Below, piece after piece: positions 1 to 64,000 of a stretch of DNA of 64,000 nt. The notes below the pieces were generated by a model. That model ran no database searches. It was not told the origin of the DNA and worked only from the letters and a program-made list of their open reading frames with translations. Source of the DNA: Dysgonamonadaceae bacterium (lineage in GTDB: Bacteria; Bacteroidota; Bacteroidia; Bacteroidales; Azobacteroidaceae); the NCBI GenBank assembly GCA_031269685.1, contig JAISYU010000075.1, positions 1-64,000 of the forward strand, given 5' to 3'. The position numbers and the translations under genes are program-made. Every line of letters starts with the position of its first letter. Position 1 is the stretch's first letter.

Positions 1-255
1 TATCTTTTGCTCTAACTCCAAAATTTTCTGATCTTTACTCTTAGGCATATTACTGGGAGTTTGGTTTTCCCAGTCAAAGGTACCAAATTTTCTAAGCCAA
101 CGGATTATTGTCGCATTTCCTTGGATGCCATACTTTTTTTGAGCGGATGTAACAGAGATCTCTCCTCGCTCAATCTCTGACACAACTGACAGTTTTAAGG
201 GTAAACTGTAATCCTTTTGCGTACGCTTTACATACTGATTCTTAAAGCCTTCCAT
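1..255 (-). CDS. IS3-type transposase OrfA / helix-turn-helix protein (partial, runs off left edge)
   Basis: Reverse-strand translation MEGFKNQYVKRTQKDYSLPLKLSVVSEIERGEISVTSAQKKYGIQGNATIIRWLRKFGTFDWENQ..., typical of transposase helper HTH proteins; start codon 253-255. Confidence 0.75.
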   Translation of the reverse strand, partial: MEGFKNQYVKRTQKDYSLPLKLSVVSEIERGEISVTSAQKKYGIQGNATIIRWLRKFGTFDWENQTPSNMPKSKDQKILELEQKI

Positions 256-310
256 AATTTTACTTTTTTTGTGTAACGCTATGTTAGGACCAGACATATC
301 TAAAATAAAA

Positions 311-338
311 AGGGACTTACAGGAAAATGTAAGTCCCT
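311..338 (-). terminator. Rho-independent terminator downstream of tRNA-Pro
   Basis: 10-bp perfect stem AGGGACTTAC...GTAAGTCCCT, followed on the minus strand by TTTTTATTTT. Confidence 0.8.
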
Positions 339-351
339 CTCTTTCAGCCGT

Positions 352-425
352 CGGGGTGAGACGATTCGAACGTCCGACCACGCGCCCCCCAGACGCGTAC
401 TCTAACCGGGCTGAGCTACACCCCG
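352..425 (-). tRNA. tRNA-Pro(GGG)
   Basis: Cloverleaf on minus strand: CGGGGTG acceptor, anticodon arm CGCGT-CTGGGGG-GCGCG (anticodon GGG), T-arm with TTCGAAT, 3' CACCCCG. Confidence 0.92.
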
Positions 426-443
426 AAACTCCGTTTGAAGTTG

Positions 444-451
444 CAAAGGTA
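444..451 (-). promoter_or_regulatory. Bacteroidetes -7 box (TACCTTTG) for tRNA-Pro
   Basis: CAAAGGTA on + strand upstream of the tRNA. Confidence 0.6.
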
Positions 452-531
452 AGCATTTTTTTTTATTCTGCAAATTTTTGCTTTGGATATATTGTTTTTT
501 TACGTAATTTTGCCGACTAATTCAAAAATTT

Positions 532-2214
532 ATGGCAGACGATAAAAAAATAATATTTTCAATGGTGGGAATTAGTAAAATATTTCCTCCTCATAAACAG
601 GTTCTTAAAGATATTTATCTTTCGTTTTACTATGGAGCGAAAATAGGTATAATCGGTTTGAATGGATCCGGTAAGTCTACATTGCTGAAAATTATAGCCG
701 GAGAAGAAAAAGAATATAAGGGAGAAGTGGTATTTTCACCTGGATATTCGGTTGGTTATCTCGAGCAGGATCCAAAACTCGACGATTCGAAAACAGTGAG
801 AGAAATAGTTCAGGAAGGTGTTCAGGAAATTATAGACATACTTAAAGAATACGAAGCGATAAATGAAAAATTCGGATTGCCGGAATACTATGAAGATGAA
901 GGTAAAATGAACCAATTATTCACTCGTCAGGCAGAACTGCAGGATAAAATCGACGCTACCGACGCATGGAACATTGACAGTCGCCTGGATCGAGCTATGG
1001 ACGCTTTACGTTGTCCACTGGAGGATCAACTTGTAGGAACGCTGTCGGGAGGAGAACGTCGCCGCATTGCTTTGTGCCGTCTTTTATTGCAACAGCCTGA
1101 TATTTTACTGCTTGACGAACCGACTAATCATCTTGATGCCGAATCTATCGACTGGCTCGAGCAGTATCTTCAACAATATGAAGGGACTGTTATATGCATC
1201 ACGCACGACCGTTATTTTCTGGATCACGTTGCCGGTTGGATTCTTGAATTAGACAGGGGAGAGGGTATCCCCTGGAAAGGAAATTATACATCATGGCTTG
1301 AACAAAAGACAGCCCGTATGTCACAGGAAGAGAAGCAAGCAAGTAAACGCCGCAAAACGCTTGAACGGGAACTCGAATGGGTACGTATGGCACCCAAAGC
1401 CCGCCAGGCAAAAGGTAAAGCGCGTCTGAATTCTTATGAACAATTACTCAACGAAGATATTAGAGAGAGGGAGGAAAAATTGGAAATTTTCATTCCCAAC
1501 GGTTCACGGTTGGGAAATAAAGTTATAGAATCGGTAAACGTATCAAAGGCTTACGGTAACAGGTTGCTATACGAGAATCTGAATTTCATGCTACCACCAA
1601 ACGGTATCGTGGGCGTAATAGGTCCTAACGGGGTTGGCAAAACCACGCTCTTTCGTCTAATCATGGGCTTGGAGAAGGCTGACAAAGGCACGTTTGAAGT
1701 AGGTGAGACGGTAAAGATCGGTTATGTTGATCAGAGTCATGTGGAAATTGATACGGAAAAAACAGTATTTCAGGTAGTTTCAGGTGGAACGGAGTTTATA
1801 CGTATTGGAGGACGGGAAATTAATTCTCGCGCCTATCTCGGACGGTTCAATTTTACGGGTGCCGATCAGGAAAAGAAATGTGGTATATTGTCTGGTGGAG
1901 AGCGAAACCGTCTGCATCTTGCGCTTACTTTGAAATCGGAAGCAAATGTGTTATTGCTTGATGAGCCGACCAACGACATAGACGTTAATACTTTACGCGC
2001 TCTTGAAGAAGGTCTTGAGAACTTTGCTGGTTGCGCGGTAGTTATTTCTCACGACCGTTGGTTTCTTGATAGAATTTGTACGCACATCCTTGCTTTTGAA
2101 GGCAATTCGGAAGTATTTTTCTTTGAGGGTTCTTATTCGGAATATGAAGAGAACAAAAAGATGAGATTAGGCAACGTAGAACCTAGAAGGATAAAATACA
2201 GAAAGTTGGTATAG
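532..2214 (+). CDS. ettA: Energy-dependent translational throttle protein EttA (ABC-F ATPase)
   Basis: Two ABC cassettes: GLNGSGKST/LSGGERRRIALCRLLLQQPDILLLDEPTNHLD and GPNGVGKTT/LSGGERNRLHLALTLKSEANVLLLDEPTNDID. Confidence 0.93.
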   Translation: MADDKKIIFSMVGISKIFPPHKQVLKDIYLSFYYGAKIGIIGLNGSGKSTLLKIIAGEEKEYKGEVVFSPGYSVGYLEQDPKLDDSKTVREIVQEGVQEIIDILKEYEAINEKFGLPEYYEDEGKMNQLFTRQAELQDKIDATDAWNIDSRLDRAMDALRCPLEDQLVGTLSGGERRRIALCRLLLQQPDILLLDEPTNHLDAESIDWLEQYLQQYEGTVICITHDRYFLDHVAGWILELDRGEGIPWKGNYTSWLEQKTARMSQEEKQASKRRKTLERELEWVRMAPKARQAKGKARLNSYEQLLNEDIREREEKLEIFIPNGSRLGNKVIESVNVSKAYGNRLLYENLNFMLPPNGIVGVIGPNGVGKTTLFRLIMGLEKADKGTFEVGETVKIGYVDQSHVEIDTEKTVFQVVSGGTEFIRIGGREINSRAYLGRFNFTGADQEKKCGILSGGERNRLHLALTLKSEANVLLLDEPTNDIDVNTLRALEEGLENFAGCAVVISHDRWFLDRICTHILAFEGNSEVFFFEGSYSEYEENKKMRLGNVEPRRIKYRKLV

Positions 2215-2279
2215 CTAACTTATTTTTGCTTTTATCTGTAAATAAATATATAACTCGCTATAAACCTGTAATTAAAAAG

Positions 2280-4637
2280 ATGGCAGTTTGTTTAGTTAAT
2301 ATTGCCGCCATTGTGGTTTTATTTTCAGGTATTGAGCCTGTTTTTGCCCAGAAGAAGATGGATTCAGGATATGTGCTTGATACGGTGATGGAAATGGAAA
2401 CCGTTACAGTATTACCTAAAAAATTACGCTATTCGCGACGTAACAATCCAGCTGTTGATATTATCAAAAAAGTTATTGAAAACAAAAAACGAAATAGTAT
2501 TCAAACTATAGACAGATATAAGGTTAACGTTTATGAGAAACTTGTTTTTTCGGTTGATTATTCTGAAAAAGATCCACTGTTGCGGTATATGCCCGTTATA
2601 GCTGCTCACTCCGATACTTCGGAACTGACAGGCAACCGTATCATAAACATATCCATTCGCGAAATGCTTGCTGACTGCTATTACCGCCGGCAACCTCACA
2701 CAGAACGAACCCTTGTTCGCTCTATACGTCATGAAGGGTTTGACCGCACTTTCGATGTTGACGAAACTCTGACTCAAAATATTCAGGAAATTCTGCGTGA
2801 AGTGGATATTACCGATGATGATATTCCTCTTATGCTAAACCGTTTCGTTAGCCCTCTATCATCACTGTTGGCGGTGGAATATTATCACTTTTTCCTTTCT
2901 GATACGACGCAAATTGAGGGGGATACCTGTGTTTGCATTGCGTTTGTACCTTCTAATCCTCAGAGTTATGGCTTCATCGGACATCTATATATTGTCCTTG
3001 ACGGTTCTTATGCTGTTCGCAAGGTGGTAATGAACACCTCTCGCAACATTAATCTCAACTGGGTTGATCGAGTACGTATAGGGCAGACTTTTATCCGTTT
3101 GCCCGGTGGGGATCTTGCACCGCGCGAATCTCAGGTTTTGGTTAGTTTTCATCCTATGAAAGGCGCACCAAAACTGTATGCCAACAAATGCAGACATTAC
3201 GGTGGTTACGATTTTGATCCGTCCGTATCCGATTCGGTTTTCAATTTGCCGGCTTCTATTGTACGTATGTCTGATTCGGAATTGCAGGACACTATTTTTT
3301 GGCAGACAAATCGTCCTGTTCCGCTGACAGATAAGGAAGCAAAGATCAGCAATTTGATGAGTGATATGAAATCGTATTCTTTGTTTAGCATAGGATTGAA
3401 AGCAATGGAAATAGTTACGCTTGATTATGTTCCGGCGCATGGTGACAGTCGTCGCAGACTTTTCGACTTTGGACCTGTTCATGCTACTATTGCACGCAAT
3501 GCTGTGGAAGGTTTTCGCATTCGTGCAGGCGGAACGACTACTGCGCTATTGCACAGACACCTGTTTGCCGGTGGTTTTGCGGCTTACGGCTTAACCGACA
3601 GGCGATGGAAATATCAGGGGCGGCTTACCTGGAGTTTCGACAGCAAAAAGTATCACGAGAATGAATTTCCTGTCAATAAGATGGTACTGTTGTATGAATA
3701 CGACATACATGTACCGGGTCATGATTTCTCTACTGCAGAAGACAATTTGTTTGCCATTCAAGCAGGCAATCGTCATACTGCTATGCAATACGTACAACGC
3801 ACAGAAATTCAGTACAGCAAGGAATGGTTAAATAACCTTTCAGTTTCATTTGCCGCAAGATATAAACGTATCTCGCCTGCCGGGACTTTGAGATTCCGGC
3901 GTTATGTTTCGGAAACGGAACTTGAATCGGTTTCTCGTATAACCACACCGGAAGTTTTCGCCGCTATACGTTTTGCTCCCGGAGAGAAACCGTATAACAG
4001 TCGCGCGGGACGTTCATCAGCCTTTAACCTGTCGAGAGATGCGATAATATTCAGGCTTTCTCACACTGTGGGGTTTAGGGGAATCCTTGGTGGAGATTAC
4101 GAGGCACATCGTACTGAGGCGAGTATAGAAAAGCGCATATGGATTTCATCATTTGGTCATATTGACGCTTTACTTAGGGGAGGGAAGGAATGGGGTAGGG
4201 TGCCGTTTCCGCTATTGATACTTCCTGCGGCGAACAATACTATAATCATTAATCACGGGCAATTTGCGATGATGTATCCTCTGGAGTTCATTTCCGATCG
4301 ATATACTTCGTTTTTCATGACATATTATATGAAGGGACTTATTTTGAACCGTATACCGTTAGTGAACAAACTAAAGTTACGCGAGGTAATATCGCTGAGT
4401 GGAATGTATGGCAGCCTTTCGGACCGCAACAATCCGAGTCGGCAGCCTTTGGGATTGTATGAGTTGCCTTTGGAAACTCGGTTTTTCGGATCCAAACCGT
4501 ACATGGAGGCAAGCGTTGGGCTTGAGAACATATTTCGTATTCTGCGAGTGGACTATTTCCGGCGGCTTAATTATTTAGATTCTCCATTGGGTGTAAAGCG
4601 GCATGGGGTACGAATTGCCTTCCGGTTTTCATTTTGA
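2280..4637 (+). CDS. DUF5686-like outer-membrane-associated protein
   Basis: Signal peptide plus YSRRNNPAVDIIKKVIENKKRN...YKVNVYEKL, characteristic of DUF5686; ATG at 2280 preferred over the TTG at 2226. Confidence 0.7.
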   Translation: MAVCLVNIAAIVVLFSGIEPVFAQKKMDSGYVLDTVMEMETVTVLPKKLRYSRRNNPAVDIIKKVIENKKRNSIQTIDRYKVNVYEKLVFSVDYSEKDPLLRYMPVIAAHSDTSELTGNRIINISIREMLADCYYRRQPHTERTLVRSIRHEGFDRTFDVDETLTQNIQEILREVDITDDDIPLMLNRFVSPLSSLLAVEYYHFFLSDTTQIEGDTCVCIAFVPSNPQSYGFIGHLYIVLDGSYAVRKVVMNTSRNINLNWVDRVRIGQTFIRLPGGDLAPRESQVLVSFHPMKGAPKLYANKCRHYGGYDFDPSVSDSVFNLPASIVRMSDSELQDTIFWQTNRPVPLTDKEAKISNLMSDMKSYSLFSIGLKAMEIVTLDYVPAHGDSRRRLFDFGPVHATIARNAVEGFRIRAGGTTTALLHRHLFAGGFAAYGLTDRRWKYQGRLTWSFDSKKYHENEFPVNKMVLLYEYDIHVPGHDFSTAEDNLFAIQAGNRHTAMQYVQRTEIQYSKEWLNNLSVSFAARYKRISPAGTLRFRRYVSETELESVSRITTPEVFAAIRFAPGEKPYNSRAGRSSAFNLSRDAIIFRLSHTVGFRGILGGDYEAHRTEASIEKRIWISSFGHIDALLRGGKEWGRVPFPLLILPAANNTIIINHGQFAMMYPLEFISDRYTSFFMTYYMKGLILNRIPLVNKLKLREVISLSGMYGSLSDRNNPSRQPLGLYELPLETRFFGSKPYMEASVGLENIFRILRVDYFRRLNYLDSPLGVKRHGVRIAFRFSF

Positions 4638-4683
4638 TTCTTTTTCAATCATACATTTTATAATAGGAAATAAGGTAAATATT

Positions 4684-7542
4684 ATGGATAATAACATAGA
4701 GACCGAATGGATTGACATTCATGGAGCGAGGGTGCACAATCTTAAGAATATAGACGTACGCATCCCGAGGAATAAGATTACGGTTATCACTGGGTTGTCG
4801 GGTTGTGGAAAATCGTCGCTGGCATTTGATACGATCTTTGCGGAAGGTCAGCGCCGGTATATAGAAACTTTTTCCTCATACGCTCGCAATTTTCTGGGGA
4901 ATCTTGAACGACCGGATGTTGACAAGATAACGGGATTAAGTCCGGTTATTGCGATAGAGCAAAAGACCACTAACCGGAGTCCTCGTTCCACAGTTGGTAC
5001 TACCACTGAGATCTACGACTTTTTCCGGTTACTTTACGCACGTGCAGGTGAAGCATACTCTTACCTTTCTGGCGAAAAGATGGTGAAATATACGGAAGAG
5101 CAGATCATTGCGCTTATATTAGAACGTTATGTCGGGCGAAAGATTTACCTGCTTGCCCCTGTTGTAAGGAGTCGTAAGGGTCATTACAAGGAACTTTTTG
5201 ATCAACTTCGCAGGAAGGGATTCTTGAATGTCCGTGTTGACGGTGAACTTCGTGAGATCATTCCCGGTATGAAATTGGACCGTTACAGGAACCACTCTGT
5301 GGAGGTATTAATAGACAAGTTACTGATTCGCCCACAGGATGAGAATCGTATCAAACAGAGTATCCACACTGCCATACTGCATGGCGACGGCTTGGTTATG
5401 GTTTTTGACTGTGAGACAGAGGAAATCAGGCACTTCAGTCGCAGGATGATGTGTCCTGTAACGGGATTGGCGTACAGCGAACCTGCTCCGAATAACTTCT
5501 CCTTTAACTCTCCTCAGGGAGCCTGCCGGAAATGCAAGGGGCTTGGGTATGTTAACCGCATAGATATTCGGAAGATCATTCCCGACCCTACTTTGAGTAT
5601 TTATGATGGTGGGATTGTTCCGTTGGGCAAGTACCGCGACATACTTATTTTCTGGCAGATAGAAGCCATACTTAAGAAGCATGAAACAGATTTAAGGGTT
5701 CCTATTTCGGGAATACCGGAAGAGGCGTTAGATGAAATACTGAACGGTACCGAAGATCGCTTAGAGATAAGTAATGATTTGCTTAAAGCGTCCAATTATT
5801 TCCTTACATTCGAGGGAGTTTGCAAATACATTACCATGCAGCAAGAGCATGATGCGTCGGCATCGGCTCAGAAGTGGGCTGGTCAATTCATTCGCACGTT
5901 GACCTGTCCCGACTGTAACGGGCAGCGATTGAACCGTGAGGCATTACATTACCTCTTTGGAGGAAAGAACATATCGGAAATATCCGACATGGACATCTCC
6001 GATCTTTATGAATGGGTTTGTTCTGTTGAGGGCGATCTCACGGACAAGCAGAGAGCCATTTCGGAAGAGATACTGAAAGAGATACGCACTCGGTTGTACT
6101 TTCTCATAGATGTTGGGTTGGACTATTTGTCACTGAGCCGTTCATCTACGAGTCTTTCGGGCGGCGAAAGTCAGAGGATAAGGCTTGCGACTCAGATTGG
6201 TTCGCAGTTAGTGAATGTACTGTACATACTTGACGAGCCAAGTATTGGGCTTCACCAGCGCGACAATCACCGTCTGATTACCACATTGCGAAGGCTGTGT
6301 GATATGGGGAATACGATAATCGTTGTCGAGCATGATAAGGATATGATGTTAAGCGCCGACTATATTGTGGACATGGGACCGGGTGCTGGTCTTGGCGGAG
6401 GCGAGGTATTATTTTCGGGCACACCTTTTCAGATAGGGGAATCGGATACCCTTACCGCGCTATATCTCAGCGGTAAAAAGAGTATTGATCCGCCGGTTAC
6501 GCGACGCAGGGGTAACGGCAAGCAAATAGTTCTCAGCGGTGTAACCGGCAACAATCTTAAGGATGTCACGGCTCATTTCCCGTTAGGTATGTTCATCTGT
6601 GTTACGGGCGTTTCCGGCAGCGGCAAATCGACTCTTGTCAACGACACTCTCCAGCCCATTATCAGCCGGAAACTCTATCGTTCCATTGAGGATCCCTTAC
6701 CTTACCGCAATATTGACGGCATCAAATGTATAGACAAGATTGTCAATGTTGATCAGTCGCCTATTGGTCGCACTTCCCGTTCCAATCCCGCCACTTATAC
6801 CGGCATCTTCTCCGAGATCAGGGATTTGTTTGCCTGTTTGCCCGAATCTAAGGCACGCGGCTACAAGTCCAGCAGGTTTTCTTTCAACGTCAGGAGTGGT
6901 TCTTGCGAGTCATGCGGAGGGAATGGCTATAAGTCGATTGACATGAGTTTTTTGCCGGACGTGACGGTTCCATGCGAAGTATGCCTCGGCAAACGGTACA
7001 ATCGGGAGACGCTTGAGGTACGTTATCGAGGGAAATCCATTGCCGATATACTTGATATGACTGTTGATACTGCGGTACGCTTTTTTGAAGGCATCCCCGG
7101 CATACAAAATAAGATCAAAGTCATGCAGGAAGTTGGCATGGGATATGTTAAGCTTGGGCAGTATGCGACTACTCTTTCCGGTGGTGAGAGCCAGCGTGTG
7201 AAACTTGCGACCGAACTCTCGAAGATCAACACCGGCAATACGCTTTATATACTTGACGAACCTACTACCGGCTTACATTTCGACGACATCAAGACTTTGT
7301 TGGGGGTTATCAACCGCATTGTTGACCAGGGAAACACGATGATAGTGATAGAACATAATATCGAAGTCATCAAATGCGCCGATTACATAATAGAAATGGG
7401 ACCGGGAGGCGGTCGGTACGGCGGGGAGATATTGTATGAAGGCTCGCCTGAAGACCTTGTGAAGTCGGGGATAGGCTATACCGCCGAATACCTTAGCCGG
7501 GAACTTCGGGGGGAGGGTCAAGAACTGGGGGCGAAGGGTTAA
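4684..7542 (+). CDS. uvrA: Excinuclease ABC subunit UvrA
   Basis: [51 protein letters not shown]; zinc-binding CxxC motifs; [20 protein letters not shown] at 4684. Confidence 0.97.
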
Positions 7543-7552
7543 GACTTATGAC

Positions 7553-7874
7553 CCTGTAATACATTGCCGCCGAACGCCAGCATACATTGTCAACGCAAGC
7601 CAACATACAGATTCACAGGGTTCTGGCATACATTGTCATTGTAAGCCAGCATACATTGTCATTGTAAGCCAGCATACATTGTCATTGTAAGCCAGCATAC
7701 ATTGCCGTTGTAAGCCAGCATACATTGTCGTTGTAAGCCAGCATACATTGTCGTTGTAAGCCAGCATACATTGTCATTGTAAGCCAGCATACATTGCCGT
7801 TGTAAGCCGGCATACATTGTCGTTGCATACCGGCGCACGTTGTCTTCCCATGCCGGCATAATATATCGTCTAAT
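7553..7874. repeat. 23-bp tandem repeat array (about 14 units)
   Basis: Consensus GCCAGCATACATTGTCGTTGTAA; units start at 7553+23n through 7852, in strict register; edges degenerate. Confidence 0.95.
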
Positions 7875-7914
7875 GCCTGCATAAGAAACTCCCTTAACTC
7901 TTCACTCTTAGTTC

Positions 7915-9393
7915 TTATCCCCTGTTGTAACTGTAGTTTGGCGATTCCTGTGTGACGGTTACGTCATGCGGGTGGCTTTCTTCCACGCCGGCGTTGGTTA
8001 TTCTTGTGAATTTGGCGTTGTGCAGTTCTCGTATGTTTTTTGCTCCGCAATAGCCCATTCCTGCACGGAGTCCGCCGACTAATTGGTATATTACTTCATA
8101 GAGGGTGCCTTTATATGGAACGCGGGCAACGATCCCTTCCGGCACTAATTTCTTTATGTCGTCTTCCACGTCTTGGAAGTAGCGATCTTTTGAGCCTTTC
8201 TGCATTGCTTCCAGCGAACCCATACCGCGGTATGATTTAAATTTGCGTCCGTTGTATATAATGGTCTCGCCCGGTGATTCTTCGACTCCTGCCAGCATCG
8301 ATCCCATCATTACGGACGATCCACCGGCGGCTAATGCTTTTACTATGTCGCCGGAATATCTCAATCCGCCGTCGGCTATTACGGGTATGCCGGTACCGGA
8401 TAGTGCTTTGGAGGCTTCATATATCGCTGACAACTGGGGCACTCCTACTCCGGCAATTATTCTTGTTGTGCATATTGAGCCCGGTCCGATTCCTGCTTTT
8501 ACGGCGTCTGCGCCGGCATCGGCAAGTTGTTTTGCAGCCTCTGCCGTTGCTATGTTACCGACTACAATATCTACATTACCGAAGCGCTTCTTGGCTTCTT
8601 TCAATGTTTCTATCACGCCTTGCGAGTGCCCGTGAGCGGTATCGATTACTATCGCATCCACATCGTTTTCGACTAACGCGGCAATGCGATCATAGACATC
8701 TGGGGTAACTCCTACGCCGGCTGCTACCCGTAGTCTTCCGCTTGAATCTTTGCAGGCTGCCGGTTTGTCTTTTGCTTTTGTTATATCTTTGTATGTGATC
8801 AGTCCTATCAGTTTCCCGGCTTCGTCAACGACGGGCAATTTCTCTATTCTGTACTCTTGCAATATATCGGCAGCGGCTTCAAGGTTGGTAGACTGGTCGG
8901 TGGTTATGAGTTTCTTGCAAGTCATGATCTCATCGACCGGCATGTTCATATTTTTCTGGAAGCGCAGGTCACGATTGGTAACGATCCCCACTAAGTAGTT
9001 GTTTTCATCGACTACCGGTATCCCGCCGATCTTGTATTCAGCCATTAATGCGAGAGCTTCGCCGACGGTTTTCCCACGTTTTATGCTGACGGGGTTTGAT
9101 ATCATGCCGTTTTCTGCGCGTTTGACGGAGCGCACTTGTTTGGCTTGTTCTTCGATCGTGATATTTTTGTGAATGACGCCGATACCGCCTTCGCGTGCGA
9201 TTGCTATTGCGAGTCTTGCGTCGGTTACAGTGTCCATGGCAGCGGAAACCATTGGAATATTGAGAGTGATGTTACGTGAAAACCGCGTTGTGAGATTTAC
9301 ATTGCGCGGTAGTACTTCGGAGTATGCGGGAATTAACAGTACATCATCGAAAGTTAACCCGTCCATTACGACTTTCTCAGCAATAAATGACAT
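7915..9393 (-). CDS. guaB: Inosine-5'-monophosphate dehydrogenase
   Basis: LTFDDVLLIPAYSEVLP, CBS domains, GIGPGSICTTRIIAGVGVPQ active-site loop. Confidence 0.97.
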   Translation of the reverse strand: MSFIAEKVVMDGLTFDDVLLIPAYSEVLPRNVNLTTRFSRNITLNIPMVSAAMDTVTDARLAIAIAREGGIGVIHKNITIEEQAKQVRSVKRAENGMISNPVSIKRGKTVGEALALMAEYKIGGIPVVDENNYLVGIVTNRDLRFQKNMNMPVDEIMTCKKLITTDQSTNLEAAADILQEYRIEKLPVVDEAGKLIGLITYKDITKAKDKPAACKDSSGRLRVAAGVGVTPDVYDRIAALVENDVDAIVIDTAHGHSQGVIETLKEAKKRFGNVDIVVGNIATAEAAKQLADAGADAVKAGIGPGSICTTRIIAGVGVPQLSAIYEASKALSGTGIPVIADGGLRYSGDIVKALAAGGSSVMMGSMLAGVEESPGETIIYNGRKFKSYRGMGSLEAMQKGSKDRYFQDVEDDIKKLVPEGIVARVPYKGTLYEVIYQLVGGLRAGMGYCGAKNIRELHNAKFTRITNAGVEESHPHDVTVTQESPNYSYNRG

Positions 9394-9416
9394 ATATATT
9401 TGTATTTTATTGCCTG

Positions 9417-9424
9417 CAAATGTA
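9417..9424 (-). promoter_or_regulatory. -7 box TACATTTG upstream of guaB
   Basis: CAAATGTA on + strand just upstream of the guaB start. Confidence 0.5.
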
Positions 9425-9483
9425 ACACTTTTTTTTCAGATAAGAGTTATAGATTGCATAAAAAACATGTTTTCCGGTATTTT

Positions 9484-10344
9484 TCAGTTCAGGGGTATAT
9501 GTTTCAGTGCTTTTTGTTTATTGATAAATTCTTCGGCTTTGTTGATGGTTTCTTTGTTGAAGAATGTTTCGGCGAACTTTTCCCAGATATATTCTATTGC
9601 TTTTGTTGAGGGGTGGACGAGGGAGTCGTCGTAAAAGCGATAATCTCTCAGGTCATCCATTAGTATTTCGTATGAGGGGAAGTAGTTACAGTTGGGGAAG
9701 TTATTAATTATTTCGTTTACGGCGAGTAACATTATTGATTTGCTCAGTTGGTTTTCGTGGAATCCGTCACGGAAATGTCTTACGGGGCTTATTGAGAAAA
9801 TTATTTTGAGATTTTCATTAATTTCCTGTAATTTTTTTATCACTACCGTCCAATTTTCCACAATTTCTTTGACATTTAATCTTGTTCTGATGAACATTTT
9901 TTCCGGCATCTTGTGACAATTTGCAACTATTTCGCCTGTTTTTTGAAATCGGTAAACGTATGCTGTACCGAAGGTGATTAAAATTACGGTTGCCTGACGG
10001 ATAAAATCGGAGGATTCGTTAAGTTTTGAGTTTATCTTGTTTAATGTTGCGTCGCGATTTGTGTCTGAGAACCGGCTATGATGTGATGCGCTGTGGTAGA
10101 TGCCTTCATAGAGAAATATCTCGTCATTTGTATATTGTTTCTCTTCAATTATTTCGGTTATTGACTTTGCTATGGTCGAGGGGTTATAAATTATTCCAAA
10201 TGGGTTAACGTCTGTGATAAAACCGGTGTCATTTAGTTTCTTTGCGATGTTTTCTGCGAAGCAGGAGCCGATTATTTGTATCTTATCTTTGTGATTTATT
10301 TGAAATCCCGCGGGATTTATCTTTATTTCCGTTCTAAATTTCAT
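9484..10344 (-). CDS. GSCFA domain-containing protein
   Basis: MKFRTEIKINPAGFQINHKDKIQIIGSCFAENIAKKLNDTGF; internal start at 10344 preferred. Confidence 0.88.
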   Translation of the reverse strand: MKFRTEIKINPAGFQINHKDKIQIIGSCFAENIAKKLNDTGFITDVNPFGIIYNPSTIAKSITEIIEEKQYTNDEIFLYEGIYHSASHHSRFSDTNRDATLNKINSKLNESSDFIRQATVILITFGTAYVYRFQKTGEIVANCHKMPEKMFIRTRLNVKEIVENWTVVIKKLQEINENLKIIFSISPVRHFRDGFHENQLSKSIMLLAVNEIINNFPNCNYFPSYEILMDDLRDYRFYDDSLVHPSTKAIEYIWEKFAETFFNKETINKAEEFINKQKALKHIPLN

Positions 10345-13300
10345 TGATTTGGTGTATTTCTTCAAGTTCAACATACCATAAATAGCCTTTAACATTCGGA
10401 TAATTCATCGACTGTAACAAATCTATATATTGCTTCACCTGTTTTCGGTGGCTGTCGTGAGATTTCCCGAATTTGTAGTCTATTATTATTGTTTCGTTGT
10501 CGGAAATGAGGGCGCGGTCGGGTCGTTTTGTGGTTATCTCTTCATTTTCTTTTACGAGGATAGAGAATTCGGAATAGACCTTGTATTTTTCTGAGAACCA
10601 GTCTTCTTTTCCGGCGTTTACGATGGCAGAATTTATCTTTTTGATGTACATTTCTTTGTCTTGGAATGAAATTATACCTTCGTTTATGAGATTTTCCACT
10701 GCGTTTTCAATATCATTCATTGTGCGAATCTTTTCAAACAGCGCGTGCATGATATTTCCGTATGCGACATATTTTTCTTTTACTGAGACGTTTGCGTTTA
10801 CGAATTCGCGCGATTTATTTGACTGCTTGAAGATTGATTTTCCGTCGTCGAAGCCGTATGAAACAAATTCGACGTGGTTTGATGTTGGCGATTGCTTGAG
10901 TATATTTGTTGTTATTTGGGTTTTTTCTTCCTGAAATTGTTCAAGTTCACCGAATTCATAGTTAAAATTCTCTACGCTTTCTGTTTTTGTGCCAAGTATC
11001 GGCATAATCCATTGAAGGATGTCGGAAACAGTTATGATGTTTTTGGTTCCTGCAAGACTTTTCTTTAATTTCCCAAAGACAATTAGATTACATTCTGCTC
11101 TGGTGAAGGCAACATAGAGCAAGTTCAGGTTATCTAACCACGAGAGGGACTTTTCATACTCGTATTCTCCTGCAAATATTGTGTCTTCCATTTGCGATGA
11201 GAAGTTTACCGGCAGCAATGGCAAGTCATAGACGCCGGATTTTGCCGCGCACCAGACTATTGGCTTCATTTTCGGGTTTAATTCCCACCAGCAGAAGGGG
11301 ATTATGACGGTATGGAACTGCAATCCTTTGGATTTGTGAATCGTCATCGCCCTGACGCCGTCGATACCGGAGCCGGACGGTATTGTTTTCTCCGAAAGTT
11401 CTTCATTCCAATAGGTTATGAAGGCATGTAAGTCGTCGGCGGGGTGATTTTTCAGGTAATTTGTTACCGAATCGAAGAACGCGAACAAATATTGCGACTG
11501 TCCATCGATATTTTTCAGATTAAGCGTGCGATATATGTACGAAATCATCTCTAAAATCGGCATCATCGCAAGTTTTTCCGTCACGTTCAGGGTAGGGGAC
11601 AGGTATGCCAAGTCATTATTATCAATCACCTTCAAGGCATTGATAATTTCCATGACAGATTCCGAACTTGCGAGGCTAAAAGCGTCATCGGAGACTATAT
11701 TTAAGTAATTTTCCTTTGCAAGTTCAGGGAAATTGTCTTTTTCTGCAGCCAATAAGTTGGCTATTTCCGCAATTTCGCTGTTTTTTCTTGTCAAGATGCA
11801 AATTTTATTTGCCGAGATGTTGGCTTTTTTCAGCGTTTCCAGGCGTTTTATTATCTCATTTATTACAGTCTTACTAAAATCCGTGTCATTTTCCTTGTCT
11901 TTTTCGAGCATTTTTATCGACACGAAGCCTTTTCCCGACAATTTTCTGGCTTTTTGCACAACTTCATTCTCTTTATATACCGTCTTGAAGGAAGATTTTC
12001 CGCCGATCGTGATAAATTCTTCATGACATTTCTCGTCAAGAAGTTTACCGGCTTCGACAAAGAATTTATTATTGAAATCTACAATTTCAACAAGGCTTCG
12101 GAAATTAAACGGAAGCGTTTCTGACGTCACACCTAAGTCTTTATCTATGTTGTCGAGGATTCTCCAGTCGCCGTTTCGCCATCTGTATATTGATTGTTTT
12201 GCGTCACCGACAATCATACTGAAAAGGTTAGACGCAAGTATATCAACCAGAAGCGTACGGAAGTTTCCCCATTGAAGACGGGATGTATCTTGAAACTCAT
12301 CTATTAATATATGACGAATTTCTTCGCCAATTTTCTCGTAAATAAATGGAGAATCTTTACCGTCTATCATTTTATTAAGGAATTGTGACGTATCGGAGAG
12401 CATAAATCGGTTTTGTTCGCGATTTTGTTCTTCTATTTCGCGCGTAATATGCCAAACAAGACCGAGTTGATGCAGATTTTGATGTATAAGTTGCGATGTA
12501 TTGTACTTTTTTAGGGAATTTACCGCCGTCGACAGCATAAATATCAGTTTATCCTCGGCTATACTTATTATTTCTTTCCGTTTTTTGTTCGTTTTCGACG
12601 CCCAATTTTCCGATGAGTCGAGAAGTTTATTAATTGTCGCTCCGATATTTACCTTACTCGGACTGTTTCCGGCAAGTTTCTTCAAAAATTTAAAAACGAA
12701 CCCATTATTTATGAATTCTTCCGCAGCGATACCCGCGTCGAAAATGGCTTTTGTCGCAATATTATTTACATTTTTGAAAACATCGCGACATTCTTTCATT
12801 ATTTTGCGCTGCTTTTTTATTGTATCTTTTATTATTTCCGGATTCTCTTTCAGTTGTTTGGACAATTCTTTTTCTTTTTCCTGAAAGAACTCGTCATATA
12901 TGCACGCGCTGAAGCGATATACTTCTTTTTGGAAGCGCCAGTTACCGTCTTCTTCGAGTTTACTTTCGACGTATGTTGTAAGCCAGTCAAGGAGTTGCGG
13001 ATTATTGTTCGCGTTTTCGATTATCGCGTTCACGGCATCGAGTCTTACCTTCGCGGAGTTTATTTCTATGTTAAATCTTGAGCCTGCACCGAGTTCGCGC
13101 GCAAGACTTCTGAGTATTTTCTGGAAAAAACTGTCAATAGTCGTTATATTTAGCCGCCCGTAGTCATTTATTATTGTCTTTAACAGTCTATTTGCCTTTT
13201 CGCGAATCTCTTTTTCCGACATTTTGCAGCCTGATTCCAACATTACCGCTTGCAAATCGCTCAGGAAGCCGGCAGAATCTTCCGTATTGAAGGCAAGACC

Positions 13301-13492
13301 GTACAATTCGGCAAGAATTCTGTCCTTCATCTCGCCTGTTGCATCTTTTGTGAAGGTCACTGCAAGAATCCGGCTAAACATTTTCACAGAATCCTTTATC
13401 AACGCTTCTTTGATGAACTCTTTTGCGAGCGTGTACGTCTTTCCCGACCCTGCGGACGCTTTAAATACCTTTAACTGCTTGTCTTTAATCAT
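10334..13492 (-). CDS. AddA/RecB-like UvrD-family helicase with C-terminal PD-(D/E)XK nuclease
   Basis: MIKDKQLKVFKASAGSGKTYTLAKEFI; DEFQDTSRLQW; MTIHKSKGLQF; C-terminal RPDRALISDNETIIIDYKFGK. Start 13492 fits the TATATTTG box at 13524-13531. Confidence 0.88.
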   Translation of the reverse strand: MIKDKQLKVFKASAGSGKTYTLAKEFIKEALIKDSVKMFSRILAVTFTKDATGEMKDRILAELYGLAFNTEDSAGFLSDLQAVMLESGCKMSEKEIREKANRLLKTIINDYGRLNITTIDSFFQKILRSLARELGAGSRFNIEINSAKVRLDAVNAIIENANNNPQLLDWLTTYVESKLEEDGNWRFQKEVYRFSACIYDEFFQEKEKELSKQLKENPEIIKDTIKKQRKIMKECRDVFKNVNNIATKAIFDAGIAAEEFINNGFVFKFLKKLAGNSPSKVNIGATINKLLDSSENWASKTNKKRKEIISIAEDKLIFMLSTAVNSLKKYNTSQLIHQNLHQLGLVWHITREIEEQNREQNRFMLSDTSQFLNKMIDGKDSPFIYEKIGEEIRHILIDEFQDTSRLQWGNFRTLLVDILASNLFSMIVGDAKQSIYRWRNGDWRILDNIDKDLGVTSETLPFNFRSLVEIVDFNNKFFVEAGKLLDEKCHEEFITIGGKSSFKTVYKENEVVQKARKLSGKGFVSIKMLEKDKENDTDFSKTVINEIIKRLETLKKANISANKICILTRKNSEIAEIANLLAAEKDNFPELAKENYLNIVSDDAFSLASSESVMEIINALKVIDNNDLAYLSPTLNVTEKLAMMPILEMISYIYRTLNLKNIDGQSQYLFAFFDSVTNYLKNHPADDLHAFITYWNEELSEKTIPSGSGIDGVRAMTIHKSKGLQFHTVIIPFCWWELNPKMKPIVWCAAKSGVYDLPLLPVNFSSQMEDTIFAGEYEYEKSLSWLDNLNLLYVAFTRAECNLIVFGKLKKSLAGTKNIITVSDILQWIMPILGTKTESVENFNYEFGELEQFQEEKTQITTNILKQSPTSNHVEFVSYGFDDGKSIFKQSNKSREFVNANVSVKEKYVAYGNIMHALFEKIRTMNDIENAVENLINEGIISFQDKEMYIKKINSAIVNAGKEDWFSEKYKVYSEFSILVKENEEITTKRPDRALISDNETIIIDYKFGKSHDSHRKQVKQYIDLLQSMNYPNVKGYLWYVELEEIHQINEI

Positions 13493-13523
13493 TATAATCG
13501 AAAAAAGCCTGCTATTTACCATG

Positions 13524-13531
13524 CAAATATA
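13524..13531 (-). promoter_or_regulatory. -7 box TATATTTG for the AddA-like gene
   Basis: CAAATATA on + strand. Confidence 0.45.
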
Positions 13532-13836
13532 ATCATTTTTTTTAATTATCATATAAAACATCCTTATTATAATCCTCGAAACGATGATTTTTTTTACTTT
13601 CATTTCCTTCGATTTCGTGCAATTTCTTTGAAAATATGTCGCGAAAACGGTTAATGATGCAGAAAATTCACGATTAATTATAAGTTTTTGAAAATTTTTT
13701 TACGCCTTTTAATACATTATTTTGACAACTTAAATACATTTGTATCAGACAATAACATCAATAATAGATATTTCTTGCTTTAAAAAGGATAAAAAATAAA
13801 TTGTTGCAGGTACTTGTGTATCTCAAATATGTTTTG

Positions 13837-13844
13837 TACCTTTG
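13837..13844 (+). promoter_or_regulatory. -7 box TACCTTTG
   Basis: TTTTGTACCTTTGCAGCC upstream of the 13902 CDS. Confidence 0.7.
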
Positions 13845-13901
13845 CAGCCGAATTTATAACAAATAATTTTTAATCACAAATAAAAAATAAGTAGTAACAC
13901 A

Positions 13902-14720
13902 ATGAAATCATTAGACGAAACAAGAAAATCCACAGCAGAGAGTGGAACGGCAACGAATATTGCCAATTATAACAAACTGATCGGTAAATTTATCATCTTC
14001 GGACCGGCGTATAACCCGCAGAACGACCTTTTAAAGATACCGAACATGCAGGAACAGTCTGCCAAGGTTCAACATTCAATCAATGACGTTGATTATTGGC
14101 TCGCGGTGTCAAAGATTGCAGAAGAGAAGAGGAAACAAGTATTCCAAATCCTTCTTCCTACCGTGACGCGCGTGCCGGCTGTGGCGATTGCCCTTGGAAT
14201 GTTGGAATCTTCCGTTAAACATATCAAGGAAATCGTCAAAAAAATGCGCGGCGTCCGCGTAAAACCTATCCTGCCGACGCCTCCGATTGAGGAAATCGAT
14301 CCTAAGAAGTACATTTCCGTCTCACAAACGAGTTTCAGCGAGCAAATAGAGCACATGAACAAGTTAATTTCTTACCTTGAGCAGCAACCTAAATACACGC
14401 CGGCGGAAACAGACCTCAAGATTAGCGGACTTAACAAACTGCGGGACGAGATGGGCGCCACGAACGACGCAGCGATTGAGGCGAACAACTATTTACAGGA
14501 AATGCGCGGCATAAGAGACGAACTGATGTACGCATCTAAAACCGGAATGGTTGATACTGCGCTTGCGGCGAAGGAATATGTAAAGGCAATCTTTGGCGCT
14601 GCGAGTTGGCAATATAAAGAGGTAAGGCACATCAAGTTCAAGAACAAGAAAATCCAGAAGAATATTGTAATCTCCTCTCAAACTTATTCCGAGACGAAGG
14701 AATCACGCGACAAAAACTAA
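13902..14720 (+). CDS. Conserved-looking protein of unknown function (272 aa)
   Basis: Full-length ORF behind a consensus promoter; MKSLDETRKSTAESGTATNIANYNKLIGKFIIFGPAYNPQNDLL...; no family recognised. Confidence 0.8.
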   Translation: MKSLDETRKSTAESGTATNIANYNKLIGKFIIFGPAYNPQNDLLKIPNMQEQSAKVQHSINDVDYWLAVSKIAEEKRKQVFQILLPTVTRVPAVAIALGMLESSVKHIKEIVKKMRGVRVKPILPTPPIEEIDPKKYISVSQTSFSEQIEHMNKLISYLEQQPKYTPAETDLKISGLNKLRDEMGATNDAAIEANNYLQEMRGIRDELMYASKTGMVDTALAAKEYVKAIFGAASWQYKEVRHIKFKNKKIQKNIVISSQTYSETKESRDKN

Positions 14721-14950
14721 GATTTTCTAAAAAAGCCCTCAGCGTTAATCGAGAAGAACTAAGAGTTTCTTAAAAAGACCCAAGAGTTAATTGCGAATAA
14801 CTAATAGTTTATAGAAAATACCTCAGAGTTAATAAATAATATCTAAAAATTTCTTGAAAACACCTCAGAGTTTATAGAGAATAACAAATGGTTAATTAAT
14901 AATAAAGAAGCATTAATACAAAATACCTCAGAGTTGTTGAAAAATAAAAT
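14720..14950. repeat. Degenerate AT-rich 21-bp tandem array (11 units)
   Basis: Units at 14720+21n, e.g. AGAGTTAATTGCGAATAACTA / ATAGTTTATAGAAAATACCTC; begins on the last base of the upstream stop codon. Confidence 0.88.
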
Positions 14951-14990
14951 AATGTGTATAAATAAGAATTTATTGTTATTCTGGGGTAAT

Positions 14991-15028
14991 GCGCCGTATC
15001 TAACCGATGCGGCGCTATTTTTTATTTA
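14991..15028 (+). terminator. Rho-independent terminator
   Basis: GCGCCGTATCTAACCGATGCGGCGC stem-loop followed by TATTTTTTATTT. Confidence 0.8.
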
Positions 15029-15060
15029 TATTTCGCTAATTTAGACCTTCTTTCCTTCTT

Positions 15061-16120
15061 TCCTTAAAGTCATTAATGACATTAAAGACATTAACGACCT
15101 TAAAGACTTTAAAGACTTTAAAGACCTTAAAGACCTTAAAGCCATCAAAGCCAACAAAACCATTAATGTCACAAAGCCCTCGCCAATTATCATCGACCCC
15201 TCACAAATTCCAACCTTATTTCATTCTTTCTTTAAAGTCCTTAAAGACTTTAAAGACTTTAACGACCTTAAAGACTTTAAAGACTTTAATGACCTTAACG
15301 ACCTTAAAGACTTCAAAGCCCTCAAATCCATTAATGTCACCGACACCTCGCTAATTATCACCGAGACCTCGCCAATTTTCACAGACCCCTCTCCAATTAT
15401 CACCGCCCCCTCACAAATTCCAACATTATTTCCTTCTTTCATTAAAGTACTTAAAGTCATTAACGCCCTTAACGTCCTTAATCTCTCTAAAAACCTTAAA
15501 ATATTTAATGACCTTAAAGCCTTTAAAGTCCTTAATGTCCTTAATTTCACCAAATATTATGCAAATTTCGACAAGCACCGCACAATTCTCATCGAGACCT
15601 TGCAAATTATGACAGATACCGCGCCAAATATAATCGAGACTATGTTAATTCTCATCGATACTATGTTAATTCTCATCGAGGACTCGCAAATTCTCATCGA
15701 GAACTCGCCAATTCTCATCGAGGACTTGCAAATTATGACAGATACCGCGCAAAATCTAATCGAGACTTTGTTAATTCTCATCGAGACTATGTTAATTCTC
15801 ATCGAGGACTTGCAAATTCTCATCGAGAACTCGCCAATTCTCATCGAGAACTTGCAAATTCTCATCGAGAACTCGCTAATTCTCATCGAGAACTTACAAA
15901 TTATGACAAATACCGCGATAAATATAATCGAGAACTCGTAAAATCTCATCGAGAACTCGCAAAATCTCATCGAGAACTTGCCAATTCTTATCGAGATGAC
16001 GCCAATTCTTACAAACATCTCGAAAATCATAACCTTATTTTCCTGTTTCATCAAAAACATTAAGGTCATCAAAAACATTAAAGTACTTAACGTCTTTGAA
16101 ATCATTAAAAACATAACTAA
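15061..16120. repeat. Composite repeat alternating 9-bp blocks (CTTAAAGAC-type) and 21-bp blocks (AATTCTCATCGAGAACTCGCC-type)
   Basis: 9-bp blocks about 15061-15172, 15233-15340, 15441-15555, 16050-16120; 21-bp blocks about 15173-15232, 15341-15440, 15556-16035. Confidence 0.93.
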
Positions 16121-16190
16121 GAAATGAAGAAAAATCATCAATATTTCTCGAAATACCGATAAGTTGATGCGAAAACCAAAAAAAATTTAT

Positions 16191-16198
16191 TACCTTTG
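16191..16198 (+). promoter_or_regulatory. -7 box TACCTTTG
   Basis: TATTACCTTTGCGGC upstream of the 16233 CDS. Confidence 0.65.
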
Positions 16199-16232
16199 CG
16201 GCGAGTAAATCAATAAATAAACATCAATCTAT

Positions 16233-17135
16233 ATGAAAATGAAAATTTCAAGACTGTTTATCATCACAACGATGATTATTTTTGCGGCAACCTCAAACGT
16301 CACCGCACAAATCAAACTAACATTAAACCCAAAAGTCGGAACATCTTACGAGATGAACGCAGAGGTAAAGTCAACAATCAATACCCTAATCGGTAACAGC
16401 AAAATTCCGATCGACGTGACGACAACACAGACTTATATGATGACCGTTATCGGCAAAACGTCGGAAGGTACAAAGTTGAATTTCATTTATAAAAGGTTTA
16501 CCGTCGGCATATCAGGCATGATGATGAATCTTTCGTTCGACTCGGAGTCAAAAACAGAGCCGACAACCGAAATCGACAAAACGTTGTCCGCAATTATTAA
16601 CCCGATCATAGATAAAACATTCTCAATCGTGATCGATACAGACGGCAAAATCGTTTCTTTAACCGGCATGGACGCCGTCATAAAAAGTATGGAATCATCT
16701 TCCGCCGCGAACCCCGCTCTTGCTCCCGTTACCGGCATGATTAAACAGTTATTCTCCGACGAAACAATGAAGCAGACCTTTTTTCAGTACTTTTCCTACT
16801 GTAACTCAAACGTCATCAAAACAGGCGACACCTGGCAGAAGGATAATACTGTCAATATCTCCGGCATAAAAGGAAAAATCAAATCAAACTACACGCTGAA
16901 ATCCGTCACCGGAACAACCGCGAAGATAGAAGCAAACTCCAACATTGATTTTGACATGAAATCCCAGGGAATCGGAACCGCAACCGGAACACAAATAGAA
17001 TTGATCGAGGTAAATACAGAAACCGGCGTCCCAATCATGCAAAATATCGAGCAAAATATCACTCACTCGAGCAATAACACAAACATTGAGATTGTAAACA
17101 AAGGCGTTACAAGGATAAAAATAAAGGACAGGTAG
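16233..17135 (+). CDS. Secreted DUF6263-like protein
   Basis: Signal peptide MKMKISRLFIITTMIIFAATSNVTAQ, then IKLTLNPKVGTSYEMNAEVKST...; family assignment tentative. Confidence 0.65.
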   Translation: MKMKISRLFIITTMIIFAATSNVTAQIKLTLNPKVGTSYEMNAEVKSTINTLIGNSKIPIDVTTTQTYMMTVIGKTSEGTKLNFIYKRFTVGISGMMMNLSFDSESKTEPTTEIDKTLSAIINPIIDKTFSIVIDTDGKIVSLTGMDAVIKSMESSSAANPALAPVTGMIKQLFSDETMKQTFFQYFSYCNSNVIKTGDTWQKDNTVNISGIKGKIKSNYTLKSVTGTTAKIEANSNIDFDMKSQGIGTATGTQIELIEVNTETGVPIMQNIEQNITHSSNNTNIEIVNKGVTRIKIKDR

Positions 17136-17162
17136 TAAAAAACAGAGAAGTTGGCGCTCAAA

Positions 17163-18155
17163 TCAAGGACGAGGAATGAAAATATTAGCGGAAGATACGC
17201 CATAACTGCCGAGAAGTCCGATTCCTCCGTCAACATTAGAGTAAATCCTGACAGGCTCGGACACCATTCCGGCGAAACCGTCCTCCATACCAAGAGCAGA
17301 TTGGCTCGTCTCGCCGAACAGATAGTAAGGTTCGGTGAGCGAAACAAGTTCCACATAAAGACAAGCCGAAACCGGATCGCCTTTTTCCAAATAAAAAGGA
17401 GAAAGAAGGCAATAATAATCTTCAAGTTTAAGATTCACAGAATATTGTTTGCCATTTATAAGTTCATCGTTAAATAAATGACTGTAAGATCCGTAATTCG
17501 TATCATCCTCGCCTGAAATTTGCATGTTAAGAACAGGATCATCTAAAATATATGGCAAAGGATAATGAATACTGTATCCATAATAGAAAAATTTTACGTA
17601 AAGCCGAACGTCATAAAAGTTCTTTTCGTCGGCAGGTTCGTCAAATACAAGATCAAGGTCGAAATTCAGATGAAGACTTGTCACTCCCAAAACATCATCG
17701 TCCGATTTATCGTCGGCAGGGGAGTAGTACATAACATCATCAGACCATTTCGCAGAAAAACTAACCGTATCAATGCCAAGAACTTGCACAGGCTTAACAA
17801 TAACTGTTTCGGCACGAACATCATGCCCGTCATACAAGACATCAATCATCAAACTGTCACCTTCACCGGCAATAAAATCACTTTCATACCAGCCATTGTC
17901 AAGAAAATCTAACGTTTCTACCTCAAAACCGTTCTTCCACAGGCGTACAACTGCATCATCCACAGTCTTAAATTCATCATTATCAAGAAAAAATCGGCTT
18001 TCCGAAAGATGAACCCGCACAACCGAATCGGCAGTAAGGATTCCATTTAAAACAAGTACCGAATTACCTCTTTCACCGCTGAAACTTATTTCTTTTTCGC
18101 ATGAAATAAGAAACAGCGCAAGGAAAATACAGACAAATACATTAACAATTTTCAT
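17163..18155 (-). CDS. DUF4249-like lipoprotein
   Basis: Lipobox FLISC; EKEISFSGERGNSVLVLNGILTADSVVRVHLSES. Confidence 0.8.
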   Translation of the reverse strand: MKIVNVFVCIFLALFLISCEKEISFSGERGNSVLVLNGILTADSVVRVHLSESRFFLDNDEFKTVDDAVVRLWKNGFEVETLDFLDNGWYESDFIAGEGDSLMIDVLYDGHDVRAETVIVKPVQVLGIDTVSFSAKWSDDVMYYSPADDKSDDDVLGVTSLHLNFDLDLVFDEPADEKNFYDVRLYVKFFYYGYSIHYPLPYILDDPVLNMQISGEDDTNYGSYSHLFNDELINGKQYSVNLKLEDYYCLLSPFYLEKGDPVSACLYVELVSLTEPYYLFGETSQSALGMEDGFAGMVSEPVRIYSNVDGGIGLLGSYGVSSANIFIPRP

Positions 18156-18161
18156 AATAAG

Positions 18162-21020
18162 TCACATTTTATTGACATGTTCGATAAGTTTACGGTAAAC
18201 ATCGTTCTTTTCAAGAAGTTTACGATTGCCAACCAGAAAAAGACGCTTGCGGGCGCGAGTGATAGCGACGTTAAGTTTTCTGTCAAGTCCATTATTATAA
18301 CCGCCAGAAAGTGAAATCAAACCACTTCCGGTTTTAACACAGAAAGAATATATGATAATATCACGCTGACTGCCCTGAAAACGCTCGACAGTATCAACTA
18401 TTACTTGAGAAAGTTCGGTTTTTCCGCTGTCCTGAAGCATTTTCCTGATAAGAGCGATCTGATTTCGATAAGGAGTTATGATGCCAACAGAAGCAGGATC
18501 GAATTTATCACCGGATTCTAAACATTTATCATAAAGTTCTATGCAAATCTTTGTAACATATTCGGCTTCCGCAACATTAGCCTTATCAAAATAATCTTTA
18601 TCAGACGGAACTACATCGAAAAATTGCAATCTCTTATCAACATATTCTTCTTTTTGATGCGGTAATCCGGCACATTCGAGAAGACCTTCATAAAAATACT
18701 CGGAAGGAAAGGCGGAAATATGAGGATGCATGCGACCTTGACGAGTGAGCATCGTAATCAGGTCGACATTTCCGTGTTTCATAATCTGTCGGTGAAATCT
18801 CTCAAATAAAGAATCCCCAAGATTAGTCAGTCCGACGTCATTAAGAACCGCATCTCGCACTTTACTATCATCACGACTTTGAAGCACAATAGCAGGTAAC
18901 TGTTTATGGTCGCCAATTAAGATAAATTCGTCGATAGCGTTGCAATTATCTCCGGTTTTTAGACAAAAAAAGCCGACAAGATGAGGCTCTAACATCTGCG
19001 TTGCCTCATCTATAATCGCGAGGTCGAAATGTTTGATGTTGAACAAGTCATTTTTACTCCAGAACGAGGCGGCAGTACCGACGAAGATGCGACATTTACC
19101 AATCATCTCGATTACATCACGCCTGTTCTTGCATTTTTCAATGCGGTTTTCAAGCAAAAAACGCCTGAACTCGGGCGAACAGTTAAGTTTGCTGCTTATC
19201 CTGATATATTCCGGCAAATTTTCAATCTCGGACAACGCCTTACATATCTCGTCAACGGCTCTATTAGTAAACGACAGCAATAATATATTAGAATTCGGCT
19301 TTTTCAGTTCCGCTTCCACCGCATTTTTCATGGCAATCGAAGTTTTTCCAGTCCCGGGCGGACCTATTATAAGACGTACATCCTGCTTTTTATTCTCCAT
19401 TCCGAAATAATCACCCGAAATCAACCTTTTTCTGTCATCGTTGGCGAAAAGAAACGTCCCCAACGCACGAAACATACCCGAAAATGTCGAATCTATACTG
19501 TCGTGCTCAACAGCATACATCGAATCCGGCTTCCAAACACTCCGGTTCTTCTGTTTATACCTCAATCTCACGGTAATTGATTCCGATTCGAGACATTCTA
19601 TAGCCCCCCTGAAGACTTGATGATTGTTGACCGTGTCATTTTCACCGTTACGTTCGTAAAGCACAACAGAATCTCCAACTCTGAAGTTGGGAAGATACAA
19701 ATCCTGATATTGAGGAAGAGAAAGTTTAACAGACGGTTCATCTTTTTCAGTAAGATTTTCGATAATTTTCAAATCATATAGCAGTTCCCCAGCGGCAACT
19801 TTGTCATTAAAACCGACATTCCAAAGACAACAAGCGCGTTTTATGCCTTCATAGTCGCGCTCTCCGCATTTCGTAACCCACACTTCCTTTATCAAAAAAT
19901 TATATAGACGAATGAAATAAGACTTTTCCGATTCATTAAGATTTGCAAGGGCATTCGCAAAACGATCTACAGGAGGCGCAAGATAATTTGTGAAAAATTT
20001 ACCGGTAAGTCCGGCAGTATTAATGTCATGTGAATTAATTTTAGATAAAAATTCAAAAGTCACATCAAAATTGTTTGATTTTTGCATGGCAAATTCACGC
20101 CCTACTATTTTATTTCGTATCTTCAAAGCCTCATTTAACTGTTTTCTTGAATGTCTTTCGAGACTCATAACAGGATATTTGGAATACAGAAGATAAGATC
20201 GAACATTATTATGATTAAGAGAGAGATTAAATTCAAGCGTTGCGAGATATAGAATCATCTGAGTATAATGGTTTTCGGCAGATCGGATAAAAGCACCGCC
20301 ATTTCGGAAATCTTCAAAAGATTTTCCAGATTTCAGTTCGACAAACGCAGAAAAATCATTGAGCATAAGGTCAAGCCTGCCATGTATTCCAAGTGCATTA
20401 CAGACAAATGACGGTTCAAGAATAACATTTTCGCGTTCTATGCCGGTTTTTCTGAAAAAATTATTAACAATATAGAAAATATTATCAAAATGACGTTTAC
20501 AATCATCGAAAAACTTCCTTTCAACATCCCCATCCTGCAAAGAATTACAAATCGTAAACTCAAAAGCAGCAGAAGCAAACAATTTTTTCATAGCAACGTC
20601 GTAATTTATTGAAAACACATTGTCTGCATTTATTAATTCGTCGAGAAAAAAGTTGGCAGCGTTACCTAAAAGAATAGCAGGGCTTAATTCAGACATGCGA
20701 ATCCGGTTAAAAGTATAATTAAATTCATTATTTCCATAAGGTCTAAAACATTCTGCAAGAGAACTTATATCAATTAAATAATCAGGTTCGAGAATAATAA
20801 ACTCAGCGGAGACAAAAATGCCGGACTCTTCTTCATTAACAGTAACATTAAGCAAATTAAACACAGACCCTTCGGTAATATACGGCAGCAAAGACTCAAA
20901 TTCTTGCGACTGTTCGCCGGTACAGGAAACAATCACAGGAAAATTATCGGAATTTTCAGCAATAATACTGCTATTCAAGAATTTTTTAAAGAAGATTCGC
21001 AATATTTTAGTATCACTCAT
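18162..21020 (-). CDS. Dna2-like protein: N-terminal Cas4/PD-(D/E)XK-type nuclease plus SF1 helicase
   Basis: GIHGRLDLMLNDFSAFVELKSGK nuclease motif; IIGPPGTGKTSIAMK, IIDEATQM, VDTVERFQGSQRDIIIYSF, NVAITRARKRLFLVG helicase motifs. Confidence 0.88.
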   Translation of the reverse strand: MSDTKILRIFFKKFLNSSIIAENSDNFPVIVSCTGEQSQEFESLLPYITEGSVFNLLNVTVNEEESGIFVSAEFIILEPDYLIDISSLAECFRPYGNNEFNYTFNRIRMSELSPAILLGNAANFFLDELINADNVFSINYDVAMKKLFASAAFEFTICNSLQDGDVERKFFDDCKRHFDNIFYIVNNFFRKTGIERENVILEPSFVCNALGIHGRLDLMLNDFSAFVELKSGKSFEDFRNGGAFIRSAENHYTQMILYLATLEFNLSLNHNNVRSYLLYSKYPVMSLERHSRKQLNEALKIRNKIVGREFAMQKSNNFDVTFEFLSKINSHDINTAGLTGKFFTNYLAPPVDRFANALANLNESEKSYFIRLYNFLIKEVWVTKCGERDYEGIKRACCLWNVGFNDKVAAGELLYDLKIIENLTEKDEPSVKLSLPQYQDLYLPNFRVGDSVVLYERNGENDTVNNHQVFRGAIECLESESITVRLRYKQKNRSVWKPDSMYAVEHDSIDSTFSGMFRALGTFLFANDDRKRLISGDYFGMENKKQDVRLIIGPPGTGKTSIAMKNAVEAELKKPNSNILLLSFTNRAVDEICKALSEIENLPEYIRISSKLNCSPEFRRFLLENRIEKCKNRRDVIEMIGKCRIFVGTAASFWSKNDLFNIKHFDLAIIDEATQMLEPHLVGFFCLKTGDNCNAIDEFILIGDHKQLPAIVLQSRDDSKVRDAVLNDVGLTNLGDSLFERFHRQIMKHGNVDLITMLTRQGRMHPHISAFPSEYFYEGLLECAGLPHQKEEYVDKRLQFFDVVPSDKDYFDKANVAEAEYVTKICIELYDKCLESGDKFDPASVGIITPYRNQIALIRKMLQDSGKTELSQVIVDTVERFQGSQRDIIIYSFCVKTGSGLISLSGGYNNGLDRKLNVAITRARKRLFLVGNRKLLEKNDVYRKLIEHVNKM

Positions 21021-21068
21021 ATAAATATTTGTAGAAATATATTAAATAATTGCCGTTCCAAGGCGTGG

Positions 21069-21076
21069 CAAAGGTA
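21069..21076 (-). promoter_or_regulatory. -7 box TACCTTTG for the Dna2-like gene
   Basis: CAAAGGTA on + strand. Confidence 0.6.
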
Positions 21077-21131
21077 CACTTTTTTATATAAACATTCAAG
21101 CCGCAGTATTGATATTAACAGGAAAAAACAT

Positions 21132-21139
21132 TACCTTTG
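21132..21139 (+). promoter_or_regulatory. -7 box TACCTTTG for ftcD
   Basis: ACATTACCTTTGCATC. Confidence 0.65.
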
Positions 21140-21161
21140 CATCTCACATAAAAATAATAAA

Positions 21162-22124
21162 ATGATGGAAGAAAACAACAAAACATCAGTAAAAAATGCC
21201 GGCGATCCTAATAAAATTACCGGACAGTCGCAACCGGAAGTACTCATTGAATGTATTCCGAACTTCAGTGAAGGAAGAAACACGAAAATTGTGGAAAAAA
21301 TTGTTGACGCCTTTCGCGGAAAAGACGGGCTTAAACTCTTGGATTACAGCGCGGACGCAGATCACAACAGAATGGTGGTAACAATTATCGGACGCCCAAA
21401 CGTAATTTACAACGCTATGATAGAAGCAGTCGGAATTGCAGTCAAAAAAATTGACCTCCGCACTCATAAAGGTCAGCATCCGCGAATCGGAGCCGTTGAC
21501 GTGATACCTTTTGTCCCACTCAGGGAAATTGATTTGAAGCCGGCGCTTGAACTTGCCGAAAAGATAGCGGAAAACATCGCCTATCTCTACAATTTACCGG
21601 TCTTTCTGTACGAAAGTTCCGCATCTGCGCCACACCGGATTAGCCTTTCGGAAATTCGTAAGGGAAACTTTGAATTGCTTGCCGACAAGATGAAAGATCC
21701 CGCCTGGGAGCCGGATTTTGGACCCGGACATCCGCATAAATCGGCGGGAGCGGTAGCAGTTGGAGTCAGGAAACCGCTGATCGCATTCAACATTAACCTG
21801 AAAAGTAACGACCTGAAAGCAGCAAATGACATAGCGAGGGCAATTCGTTCCGCAAATGGGGGATTGCCGGCTGTAAAGGCGCTCGGAATAAGGCTCACAT
21901 CGAAAAATTGTGTCCAGGTCTCGATGAATATCACCGACTATAAACAAATTTCGATGCACCGTGTACTGGAAACTGTCCGCGACTTGGCATCTCATCAAGG
22001 AATTGAACTCGCAAACAGTGAACTTATAGGACTTTTGCCTCTACAGTCACTGATTGACACTGCCGCCGAGAGTTTAAATATCGACAATCTCACTTCGGAA
22101 CGTATCATTGAGACATTTTATTAA
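21162..22124 (+). CDS. ftcD: Glutamate formimidoyltransferase
   Basis: VLIECIPNFSEGRNTKIVEKIVDAFRGKDGLKLLDYSADADHNRMVVT; ATG at 21162 downstream of the promoter box. Confidence 0.93.
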   Translation: MMEENNKTSVKNAGDPNKITGQSQPEVLIECIPNFSEGRNTKIVEKIVDAFRGKDGLKLLDYSADADHNRMVVTIIGRPNVIYNAMIEAVGIAVKKIDLRTHKGQHPRIGAVDVIPFVPLREIDLKPALELAEKIAENIAYLYNLPVFLYESSASAPHRISLSEIRKGNFELLADKMKDPAWEPDFGPGHPHKSAGAVAVGVRKPLIAFNINLKSNDLKAANDIARAIRSANGGLPAVKALGIRLTSKNCVQVSMNITDYKQISMHRVLETVRDLASHQGIELANSELIGLLPLQSLIDTAAESLNIDNLTSERIIETFY

Positions 22125-22156
22125 AGCGTTTCAGTGAAAATTATTCGCCGTCCGGC

Positions 22157-22184
22157 AAAAAAGGCTCGCACCTAAGTGCGAGCC
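22157..22184 (-). terminator. Rho-independent terminator of pgk
   Basis: GGCTCGCAC-CTAA-GTGCGAGCC; minus-strand reading followed by TTTTTT. Confidence 0.85.
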
Positions 22185-22225
22185 CAGCAAATAAAACTAA
22201 TATATATGAAGATCCTATGAAAAGG

Positions 22226-23485
22226 CTAACCCTTTATTGCTTTTATCCCCGGCAGTTCTTTTCCTTCAATCGCTTCCAGCAATGCGCCGCCGCCGGTCGA
22301 CACATAAGACACCCTGTCTGCGAGTTTAAACTTATTGATGCACGCTACGGAGTCGCCGCCCCCGATTAAAGAGTAAGCGCCCTTGTCGGTTGCATTGGCG
22401 ATCGCCTCCGCAACAGCGAATGATCCGTGTGAAAAGTTCTCAAATTCAAATACTCCAACGGGTCCATTCCATAAAATTGTCTTCGACTGCTCTATAATAC
22501 CGGCGAAAATCTTTTCTGTTTCCGGTCCAATGTCCAAACCTTCCCAGTCGTCGGGAATTTCACCGACCGGCACGAATTTTGTTTCGGCATCGTTACTGAA
22601 ATCATCGGCGATCTTGGAATCGACTGCCAGCACTATGTTTACGCCCTTCTCTTTCGCCTTATTTAATAGCGAAGTTGCGAGTTCAAGCTTATCGTCTTCG
22701 ACAATTGACTTTCCGATCTTGCCTCCGAGAGCCTTGGTAAAGGTATAAGTCATACCGCCTGCGATAATAAGATTATCGACTTTGGTCAAAAGGTTTTCGA
22801 TTATGTCAATTTTTGAAGAGACCTTCGATCCGCCCATGATAGCCGTAAACGGGCGACTGATTTGGTTCAAAATTTTCTCAACCGCTTCGACTTCTGCGTT
22901 CATCAGGTAGCCGAAAAGTTTATGGTCTTCGTCAAAATAGTTGGCGATTATCGCTGTCGACGCATGAGCGCGGTGTGCGGTACCGAACGCATCGTTCACG
23001 TAAACCGTTGCGTATGATGCGAGGCGCTTAGCCATGTCTTTTTGCGCGGATTTCACGAGAGTTTTCAGTCGTTCCTTCTCTTCGGGAGTGGTGTTCTCGT
23101 TTATTTTCCTCGATTTTCCTTCTTCTGCTTCATAAAACCGCAGATTTTCAAGCAGCAGCGCCTGTCCTGGCTGCAATGCTGCGGCTTTATCGGCAGCAGT
23201 TTGGCGCAGGCAGTCATTTGCAAAGTTCACATGAACGCCGAGCAGTTCTTCGACACGCGGGAGGATGTGTATAAGTGAAAATCTCCCGTCAATTCCTTTG
23301 GGGCGACCGAGATGCGAGCAAATGATCAGGCTTCCGCCATCGGAAAGAATCTTTTTAAGAGTCGGTATCGCAGCTCTGATCCGCGTATCGTCGGTAATTT
23401 TGAAGCGTTCGTCGAGGGGAACATTGAAATCAACCCTTACGATTGCTTTTTGACCTTTAAAATTAAAAGTATCAATAGATTTCAT
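22226..23485 (-). CDS. pgk: Phosphoglycerate kinase
   Basis: [52 protein letters not shown]; start at 23485. Confidence 0.97.
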
Positions 23486-23521
23486 ACTATAATGATGAAT
23501 AAATTTATCAATTTTGCGCTG

Positions 23522-23529
23522 CAAAGATA
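23522..23529 (-). promoter_or_regulatory. -7 box TATCTTTG for pgk
   Basis: CAAAGATA on + strand. Confidence 0.55.
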
Positions 23530-23593
23530 CGAATTTTTATTGAATAAATAAAATAATCATCAAAAAATTTGTTTGTTTCCGAAAAAAAATTCT

Positions 23594-23601
23594 TACCTTT
23601 G
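23594..23601 (+). promoter_or_regulatory. -7 box TACCTTTG
   Basis: TTCTTACCTTTGCAGCGG upstream of the 23721 CDS. Confidence 0.65.
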
Positions 23602-23720
23602 CAGCGGATTTTTATTAGGGTGCTGTTTTTTGCTGCGGTTTCTTAAATAGAAATCTCTAAAGAGGAATATGAACGTAAACATAAAATAAAACAACAATAA
23701 CAAATGTAATAAAAAGAAAG

Positions 23721-24344
23721 ATGGATAAGAAAAAAACAACAAAACCAATCAGCAATGAGCCGCAAAAGTCGAAACTTACTGTGGCGTTAGAGAATCTTAA
23801 TGTAGCCATCGAGGGAGTAAAATCCGTCATTGGCTCGGAAAATGCAAAGAGTCCGATTCCGGCAGAGATAGTCGACGAACTCGTTGAACTGACTCACTTT
23901 TCAAGATACATTTTTGAGGAGTATGCAGTCACTCTTTCGACTGACGAACGGAAACGCCTGTTCGGATCAGGAACGAAAAGTTACGGATTTGTGGAGAAGT
24001 CGTGCGCCAGCGCAGCCGATAACCCGCAATTCCTGCCGCCTTACCTGAGCGTTGAGAAGTTCCAGAATAATTACGGTGACGTTTACCGTAAAAGGACGCT
24101 CTACCAGCAGGTTAAACTATACGAGCAGCAAGTTTACGAATCGCTCCTCGCTTCATCCGACGAGGCTTACCGTGATTCGTTGGATTACTATAATGCGTTG
24201 AAGGACGCTACGAGACGTAACATACCCGACGCGAAAGAATTGCTCGACGAGTTGAAACCGTACTTCCACAGGACGAAACATAAGCCGGAGCCTCCGCTTG
24301 ATAGAGCGGCCGGTTTCAATAACGATACCATCCGCGAGGATTAA
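23721..24344 (+). CDS. Conserved-looking protein of unknown function (207 aa)
   Basis: ORF behind a consensus promoter and before a terminator; MDKKKTTKPISNEPQKSKLTVALENLNVAIEGVKSVIG... Confidence 0.8.
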   Translation: MDKKKTTKPISNEPQKSKLTVALENLNVAIEGVKSVIGSENAKSPIPAEIVDELVELTHFSRYIFEEYAVTLSTDERKRLFGSGTKSYGFVEKSCASAADNPQFLPPYLSVEKFQNNYGDVYRKRTLYQQVKLYEQQVYESLLASSDEAYRDSLDYYNALKDATRRNIPDAKELLDELKPYFHRTKHKPEPPLDRAAGFNNDTIRED

Positions 24345-24432
24345 TTTTGGTTTTTTCAATATGATTTTTATATTTTGATAAAATTTATTGGAATTTTTGT
24401 TTGATAATCAATATCATTAGTTATTGATTAAT

Positions 24433-24471
24433 ACAGCGTCTCAATGTGAATTGTGGCGCTGTCATTTTTTT
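24433..24471 (+). terminator. Rho-independent terminator
   Basis: ACAGCG...CGCTGT stem followed by CATTTTTTT. Confidence 0.65.
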
Positions 24472-24517
24472 GAGCCATCGTCCGCTGTCAAACACTAAGT
24501 ATTTTATGATAAATATG

Positions 24518-24874
24518 AAACACTTCGAGTTTAACAGTAAACACTTCATGATTTTCATGAAACACTTCGAGTTTAACAGTAAACATTTCATGATTTTTAT
24601 GAAACACTTCGTATTAAACAGTAAACATTTCATGATTTTTATGAAACACTTCGTATTAAACAGTAAACACTTCATGATTTTCATGAAACACTTCGTATTA
24701 AACAGTAAACGCTTCATGATTTTTATGAAACACTTCGTATTAAACAGTAAACATTTCATGATTTATATGAAACACTTCGTATTAAACAGTAAACATTTCA
24801 TGATTTATATGAAACATTTCGTGATTTATATGAAAATTTTAGAATTTAAGAGCAAATATATGCTCCTGAAACCG
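24518..24874. repeat. 21-bp tandem array with 42-bp super-period (about 17 units)
   Basis: Alternating AAACACTTCGTATTAAACAGT / AAACATTTCATGATTTTTATG; units start at 24518+21n. Confidence 0.95.
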
Positions 24875-24891
24875 AAAAGGATACTGTTTAG

Positions 24892-25437
24892 TTAAAAGAT
24901 TTCCTCGATGATTTCCATCCCTCGAAGGATTGCCTGCTCATTCATAGGTAAAAGTTTGTGATGTCTCTCAGGCAATGATTTCTTTAGACCTTTCATCACG
25001 CTCTCAAGAGTTACCGCCGGTATGATTTTCAATAATCCTCCCAAAACGAGCATGTTAAATGTCTTCGCCATACCTTCTTTTTGCGCCGTGAGCATCGCAT
25101 CACTCCGAAAGATACGGATGTCTTTGCGAACGGGCGTCCTGGTAATCCCGTATCCGTCGTAAATCAGTATCCCGTCGGGTTTTACCTTGCTCTCGAACTT
25201 GTCCATCGACGGCTGGTTGAGGATTATTGCGACGTCGTAACTGTTTAATACCGGCGAGGAAATCTTATTGTCGCTCAAAATCACAGTTACATTCGCCGTG
25301 CCGCCACGCTGTTCGGGACCGTACGACGGAAACCATGCAACTTCCTTGTTTTCCATTAACCCTGAATAGGCAAGTATCTTACCCATCGAAAGAACGCCCT
25401 GACCGCCGAATCCGGCTATGATTAATTCATGTTTCAT
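24892..25437 (-). CDS. 2-oxoacid:acceptor oxidoreductase, gamma subunit
   Basis: MKHELIIAGFGGQGVLSMGKILAYSGLMENKEVAWFPSYGPEQRGGTANVTV. Confidence 0.9.
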   Translation of the reverse strand: MKHELIIAGFGGQGVLSMGKILAYSGLMENKEVAWFPSYGPEQRGGTANVTVILSDNKISSPVLNSYDVAIILNQPSMDKFESKVKPDGILIYDGYGITRTPVRKDIRIFRSDAMLTAQKEGMAKTFNMLVLGGLLKIIPAVTLESVMKGLKKSLPERHHKLLPMNEQAILRGMEIIEEIF

Positions 25438-25439
25438 AA

Positions 25440-26201
25440 TTAAATATTCTTTAAATCACCGAGGGGATATTTCGCAAACATGTGCTTCTCCATCCATAAA
25501 TTGGCTTGCTCCGGCGTCATCTTCCAACCCGATGCACAGGTAGATACAAATTCTACAACCGAAGTTCCACGCTTTGCCATGGAATTTTCAAACGCCTTGC
25601 GTAAAACCCGCTTCGCCTTGCGGACGGCGCCGGCAGTGTGTACCGATTGCCGGGTGACGAGGCATGTACCGTCAAGCAGCGCAAGCAAATCCGATATTTT
25701 TAGCGGATAACCGTTGAGTTCCGCGTTCCGACCGTAGGGACAGGTCGATGTAGGCATGTCAAGCAGTGTCGTAGGCGCCATCTGCCCTCCCGTCATCCCG
25801 TAAATCGCATTATTTACGAAGACAATCGTGATATTTTCCCCGCGATTGCATGCGTGAATTGTTTCAGCCGTCCCAATCGCCGCAAGATCGCCGTCGCCCT
25901 GGTAGGTGAAGACCATTTTTTCGGGATTGAGCCGCTTTACAGCCGTGGCAACCGCCGGCGCACGCCCGTGTGCAGCCTCCTGCCAGTCAATGTCTATATA
26001 ATTATAGGCGAACACCGCACAACCAACCGGGGCAATGCCGATCGTAGACTCTTCAATGCCCATTTCGTCAATGACTTCCGCGATAAGTTGGTGGATCACA
26101 CCGTGGCTACACCCGGGACAGTAGTGCATCTGCGCATCCAGCATCAATCGCGGGCGGCCGTATACCATATTTTCCGGCTTTATGATTTCTTTTACTTCCA
26201 T
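25440..26201 (-). CDS. 2-oxoacid:acceptor oxidoreductase, beta subunit (TPP-binding)
   Basis: HYCPGCSHGVIHQLIAEVIDEMG; GDGDLAAIGTAETIHACNRGENITIVFVNNAIYGMTGGQMAPTT. Confidence 0.92.
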   Translation of the reverse strand: MEVKEIIKPENMVYGRPRLMLDAQMHYCPGCSHGVIHQLIAEVIDEMGIEESTIGIAPVGCAVFAYNYIDIDWQEAAHGRAPAVATAVKRLNPEKMVFTYQGDGDLAAIGTAETIHACNRGENITIVFVNNAIYGMTGGQMAPTTLLDMPTSTCPYGRNAELNGYPLKISDLLALLDGTCLVTRQSVHTAGAVRKAKRVLRKAFENSMAKRGTSVVEFVSTCASGWKMTPEQANLWMEKHMFAKYPLGDLKNI

Positions 26202-26222
26202 TGTCCTAATTTTTTGCGGGCG

Positions 26223-26230
26223 CAAAGGTA
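26223..26230 (-). promoter_or_regulatory. -7 box TACCTTTG for the oxidoreductase beta/gamma operon
   Basis: GCGCAAAGGTACG on + strand. Confidence 0.6.
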
Positions 26231-26310
26231 CGAAAAATAAAAAGAGCAGCAAAATTTTGCAGTTTCCAAAGAAAAAAATAACAATAATATTGTATTAATA
26301 AAAAAAACGC

Positions 26311-26318
26311 TACCTTTG
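26311..26318 (+). promoter_or_regulatory. -7 box TACCTTTG
   Basis: CGCTACCTTTGCAGAG upstream of the 26370 CDS. Confidence 0.65.
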
Positions 26319-26369
26319 CAGAGCATTAGTAGTAAATTTTTATGCAAATTTCTAAGTAATTAATACGAT

Positions 26370-28073
26370 ATGGATGCTCAAAACGTAACATTAAACCTGA
26401 GTGGAATAAAATTTTCACTCGATAACGCAACACAGGAACAAATTGTGAATGACGTTATTAATGCCGTAATGGCGAAGATAGAAATCAGCCTCGCAAACCT
26501 GATTAAAGATGTGACAAAAAACCTTTCCGAAGCAAAAGATAGCCAAACAATATCAAATGCCGGACAGGAAATACCGGAAATCCCCAACAAAAAACGCAGG
26601 GGCAGACCAAGAAAAGTCGCTGATACAGAAACAACTCCGATATTGAAGGATGTCGATGCGAAACCTGAGAAAAAAATCGTAGAGCATAAAGAAATAAAAG
26701 ACGGGCTGACGGAAAAAATCCATAGCGATGTGACAATTTATAAAGGATACCAGGCGCGCGAAGAACTGTTCAATGAATTAGGATTCAAAACCTTATTCGA
26801 TGTATTGGCTTTCAAGTTCACAAAAACAGGCAAAGTCTACGATCAGGAACAATTCAACATCGACGCCTTCCTCAATGACAGTCGATTAAAGGTGTTTGCG
26901 TCCCAAGCAAAAGTGAAGAAGTATGTGCTTGGCTTGATTTCACCAAAAAAGGCAAATAAAGCAGAGAAAAAAGAAACGGTCGCACTTCCGGTCGCAACCG
27001 GTACAGGTACTGCAAGTCTGATCGAAGGTTACGATGCTTCCAAGACATTAAAAAAATGGTGCGGCAAACAATCGCTAATCACTATCGGCGATGCCCTGAA
27101 ATATTGCAACGAAGTGAAACTGAAAGCCACAATCGAAGAAGGAATAAACAAACATTCAATGGTTTACCAGTTAGTAAAATTTCTATGTACCAGCGGTTTT
27201 GAAAGCAGATCCCTGATGCGTTTCCTTGATAAAATAGACGGCGGAGAAAAATCTGAGGAAAATATCGGCACATCCCAAAAATCAGGCGGCAAAATACCCG
27301 ATACAAACATCATCACATACAATCAAAATATTAAAGAACCCGAAAACGCAGAAGAAAAAGAGTTCCGTAGCGTCCGCTATCACACTCTGACCGAAGAAGA
27401 AAACAATGCCCTATATACTCTCCTCGATGATTATCCGTTCTCAGACTTTCTCAAAGAAGAGGTTTTCAAAAAACATAAAATCAAGTCCATATTCGAACTG
27501 CTGTTCTGGTTTTGCGGTATAACGCGCAGTTACGTTGCCGAACAGTTCGAACTTGAAAAGGCGATTCTTATCAGAATGGAAACTATTCTTGCCGAAAACG
27601 GATTCATTGATCCAATAGACAAAATGGAATCTATGAGTTATGCCTACAGATCCAAATATTATCACTATATCCGCTATTACCGAAACAAAATAATCAATAA
27701 TAAACTCTTCATAAACAAGTACAATAAAGGTCTCATTGAAGAAGAAATCGACAACCTCTATAAGAGTGTTGAAGATTTAGGTCTCTCGGAGAAGGCTTTA
27801 ACGGCTATAAGATACAATAAAATCACGACCGTGATAGGCTTGAAAGCATTTATGTATTACGGGTGCGATACTGCATATCCAAAGCAATTCACCGAAGATG
27901 TTGTGCGAGATATTTTCGATACAATCAAGGAAAATGGACTTCAAAAGCACAATTATAACGAATATATGAAAGGTTTGCGAGGATACTACTACAAAAGCAG
28001 CCTCTATATTCAAAAACGTAAACAGGAACAGGGCACGGAAGTAATGGTTGCCAAGGCAGCAGATGCGGAATAA
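26370..28073 (+). CDS. Putative DNA-binding protein: AT-hook motif plus RNAP alpha-CTD/HhH-like repeats (567 aa), function unknown
   Basis: NKKRRGRPRKV AT-hook; VEDLGLSEKALTAIRYNKITTVIGLKAF and FLKEEVFKKHKIKSIFELLFW...LEKAILIRMETILAENGF resemble alpha-CTD helix-hairpin-helix segments. Confidence 0.7.
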   Translation: MDAQNVTLNLSGIKFSLDNATQEQIVNDVINAVMAKIEISLANLIKDVTKNLSEAKDSQTISNAGQEIPEIPNKKRRGRPRKVADTETTPILKDVDAKPEKKIVEHKEIKDGLTEKIHSDVTIYKGYQAREELFNELGFKTLFDVLAFKFTKTGKVYDQEQFNIDAFLNDSRLKVFASQAKVKKYVLGLISPKKANKAEKKETVALPVATGTGTASLIEGYDASKTLKKWCGKQSLITIGDALKYCNEVKLKATIEEGINKHSMVYQLVKFLCTSGFESRSLMRFLDKIDGGEKSEENIGTSQKSGGKIPDTNIITYNQNIKEPENAEEKEFRSVRYHTLTEEENNALYTLLDDYPFSDFLKEEVFKKHKIKSIFELLFWFCGITRSYVAEQFELEKAILIRMETILAENGFIDPIDKMESMSYAYRSKYYHYIRYYRNKIINNKLFINKYNKGLIEEEIDNLYKSVEDLGLSEKALTAIRYNKITTVIGLKAFMYYGCDTAYPKQFTEDVVRDIFDTIKENGLQKHNYNEYMKGLRGYYYKSSLYIQKRKQEQGTEVMVAKAADAE

Positions 28074-28218
28074 AATCCCTTCTTTTTATCCTTATATCAA
28101 GAAATATATACTTTTTCGGGAAATTTACAGGAAATATTTGTTAGCCTGAAAACTTTCTATTAATTTTTCCGCCGATATAAGAGTAAACGCCACATATTAT
28201 AAGGATACAGATACAGGT

Positions 28219-28480
28219 TGTAGATACATCGACACAACTTGCAGCGGTTCATACGCAACTCGTATCTTTGTCTACGCATTTTGCGTAGACAAAGATGCAA
28301 AGTGTGTAGACAAAGATGCAACTTGTGTAGACAAAGACGCAAAGTGTGTAGACAAAGACGCAACTTGTGTAGACAAAGACGCAACTTGTGTAGACAAAGA
28401 TGCAACTTGTGTAGACAAAGATACAAAGTGTGTAGACAAAGATACAACTTGCGTAGAGAAAGATACATCTTGCAGTTGTA
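28219..28480. repeat. 21-bp tandem array with one inverted unit
   Basis: TGTGTAGACAAAGACGCAACT units at 28282+21n to 28450; degenerate units at 28219 and 28240; inverted unit 28261-28281. Confidence 0.95.
28264..28296. repeat. Perfect 15-bp inverted repeat, 3-nt loop
   Basis: ATCTTTGTCTACGCA-TTT-TGCGTAGACAAAGAT. Confidence 0.95.
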
Positions 28481-28707
28481 GTTTGAAAGATGAATAAAAA
28501 GAGGGAAAAATTTTGTAAAAAAGTCAAACGAATTTCATAGGTACTTTTAACCAATATTTCTCTCTTTTTAATTTTTTTTCTTAAATCCCGCTCAATGTGT
28601 ATTGATAAAGAGTTTTCGTCTGATATATTGATATTTATTCCGTATAAATTTAACTATTTTTAATATAAAAATATTATAAAATGCTATAAACAATAAAAAA
28701 ATAATAG

Positions 28708-28715
28708 TATATTTG
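28708..28715 (+). promoter_or_regulatory. -7 box TATATTTG upstream of susC-like gene
   Basis: AGTATATTTGCCGGC. Confidence 0.5.
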
Positions 28716-28805
28716 CCGGCGAATTTGGTTGTCTTTTTAAGAAAGCCAATAACATTGAATAAAAAATATTGAATAATTTATAAATCTAATTTAATTTGTT
28801 TTTTT

Positions 28806-31800
28806 ATGGAAGGAAAATTAAAAGATCTTGCAGAAAAACGGTTTTATTTATGGCGAGGGTGGCGTTCTGTGTTCTTGCTGTGTGCCGTTTTTTTATGCGC
28901 TTCCGTGTCTGCTTTTGCTCAGGGAGGGATTACCTTAAGGGGGCGAGTAGTTGACACTCAGGGTGAGGGTGTACCCGGAGCCCTTATCAATATTGTCGGA
29001 AGTACGCGAGGCAGTGCTACCGACGAAACCGGTAATTTTGAAATGACAAATATTGCCAACGGTGCAAAATTACTTGTGACTTCACTTGGAATGGCTGATA
29101 AACAAGTAACGTTTACCGGACAGAATGACATCATCGTTGTTCTGGCAGAAAAGGCAGATGAACTTGCAGAAGTTGTTATTTCAGGTTTTGGTGGCAGGCA
29201 GAAGAAGGAAAGTGTTGTTTCTGCCATTCAATCTGTAAATGTAAGTGAGTTGAGGGTGCCGAGCAGCAATCTTACTACTGCTTTTTCAGGGCGAATCGCA
29301 GGTATGATATCTTATCAGACTTCTGGTGAACCTGGCGCCGATTCTAATGCTACGTTCTTTATTCGTGGTGTAACTTCTTTCGGTACCGGCAAGGTCGATC
29401 CTCTGATTCTTGTCGATAATATCGAAATAACAAAAGATGAATTGGCTAAACTTCATCCTGACGACCTGCAGTCGTTTTCGATCCTGAAAGATGCTACGGC
29501 GACTGCCCTCTACGGTGCGCGCGGCGCTAACGGCGTTATCCTGGTTACAACAAAGGAAGGCAGGGAAGGCAAGGCACGGGTTTCATTCCGCCTGGAGAAC
29601 GCAGTTTCAATGCCAACCCAGACTATAGAAATGGCTGATGCTATTACTTATATGCAGATGGCAAATGAGGCGAAAAATACGCGGTCTAATAGAATCTCTA
29701 TGGAGTACCCGCGTTCGGATATTACCGAAACACAGTTGGGCAAGTATCCCTTAGCATATCCGAATGTAGACTGGATGAATCTGTTGATAAAAGATTATAC
29801 TCTGAATCAGCGGGCAAATCTGAGTATTTCGGGAGGAGGAAAAGTGGCGCGATATTATGTTTCCGGTTCGTTTGCAAACGACGGTGGTCTGATGAATGTT
29901 GACCACAGGCAGAATTTTAATACTAATGTAAATTATAAGAAATATACTCTACATTCCAATATCAATGTAAATCTAACCTCATCAACCGAGATGATTCTTC
30001 GTCTGCACGGTGGTTTTGATGATTATGTAGGTCCGCTTGATGGTGGTAGCGATATCTACAAGAAGACGCTGCAGGTAAGCCCTGTGCGGTTTTTGCCGTA
30101 TTACCAGCCTGATGCTCAACGGTCATCTGTCGACTGGATACTTTTTGGAAACAGCAGTGCTTACTCTTTACCGTTCGTGAATCCTTATGCCGACTTGATG
30201 AAGGGTTATAAAAATTATTCAAACTCTTCCCTTATGGCACAGTTGGAGTTTAAACAGGATTTCTCAGCCCTGCTTAAAGGTCTTGGCGGGCGAGTGCTCG
30301 GCAATACTGCACGAAAGTCTTTTTTCGAGGTTAAGCGTTCATACGAGCCTATGTTCTATGAAATGTCTTATTTCGACCGTGTTGCTTACGATGCAGGTAT
30401 AGGACAGGGACTGACGCCTGGTCAGGATTTCTTCCCGTGGTATCTCTATGAAATAAATCCGACCGCAAACAAATATCTCGGTAATCCTGCAGTGGATCAA
30501 AGCATTACCAACATCATGTATGGTGAAGCGGCGCTTTCATACGACAATGGCTTCGACAAAAATAACGTAAGCGCTATGCTGGTCGGTACAGTAAGAAACT
30601 ACACTGCCCCCAACGCTGATCTTATCAAGTCTTTGCCCGAACGTAACCTTGGTTTAGCGGGTAGATTCACTTATAACTTTGATACCCGCTACTTTGTTGA
30701 GTTTAACTTTGGCTACAACGGTTCGGAAAAGTTCGACAAAGACCACAGATGGGGTTTCTTTCCTTCGTTCGGTGGTGGTTATTTAATCTCGAATGAAAAA
30801 TACTGGACTTCCCTCAAAGATAAGATAAATCTCCTAAAACTGAAATATACTTACGGCTCGGCAGGTAATGATCAGATTTCCAACCAGCGCTTTTTCTATA
30901 TTTCCGAAATTCAAATGGGAAATCCTGGTGATGATAATATTGGAGGAAAGGGTTTTAAAGAGGGAGAAGGCTTCGGAGTTCTTGGAAATGGTTCATTCTC
31001 GAATATGGAAGGTCCTAAAATCATTCACGAGATGAATAAAAACATCACATGGGAAATAGCCTACAAGCACAATTTAGGTCTTGAACTCGGAGTTTTAAAC
31101 AAAATCAATATTCAGGCGGATATCTACAAGGAACACCGCGTGAATATACTTCAGGAACGCGCGGATATTCCGGTTACTATCGGTCTCTGGTCAATTCCTC
31201 TTGCTAATGTTGGTGAGACTAAAACTGTAGGCGGCGAGATTGCTTTAGACTACAATCATTCGTTCTCTAAAGATATTTGGCTTACCGCTCGTGCTACTTT
31301 CACTTATGCCCATTCGGAATATGCCTATTACGAAGAACCCGACTATTCGGCTGTCGATAGCCCGTGGCGCTCAAAAGTCGGACGCGCTACCACACAGCAA
31401 GAAGGATACATAGCAGAGCGCCTTTTTATTGACGAGGCAGACATTGCCAACTCGCCAACGCAGGCAGATGTAATGCCGGGCGATATTAAGTATCTTGACC
31501 TGAACGATGACGGTGTGATAAACGAACTTGACAAGCGCGGCATCGGCTATCCGACGACTCCAGAAATGAATTATGGGTTTGGATTCTCTTTCGGATACAA
31601 GAGTTTTGACATTTCGGCATTTTTCCAAGGAGCCGGACGCTCGTCGTTCTTCGTTGATCCCGAAAAAGTAATGCCTTTCCTGATGACAAAAGTTGATAAC
31701 GACACTCGATATGTCGAAAATGGTTTGGCGAAATTTATTGCCGATGACTACTGGTCGGAAATAAACAACAATCCTTTTGCCCGCTGGCCCCGTCTGGCAG

Positions 31801-32072
31801 ATACTAAGGAACGATTTGCGAACAATCTCACAAAAAGTACGTATTGGATGTACGACAACAACTATTTGCGTTTTAAATCGTTTGAATTGGGATATTCGCT
31901 AAGCGATAAACTTGTCAAGAAAATGCGCCTCGGTTCTCTCCGTTTCTATGTGAGCGGCACCAACCTTTGGTTGTGGAGCAGTTTCAAGATTTGGGACATA
32001 GAACTCGGCGACAATGGACTAAACTATCCGTTGCAGCGTACAATTAATGCAGGTGTAAACCTGATGTTTTAA
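28806..32072 (+). CDS. SusC/RagA-type TonB-dependent receptor
   Basis: CarboxypepD-reg-like ITLRGRVVDTQGEGVPGALINIVGSTRGSATDETGNFEM; plug domain DPLILVDNIEITKDELAKLHPDDLQSFSILKDATATALYGARGANGVILVTTKEG. Confidence 0.96.
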   Translation: MEGKLKDLAEKRFYLWRGWRSVFLLCAVFLCASVSAFAQGGITLRGRVVDTQGEGVPGALINIVGSTRGSATDETGNFEMTNIANGAKLLVTSLGMADKQVTFTGQNDIIVVLAEKADELAEVVISGFGGRQKKESVVSAIQSVNVSELRVPSSNLTTAFSGRIAGMISYQTSGEPGADSNATFFIRGVTSFGTGKVDPLILVDNIEITKDELAKLHPDDLQSFSILKDATATALYGARGANGVILVTTKEGREGKARVSFRLENAVSMPTQTIEMADAITYMQMANEAKNTRSNRISMEYPRSDITETQLGKYPLAYPNVDWMNLLIKDYTLNQRANLSISGGGKVARYYVSGSFANDGGLMNVDHRQNFNTNVNYKKYTLHSNINVNLTSSTEMILRLHGGFDDYVGPLDGGSDIYKKTLQVSPVRFLPYYQPDAQRSSVDWILFGNSSAYSLPFVNPYADLMKGYKNYSNSSLMAQLEFKQDFSALLKGLGGRVLGNTARKSFFEVKRSYEPMFYEMSYFDRVAYDAGIGQGLTPGQDFFPWYLYEINPTANKYLGNPAVDQSITNIMYGEAALSYDNGFDKNNVSAMLVGTVRNYTAPNADLIKSLPERNLGLAGRFTYNFDTRYFVEFNFGYNGSEKFDKDHRWGFFPSFGGGYLISNEKYWTSLKDKINLLKLKYTYGSAGNDQISNQRFFYISEIQMGNPGDDNIGGKGFKEGEGFGVLGNGSFSNMEGPKIIHEMNKNITWEIAYKHNLGLELGVLNKINIQADIYKEHRVNILQERADIPVTIGLWSIPLANVGETKTVGGEIALDYNHSFSKDIWLTARATFTYAHSEYAYYEEPDYSAVDSPWRSKVGRATTQQEGYIAERLFIDEADIANSPTQADVMPGDIKYLDLNDDGVINELDKRGIGYPTTPEMNYGFGFSFGYKSFDISAFFQGAGRSSFFVDPEKVMPFLMTKVDNDTRYVENGLAKFIADDYWSEINNNPFARWPRLADTKERFANNLTKSTYWMYDNNYLRFKSFELGYSLSDKLVKKMRLGSLRFYVSGTNLWLWSSFKIWDIELGDNGLNYPLQRTINAGVNLMF

Positions 32073-32090
32073 TTAATAATCAGAGTAAAT

Positions 32091-34268
32091 ATGAAAAAAT
32101 ATATCAAAATAAAAAGTTTTATGAGGTATTTGATGATAGTGCCTTTAGCAATGGTATTTTCATGTAGTGATTACCTTGATGTAGTGCCGGACAATATTCC
32201 GACCATTGATTATGCTTTCCTCGACAGGAGGCAGGCAGAAAACTATCTTGCCTCCCTGTTTGCATTTATGCCTAAAACAGGTAGTCCGACAGCAAATCCT
32301 GCGCTCTTAGGAGGCGATGAATTATGGTTTGGAGACCGCACTTCGGGAGTTAATACCGACCTTTGGCGTTATGTGGCGCGTGGAGTAAATATGTCAGATG
32401 ATCCACATCCAAATTATTTTGCTTCCTACCTCAAGGATAAGGACGGGAATGACAGTGAAAATCCACGCGGCGGAGAATTTCTTTTCACTGCCTTGCGTGA
32501 TTGCAATATTTTGCTGGAAAACATTAATAAGCCTTACGATCTCTATAGCGATACAAAAAACCGCTGGATAGCTGAAGTGAAGTTCCTGAAAGCGTACTAC
32601 CATTTTTGGTTGCTTCGTATGTATGGTCCTATTCCACTTATCAAAGTCAATTCTTCCATTGACGAGCCGGCTACCGCTGCCCGCGAATCGGTGGATGATT
32701 GTATTGACTATATTGTTCATCTTCTTGATACAGCCTGTGTAGAAGATGGATTGCCGGAAGAACTTGCTTCGCCTATGCTTGAAGCCGGACGTCCTACCGT
32801 ACTGATAGCTAAGGCGCTGAAAGCCCAGGTGTTGACTTATGCGGCAAGCCCGCTGTTCAACGGCAATGAAATAGCCCGTGCCGACAAGCAGAACAATCCT
32901 CTCGGACAAACCTACGAAAAACTCTTCCCTGTTTACGATGCACAAAAATGGATTCGTGCAAAAGAGGCACTTCGTGAAGCGTTAGATTTAGCCCATGAAC
33001 TGGAATACAGGCTTTATCGTTTCGAAGATGACATGATGATAGATACCGAAGAACCAGGACAAACTCTTCTTCGTCAGCCTACAATCGACGCAATGCAAGT
33101 GAGAGGAGCAGTTACGGTTCATCAAAGTGTTCTCGGTTGGAACAGTGAACTGATTTGGGGTGATCCGCGAGGATGTAAAGAGATACATCAATCCTGTATA
33201 CCTTTGTTTGGCTATCAGGGTGGAAACACTTCCAGCATGGGTGGCGGAACTATTCATCACAACTATGCTCCTACCCTCGACATTGTTGAGCAGTTCTACA
33301 CCCAAAATGGTCTTCCAATCGCCGACGATATTGAATGGCAAACTTCCCACGCAAGTTGGACTGACAAGACGGAAACCGGACTCTACAGTCAGCGAGGAAT
33401 CCCTGATTACAAAAAATATCCCGATGTAGGATGTCTTATCGTCAGAGGTAGGGAAAATACTAATGATACAGCTACCGCAGTATTGCATTTCGATCGCGAG
33501 CCGCGCTTCTATGGAGCGATCACTTTTGCTCGCGCTCGACACTATGGAGTGTCGCTTTTGATGTGTTTACGCGATACCAGCGCTTATTGGGATGATCAGG
33601 CTATTGACTGGTTTGGCAACTTTAATTTCCGTAACGCCGAACGCTTCCCTGTCACCGGATACATCTGCAACAAACTTTCAAGTTTTCTTGATATGTATCC
33701 TACAGAAGGATCAGGTTTCAATATTCATGTTGCATCAGGAAATCCCGCTCCGCAGAAGCAAGATTATCCATTCCCAATTATACGCCTTGCCGACCTTTAC
33801 CTGATGTATGCCGAGGCGCTTAATGAAACGGGAGACAAGGACGGAGCAATAGCATACGTTGATAGCGTACGCAAGAGAACAGCAATACCCGGAATTGTCG
33901 CAACCTGGACTTCTCCTGCATCAGATGGCAAAGTAACCGATTTCGACGGTGTTACACGTCACGATTATGACACAAAAGAAGGACTGCGATGCATTATTCG
34001 CCGCGAACGCCTCAATGAATTTGCCTTTGAAGGTATCCGTTTTTGGGATCTACGCCGTTGGATGATTGCAAAGACTGTCCTCAACAAAGAAATCCGCGGA
34101 TTAAATGTCCCTTATAAAACGCTGACAAACACAAGTATGCCGTCGGATTTCTATAAACCAACAAAATTGTGGACTATGAGATTTGAGGATAAAGATTATT
34201 TCTTCCCTATCAAGTTAAGTTCTATCATTAAGAACGCTAATCTCCTGCAAAGTCCTCATTGGAAATAA
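32091..34268 (+). CDS. SusD/RagB-type outer-membrane lipoprotein
   Basis: Lipobox VFSC; SDYLDVVPDN; KAYYHFWLLRMYGPIPLIK; C-terminal RRERLNEFAFEGIRFWDLRRW. Confidence 0.95.
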   Translation: MKKYIKIKSFMRYLMIVPLAMVFSCSDYLDVVPDNIPTIDYAFLDRRQAENYLASLFAFMPKTGSPTANPALLGGDELWFGDRTSGVNTDLWRYVARGVNMSDDPHPNYFASYLKDKDGNDSENPRGGEFLFTALRDCNILLENINKPYDLYSDTKNRWIAEVKFLKAYYHFWLLRMYGPIPLIKVNSSIDEPATAARESVDDCIDYIVHLLDTACVEDGLPEELASPMLEAGRPTVLIAKALKAQVLTYAASPLFNGNEIARADKQNNPLGQTYEKLFPVYDAQKWIRAKEALREALDLAHELEYRLYRFEDDMMIDTEEPGQTLLRQPTIDAMQVRGAVTVHQSVLGWNSELIWGDPRGCKEIHQSCIPLFGYQGGNTSSMGGGTIHHNYAPTLDIVEQFYTQNGLPIADDIEWQTSHASWTDKTETGLYSQRGIPDYKKYPDVGCLIVRGRENTNDTATAVLHFDREPRFYGAITFARARHYGVSLLMCLRDTSAYWDDQAIDWFGNFNFRNAERFPVTGYICNKLSSFLDMYPTEGSGFNIHVASGNPAPQKQDYPFPIIRLADLYLMYAEALNETGDKDGAIAYVDSVRKRTAIPGIVATWTSPASDGKVTDFDGVTRHDYDTKEGLRCIIRRERLNEFAFEGIRFWDLRRWMIAKTVLNKEIRGLNVPYKTLTNTSMPSDFYKPTKLWTMRFEDKDYFFPIKLSSIIKNANLLQSPHWK

Positions 34269-34304
34269 ACAAGTAAATGTTGAATTTAATAAAGAAAGTA
34301 TAAT

Positions 34305-35870
34305 ATGAGAAAGTTTATATTTATATCACTACTGGTGTTAACGGTTTTCGGTTGTGAAGACTGGAAAGACCAATATTCCGATAAACTTGCCGAGGAGCCG
34401 GATAAAGATGCTCCCGGAGTGCCGACGGTAACTAATATTGTGCCGATAAAAGGCGGAGTTAAAATTTATTTCACTCCTCCGGCAGACGCTGATTTTTTGG
34501 GCATAAAGGCTGTCTACGATCTCAACGAGACACATAAGAATCAGGGAACTTTCGTGTCGGCAAGTGGCGACTCCGTAAGTGTTGATCATATTACCCTTGC
34601 CGGCTTTTCTGGTTTGGGAGAAGAAGCAATCCCGGTAACTCTCTATGCCGTTGACCGCTCAGGCAACCTTTCCGAAGGTGTGTCCAGAACGTTCGATCCT
34701 CTGCCGAGTCCTGTTTACGACATACTTAGTTCCCTGACAACAAAGGACGGTCCTGCTGGCATTACCGTTCATTGGGAAAATCCCGACCAGATGGATATTG
34801 CGATCCTGATTTCGCTATATGACACAATAAAACAAAGTTGGGAACCTGTGGCACCTATGTATTTTGCTCAGACGCCGGTTGTAACACGGACAATTAAAGG
34901 CATTCCTGTAGATGACATAACAGCAGACGGTACTTATATCTATTATCCGAAGACCTACCGTTTTGAGTTCATTGACGATTATGAAAACTTTTATTTCGTA
35001 AAAGAAGCGGTTCATACTCCGGTAGAAGAAAGGTTTATTTCACCTTTCAATGAGGACGGAACAGTCAGAAGGAAACTGTTTGAAACAGGAAAAGATCAAG
35101 CAGGACAACCCGAAACAGGGTGGAAGTACCGCGGTGACTGTGGTGGTGGAGCAACTGGTTTCGATGCGTCTTTCAGTCAAGAAAACAGTAACGATGCATC
35201 CTTTTGGTGGGACAATAGCGCTGCTTCGGGCAACAGTTATTTCACTTTGCCAACTGAGTTCAGCGATTTGCCTGCGCCCTATCCTCCCTACTATATCACA
35301 ATAGACATGGGAACGACTGCAATATACAGTACTTTCAGCGTCATTATTCAACCGCGTGAGCCGCTTGGTTCTGCTTCGATGATGACTGATTTTGAGATAT
35401 GGGCGACGAATGACGTAAGAACTCTTACTTCATTCCCCGGATTGGGTGTAAATAAACAGTTAGCAAGCATGAGGTATTGGACTTCTTGGGATTCTATCTA
35501 CACTAACATTATTCATGGTAATTATCTGGAAGAGCCCAATAGGTATCCCGGACCTGGTAAAAAACTTGAGATAAACGGGACAGATACAACGGTAGTTGAA
35601 GCTGATTACTGGGAAAAGGATTGGGATAAGTTAGCGGATTGTGTAGTAGAACTTCCGTCCGGTCTTCCGCTTGACGCCAATGCTATACCGGAAGAGGGTT
35701 TGTCGGCAGAGGACAAGGCGGCGCTTCTCGGAGGTTTTGAGTTTGACTTGACGCAGGATGGGGAGCCGAAGGCGTATCGTTATATCAGGATTAAGGTAAA
35801 AGGAACTTCCTCTGGGGATGCACGCAGTCGTGTTGACATGTTAGCGTTCTACGGAAGGTATCCCAATTAA
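34305..35870 (+). CDS. SusE/F-position lipoprotein (DUF4959/DUF5126/DUF5000-like)
   Basis: MRKFIFISLLVLTVFGCEDWKDQYSDK; AVYDLNETHKNQGTFVSASGDSVSVDHITLAGF; discoidin-like C-terminus. Confidence 0.82.
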   Translation: MRKFIFISLLVLTVFGCEDWKDQYSDKLAEEPDKDAPGVPTVTNIVPIKGGVKIYFTPPADADFLGIKAVYDLNETHKNQGTFVSASGDSVSVDHITLAGFSGLGEEAIPVTLYAVDRSGNLSEGVSRTFDPLPSPVYDILSSLTTKDGPAGITVHWENPDQMDIAILISLYDTIKQSWEPVAPMYFAQTPVVTRTIKGIPVDDITADGTYIYYPKTYRFEFIDDYENFYFVKEAVHTPVEERFISPFNEDGTVRRKLFETGKDQAGQPETGWKYRGDCGGGATGFDASFSQENSNDASFWWDNSAASGNSYFTLPTEFSDLPAPYPPYYITIDMGTTAIYSTFSVIIQPREPLGSASMMTDFEIWATNDVRTLTSFPGLGVNKQLASMRYWTSWDSIYTNIIHGNYLEEPNRYPGPGKKLEINGTDTTVVEADYWEKDWDKLADCVVELPSGLPLDANAIPEEGLSAEDKAALLGGFEFDLTQDGEPKAYRYIRIKVKGTSSGDARSRVDMLAFYGRYPN

Positions 35871-35894
35871 CCATATTGGACATATATGTTACGG

Positions 35895-35930
35895 CAGGGG
35901 GAAGCGGACGCTTCCCCTTTGCTGTTTTTT
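35895..35930 (+). terminator. Rho-independent terminator
   Basis: GGGGAAGCGGACGCTTCCCC stem-loop followed by TTTGCTGTTTTTT. Confidence 0.75.
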
Positions 35931-35963
35931 AGCGGAATATTTGGTTAATCCAGATATTAGGCT

Positions 35964-35971
35964 TACCTTTG
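35964..35971 (+). promoter_or_regulatory. -7 box TACCTTTG for sufB
   Basis: GGCTTACCTTTGTTCG. Confidence 0.6.
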
Positions 35972-35987
35972 TTCGATAAAAACGGCT

Positions 35988-37433
35988 ATGTCAGACGGCA
36001 AAAACATTCTTAACGATTTAACCAATAAGGAGTATGAGTACGGCTTTTCAAGTAATATCCGTACCGACTTCGCCCCTGCGGGGTTGAACGAGGAGGTAAT
36101 ACGGTTTATCTCTGCCAGGAAACGGGAGCCGGAATGGCTGCTCAAGTTTCGTCTTGATGCTTTTCGTTACTGGCAAACACTTGAGATGCCCGACTGGGCT
36201 CACCTGCGCATACCTCCGATAGACTATCAGGATATAATTTACTACGCTGCACCGAAGACGACGCTCCCGTCAGCGGCTGACGGTGAGATAGATCCCGAAC
36301 TTGAAAGGACCTTTGACAAGCTTGGCATACCGCTTAATGAGCGTAAGGCGGCTGCGGGGATTGCGGTGGATGCTGTTATGGACAGTGTTTCCGTGAAGAC
36401 GACTTTTAAGGCGGATCTTGCTGCGCGGGAAATAATCTTCTGTTCGTTCAGCGAGGCTGTTCTGGAATATCCCGAATTGGTCAGGAAATATCTCGGAAGT
36501 GTTGTCCCGTATCGTGACAATTACTTTGCGGCGCTCAACTCGGCGGTATTCAGTGATGGTTCTTTTGCTTTTATCCCGAAAGGAGTACGTTGTCCGCGGG
36601 AACTTTCCACATATTTTCGCATTAACGCTATGAAGACGGGACAGTTTGAGCGTACTTTGATTATCGCCGAGGAAGATTCTTATGTTAGTTACCTCGAAGG
36701 TTGCACGGCGCCGATGCGTGATGAGAACCAGTTACATGCGGCGATTGTCGAGATAATAGCCTTTGACCGTGCGCAGGTTAAGTATTCGACTGTTCAGAAT
36801 TGGTATCCGGGCGACAGGCAGGGTAGGGGAGGGATTTATAATTTCGTTACTAAACGTGGGATCTGTCGGGGCGAATCGTCGAAGATTTCTTGGACGCAGG
36901 TTGAGACCGGTTCTGCTATCACGTGGAAATATCCTTCCTGTATATTGCTGGGGGATAACTCTATCGGTGAGTTTTATTCGGTTGCGGTGACGAACAATTT
37001 CCAGCAGGCTGATACGGGGACGAAGATGTTACACATAGGAAAGAACACACGCAGCCTGATAGTTTCAAAGGGAATCTCTGCCGGGCGCAGTGAGAACAGT
37101 TACCGAGGGCTGGTTCAGGTCAATGCCGGAGCGGAGAATGCCCGCAATCATTCCCAGTGTGACAGCCTGTTACTTGGAAGCGACTGTGGCGCTCATACTT
37201 TCCCCTACATGGACATCAGGAATGAGACGGCGGTTGTTGAGCATGAGGCTACTACGTCAAAGATTAACGCTGACCAGTTGTTTTATTGCAACCAGCGCGG
37301 CATTTCGACGGAGGAGGCTATTTCGCTGATTGTTAATGGGTATGCGAAGGAGGTACTGAGTAAGTTACCTATGGAGTTTGCTGTCGAGGCTCAGAAGTTG
37401 CTTTCTGTTAGCCTTGAGGGCAGTGTAGGATGA
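35988..37433 (+). CDS. sufB: Fe-S cluster assembly protein SufB
   Basis: [77 protein letters not shown]. Confidence 0.95.
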
Positions 37434-37482
37434 GTTATGGCAGGGTATTGACGATTATTGTGAATTATTAATATTATTGAAG

Positions 37483-37519
37483 GCGGCGGGGTGCAGTGAT
37501 GCATCCCGCTGCTGCTTTT
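37483..37519 (+). terminator. Likely terminator hairpin downstream of sufB
   Basis: GCGGCGGGGTGCA-GTGA-TGCATCCCGCTGCTGC followed by TTTTA. Confidence 0.55.
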
Positions 37520-37599
37520 ATGGTGGTTAGCGGTTACTTTTGCAGGAAGCCCTGTTAAACGAGTTTATTGACGTCCTATGCCGGCTTTGCCTGCGTCGC

Positions 37600-38214
37600 C
37601 TAATACACAGGGAATAGAATAAACACAGTTGCGTCCCACACGGCGTGCGAGATGACAATCGGCACGAGGTTTTTATTGTAGCGGTACATCACGCCCCAGA
37701 AGAGTCCGCAAACCAGAGCCGCCATTATAAGCATGAAATTAAACGACCAGATGTGTACCAGCGTATAGACTGACGCCGTGACGATAAGCGCCGTCCATTC
37801 TCCGTATCTTTCTATCAACGAATGTTGCACATAGCCACGCCAAAAGATTTCTTCTGCCGGACCGATAATGAGAAGCAACCCAATCGCGATCAATGTTTTA
37901 CTTTGCCCCTCTTTTAGGGCGTAGATACCCTCAACCTGCGGGCGGGCAAAGTCGAACAGTGATGCCGAAAAGAGATCGCCGAAATAGAATATAACCCAAA
38001 GCGCGGCGGCGGAAAGCAGTCCCAGGGCGACGGCTTTAAGGTTGAGTTTAAACTGCTTCGGAATTTCCCTGCGTTGTGTTATGCTGATTCCGATTAGCGC
38101 TAACGCCGAAACGGACATGGTTATCCAGAAGTTGAACATGTGTTTTGTCCAGGGCGAAAACATCACGAACCACAACACGGCGGCAAGGGATAGGAAAACG
38201 GGCATCTTTTTCAT
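37600..38214 (-). CDS. CPBP family intramembrane metalloprotease
   Basis: GPAEEIFWRGYVQHSLIERYG (EExxxR) and WDATVFI with SHAVWD motif. Confidence 0.88.
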   Translation of the reverse strand: MKKMPVFLSLAAVLWFVMFSPWTKHMFNFWITMSVSALALIGISITQRREIPKQFKLNLKAVALGLLSAAALWVIFYFGDLFSASLFDFARPQVEGIYALKEGQSKTLIAIGLLLIIGPAEEIFWRGYVQHSLIERYGEWTALIVTASVYTLVHIWSFNFMLIMAALVCGLFWGVMYRYNKNLVPIVISHAVWDATVFILFPVY

Positions 38215-39125
38215 ACGATGAGCGCAATTATAAGTCCGACCGTCATTAAGACGCTAAAACCGAGTTGCAGTTGCGCGGTCATCCTGTCGACATCATTTAT
38301 GGGCGAAGTATCTGATGATCGCGCTTTTAACATGGTTTTACAGTTACGGACGGCGATCGGGACAGTCAGCCACGTCAGCAAAGTCCATACCGGCAGAATG
38401 TGCAGCAAAATCATCACGACAACCGCAGAATACGTGAAAACCGTCAGCAGGCAATAGTAGAAGATCGACGCTTTGAGACCCAACAGTTTGGCAAAAGTCG
38501 TAGTTCCCGCTGCTTTGTCGCGTTGCATGTCGCGCGTATTGTTACTGTGCAGCACGTTTACGGTTATGAAAACTTCGGGCAGCGCCACCCAAAATAAAAG
38601 CCACTCGTAGTAACCAAGCATCACGAAGGCAACGCCCATCACAATCGAAGGTCCAAAGATAATGAAGATCAGGAGGTCGCCGAGTGCGCGGGATTTCAGC
38701 AGAAAATAGAACAGGCAAGCAGCGATTCCGACGACGCCTACGTAAAGCAGTCCGACGCCCGAAAAGTGAAGCAACAGCAGTCCGACGGCAATTCCCACCG
38801 CCAAAAAAGTCAAGCCGAAGGTCAAAATCTGTTTCGGTTGGAAACGACCCGAAGTAAGCGACGTCGCTCCCGGATTGCCTGCTTTGTCGATGCCGGTGCG
38901 GAAATCGTGGTAATCGCTAATAAGGTTGCCGGCGGAATGAAACAGCACCGCGCCCAGCACCGCGAGCGCGCCTAAGTACCACCGCGACTCAATGTTGGGG
39001 AATACATTCCCTTTCTTTATAAGCCAGATCGTGTCGAGCAATGCGACGATTGCAGGACTGAGCGAAACAGGATACGACCATGGGCGCACCGCCTCTATCC
39101 AATCTTTTAAAACAAGTCTTTTCAT
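38211..39125 (-). CDS. menA: UbiA-family prenyltransferase, MenA-like
   Basis: WIEAVRPWSYPVSLSPAIVALLDT; NLISDYHDFRTGIDKAGNPGATSLTSGRFQP; VLHSNNTRDMQRDKAAGTTTFAKLLG. Confidence 0.82.
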   Translation of the reverse strand: MKRLVLKDWIEAVRPWSYPVSLSPAIVALLDTIWLIKKGNVFPNIESRWYLGALAVLGAVLFHSAGNLISDYHDFRTGIDKAGNPGATSLTSGRFQPKQILTFGLTFLAVGIAVGLLLLHFSGVGLLYVGVVGIAACLFYFLLKSRALGDLLIFIIFGPSIVMGVAFVMLGYYEWLLFWVALPEVFITVNVLHSNNTRDMQRDKAAGTTTFAKLLGLKASIFYYCLLTVFTYSAVVVMILLHILPVWTLLTWLTVPIAVRNCKTMLKARSSDTSPINDVDRMTAQLQLGFSVLMTVGLIIALIV

Positions 39126-39213
39126 TGTTATTTCAGTATGTGGGGGATTGTTGCGTCCTGTTTTGTATAATTTGACATATACAGGCAGTCACATCCCCGG
39201 TTAAAAATCGTTA

Positions 39214-39221
39214 CAAAGGTA
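39214..39221 (-). promoter_or_regulatory. -7 box TACCTTTG for menA-like operon
   Basis: ACAAAGGTA on + strand. Confidence 0.55.
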
Positions 39222-39341
39222 ATATAAAATGTAATATCTTTGACGTCTTTTAGCCGAAATTTACCGTCGCCGCTAAGGATTTTCCCCCTCTCCGCCGCTT
39301 TTTTTGGGGTTGTTAGCGGTAAATTTTTGCAGGAGCTAGTG

Positions 39342-39443
39342 CTGACAGGACGGCTGGCAGCAGGAGACAGGACGGCTGTCAGCAGGAGACAGGACGGCTG
39401 TCAGCCGGAGACAGAGCGGCTGTCAGCACGAGCTCGGTCGGAA
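39342..39443. repeat. 22-bp tandem array (about 4.5 units)
   Basis: GAGACAGGACGGCTGTCAGCAG units at 39342, 39364, 39386, 39408. Confidence 0.93.
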
Positions 39444-39571
39444 TTTACGGTCAAAAATGGTCGGTTTTACCGCTTTATTTCATCAAAATACGCCCGTAAT
39501 CTGTCAGATTTTACGGTCAAAATTGGTCGATTTCTACGCTTTATTTTATCAAAATATACCTCTAAACGGCA
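39444..39571. repeat. 66-bp (3 x 22) direct duplication
   Basis: TTTACGGTCAAAAATGGTCG...CGCTTTATTTCATCAAAATA at 39444 repeats as TTTACGGTCAAAATTGGTCG...CGCTTTATTTTATCAAAATA at 39510. Confidence 0.85.
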
Positions 39572-39634
39572 AAAAGAAAGCAGCAGACTTTCGCCTGCTG
39601 CCTGCCTTCATTAAATATTATAGCCTCTGAGAAA

Positions 39635-39810
39635 TGTTTCTTGCTGCCCCTTCCTTATGTCCTGTTGTCTCTCGGATCTGTTTCTTATTGCCCTTTCCTG
39701 CTGTCCTGTCGTTCCTTGAACCTGTTTCTTATCTCCCTCACTCTCAGCCTTATAGTTCCTTGAACTTGTTTCCTGCTGCCCCTTCCTGCGGTCTTACTGT
39801 TTGTTGGACT
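39635..39810. repeat. 44-bp (2 x 22) tandem array, 4 units, reaching into the 3' end of the DUF4469 CDS
   Basis: TGTTTCTTATTGCCCTTTCCTGCTGTCCTGTCGTTCCTTGAACC-type units at 39635, 39679, 39723, 39767. Confidence 0.85.
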
Positions 39811-40588
39811 TGCCGCCCTGTTTATTCTGTCCTGCCTCTTCCTGCCCCTCTTCTGCGGGCGTTACATAGCCGATCAGTTCTACGGGGTAGATTACTACGC
39901 GGGGAGTTTTCAACTGTTTTTTCCCGCTGCCGGAGTACATGGTAGTTATTTTCAGGTTTAACTTCTCGTTGTTGAGGATACCTGAGGGCGCAACTATAAT
40001 CAGTTCGCCCGGGTTGTTAACTATCACGTCTACCGACGGCACTTTGTATTCAACTCCTGTGCCTGACGAGACGGAGATAAAACTGACGCATACCTTTGCA
40101 TCGGGCGGCGTTCCGACGTCTATCTTTATGTTGTGCCCATAGATTTTGACGTTTCCGCCCCTTGTGATTTTGCTGTCTATCGCCCCTGTTTTTATGTCGT
40201 GCACGGAGACGATCCTGATAGGGATCTGCGGCTCTACCTTTTGCAGCGCCGTGTTTTGTACCGCCTCTAAAAGTTTGTCGGTAGGGGTTATCTTTATCGA
40301 GGCTTGCGCTGGATATTCGCCGTCCTCAAAGAGACCGGGGATCGTCGGGTGGAGGTTCTCGATACTTGACGAGTACGAGAAACCGTTCCGCATCCAGTCG
40401 AGCAGGATTTCGTTACGCGCTACCTCGACCGCCATCGCCATTGGCTTACTGATTCCGTAGTTCCTGCTGGCGATTGATTCTGCGAGGTCTTCTTCGTTGA
40501 AGATCTTCTGGTTTACTACCTGAGCCGAGTATTTCTTCTTCGGGTCGTTTCTAAGAGAGTTCACTCTCATTATGTACTTTATTACCAT
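39794..40588 (-). CDS. HU-like / DUF4469 family protein
   Basis: MVIKYIMRVNSLRNDPKKKYSAQVVNQKIFNEEDLAESIASRN (HU-like N-terminus); NPGELIIVAPSGILNNEKLNLKITTMYSGSGKKQLKTPRVVIY. Confidence 0.85.
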   Translation of the reverse strand: MVIKYIMRVNSLRNDPKKKYSAQVVNQKIFNEEDLAESIASRNYGISKPMAMAVEVARNEILLDWMRNGFSYSSSIENLHPTIPGLFEDGEYPAQASIKITPTDKLLEAVQNTALQKVEPQIPIRIVSVHDIKTGAIDSKITRGGNVKIYGHNIKIDVGTPPDAKVCVSFISVSSGTGVEYKVPSVDVIVNNPGELIIVAPSGILNNEKLNLKITTMYSGSGKKQLKTPRVVIYPVELIGYVTPAEEGQEEAGQNKQGGKSNKQ

Positions 40589-40708
40589 CTCTTTGTTATT
40601 TTTAAACAGTTTAGTTATTACCGTTGAGTTCGCGTTATAAATAAATAAGTATTGTTATTTAACTCCCGTTTCGCAGCGCTTCCTTAGTTTGCACCTTGAA
40701 ACCGGCTG

Positions 40709-40716
40709 CAAAGGTA
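40709..40716 (-). promoter_or_regulatory. -7 box TACCTTTG for DUF4469 gene
   Basis: CTGCAAAGGTATAAC on + strand. Confidence 0.6.
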
Positions 40717-41195
40717 TAACATAAAATCAGACCCGTCAAGCGATATTGTGACTATGTTAGCTCTATTTTTGGCGGTATCTGACGCAGTCTGGCGCTTACT
40801 TCTTAACAATCAGCGACTAACACCGAACAAATATTTCTTTAATTTAAGCGAATTTTTATGGTAATCGTTGAAAAAGTTAACGGTTTCAGTTATTGATTTT
40901 GGAAGGCTCGCCGTATTCATTTTCCGTTATTGTTAAAATATTATTACCTAATTTTACTAAAAACGCATCCTGCATATTGTATGTTTACATCTTAATCCTG
41001 AACTTTGCACCCTTAAACAGTATATAATATACGTAATGATTATCAGTAAAGCAGTTGTTGTTTTTCGCTACATTGGCGGTTTGACTTGACAATATTTCCG
41101 CCACAGGGCGGGACAGGGTCAATAAAATTTAAGGTTCTCAAAACAATTCCTTTATTTATTTGTTTAGGTATATATATGCAAAATTGCTATTTATT

Positions 41196-42047
41196 ATGAA
41201 AGTACTATTTATTTCACTGCTCATCCTGATTCCCATAACGGGATTACATGCGCAGGTAACAATCGGGTCAACCGATGATCCCGCTCCGGCGGCGCTGCTT
41301 GACTTAAAGGAGCATCCACCGACCAATAATAATGTGACGGCAGAGACAGGCGGATTATTATTGCCAAGGGTTAAGTTAAGTGACCCGACTGTTTTCGGGC
41401 TTACCGGAAGTGACGGTAATCTCTTGAACAAGACAGGGATGCTGGTCTATAACGTGAACGAAAAGCGGTCTAAGGGTTTAGTGAAGGCTATTTACCAGTG
41501 GACGGGCGATAAGTGGGAACTGCTGCGGAAAGTGACTACCACAGGCGGTAGCCCGGGCAGCGCCTTAACAAAGAAGGTTATTTACGAAAGTCTCAAAGAT
41601 GGGGACGGTAAACCGATTGGGGCTGACCCTACCAGGACAGTTTCCATCGGTAGATTTGAGTTCAGGCTGGATCGAAGCAATGTATTAGATAAGGGTTCTA
41701 CGAAGACTTTCAGGTCTATTCCTCAGATAAGAATAAAGGTCGGTGAGTCCGGGACGTTTAGATGGTATTTCAACCAGTACTGGGATTTAGATTTGCAGCC
41801 TTCTGGTCAGATTAACAATAGTTATTCTTTTGAATATATGAATAAGTCGCTGACAGCCGGAAATTGGACGGAGTGTACTATTACTGATAATATTATACAT
41901 ACGATGTCGCTGCTGGAAAGGAATGAGATGTGGCTCTTTGACCATATTAACAGCAAAATATATAATGTCCAGTTTTTAGCATTAGGGAACTCTACTTCAG
42001 ATGATGCTCATCCTAAAACGTACGCTATAATTGCGCGCGAGTATTAA
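41196..42047 (+). CDS. Secreted protein, tandem paralog 1
   Basis: Signal peptide, QVTIGSTDDPAPAALLDLKE...GGLLLPRVKLSD...GMLVYNVNE...YQWTGDKWELL...TYAIIAREY. Confidence 0.75.
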   Translation: MKVLFISLLILIPITGLHAQVTIGSTDDPAPAALLDLKEHPPTNNNVTAETGGLLLPRVKLSDPTVFGLTGSDGNLLNKTGMLVYNVNEKRSKGLVKAIYQWTGDKWELLRKVTTTGGSPGSALTKKVIYESLKDGDGKPIGADPTRTVSIGRFEFRLDRSNVLDKGSTKTFRSIPQIRIKVGESGTFRWYFNQYWDLDLQPSGQINNSYSFEYMNKSLTAGNWTECTITDNIIHTMSLLERNEMWLFDHINSKIYNVQFLALGNSTSDDAHPKTYAIIAREY

Positions 42048-42066
42048 CCATTTAAATAGATTGTAT

Positions 42067-42840
42067 ATGAAAGTTATTAATAGAATAAACGCTTTGTGGC
42101 TCCTTTTTGTACTGCCTGCCGCAACACAGGCGCAGGTTTCAATCGGCACCAAGATGCCGGACCGGTCGGCGCTGCTGCAAGTCGGCGAATATGTTTCCCC
42201 TACTGCCGGCGATGAGACTTCAAAACTTGGCGGCATACTGCTGCCCAGGGTTGAACTGACGGACCTGAATAAGGCGTGCGTGATTAGTGAAGGTTCCCCC
42301 GCAGAGCAGAAGACCGAGATGACGGGTGCGATTGTCTATAATGTCGGAACAACCAACGGCATAGAAGAAGGACTCTACGAATGGGACGGAAGCCAGTGGA
42401 GCTCGCTGGAAACTGAGACGAATATTATCGGCTCGACTACCAAAAAGTCGATAAAGAGAGTTACTTCCGCTCAATTCGAAACTAATTATCCTGAGGTTCA
42501 GATGGGTATCTTTAAGTTCAGGATGCAGCCGACTAGTTATATATACCAAAGGATACCTCAGATTGCCCTTGTAAATAGTGCTACACCGTACAATGTTTGG
42601 TGGCATGTTACCGAATATTCTAGTGGCTCTGACTTAAGGCATGACCTTTTCTACGCAAAGCTTGGTACGGCTAATGAGTTTAAACATATTGCCCCAAATA
42701 ATATCCTGAATCCAAATAATGTGCGACATGAGGTCTGGGTACCGGACACGAACAACAATAAACTGTATCACGCACAGTTTATTATCGCGGACTGGGGATT
42801 AAGTGTACCAATATATGCGATAATAGTGACAGAGTATTAA
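42067..42840 (+). CDS. Secreted protein, tandem paralog 2
   Basis: QVSIGTKMPDRSALLQVGEY...GGILLPRVELTDL...GAIVYNVGT...YEWDGSQWSSL...IYAIIVTEY. Confidence 0.75.
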   Translation: MKVINRINALWLLFVLPAATQAQVSIGTKMPDRSALLQVGEYVSPTAGDETSKLGGILLPRVELTDLNKACVISEGSPAEQKTEMTGAIVYNVGTTNGIEEGLYEWDGSQWSSLETETNIIGSTTKKSIKRVTSAQFETNYPEVQMGIFKFRMQPTSYIYQRIPQIALVNSATPYNVWWHVTEYSSGSDLRHDLFYAKLGTANEFKHIAPNNILNPNNVRHEVWVPDTNNNKLYHAQFIIADWGLSVPIYAIIVTEY

Positions 42841-42857
42841 TTAAACAATAATAAGAG

Positions 42858-43658
42858 ATGAAGACAACAAAGAAACTGGGACTGTTATTAGTTTTCCTTT
42901 GCATCGTTAGCGCTGTCCGCGCCAATGTTACAATAGGACTGCTGGAAGCGCCCGCCAAAGGAGCGCTGCTCCAACTCAAGAATATCGAACCTACACCAGC
43001 AACACAACCAGGAGACGCAAACGCCAATAAAGGCTTGCTGCTGCCGCGCGTGAAACTGACCGCGCTCAATTCACTCGCCCCATTCGGTAACGTAAGCGCA
43101 ACCAATCATGTCGGGCTGCTCGTCTATAACATCACCGAAGACGAACCAAAGAAACTGAAGAAAGGCGTCTCGGTATGGACAGGCACGGAGTGGAACATCA
43201 TCAAAAGTCTAACCATTGATCTTGGTACGGTTAAAGACCTGGGCGTAAAAAAGGTGCAGTATACTGACATAACGCCAGACTTCTTCAAGAACGTAACTCT
43301 CGACAGCCTGCGCATATTTATGGATGTTGGTAGCAGTTCACAATACGCTATCCCGTACATGATGCTTACCCCGAATGTTCCACAGGGAAGGACGAAGAGC
43401 TACAATATCAACTACTTATGGTTCAAGGTAGAGGGAACTACTACTACATATAATGATGCCACTTCCAAAACGGAGTTTAACAATTCAACTAACACCCCAC
43501 ACGCCTTAACCGCCGAAACACTGAAAACAAACATGCGCAGTGAAGCATGGATCATAGACGATGAAAGCAACGCAATCTACCGCTCTAACTACTTTGTAGT
43601 GGGTGATGATGATATAGGCAATGACAGGACCTACACAATAATTAACGAAGCCTTCTAA
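42858..43658 (+). CDS. Secreted protein, tandem paralog 3
   Basis: NVTIGLLEAPAKGALLQLKNI...KGLLLPRVKLTAL...GLLVYNITED...VWTGTEWNII...TYTIINEAF. Confidence 0.75.
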   Translation: MKTTKKLGLLLVFLCIVSAVRANVTIGLLEAPAKGALLQLKNIEPTPATQPGDANANKGLLLPRVKLTALNSLAPFGNVSATNHVGLLVYNITEDEPKKLKKGVSVWTGTEWNIIKSLTIDLGTVKDLGVKKVQYTDITPDFFKNVTLDSLRIFMDVGSSSQYAIPYMMLTPNVPQGRTKSYNINYLWFKVEGTTTTYNDATSKTEFNNSTNTPHALTAETLKTNMRSEAWIIDDESNAIYRSNYFVVGDDDIGNDRTYTIINEAF

Positions 43659-43681
43659 TAACATAAGGCAACGAAAAGCAA

Positions 43682-43718
43682 GCGCCCCGCGAAAGTATCG
43701 TCTACTTCCGCGGGGCGC
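43682..43718. terminator. Strong hairpin, probably a bidirectional terminator
   Basis: GCGCCCCGCGAAAGTA-TCGTC-TACTTCCGCGGGGCGC between convergent genes. Confidence 0.7.
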
Positions 43719-43750
43719 AATGTGTTGCAACGCCTTCCGGCAGGCAATGA

Positions 43751-45067
43751 TTAGATGTACATGTTGATGATCGCCTCGTAAAGTTCCTGCTTGCCGCTGA
43801 CCTGCTCAGGCTCTCCATTTGCCGCAGCATAAGCGTTAAGGTCTTCCAGCGACAGCCTTCCCTCCTCAAACTCTTTGCCCTTCCCGGCGTCAAATGAGGA
43901 ATAACGCTCCTTCAACATCGCAAGATACGGCGACCGCTCAAGTACTGCCGCCGCTACCTCCAACGCCCGCGCAAAAGCATCCATTCCGGCTATGTGCGCA
44001 ATGAAGATGTCCTCCAAGTCGGTACTGCTGCGGCGTGTCTTGGCGTCGAAGTTAGTACCCCCGCCCTGAAGCCCGCCGTTCCTCAGGATAACGATCATCG
44101 CTTGCGTAAGCTCGTTGATGTCTATCGGGAACTGATCCGTGTCCCATCCATTCTGACTGTCTCCCCTGTTAGCGTCAATAGATCCAAGCATTCCCGCGTC
44201 GGCTGCCGCCTGTAACTCGTGCTCGAAAGTGTGACCCGCAAGCGTCGCATGGTTGACCTCGATGTTAAGTTTGAAGTCCCTGTCAAGGTCGTTAGCACGC
44301 AAAAAGCCAATAACCGTCTCCGCATCGACGTCATATTGATGCTTAGTCGGCTCCATGGGTTTAGGCTCAATGAGGAACGTCCCCCTGAACCCGCGAGCAC
44401 GAGCATAGTCACGGGCTGCAGTGAGCAGTTGCGCCAGATGCTTCTTCTCCCGCTTCATGTCGGTGTTGAGAAGCGTGTAGTAACCTTCACGCCCTCCCCA
44501 AAAGACGTAGTTTTGCCCGCCAAGTTCAATAGTTGCATCAATGGCATTCTTAATCTGTACGGCTGCCCTGGCAAGAACGTTGAAGTCCGGGTTAGTCGCC
44601 GCACCGTTAGTGTAACGCTTGTGCCCAAATACATTAGCCGTCCCCCAGAGTAACTTGATGCCCGTCTCCTGCTGCTTTTGCTTCGCGTAAGCAATGATCG
44701 CCTTCTGGTTTCTTTCGTATTCCTCGATCGACGAGCCTTCAGCTATCAAGTCAATGTCGTGGAAACAGTAATACTCGATGCCAAGCTTTTGCATCAGTTC
44801 AAAGCCTGCATCAATCTTTTGCTTGGCAATGATGAGCGGAGTGTCGCCCTTCGCCCATTCAAACGTCTTCGTTCCCGGTCCGAATGGATCTCCGCCGTCC
44901 GCGCACAGTGTGTGCCACCACGCCATTGAGAACTTAAACCAGTCTTTCATTTTCTTTCCGTAAACGACCTTTTCTGCATCGTAATAACGGAACGCAAGAG
45001 GGCTCTTACTGGTTATACCCTCGAACTTGATTTTCCCAATTTCAGGGAAGTATTCCTTTGTTGACAT
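43751..45067 (-). CDS. xylA: Xylose isomerase
   Basis: [79 protein letters not shown]. Confidence 0.97.
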
Positions 45068-45117
45068 AAGTGTTTGGTGTTTGTTATTCGTTTATCTTTC
45101 TTCTTTGTGTCCGTTGA

Positions 45118-45558
45118 TCAGTTTGACGTCGGGATTGGTATGGTACGGATTCTTTCCTCATGCCGCCCCCCTTCAAAGGCAGTTCTTAGAAATGTTTCCA
45201 CCATCCTTTCCGCATCTTCTGCAGTGATTAACCGTCCTGGCAAGGCAAGGATATTAGCATCATTGTGCGCCCTCGCAAGCCTGGCTGTCTCTTCGTTCCA
45301 GCATACTGCCGCGCGAATGTCCCGATGCTTGTTAAGCGTCATGCCGATGCCATTGCCTGTACCACAGATAGCGATCCCCTTATCGGCTTCGCCTGATTCG
45401 ACTGCTGCTGCTAATCTATGACCGTATACGGCATAGTTGACGCTTTCCGGTGAACCGGTTCCATAGTCGATGTATGGTATGTTTTTTGCGTCAAGCCACT
45501 GCCGAAGGTGTTCTTTTAGCGCGTATCCTGCGTGATCGGATGCGAGACCGATTTTCAT
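45118..45558 (-). CDS. rpiB: Ribose-5-phosphate isomerase B
   Basis: KIGLASDHAGYALKEHLRQWL; GIAICGTGNGIGMTLNKHRDIRAAVC. Confidence 0.94.
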   Translation of the reverse strand: MKIGLASDHAGYALKEHLRQWLDAKNIPYIDYGTGSPESVNYAVYGHRLAAAVESGEADKGIAICGTGNGIGMTLNKHRDIRAAVCWNEETARLARAHNDANILALPGRLITAEDAERMVETFLRTAFEGGRHEERIRTIPIPTSN

Positions 45559-45570
45559 TTCCGTAACAAT

Positions 45571-47592
45571 CTAAAGTATTTGCTTGACTTGTTTGTACAC
45601 GTTTTCTGCAGTGAACCCGAGCTTCTCGTCAAGCGTTTTATAAGGCGCTGAGAAGCCGAAGGACTCTAATCCCCAGATTGTGCCGCCGGAGCCGACTAAG
45701 CCGAGCAGGTTCACGGGCAGTCCTGCCGTTAATCCGAAGATCTTTTTGCCCGGGATAATTACACTGTCCTGGTATTCTTTTGTTTGCGAGCGGAAAAGTC
45801 CCTCGGACGGGATGTTGACTATCCTGACTTTTACGCCGTCGCTGCGAAGTAACGTTGCCCCCTCTACCAGTGTAGATACTTCCGAGCCTGAGGCAAGCAG
45901 GATTACATCGGCGCTACCGTCACATTCTACTACATATCCGCCTCTTGCAGCCGCTTCCGCTGCTTTCCTGCGGTTTGTTGAAGGCAGGTCGGCGATGTTC
46001 TGGCGAGAGAGTATAAGTCCGGTCGGTGTTGATGTGTTTTCCAGCGCGAGTTTCCAAGCGACGGTTGTTTCATGTACGTCAGCCGGGCGAATTGCGAGGA
46101 AAGAGTTTTGTCCTTTGTGGTTCTTTAGTTTTTCCATTAGCCGAATCTGTGCTTCATGTTCGACCGGTTCATGTGTTGGTCCGTCTTCTCCAACTCGGAA
46201 TGCATCATGTGTCCAGATGAATTTTACCGGAGTTCCCATAAGAGCAGCCATACGTATTGCCGGTTTCATGTAATCGGAAAAGACGAAGAAGGTTCCGCAG
46301 GCGGCAATTACTCCACCGTAAAGACTAATGCCGATTGAGATACATGCCATGGTTAGTTCGCTCACTCCAGCCTGAAGGAACGAACCTGTGAAATCCCCTT
46401 TCTCGAATGCTTTGGTGTTTTTAAGGAAGCCGTCTGTTTTGTCGGAGTTTGACAGGTCGGCAGAGGAGACAATCATATTTTCTACCTGCTTGGCTAATGC
46501 CGAGAGTACTGTGGCTGATGCCGCGCGGGTGGACTGTCCGGGTTTCTGTTCTATACTTGCCCAGTCTACTTCAGGTGCTTTTCCTGAAAGCCAGTAAGCG
46601 AGTTTTTCGGCTCTTTCGGGGTTTGCTTTTTGCCATGTCTCCTGTTCGGCGCGGCGTTCTGCAACGATTTTCTTCAGTTCTTCCGCGCGGTTTGCATAAA
46701 GTTGTTTTGTCTCTTCAAATATTATGAAAGGTTCTGCAGGGTTTCCGCCGAGGTTTTCGATTGTTTTCTCGAATGATGCGCCTGATTCACCGAGAGGCAT
46801 ACCATGTGTAGCGCAGTTATTCTCAAATGATTCGCCGTTTGCTTTGCGTGCGCCTTTACCCATTACGGTTTTACCGATTATGAGAGTTGGCGCATTAGTA
46901 GAGTCTAGTGCCTCGGTTAATGCTTTTTCTATAGCTGCGGCATCATTCCCGTTGATTTCGATTACGTTCCAACCCCACGCGCGATATTTAAGCGCTGTGT
47001 TTTCCGTTGTCACTGCGCTTGTGGTTGTAGAAAGTTGAATGTTGTTAGAATCATAGAACATTATAAGATTATTGAGTCCGAGATGCCCTGCAATACGACC
47101 TGCACCTTGTGAAATTTCTTCCTGTACTCCGCCGTCGGAAATGTATGCGTATATTTTCTGCTTGAGTATGCGACCGGTGCGTGCTGCAAGGAATTTTGCG
47201 GCGATTGCGGCGCCGACGGCGTATGTATGCCCTTGTCCGAGTGGACCGGAAGTATTTTCTACGCCACGTTTGACGTCTACTTCGGGATGTCCTGGCGTAA
47301 CGCTGCCCCATTGACGGAACAGGCGAAGGTCTTCCAGTGAATATTTGCCTGCCAGAGCGAGTACCGAATATAGCATTGGCGACATGTGCCCAGGGTCGAG
47401 GAAGAATCTGTCGCGTCCTTCCCAGTAGGAATTTTGGGGGTCGTAGACAAGGTATTTGCTGTACAAAACGTTAATGAAGTCTGCGCCTCCCATCGCACCG
47501 CCCGGGTGTCCTGACTTTGCTTTTTCGACCATTGCGGCAGCCAGGATACGAATATTGTCGGCTGCAAGATTTAGTGTATTTATATTACTCAT
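45571..47592 (-). CDS. tkt: Transketolase
   Basis: AADNIRILAAAMVEKAKSGHPGGAMGGADF; GPLGQGHTYAVGAAIA; THDAFRVGEDGPTHEPVEHEAQIR. Confidence 0.96.
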   Translation of the reverse strand: MSNINTLNLAADNIRILAAAMVEKAKSGHPGGAMGGADFINVLYSKYLVYDPQNSYWEGRDRFFLDPGHMSPMLYSVLALAGKYSLEDLRLFRQWGSVTPGHPEVDVKRGVENTSGPLGQGHTYAVGAAIAAKFLAARTGRILKQKIYAYISDGGVQEEISQGAGRIAGHLGLNNLIMFYDSNNIQLSTTTSAVTTENTALKYRAWGWNVIEINGNDAAAIEKALTEALDSTNAPTLIIGKTVMGKGARKANGESFENNCATHGMPLGESGASFEKTIENLGGNPAEPFIIFEETKQLYANRAEELKKIVAERRAEQETWQKANPERAEKLAYWLSGKAPEVDWASIEQKPGQSTRAASATVLSALAKQVENMIVSSADLSNSDKTDGFLKNTKAFEKGDFTGSFLQAGVSELTMACISIGISLYGGVIAACGTFFVFSDYMKPAIRMAALMGTPVKFIWTHDAFRVGEDGPTHEPVEHEAQIRLMEKLKNHKGQNSFLAIRPADVHETTVAWKLALENTSTPTGLILSRQNIADLPSTNRRKAAEAAARGGYVVECDGSADVILLASGSEVSTLVEGATLLRSDGVKVRIVNIPSEGLFRSQTKEYQDSVIIPGKKIFGLTAGLPVNLLGLVGSGGTIWGLESFGFSAPYKTLDEKLGFTAENVYKQVKQIL

Positions 47593-47642
47593 TGTAAATG
47601 TACTGATATTATCCTGTTAGATTTTTATTTGATAAAACGTTG

Positions 47643-47650
47643 CAAAGGTA
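47643..47650 (-). promoter_or_regulatory. -7 box TACCTTTG for tkt-rpiB-xylA
   Basis: TTGCAAAGGTAC on + strand. Confidence 0.6.
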
Positions 47651-47712
47651 CAAAAAATAATATTATGTTCAAGTTTTTCGTTCCTTTTATGCGCGTTTTA
47701 ATTGTTTTTGTT

Positions 47713-47720
47713 TATCTTTG
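47713..47720 (+). promoter_or_regulatory. -7 box TATCTTTG
   Basis: TTTATCTTTGCATAAA upstream of the 47737 CDS. Confidence 0.55.
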
Positions 47721-47736
47721 CATAAAATTATAAAAT

Positions 47737-49143
47737 ATGCCAAGAGATAGAGGAGGTTATGGGTTTTTAATAAAGTGGTTAATAGTTGTATGTGACATTA
47801 TTTTATTTAATGTCCTGTTTCTATTGATTGGTGACTGGTGCAGGATGCAGGAATATGGAGACAATCATTTTCACTTCCGCACTATTATTTTGCTGTTGAA
47901 TGTCTGTTATTTTCTGGCGCTTTATTTTGTGCCTATTTCTGTTCACAAGCGGGTTATTTTCACAGACAGGGTTATACAGCGTGCGTTGTTGTTGGTTTCT
48001 ACTCAACTCATAATGTTTCTGACATGTCTTTTCCTTTTGAGTTTTGAGTCTGATATTTTACTTCGCAACTTTGTTATTTTGTATTATTTGCTTCTTTATC
48101 CGGCATTTACTGTTTGGAGGGTTATATCGCGAGAGGTATTGAAGTGGAACAGGAAGAAGGGTAAAAACTTTAAGCGCGTCATTATTGTTGGGGCGGGCAA
48201 GAATGGTATGAGCCTTTTCTTGGAGATGAAAAGGGAATTGTTTTATGGTTACAGGATTATTGGTTTTTTCGATGACAATATCGCATTGAGGAATATTTTA
48301 CCCAATTATTTGGGTATGACTCACGAGGTAGAGAAGTTTGCACTTGAGAATAATGTAGATGAGATTTACTGTACTCTACCTAATTCCGAGGATGAAAAGA
48401 TTGTACGCCTTTTGAACTTTTCAGAAAAGCATATGATCCGTTTTTATATTGTACCTGAGTTTTTGCGTTATGTAAAGCGTCTTTTGGATTTGGAAAACAT
48501 TGAATCGGTACCTGTAATGGCTGTTCGTGCGGAGCCATTACAGTCTCCTGTTAACAAAGTGATAAAGAGGTCTTTTGATATTATATTTTCCCTCTTTTTT
48601 CTTTTGTGCATATTTCCTTTTTTGTACATTATACTTGGCATAATTATTAAATTATCTTCGCGTGGACCTGTTTTTTTCAGGCAGAAGCGTACGGGCATTT
48701 ACGGTAATGAGTTTTATTGCTATAAATTTCGTTCTATGCATCCCAACATGTCTGCTCATGAGAAGCAGGCAGCGAAGGATGACCCGCGGATTACGCGCAT
48801 AGGTAATTTTCTGAGACGTTCCAACCTCGATGAGATCCCGCAATTTTACAATGTTTTGAAAGGAGATATGAGTATTGTTGGTCCACGTCCCCACATGTTG
48901 AAGCACACGGAGTTATATTCGAATATCATAGACCGTTACATGGTTCGCCACTTGATTAAGCCGGGCATAACGGGCTGGGCTCAGATTAATGGTTTCCGCG
49001 GAGAGACGCGGGTAGTTGAAGAGATGGAGGCTCGTGTCCGTTTTGATGTATGGTACATTGAGAATTGGTCTTTACTGCTTGACATTAAGATTATTATTGT
49101 CACTGCTATCAACATGGTAAGGGGGGAAAAGAACGCATATTGA
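47737..49143 (+). CDS. Undecaprenyl-phosphate sugar-1-phosphate transferase (WcaJ/WbaP type)
   Basis: IKRSFDIIFSLFFLLCIFPFLYIILGIIIKLSSRGPVFFRQKRTGIYGNEFYCYKFRSM; RRSNLDEIPQFYNVLKGDMSIVGPRPHM. Confidence 0.93.
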   Translation: MPRDRGGYGFLIKWLIVVCDIILFNVLFLLIGDWCRMQEYGDNHFHFRTIILLLNVCYFLALYFVPISVHKRVIFTDRVIQRALLLVSTQLIMFLTCLFLLSFESDILLRNFVILYYLLLYPAFTVWRVISREVLKWNRKKGKNFKRVIIVGAGKNGMSLFLEMKRELFYGYRIIGFFDDNIALRNILPNYLGMTHEVEKFALENNVDEIYCTLPNSEDEKIVRLLNFSEKHMIRFYIVPEFLRYVKRLLDLENIESVPVMAVRAEPLQSPVNKVIKRSFDIIFSLFFLLCIFPFLYIILGIIIKLSSRGPVFFRQKRTGIYGNEFYCYKFRSMHPNMSAHEKQAAKDDPRITRIGNFLRRSNLDEIPQFYNVLKGDMSIVGPRPHMLKHTELYSNIIDRYMVRHLIKPGITGWAQINGFRGETRVVEEMEARVRFDVWYIENWSLLLDIKIIIVTAINMVRGEKNAY

Positions 49144-49191
49144 CATATTTTCGGTGATGCGTTGTGAATAAGAAAAGGCAAATTCCTTACT

Positions 49192-50211
49192 ATGGAAATT
49201 ACAGGCTTGGATAACAGTATCAGATGGGATGCAATAATACGCTCAATGCGCATTTACGACGTCTATCACACTTCAGCCTACCATGCTTTGGAATCCTCCG
49301 GTACATCATTATTGCTATCTTCTTCTTTTGGAGGCGAATTGATAGCAATACCGGTTGTTGTCCGCCGCATAGAAGGCACTGATTATAATGACATTACCTC
49401 TGTCTACGGTTATTCGGGACCACTTTCGAGCGCAGTTAACCCAGACATTGATCATATTTCCGCTTTTCAGAATGAGTTACGTGAATTTTTCGATTCGAGG
49501 TCTATTGTTAGTGCTTTTGGGCGTCTTCATCCGTTTTTTGACGTCCAGGAGAACATTCTTAAAGGCTTAGGCGACACGGTTATAAGCGGCAAGACGGTTT
49601 ATATTGACCTTAGTTTGAGTGAGGAACAGCAGTTACTGCAATACTCGCGCTCATTGAGGAATCGGATAAACCGTTTTCACAATTCGGGGAATATAATTGT
49701 CAGGAAATATGATACGGATGCTGATATTGACGCCTTTGTTTCTATCTACCACGAGACTATGCGCCGTGTAGGCGCTTCTGTTTCATACTTTTTCGACGTT
49801 AATTACTTTCATACGTTCCTTCGTAACATTCCATCCTGCTTATTTCTTGCCTGTTATGACGGCGAGCCGGTTTGCGGCACTCTTTTCACGGAATGTAACG
49901 GCATTATACAGACACATTTAAGTGGTACTATGAATAAGTTTCTCCATTTAAGTCCTTTAAAGTATGTTCGTGATGAGATACGGCGCTACGGGATTCGCTC
50001 GGGATTTCATTATTTGCACATGGGAGGCGGTGTAGGCAGCAGATCCGACTCTGTTTACGGTTTCAAGTCGCAGTTTTCACGCAGTGAGCTCTTGTTCAAG
50101 ACTTGGAGATACATTCATTTGCCGGATGTGTACGATGAAATGACACGTCGTCGCGGGATAGACAACACACAGGGCGCTGATTTCTTTCCTTTGTACCGTT
50201 TTGGTGCATGA
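49192..50211 (+). CDS. FemAB/GNAT-like acyltransferase
   Basis: LRNRINRFHNSGNIIVRKYD; FVSIYHETMRRVGASVSYFFD; HYLHMGGGVGSRSDSVYGFKSQFS. Confidence 0.8.
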   Translation: MEITGLDNSIRWDAIIRSMRIYDVYHTSAYHALESSGTSLLLSSSFGGELIAIPVVVRRIEGTDYNDITSVYGYSGPLSSAVNPDIDHISAFQNELREFFDSRSIVSAFGRLHPFFDVQENILKGLGDTVISGKTVYIDLSLSEEQQLLQYSRSLRNRINRFHNSGNIIVRKYDTDADIDAFVSIYHETMRRVGASVSYFFDVNYFHTFLRNIPSCLFLACYDGEPVCGTLFTECNGIIQTHLSGTMNKFLHLSPLKYVRDEIRRYGIRSGFHYLHMGGGVGSRSDSVYGFKSQFSRSELLFKTWRYIHLPDVYDEMTRRRGIDNTQGADFFPLYRFGA

Positions 50212-50229
50212 GGTGCGCATTAAGACAGG

Positions 50230-50586
50230 TTACTTATTCTTTTCGTCTCTCGGCGGCGGTTGCAGTTCTTTGTTTATTCCGTCCCAGTCTGTAGGCACTA
50301 TTGTTCCGTCTTCTTTCACGTATCCCCAGTATTTTTCCGGCACTCCCCACCATTCGAGGAATCTTCTTTGTTCTTCGATTGACGGTGTTTTCTTTTTGAC
50401 GGGGAAATCCCAAATTGACCGCGTATTTCTACGTTTCCGTTTTGGTTTTTCCTCTTTACCGAGTGCTTTTGTCACGTCTTCGAGTGGAGTATTTATGTCT
50501 ATCGGAGATAATTTTGCTTCTTCTTTTTTGGCTTTGATTTCCGGCCGTTTTTTTTCACCGGCGTTTTCTTTTGCATCTTTTTTCAT
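50230..50586 (-). CDS. Small basic protein of unknown function
   Basis: 118 aa, Lys/Arg/Glu-rich N-terminus, RRFLEWWGVPEKYWGYV core; own -7 box at 50591-50598. Confidence 0.65.
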   Translation of the reverse strand: MKKDAKENAGEKKRPEIKAKKEEAKLSPIDINTPLEDVTKALGKEEKPKRKRRNTRSIWDFPVKKKTPSIEEQRRFLEWWGVPEKYWGYVKEDGTIVPTDWDGINKELQPPPRDEKNK

Positions 50587-50590
50587 TCTG

Positions 50591-50598
50591 CAAAGGTA
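50591..50598 (-). promoter_or_regulatory. -7 box TACCTTTG
   Basis: CTGCAAAGGTATA on + strand. Confidence 0.5.
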
Positions 50599-50626
50599 TA
50601 TATTTTCGTTTTAATCTTATTTATCG

Positions 50627-50634
50627 TACCTTTG
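50627..50634 (+). promoter_or_regulatory. -7 box TACCTTTG for GH106-like gene
   Basis: ATCGTACCTTTGCAC. Confidence 0.6.
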
Positions 50635-50664
50635 CACAAAATTTAATAACAAACAATATATTTT

Positions 50665-53517
50665 ATGAATAAGCAATCCGAGTCTTTCACTTCATCAAGG
50701 CGTAAGTTCCTCAAATCAGGTATGATAATTGCGGCAGGAATACCGGCAATAAAGATGTTTCCCATGCATGCAACAGTTACAAACAGGCAACAAATTGCCG
50801 GTAATGTATCTGGCGAAGACAAACTCTATGAACTGTTTAAGAACCCTCCCGTAACAGCAAAACCATTTGTAAGATGGTGGTGGAATGGTGATAAACTTTC
50901 GGATAAGGAAATACTCAGGGAATTAGATATTATGAAGGAGGCAGGTATTGGCGGAGTCGAAATTAATCCAATCGCATTCCCCGGAGGAGATGACCTCGCG
51001 ATACCAACGCTAAACTGGCTTTCACCGGAATGGATTGAAATGGTGAAAGTTGCACTCAAAGGAGCAGAAGAACGAGGCATAATTTGCGACATAATTGTCG
51101 GTTCCGGATGGCCCTTTGGTACGGAAATACTTGAAGGTGATGACCGTTCGCAACTTCTTACCCTGACAAGCAAAAAAGTATCGGGAGAAGGAAAAATATC
51201 ACTCAAAATAGAAGATATACTTAACGACGCCAAACCTAACGTACATGCTCACAAAGGCGCTGATAACGAACTGTATGCGGTTGCTCTTGCTCCGGTTGTA
51301 ATGGATAAGTTTAAAGATCCGCAATGGATTCAATTTGATGGGAAGAGCGAAACATTGGAAATAGATCTCCCTCAAGGAGAACATATACTTTATGCGCTGG
51401 TTAAATGTACGGGTTTCCAGGCTGTTATCAACGGTGCACCAGGAGCAGGAGGTCCTGTCTTGAACCACTACAACAGGGAAGCAACGGAAAAATTCCTCAA
51501 CAGGATGTCTGATACGCTTTTTCCTCAAATAAAAGGACTTAAAGGATTCCGCGCATTGTTCTGTGACAGTATGGAACTTGAAGGCGCTAACTGGTGCCCT
51601 GATTATATCGAAGAATTTAAAAAGAGAAAAGGATACGACATAAAGCCTTACTTGCCGTTTATACTGTTTAAAGTCAGCGGAATGGGCGCAAAGGTTCAAG
51701 GAGGTGAAATAACACAACTTGTTGGATACGCAAAAGACACAGTCGACCGCGCACGATATGATTTTTATACCACATGTATGGCAATAATTACAGACAGATT
51801 CCTTGTAACATACACAAAATGGTGCAACCAACACGGGTTTAAGTCGCGCATGCAAGCCTACGGAAACGAATTTCATCCCCTCGAAGCGTCACTTTCCATA
51901 GACATCCCGGAATGTGAAACATGGGTCTGGGGCAGAACCAGAAAAGAAGACAATTCAACCTACATTGACTTCGTTAACATCAATTCCGCTACTAATGTAA
52001 ACAAATTCGTTGCTTCCGCAGTGCATCTGTCAGGAAAGAAAACAGTCAGTTGCGAAGAAATAACCAACACAGACTATGTCTTCCGTACATCCCTCGAACA
52101 GGTTAAAATATGCGGCGATCAAAGTAACCTCTCCGGCGTGAACCACTCCATATTGCATGGCTTTAACTATACGCCGCTCGAAGTCCCATTCCCCGGGTGG
52201 ATTAGATATGGCACATTCTTCAATGAACGTAACCCCTGGTGGAAATACTTCAAGCACTGGACCGCTTACAAAGCCCGTTTATCCTCAATATTGCAGGAAA
52301 CAGAGGCATTTGCAAACATCGCAGTAATGCATCCGCTTGCCGATATGTGGTCCATTCACGGACCGCAGAGGGATCCATTTCCACGACTTCAATATCCTCC
52401 CTACCAGTATAAAGTATGGGAGGCGATTCACAAAAACGGTAACAGTTGCGATTACATCTGTGAAAGTATTATACAAAAAAGTCGTATGGAAAAGGGATTT
52501 CTTAAATATGGCAACGCAAAATATAACACATTAATACTGCTTGAGGTCGAAACATTGCAACCCGCAACCGCAAAAGCACTTGTACGGTTTGTATCCTCCG
52601 GCGGCAAACTCGTTTTTGTGGCAAAAGAACCCCATAAGTCTCCAGGACTGCTCAATCATGAAAAAGGTGACCGCGAAGTAGCAAAGATTATTGCCGGAAT
52701 AAAAAAATCATGTCCGCAAAGGATCTTTAACGTAAGTGCACCGGAAAACAATATCTTGACATGGTTCGCAGATCTTCAGCAACAATGTGGCATAACTCCA
52801 TATATCATCATTGATAAGCCGTGTAGCGCAATAAGTCAAATCAGGCACAAAACTAACGGTAAAGATATTTTCTTTATATCGAATGTAAGCCAAACAGATA
52901 CTTACAGGTTGAACCTGCAATTCCCCGAATCAAAGGGAAATCCGCAGGAATGGAATCCCGAAACAGGCGAACGTAAACCTCTTCCCGCCGAAAAAACCCT
53001 TACCATAGAATTACCTCCCGCAACATCAAAACTAATAGTGTTCGATGATTCCCCTTTCCGCCCGCTACTTGGCGTTGCACCGGAAATCACGGAAAATTCC
53101 GTCCCGCTGACACTTAAAGGATGGACAATGCGCCTTGAACACATCAACGGTACTTCCCGAACAATGAAGATCGATACCCCGTTCGACCTCTCAAAAGATG
53201 AATCTACCCGCTCGTTTGCAGGATATATATATTATGAGAAGCAACTCGGAGATGTTGACGGTTATCACTGCCTTGACCTTGAAAAGGTACACGGTGTATC
53301 GGAAGTGTCGATCAACGGCGTCGAAATAGGTAATCGCTGGTATGGCAGGCACAGGTACAACCTGCCCGGAAACATCAGCGGTAAAACCCTGCAAATAAAA
53401 ATCTCAACAATAGTCGGCAATTATCTATTGTCAACGCCACAAAACCATACCCACGGATGGGTGCGTGGTAGCGGATGGACGCCGGTAGGAATTGCAGGGG
53501 AAATCAAGTTGCTATGA
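50665..53517 (+). CDS. GH106-like glycoside hydrolase (alpha-L-rhamnosidase-like) with Tat-like signal
   Basis: SSRRKFLKSGMIIAAGIPAI; KPFVRWWWNGDKLSDKEILRELDIMKEAGIGGVEINPIAFPGG; GSGWPFG; C-terminal beta-sandwich. Confidence 0.78.
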   Translation: MNKQSESFTSSRRKFLKSGMIIAAGIPAIKMFPMHATVTNRQQIAGNVSGEDKLYELFKNPPVTAKPFVRWWWNGDKLSDKEILRELDIMKEAGIGGVEINPIAFPGGDDLAIPTLNWLSPEWIEMVKVALKGAEERGIICDIIVGSGWPFGTEILEGDDRSQLLTLTSKKVSGEGKISLKIEDILNDAKPNVHAHKGADNELYAVALAPVVMDKFKDPQWIQFDGKSETLEIDLPQGEHILYALVKCTGFQAVINGAPGAGGPVLNHYNREATEKFLNRMSDTLFPQIKGLKGFRALFCDSMELEGANWCPDYIEEFKKRKGYDIKPYLPFILFKVSGMGAKVQGGEITQLVGYAKDTVDRARYDFYTTCMAIITDRFLVTYTKWCNQHGFKSRMQAYGNEFHPLEASLSIDIPECETWVWGRTRKEDNSTYIDFVNINSATNVNKFVASAVHLSGKKTVSCEEITNTDYVFRTSLEQVKICGDQSNLSGVNHSILHGFNYTPLEVPFPGWIRYGTFFNERNPWWKYFKHWTAYKARLSSILQETEAFANIAVMHPLADMWSIHGPQRDPFPRLQYPPYQYKVWEAIHKNGNSCDYICESIIQKSRMEKGFLKYGNAKYNTLILLEVETLQPATAKALVRFVSSGGKLVFVAKEPHKSPGLLNHEKGDREVAKIIAGIKKSCPQRIFNVSAPENNILTWFADLQQQCGITPYIIIDKPCSAISQIRHKTNGKDIFFISNVSQTDTYRLNLQFPESKGNPQEWNPETGERKPLPAEKTLTIELPPATSKLIVFDDSPFRPLLGVAPEITENSVPLTLKGWTMRLEHINGTSRTMKIDTPFDLSKDESTRSFAGYIYYEKQLGDVDGYHCLDLEKVHGVSEVSINGVEIGNRWYGRHRYNLPGNISGKTLQIKISTIVGNYLLSTPQNHTHGWVRGSGWTPVGIAGEIKLL

Positions 53518-53631
53518 TTCAATCTTGCTACTTACACTTACACTTACACTGTTACTGTTGATTTTTGTATTTAAGCAAACAGGCACGCACAATTTATTCT
53601 GTTAAAATATATTTTTCCTTAATCAATGTGA

Positions 53632-53757
53632 GGCAGGCTTTCCGGCAACGCTGGTTTTTCCGCCAAAGACTTTGGAAAACGCTACTTCATTGAAGGAGAT
53701 CTCGCCAAAGTGTTTGGCAGACTTTCCGGCATTAAAAAAATACTTTCCGAAAAATTC
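53632..53757. repeat. Degenerate 21-bp periodic region
   Basis: GGCAGGCTTTCCGGCA at 53632 and GGCAGACTTTCCGGCA at 53716 (84 = 4x21); CGCCAAAG at 53661 and 53703 (42 = 2x21). Confidence 0.7.
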
Positions 53758-53787
53758 ACTAAATTTGTCCTTCAAAAAAACAAATAT

Positions 53788-54547
53788 GATTTCACTTATT
53801 AAGAAACTTATTTTTAAGTATTTTAAAATTGAGGATTACCTTCGCATACTTCAATGGCTTTATTTCTTTTCCTACAAAACGGGGTTATTGTTACCGAATA
53901 AGCGTTATACATACCACTATTATGTGAAAAAACTGATTAATAAAGGTGATACCATTATTGATATCGGCGCTAATTTAGGTTACTATTCTATCTTATTCGC
54001 TAAGTGGACGGGAACTGCAGGTAAAGTTTTTTCGGTCGAACCAATTGCGATTTATAATAAAATCTTTAATGAAAAGGCGAAAAGATACAATAATATTAAA
54101 CTCTATCCTTATGCTTTGGGTGACGAGGAGAAGAAGGTGGAACTTGTATATTCTTCCCCTGAAGGATTTTTGAGTACAGGCTTACCTCATATTTATAACC
54201 CGCAGGTAGATGGAAATATAGAAAAGCAAGAATTTACATTTGAAGCACAGATGAAAATTCCGTCTGTTCTGTTCGGTGATTTGGAGAGGATTGATTACAT
54301 TAAATGCGATGTTGAAGGTTTTGAATACATCATTCTTTCCAATATGAAGGAAATCATCCGAAAAAGCAAGCCTAAAGTGCAAGTTGAAGTGTGGGGCGAA
54401 AATGAGGAAAATATACTCCGATTATTTGAGGAATTGGGATATTTGCCTTATAAACTTTCTCGTAACCAATTAGTGATTCAGGAAAAAGACAAAAGTTCGG
54501 TTGCAGGAGATTATATATTTCTTCCTAATAAAAAATGTTTTACATAA
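53788..54547 (+). CDS. FkbM family methyltransferase
   Basis: KGDTIIDIGANLGYYSILFAKWTGTAGKVFSVEP; IDYIKCDVEGFEYIIL; start MISLIKK preferred because upstream codons lie in the repeat. Confidence 0.88.
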
Positions 54548-54599
54548 TTTTTAAGCATCTAAATTTGTGCAAGAATAAAGGATATTCAAAAATAATCAG

Positions 54600-54607
54600 T
54601 ACCTTTG
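54600..54607 (+). promoter_or_regulatory. -7 box TACCTTTG for paaK operon
   Basis: CAGTACCTTTGTAACC. Confidence 0.55.
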
Positions 54608-54634
54608 TAACCTGAACAGAAAATTATTCCAAAC

Positions 54635-55933
54635 ATGAAATACTGGCAACCTGAGATAGAGACTATGCCGCGGAAAGAACTTGAAGCCCTTCAACTCGAA
54701 CGGCTTAAGTTTATGCTGATTACGGCTCAAAATTCACCCTTTTATAAGAAACTGTTTGCAGAAAAGGGTGTCGAGCCAAACAAAGTGAAATCACTCGAAG
54801 ACCTTCGGCTACTACCGTTTACATCAAAGGACGACCTGCGCGAAAACTATCCTTTCGGGATGGTTGCCATACCTTTACGGGAATGTGTGAGGCTTCATTC
54901 ATCAAGCGGTACGACCGGTAATCCAACAGTTGTGTTACATTCCAGAAAAGACCTCGATGAATGGGCGAACCAGGTGGCGAGATGCATGTACATGGTGGGG
55001 ATCCGAGACTATGACGTGTTTCAAAACACATCGGGATACGGCATGTTTACAGGCGGACTGGGATTCCAGTACGGCGCAGAGAAACTTGGCTGCCTTACGG
55101 TGCCTGCTGCCGCCGGAAATTCCAAACGGCAAATAAAATTTATAACTGATTTCGGAACGACATGCCTTCATATTATACCAAGTTACGCTACACGGCTTGC
55201 AGAAGTAATGTATGCGGAAAATATTGACCCCCGTAAAGATACAAAACTGCATACGTTATGTATAGGAGCGGAACCACACAGCGAAGAACAGCGTCAAAGG
55301 ATAGAACAGTTGCTTGGTGTGAGAGCATTTAACTGTTTCGGTATGTCGGAAATGAATGGTCCAGGTGTCGCATTCGAATGTACCGAACAAAACGGGTTAC
55401 ATATATGGGAAGATTATACTATTGTGGAGATAATTAACCCCGAAACGCTTGAACCTGTGGCTGATGGAGAAGTCGGAGAGCTTGTGCTGACAACAATTAA
55501 CAGACAGGCTATGCCGCTAATACGCTATCATACACGAGATTTAACTTCAATAATCCCAGGTAAGTGCCCATGCGGACGAACGCACAAACGCATTAGCAGA
55601 TTTAAGGGACGCAGCGATGATATGCTGATACTGAAAGGAGTAAACATATTCCCAATTCAAATAGAAAGGGTTCTTATGATGTTCCAAGAGCTTGGCAGTA
55701 ACTATCTTATAACAGTAGAAAATATCGACAACAATGATGAAATGCTGATTGAAGTTGAACTAAACGACCTGTTCACAGATGATTATGCAGTACTGCAAAA
55801 CCTGACTAAGAATATCGTACGGCAACTGAAAGATGAACTCCTGATAACACCAAAACTGAAACTTGTGAGCAAAGGATCACTTCCTATTCATGAAGGAAAG
55901 GCTGTGAGAGTTAAAGATTTAAGAATATTCTAA
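54635..55933 (+). CDS. paaK: Phenylacetate-CoA ligase family protein
   Basis: LHSSSGTTGNPTVV; NCFGMSEMNGPGVAFEC; FKGRSDDMLILKGVNIFPIQIE. Confidence 0.93.
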   Translation: MKYWQPEIETMPRKELEALQLERLKFMLITAQNSPFYKKLFAEKGVEPNKVKSLEDLRLLPFTSKDDLRENYPFGMVAIPLRECVRLHSSSGTTGNPTVVLHSRKDLDEWANQVARCMYMVGIRDYDVFQNTSGYGMFTGGLGFQYGAEKLGCLTVPAAAGNSKRQIKFITDFGTTCLHIIPSYATRLAEVMYAENIDPRKDTKLHTLCIGAEPHSEEQRQRIEQLLGVRAFNCFGMSEMNGPGVAFECTEQNGLHIWEDYTIVEIINPETLEPVADGEVGELVLTTINRQAMPLIRYHTRDLTSIIPGKCPCGRTHKRISRFKGRSDDMLILKGVNIFPIQIERVLMMFQELGSNYLITVENIDNNDEMLIEVELNDLFTDDYAVLQNLTKNIVRQLKDELLITPKLKLVSKGSLPIHEGKAVRVKDLRIF

Positions 55934-55945
55934 AATAAAAAGGTT

Positions 55946-56371
55946 ATGACAATAAATCAAATATCTATATTCCTCGAAAATAAATACGGCAAACTAAGCG
56001 AAATACTTGCCATGCTCGGAAAAGAAAATATACGAATCATTGCAGCAACTGTTGCTGACACCTCTGAGTTCGGTATTCTGAGAATTATCGTTAATGATGC
56101 GCAAAAAGCGTATGACCTGCTGAAAAGAAACAATGTGAATGCAAATATTACCGACGTATTGGCAATTACAACCAAGTCGGAAGCAGGAACTTTCGCTTAT
56201 ACATTCAACCTATTCACTATGGCAGGACTAAGTATAGAATATATGTACTGCTTTTCGGTTGGAGAACAGTCAATACTGATCCTGAGAACAAATAATCGTA
56301 ATGCAGCCCTTGAAGTTATACAAAAAAATAACCTCGGATACATAGATGAAAACAAACTAAACAGCCTCTAA
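55946..56371 (+). CDS. ACT domain-containing protein
   Basis: QISIFLENKYGKLSEILAMLGKENIRIIAATVADTSEFGILRIIV, two ACT-like repeats. Confidence 0.88.
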   Translation: MTINQISIFLENKYGKLSEILAMLGKENIRIIAATVADTSEFGILRIIVNDAQKAYDLLKRNNVNANITDVLAITTKSEAGTFAYTFNLFTMAGLSIEYMYCFSVGEQSILILRTNNRNAALEVIQKNNLGYIDENKLNSL

Positions 56372-56374
56372 ACA

Positions 56375-57328
56375 ATGAGAATATTTACTAATGTAAAAGA
56401 TTTGGGAGATTTGAAAATCGCCTTAAATGAAGCTTTTGAAATAAAGAAAGATCGCTTTGCTTTTAAACATCTGGGAGAAAACAAAACACTTATGCTTGTC
56501 TTCTTTAACTCAAGCCTCCGCACAAGATTGAGTTCACAGAAAGCAGCAATAAATCTCGGAATGAACACAATGGTACTTGATATAAACCAGGGCGCATGGA
56601 AACTCGAAACTGAACGTGGTGTGATAATGGACGGGGATAAGTCCGAACACCTGCTGGAAGCAATACCCGTTATGGGTTGCTATTGCGACATAATAGGAAT
56701 ACGCTCTTTCGCAAAGTTTGAAAATAAAGCCGACGATTACTCAGAAAAAATACTTAATCAGTTTATAATAAACTCAGGTCGCCCGGTATTCAGTATGGAA
56801 AGCGCTATAGTACATCCATTACAGGCTTTCGCAGACCTGATTACGATAGAAGAATTCAAAACAAAAGCACGTCCTAAAGTCGTAATGACTTGGGCGCCTC
56901 ATCCACGCGCACTTCCTCAAGCGGTACCAAATTCTTTTGCAGACTTTATGAATGAGGCGGATGTGGAATTTGTAATCACTCATCCGGAAGGGTATGAACT
57001 TGACCCGCAATTCGTACGGGGTGCAAAGATTGAGCATAACCAGGAGAAAGCCTTTGAAGGCGCTGACTTTATTTACGCTAAGAATTGGTCGCCGTTTCGC
57101 GATGATATTTACGGACAGGTAGTAAATATAGACCTTTCGTGGACAGTGGATTCACGCAAAATGAACCTTACGGACGATGCATTTTTTATGCACTGCCTAC
57201 CTGTGCGCCGCAACATGATAGTTACAGATGACGTAATAGAAAGCCCGCGTTCGATAGTAATTAAAGAAGCAGCCAACCGCGAAATATCATGCCAGGTAGT
57301 ACTAAAAAGGATGCTTCGCAGTTTGTGA
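56375..57328 (+). CDS. argF': N-succinyl/N-acetylornithine carbamoyltransferase type
   Basis: FFNSSLRTRLSSQKAAINLGMNTMVLDINQGAWKLE; HPLQAFADLITIEEF; FMHCLPVRRNMIVTDDVIESPRS. Confidence 0.9.
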   Translation: MRIFTNVKDLGDLKIALNEAFEIKKDRFAFKHLGENKTLMLVFFNSSLRTRLSSQKAAINLGMNTMVLDINQGAWKLETERGVIMDGDKSEHLLEAIPVMGCYCDIIGIRSFAKFENKADDYSEKILNQFIINSGRPVFSMESAIVHPLQAFADLITIEEFKTKARPKVVMTWAPHPRALPQAVPNSFADFMNEADVEFVITHPEGYELDPQFVRGAKIEHNQEKAFEGADFIYAKNWSPFRDDIYGQVVNIDLSWTVDSRKMNLTDDAFFMHCLPVRRNMIVTDDVIESPRSIVIKEAANREISCQVVLKRMLRSL

Positions 57329-57373
57329 CAAGTTTTTCCACGTAGAAGGCGGTTAGAAAGCAAGATCTGCAGT

Positions 57374-58030
57374 TTATTTATTCTGTGCTCGATTCACTCT
57401 TCTTTTCACTAAGTTAAGTTCTTTCTCGGTCAGGGTAAGTGCATCGACAATCTCCTCGATCACCTCTTCAATCCTGTACACGGAAGCCTTTGCAATCCTC
57501 TGCGATGCCTTCCTGTAAAATGTTAAACTATACGCCTTGTCCAAGAAAATCTGCTCAGCAGAATAAATCGGCTGCAAGATTGAGTTGCTTTTAGGATAAT
57601 TCAGTACATTATCCGGATTCTTTTCCCATTGTTTTTGTTTGTCGAACGCCTCTTTCTCCATAAAAGTAATATTACTTACTTTCATGGAACAAACACTGTC
57701 ATTGAACAAAAATGTTGCTGTATAATTCATATACATAGCAAAAGTTTGCATCATCTGCTTACTGATTTCAATATAATCAGTAAGATTACAGACAATCCTG
57801 TCCGGCTTATCCATTGCCACGAATCCCTCAACCGGTTTAAGGTCGTTATTAACATAATCTAGTATCCGGTCATGAATTTCTTTCTGCGTCAGATTTGCAT
57901 TGATATTTTCCATAAACGTAATTTTTCCGTTTACAAGCGGAATACTGTCTGATTTGGAAAATACCGGCAACGAATTTGAGCAGAATAAAACAATCAGACT
58001 CAACAATAAAACATACACTTTCCTTTTCAT
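57374..58030 (-). CDS. DUF4468-like secreted protein
   Basis: Signal peptide MKRKVYVLLLSLIVLFCSNSLPVFS; NANLTQKEIHDRILDYVNNDLKPVEGFVAMDKPDRIVCNLTDYIEI. Confidence 0.65.
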   Translation of the reverse strand: MKRKVYVLLLSLIVLFCSNSLPVFSKSDSIPLVNGKITFMENINANLTQKEIHDRILDYVNNDLKPVEGFVAMDKPDRIVCNLTDYIEISKQMMQTFAMYMNYTATFLFNDSVCSMKVSNITFMEKEAFDKQKQWEKNPDNVLNYPKSNSILQPIYSAEQIFLDKAYSLTFYRKASQRIAKASVYRIEEVIEEIVDALTLTEKELNLVKRRVNRAQNK

Positions 58031-58138
58031 ATTTGTAATAAATAAATTATGCTGCAAAATTACATGAAAACATTTAGAAATCCAAACACGTGCAAATAAG
58101 AAAGTCATTGAAAATAAATATTTATTAACTTTTTTTCC

Positions 58139-58146
58139 TACCTTTG
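58139..58146 (+). promoter_or_regulatory. -7 box TACCTTTG for amn-holA
   Basis: TCCTACCTTTGCAACC. Confidence 0.6.
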
Positions 58147-58181
58147 CAACCGTATTCAAACTCAAAACAACGCGAACCAAA

Positions 58182-58958
58182 ATGAAAACCAGACAGGAAA
58201 TCATAGAAAACTGGCTGCCGAGGTATACGAAAAGATCCCTTGAAGAATTTACCCCGTATATCTTGCTGACTAACTTTAATAAGTATGTTGAGATATTCGC
58301 AGAGTACTGTAATGTGCCTGTGATCGGAAGCGAAGGCAATATGCCGAACGCATCTGCCGAAGGAATTACGATAATCAATTTCGGAATGGGGTCAGCTAAC
58401 GCCGCAACAATCATGGATTTGCTTGTAGCTGTCAAACCTAAAGCAGTACTCTTCCTTGGTAAATGCGGAGGATTGAAGGCTAAAAATGAAGTAGGAGATT
58501 ATATACTACCGATAGCGGCAATACGGGGAGAAGGGACGTCAAATGACTATATGCCCGGCGAAGTTCCTTCCTTGCCGGCGTTCAGTTTGCTGCGCGCAGT
58601 GTCATCTATCGTCCGCAACCACGGAAGAGACTACTGGACAGGGACTGTTTACACTACCAACCGCAGGGTATGGGAACATGACGAGGAATTTAAGGATTAT
58701 CTGAGGAAAATTCGCGCTATCGGTGTTGATATGGAGACAGCAACATTGCTTACTGTCGGCTTTGCTAACCAGATTCCTACCGGAGCATTGCTTTTAGTCA
58801 GCGACCAGCCAATGATTTCCGAAGGCATCAAGACTGAAAAAAGTGACGAGCGAGTAACTAAAAATTTCGTCAGGGAACATGTGCTTATCGGCATTGAATC
58901 TCTCAAAACAATTATCGAAAACAAAGAAACTGTAAAACATTTACGCTTTGAATGGTAA
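58182..58958 (+). CDS. amn: AMP nucleosidase
   Basis: MKTRQEIIENWLPRYTKRSLEEFTPYILLTNFNKYVEIFAEYCNVPVIG; LGKCGGLK; VDMETATLLTVGFAN. Confidence 0.93.
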   Translation: MKTRQEIIENWLPRYTKRSLEEFTPYILLTNFNKYVEIFAEYCNVPVIGSEGNMPNASAEGITIINFGMGSANAATIMDLLVAVKPKAVLFLGKCGGLKAKNEVGDYILPIAAIRGEGTSNDYMPGEVPSLPAFSLLRAVSSIVRNHGRDYWTGTVYTTNRRVWEHDEEFKDYLRKIRAIGVDMETATLLTVGFANQIPTGALLLVSDQPMISEGIKTEKSDERVTKNFVREHVLIGIESLKTIIENKETVKHLRFEW

Positions 58959-58961
58959 GAC

Positions 58962-59978
58962 ATGGCAAAAGAACTTAACTTTGAAGACATAAAAAGGAGC
59001 ATTATTGCCGGACAATTTGCGTCTATTTATCTGCTACAGGGCGAAGAAGAATATTTTATCGACCGACTTACAGATGAAATAATCAACAATGCGCTAAAAG
59101 ATGAGGAACGTGACTTTAACCAGATCATTTTTTACGGCGCGGATGCTTCACCGGAGGCTGTGATTGGTGCATGTAAGAGATTTCCTTTGATGTCAGAGCG
59201 ACAACTTGTGGTTCTTAAAGAAGCGCAGAACATGAAGAACAAAGATATTGAGGAACTTGTTTTTTATGTCTCCAAACCTCTCACTTCGACAATCTTCGTA
59301 ATCTGTTACAAACACGGTAAACTTGACGGGCGAAAGAAACTTCCCTCCGAAATTTCGAAAAAAGGCATTGTATTTGAGTCAAAAAGATTATATGATAATC
59401 AAATTACGCCTTTTATCTGCACATATATAAAAAGCAGGAACCTTCGTATCGAAGACAGTGCGGCTCAACTCATGGCAGATTCGCTTGGTGCTAATGTCAG
59501 TAAGCTTGTAAACGAAATAGAAAAGCTTATAATCACATTACCCGCTAAAAGTACGATTACATCCTCGCTTATAGAAGAAAATATCGGCATAAGTAAAGAT
59601 TTTAACAACTTTGAACTGCAGCGAGCGATCGCAAAGCGTGATGTGTTGAAGGCAAACCGCATTGCAAAATATTTTGATAACAACCCTAAGAATAATCCTT
59701 TAGTTTTGTCTTTGACAGTACTCTTCAACTTTTTCGCAAATCTTATGATATGCCACTATGAAAACGATAAATCGCTCGGTGCTATTAAAACGACTCTCGG
59801 TTTACGCTTTGATATGCAGGGTTATGATTATGTTGACGGTTTAAAGAATTACAATGCTTTCCAAACAATGCAAATAATCTCGCTTATCCGCGAAACCGAC
59901 GCCCGTTCCAAAGGATTCAATTCCTCTCTGTCCGACGGAGCGTTGTTAAAAGAATTACTTTTCAGGGTTATGCACTGA
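58962..59978 (+). CDS. holA: DNA polymerase III subunit delta
   Basis: YLLQGEEEYFIDRLTDEIINNAL; FPLMSERQLVVLKEAQNM; SLGANVSKLVNEIEKLII. Confidence 0.93.
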   Translation: MAKELNFEDIKRSIIAGQFASIYLLQGEEEYFIDRLTDEIINNALKDEERDFNQIIFYGADASPEAVIGACKRFPLMSERQLVVLKEAQNMKNKDIEELVFYVSKPLTSTIFVICYKHGKLDGRKKLPSEISKKGIVFESKRLYDNQITPFICTYIKSRNLRIEDSAAQLMADSLGANVSKLVNEIEKLIITLPAKSTITSSLIEENIGISKDFNNFELQRAIAKRDVLKANRIAKYFDNNPKNNPLVLSLTVLFNFFANLMICHYENDKSLGAIKTTLGLRFDMQGYDYVDGLKNYNAFQTMQIISLIRETDARSKGFNSSLSDGALLKELLFRVMH

Positions 59979-60162
59979 ATAAACTAAGCAAAAAGTATTA
60001 TTAAATCAATCAAATTCAGGTTAATTACGGCTTTAACAATCGTGTCTTGTGAGAAATACGAAAAGGAAGAAGATAATGCCTGCATTTTTCAACAGGATAT
60101 GACGGAAAACGAGATAAAAGCCACTCTTCTTTATAAATTCTCTTCTTTTTAATTATTTTTCT

Positions 60163-60170
60163 TACCTTTG
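60163..60170 (+). promoter_or_regulatory. -7 box TACCTTTG for ribE
   Basis: TTCTTACCTTTGCGCGG. Confidence 0.6.
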
Positions 60171-60215
60171 CGCGGCAGATTCATGATTTAATTAATCATT
60201 ATATATATAATAAGT

Positions 60216-60818
60216 ATGTTTTCTGGAATAGTTGAAGAAGTGGCTACGGTAACTGCGTTAGCTTTGGACAGGGGCAATATTGACATTAGCCTTCGTTGTT
60301 CGTTTACCGGGGAATTGAGAATAGACCAGAGTGTTTCTCATAACGGGGTTTGCCTGACAGTTACGGCGATAGATGGGGATATTTATACTGTGACGGCAGT
60401 CAGGGAGACGCTTTTGCGTTCTAATTTGGGTTTATTGAAAGTTGGCGACATTGTGAATGTAGAACGCAGCATGATTATGAACGGTCGTTTGGACGGTCAT
60501 ATAGTCCAAGGGCATGTTGATCAAATTGCGATATGTGCATCGGTAAAGGAGACCGCCGGTAGTTGGCTTTTCACGTTTGACTATCTTTTCGACAAGGACA
60601 TGGCGAAGCAAGGCTATATTACGGTTGAAAAAGGTTCCGTATGCGTGAATGGTGTTAGTTTAACGGTTTGTAATTCTCGGGACAATGGTTTTCAGGTAGC
60701 GATTATCCCATACACTTACCTGAACACTAATTTTCATTCTATAAAGGAGGGGACAGTAGTCAACCTTGAGTTTGACATTGTTGGCAAATACATCAGCAAG
60801 TTACGTGCTTTTTTGTAA
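60216..60818 (+). CDS. ribE: Riboflavin synthase (alpha subunit type)
   Basis: MFSGIVEEVATV; QSVSHNGVCLTVTAI; GHIVQGHVDQ; VCVNGVSLTV. Confidence 0.95.
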   Translation: MFSGIVEEVATVTALALDRGNIDISLRCSFTGELRIDQSVSHNGVCLTVTAIDGDIYTVTAVRETLLRSNLGLLKVGDIVNVERSMIMNGRLDGHIVQGHVDQIAICASVKETAGSWLFTFDYLFDKDMAKQGYITVEKGSVCVNGVSLTVCNSRDNGFQVAIIPYTYLNTNFHSIKEGTVVNLEFDIVGKYISKLRAFL

Positions 60819-61727
60819 GAGCAAATCTTTGATGGTCTTTATTTTCTCTTTATTGGGAATAGAGGCGTCAATATTGTTGATTTTGAATCCCCGTCGTTCC
60901 ATTCCGCGGAACCAGGTCATCTGTCTTTTTGCGAATTGGTGTATTGCTGTTTCGAGTTGGCAGTACATTTCTTTGTAGTTTATTTTGCCGATTACGTAAA
61001 GGGTAACGAATTTGTATTCCAGTCCGTAATAGATCAGGTCATCTGGATTTATTCCTGTGTTGAGCAGGTTTTTTATTTCGTCGACCAATCCTTCGTTGAG
61101 GCGTTGGGATAGTCTTTTGCTGATTTTTTCCCTTCGGTTATCGCGGTCGACATTTATACATATTATAAGGCTGTTTATTTTTGGGGAATCTCTGCGGCTA
61201 TATTCGTGTGTTTTGTTAAATTCTTCGATTTCGATAGCCCTTATTGCGCGGTGTGGGGAATCGAGATCGGTTTTGTTGTGGATATTTTTGTAAGACTTGA
61301 GTATTTCGCCGAGCCTGTCTATTGGAAGATCCTTTAATTGCTTTCTTAATTCGTTGTTTTGCGGAACATTTGGGAGGTTGAAGCCGCCGAGTACGGACTC
61401 AATGTATAGTCCTGAGCCGCCGCAAAATACCGGAGGGGTTCCTCCTTTTGCTTTCAGGCGGTTAAAAGTTTCATGAAAGTCGTGTTGGAATCTGAATATG
61501 TTGTATTTCTCGCCGGCATCGCAAATGTCTATCAGGTGATACTTCACTTCTTTTCCGTTCACGGTATAATCCTTTATATCCTTGCCGGTTCCGATGTCCA
61601 TTCCGCGATATACTTGCCTTGAGTCGGCGCTGATGATCTCTGTTTCGAGTTCGGCGGCGAGTTTGGCGGCGAGGGCTGTCTTGCCGGAGGCGGTAGGACC
61701 GATAATTGTAATCAGTTCATATTCCAT
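60801..61727 (-). CDS. miaA: tRNA dimethylallyltransferase
   Basis: IIGPTASGKTALAAKLAAELETEIISADSRQVYRGMDIGTGK; RQMTWFRGM. Confidence 0.95.
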   Translation of the reverse strand: MEYELITIIGPTASGKTALAAKLAAELETEIISADSRQVYRGMDIGTGKDIKDYTVNGKEVKYHLIDICDAGEKYNIFRFQHDFHETFNRLKAKGGTPPVFCGGSGLYIESVLGGFNLPNVPQNNELRKQLKDLPIDRLGEILKSYKNIHNKTDLDSPHRAIRAIEIEEFNKTHEYSRRDSPKINSLIICINVDRDNRREKISKRLSQRLNEGLVDEIKNLLNTGINPDDLIYYGLEYKFVTLYVIGKINYKEMYCQLETAIHQFAKRQMTWFRGMERRGFKINNIDASIPNKEKIKTIKDLLLQKST

Positions 61728-61734
61728 ACGGTTA

Positions 61735-61742
61735 CAAAGGTA
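61735..61742 (-). promoter_or_regulatory. -7 box TACCTTTG for miaA
   Basis: TTACAAAGGTAATT on + strand. Confidence 0.55.
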
Positions 61743-61805
61743 ATTATTTTTCTTTGCAAATAAAATTGTTGCGATTCTGTGAATTTAGTGTAATTTTGGG
61801 GCTGA

Positions 61806-63836
<2,031 letters not shown>

Positions 63837-63843
63837 TTGTGAG

Positions 63844-63885
63844 TTATACTCGGAGAACGGAAAATTATACTCGGGGAGCGGTTAG
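63844..63885. repeat. Two-copy 21-bp tandem repeat downstream of ligA
   Basis: TTATACTCGGAGAACGGAAAA at 63844 and TTATACTCGGGGAGCGGTTAG at 63865. Confidence 0.75.
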
Positions 63886-64000
63886 TAAAAGACTAATGGT
63901 CAAGGGTAAGAATCTTTTGTCTGAATCTGAAAATCAATAAAAAAAGTAAACGAGTTAACAGGTTTGGCATTTGGATTTTTGTTATGAAGACAGAGAAGGA

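Follow-up and report, generated by a model that had tools for sequence, protein, structure and literature searches.

A composite 9-bp and 21-bp repeat forms the 3' half of a conserved gene-array unit in Bacteroidota

Tandem minisatellites are well known, and those of bacteria are usually regarded as slippage noise. Repeats tied to a particular gene are found in the plasmid Rep-iteron and ParR-parC systems, where direct repeats of about 20-22 bp lie beside the gene of the binding protein with a spacing of two helical turns, and in RAYT-REP, where the gene is flanked by its own repeats and related repeats occur elsewhere in the genome. Porphyromonas gingivalis carries BrickBuilt, a MITE minisatellite with a 23-bp unit, a leader, a tail and inverted-repeat ends (PMC4596501). 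TAACTGA heptamer repeats occur intergenically and beside genes in Beggiatoaceae, Cyanobacteria and some Bacteroidetes, in the best-studied genome mostly just upstream of start codons (PMC4679880).

The repeat analysed here lies in the window, i.e. the whole 64,000-nt stretch of Dysgonamonadaceae DNA under study, and spans from the stop codon of gene X at 14715 to about 16120. Gene X (13902-14720, forward strand) encodes an uncharacterised, all-helical protein of 272 aa; the next gene (16233-17135, forward strand) encodes a DUF6263 protein and is preceded at ~16188-16199 by TTATTACCTTTG, which resembles a Bacteroidota promoter. The initial annotation had described an alternation of 9-bp and 21-bp blocks, which was confirmed by Tandem Repeats Finder and by autocorrelation, the A blocks peaking at 9 bp or a multiple of 9 (0.69-0.85) and the B blocks at 21 bp (0.51-0.77). 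All parts of the repeat are given on the forward strand. It starts at the X stop codon with a degenerate 21/42-bp array (14715-14885), which is separated from the composite part by the intrinsic-terminator-like hairpin GCGCCGTATCTAACCGATGCGGCGC and T-rich DNA (14991-15015, dG -18.8), most of the array lying beyond this hairpin, 3' of X. Three higher-order units follow, each composed of a junction, a 9-bp block and 21-mers: 168 bp or 8x21 (15036-15203), 210 bp or 10x21 (15204-15413) and 609 bp or 29x21 (15414-16022), their 9-bp arrays being placed by Tandem Repeats Finder at 15064-15150, 15232-15326 and 15442-15544. The same program located 21-bp arrays at 15337-15419 and 15584-15996, a 168-bp higher-order period at 15045-15364 (86% match) and, within the long 21-mer block of the third unit (15561-16022), a 126-bp period at 15583-15986. 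A fourth junction with a degenerate 9-bp tail (16023-16120) completes the repeat. The units are contiguous variants of one 21-mer without the unrelated spacers of a CRISPR array.

When rows of 21 nt are counted off starting immediately 3' of the X stop codon, all blocks fall on a single grid, with junctions at +315, +483, +693 and +1302 and 21-mer units at +462, +651, +882 and +1176 from the stop. Even the 9-bp blocks measure about 105 bp (5x21) each, though 105 is not divisible by 9. This grid, the proximal array and the preceding gene X had been missed by the initial annotation, and its analogy to satellites overlooked the main point, as the array belongs to a gene family and is not a free-standing satellite. 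The 168-, 210- and 126-bp repeats, all of them multiples of 21, support the annotation's suggestion that segments as well as single units were duplicated, and the junction motif it had pointed out recurs exactly at 15205 and 15415 and as a variant copy at 16023. A variant unit said to recur three times is exact at 15602 and 15728, whereas the copy at 15896 differs in two bases; likewise, "many" 21-mers with CGAGAACTCG was generous, as CGAGAACTCG occurs five times and CGAGAACTTG twice. The inverted repeat of CGAGAACTCG is specific to the window array, and a palindromic-operator reading based on it was rejected because dyad symmetry is not general across X arrays. Arrays of the 9-bp unit CTTAAAGAC were found 13 times in 400 kb of the window's genome, sampled from contigs picked because they matched and not at random, and nearly none were found in the other sampled genomes. 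The 9-bp blocks are a local peculiarity that was absorbed into the X array and then multiplied along with it. The alternating pattern arose because array growth proceeded through duplication of segments measuring whole multiples of 21 bp, among them blocks with absorbed 9-bp repeats.

Searching GTDB genomes with the X alignment yielded 45 loci, nearly all in Bacteroidota, with carriers among termite-gut Dysgonomonadaceae, Tannerella and Prevotellaceae MAGs, Flavobacterium, Chryseobacterium, Cyclobacteriaceae, Saprospiraceae and others; two records carry labels of other phyla and may be misbinned. The period 3' of X was taken as the best of 54 lags within 600 nt. In the comparison set the strongest lag was 21 or 42 with an identity of at least 0.6 in 36 of 55 loci; the corresponding counts were 1/52 upstream of X and 3/109 among control ORFs drawn from these loci (Fisher P = 7e-19). 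An enlarged set gave 52/68 loci at any identity and 44/68 at an identity of at least 0.6, counts that include close relatives and are not all independent. The strongest period within 600 nt was a different one in 16/68 loci, including the window's own, where it is 9 bp. Three single-contig genomes (L169-L171) carry X followed by a 21-bp array, excluding an assembly artefact as the whole explanation; the copy number in the window's contig is uncertain because similar arrays lie at or near the ends of other contigs of the same assembly (C68, C110, C23 and C88), and 21-bp arrays may account for part of the assembly breaks seen in such genomes. Unit similarity in Chryseobacterium and Flavobacterium is only ~60%, and the 21-nt register is still unbroken; as the array finder favours unbroken registers, we attach no number to the missing indels. 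Three distant X relatives (L088, L173, L174) have a 21/42-bp array upstream, which may belong to the neighbouring gene.

The register is tied to the gene. One phase relative to the stop codon is common to 10 of 19 loci of the termite-gut group (P < 5e-5), and 8 of the 27 remaining loci likewise agree in one phase (P = 7e-4). Same-strand motif similarity of X arrays was 0.52 for own and 0.35 for distant loci, compared with 0.27 after permutation and 0.29-0.30 for the reverse complement; the orientation of the motif relative to X is conserved. The consensus is CAAAATAACACCGTGCACTTG in the window's group, CAAAATaACAcCG.gaacttG when relatives are included and TA.AATTTTAGCAAC.GCAAA in distant taxa, the unit motif drifting widely between species. 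The AT content of the arrays alternates once per 21 bp (power 0.21 vs 0.10 expected), and in distant loci more similar X proteins go with more similar arrays (Mantel rho 0.34, P < 0.001), while the protein-array correlation within the window's genome was not significant (P = 0.17). A terminator-like hairpin lies between the X stop codon and the array in 27 of 46 loci, with 3.4 expected from shuffles, which argues against a simple 3'-UTR role. The analysis shows that X, usually an intrinsic terminator, and an array on a strict 21-nt grid make up a conserved gene-array unit, with the repeat as its downstream half, and that this unit has a fixed side, a fixed period, a conserved motif direction and a common register and is non-coding. 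The simplest account of the register lock is that gene and array have been inherited together as a unit that changes in whole 21-bp steps.

The non-coding nature bears on the reading of the array as a translated C-terminal heptad extension of X, i.e. a decayed or recoded coiled-coil tail in which 21 bp correspond to seven codons. Indeed, 21 is divisible by 3, the frame of the array mostly matches that of the gene, and a large part of the window array stays open when read in the latter. However, stop codons are as common in each of the six frames as after column shuffling (ratios 0.89-1.03), variation in the arrays is not enriched at third positions, and the terminator intervenes. As neither stop-codon depletion nor codon-position bias, the marks of purifying selection on the frame expected of a protein-coding heptad repeat, was detected, the X arrays are not translated; at the level of selection the two tests reject this reading, which we regard as extremely improbable.

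The strict 21-nt step, the register tied to the gene end and the conserved strand orientation of the motif would also suit a scaffold made of RNA, with the array being transcribed, perhaps from its other strand or through readthrough, and X binding the repeated RNA or the RNA being processed in 21-nt steps. Folding of the minus strand of the window array is far stronger than that of shuffled sequences (z -5.9). The hairpin between gene and array in 27/46 loci speaks against this reading, as do the dyad symmetry of the unit, and hence its hairpin potential, not being general and the lack of a family match in an Rfam search, so that we consider an RNA-level role unlikely.

The window's genome (2.23 Mb, 125 contigs) contains 11 X genes and one fragment, the paralogs being 46-60% identical to the window copy. 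Most have their own 21-bp array directly 3', with a different unit sequence at each; a clear array is lacking at L045 (none seen), L043 (contig end) and L039, which has a short remnant close to the end of its contig. Several arrays contain the interspersed element AACCCGCAGGGTTGAATATAAATAACCCCCAATGAAGCGCAGCGATTGGGGGTTA (L039, +189 to +251 after the X stop; L046, +273 to +335; L006, L007 and L047), which has two hairpins, fills three 21-nt rows and keeps the array grid. At L047:2387-2758, 3' of an X paralog, we observed an 84-bp (4x21) tandem repeat whose terminator-like hairpin CGCCTGATGATGTGAATCGGCAGGCG itself recurs about four times.

Multicopy paralogous families, together with a 551-bp near-copy (92%) of part of the window array on another contig, might indicate a mobile element, with X, Y and Z (the latter two described below) as cargo of a transposable unit and the array as its terminal or target repeat. 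The identities of 46-60% show that the X paralogs are not recent copies, the unit sequence differs per copy, X has no transposase domain, and there was no match in plasmid or phage collections; a mobile-element end is thus very unlikely. A plasmid or phage origin was rejected as neither collection gave a match, tblastn finding none among 72,556 plasmid records.

X belongs to no Pfam, NCBIfam or PADLOC family, and PHROG gave no significant match. Its AlphaFold model is all-helical (pLDDT 80) without a significant PDB match in a fold search, and a DNA-binding domain is not recognisable by Pfam or fold. The pI is above 7 in 45 of 46 X proteins, mostly 8.5-10. Scanning X and Y proteins with PADLOC gave a single weak match (E 0.012) and no assignment to a known anti-phage defence.

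Two further uncharacterised families are accompanied by 21-bp arrays. Gene Z (23721-24344, forward strand, 207 aa) is followed by a 42/21-bp array (24514-24848, forward strand), and such an array is found downstream in 11 of 12 near relatives; more distant Z relatives have it downstream only in some cases and upstream in two. Z was present in 6/6 X-bearing genomes checked and in 0/10 genomes without X and Y (P = 1e-4). Y, a protein of ~220 aa with a helical bundle and a C-terminal Fn3-like domain, has its array upstream, 21 or 42 being the strongest lag in 22 of 25 testable loci of four genomes, 21 of these 22 at an identity of at least 0.6 (Fisher test on 21/24, P ~1e-14); a register lock was not clearly seen in Y arrays. 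Profile comparison detected no homology among X, Y and Z, and X and Y arrays of the same genome do not resemble each other (0.277 vs 0.267 permuted).

In the same non-randomly chosen 400 kb, 35 of ~51 spacer arrays have a period of 21, 42 or 63, and 21-bp arrays also adjoin ordinary genes in X-bearing genomes. The latter, the patchwork look of the window array and the P. gingivalis 23-bp minisatellite, for which no gene-family link is reported (PMC4596501), are in line with neutral minisatellites, i.e. slippage and unequal recombination would enlarge spacer repeats and X, Y and Z would merely sit in permissive places. Neutrality does not readily explain that the side is fixed per family (3' for X and most Z, 5' for Y), that the register is locked, or that the motif is oriented and family-specific. 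Moreover, spacer arrays of sampled X/Y/Z-bearing genomes are mostly 21-bp (20/24), whereas genomes without these genes have 22-23-bp arrays or none, with 21-bp arrays in 1/8 (P = 7e-4, small samples); one carrier, G371, had no 21-bp array within a 100-kb sample. We therefore find a purely neutral origin improbable.

We favour the view, with a probability of roughly 0.4, that gene X and its array provide a DNA scaffold of two-helical-turn units to which a cognate protein, probably X itself, would bind. A 21-bp unit would correspond to two helical turns, so that a weak oriented motif with one AT-rich and one GC-rich half could recur on one face of the helix, and the basic, helical X encoded alongside would be the likeliest ligand. 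The oriented motif, the fixed side, the stop-codon register, the mostly basic X and the occurrence in closed genomes argue for such a scaffold. Counting against it are the lack of a recognisable DNA-binding domain in X, the 16/68 exceptions, the arrays beside ordinary genes, the motif drift, the Fn3 fold of Y, unusual for a DNA-binding protein, and the register lock itself, which may only reflect common descent with whole-unit changes. Y and Z may form parallel gene-array pairs. Tentatively, and at slightly less than even odds, the unrelated families X, Y and Z, which tend to co-occur in genomes, would each be paired with a cognate 21-bp array whose side relative to the gene is fixed, and would jointly constitute, in Bacteroidota, an undescribed nucleoprotein system that generates or maintains such chromosomal arrays. 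A bound array might anchor the chromosome, act as an insulator or regulate neighbouring genes; as a guess, it would serve local chromosome organisation or the control of flanking genes.

Compared with the described systems, the X arrays share with Rep-iteron and ParR-parC a similar repeat length next to a gene, binding being putative in the X arrays, but they are chromosomal, multicopy and located 3', often past a terminator. X has no recognisable Rep or ribbon-helix-helix domain, no replication-initiator gene is indicated by Pfam, NCBIfam, PHROG or fold matches, and the tblastn search of plasmid records gave no plasmid location. RAYT-REP likewise combines an uncharacterised gene with its own repeats, whereas X arrays are tandem, register-locked and not generally palindromic, and X has no Pfam domain, including none for a Y1 transposase. 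BrickBuilt is, like the X arrays, an intergenic, spacerless tandem minisatellite of a Bacteroidota genome, but has one 23-bp repeat sequence and no reported gene-family link (PMC4596501), while the X/Y/Z arrays have a period of 21 bp (in the window 21 bp or multiples), their own unit at each locus and a fixed side of the gene. The TAACTGA repeats are one fixed 7-bp sequence (PMC4679880), in contrast to X arrays with fixed length and variable sequence.

A register-locked array of fixed unit length, free sequence and fixed side that is spread phylum-wide matches no gene-repeat pairing tested. Our search of open-access papers on 21-bp arrays in Bacteroidetes found no description of the system, an earlier description being possible, and the claim of a new kind rests on this search and on the lack of a match to the tested pairings. 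These results suggest an undescribed partnership in which a small family of proteins is paired with a repetitive DNA scaffold. Across the phylum it is the exact unit length, not the sequence, that is kept beside particular gene families, and with unit orientation and register tied to the gene this offers a testable case of a repeat whose length is functional, as well as a first handle on three protein families without assigned function.

Other short-period repeats were observed in these genomes. A 23-bp minisatellite, GCATACATTGTCGTTGTAAGCCA, adjoins the IMP dehydrogenase gene at positions 7626-7825 of the window, and a nearly identical unit occurs at a second locus of the genome, L135:1614-1770; in the sister genome G043 a 23-bp array lies beside an IMP-dehydrogenase-like gene (L231:18231-18374), on the opposite side of the gene. 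An ORF at L127:11075-11716 has a 7-residue repeat (LQNDTED / LQNYTNN) that derives from in-frame 21-bp repeats, the repeat here being inside the coding frame. Finally, the 21-bp array TTGTGTAGACAAAGATGCAAC at 28281-28472 of the window is flanked by a gene of 567 aa and one for a TonB-dependent receptor, and the reverse strand of its consensus unit contains CATCTTTG, which closely resembles the Bacteroidota -7 promoter motif.
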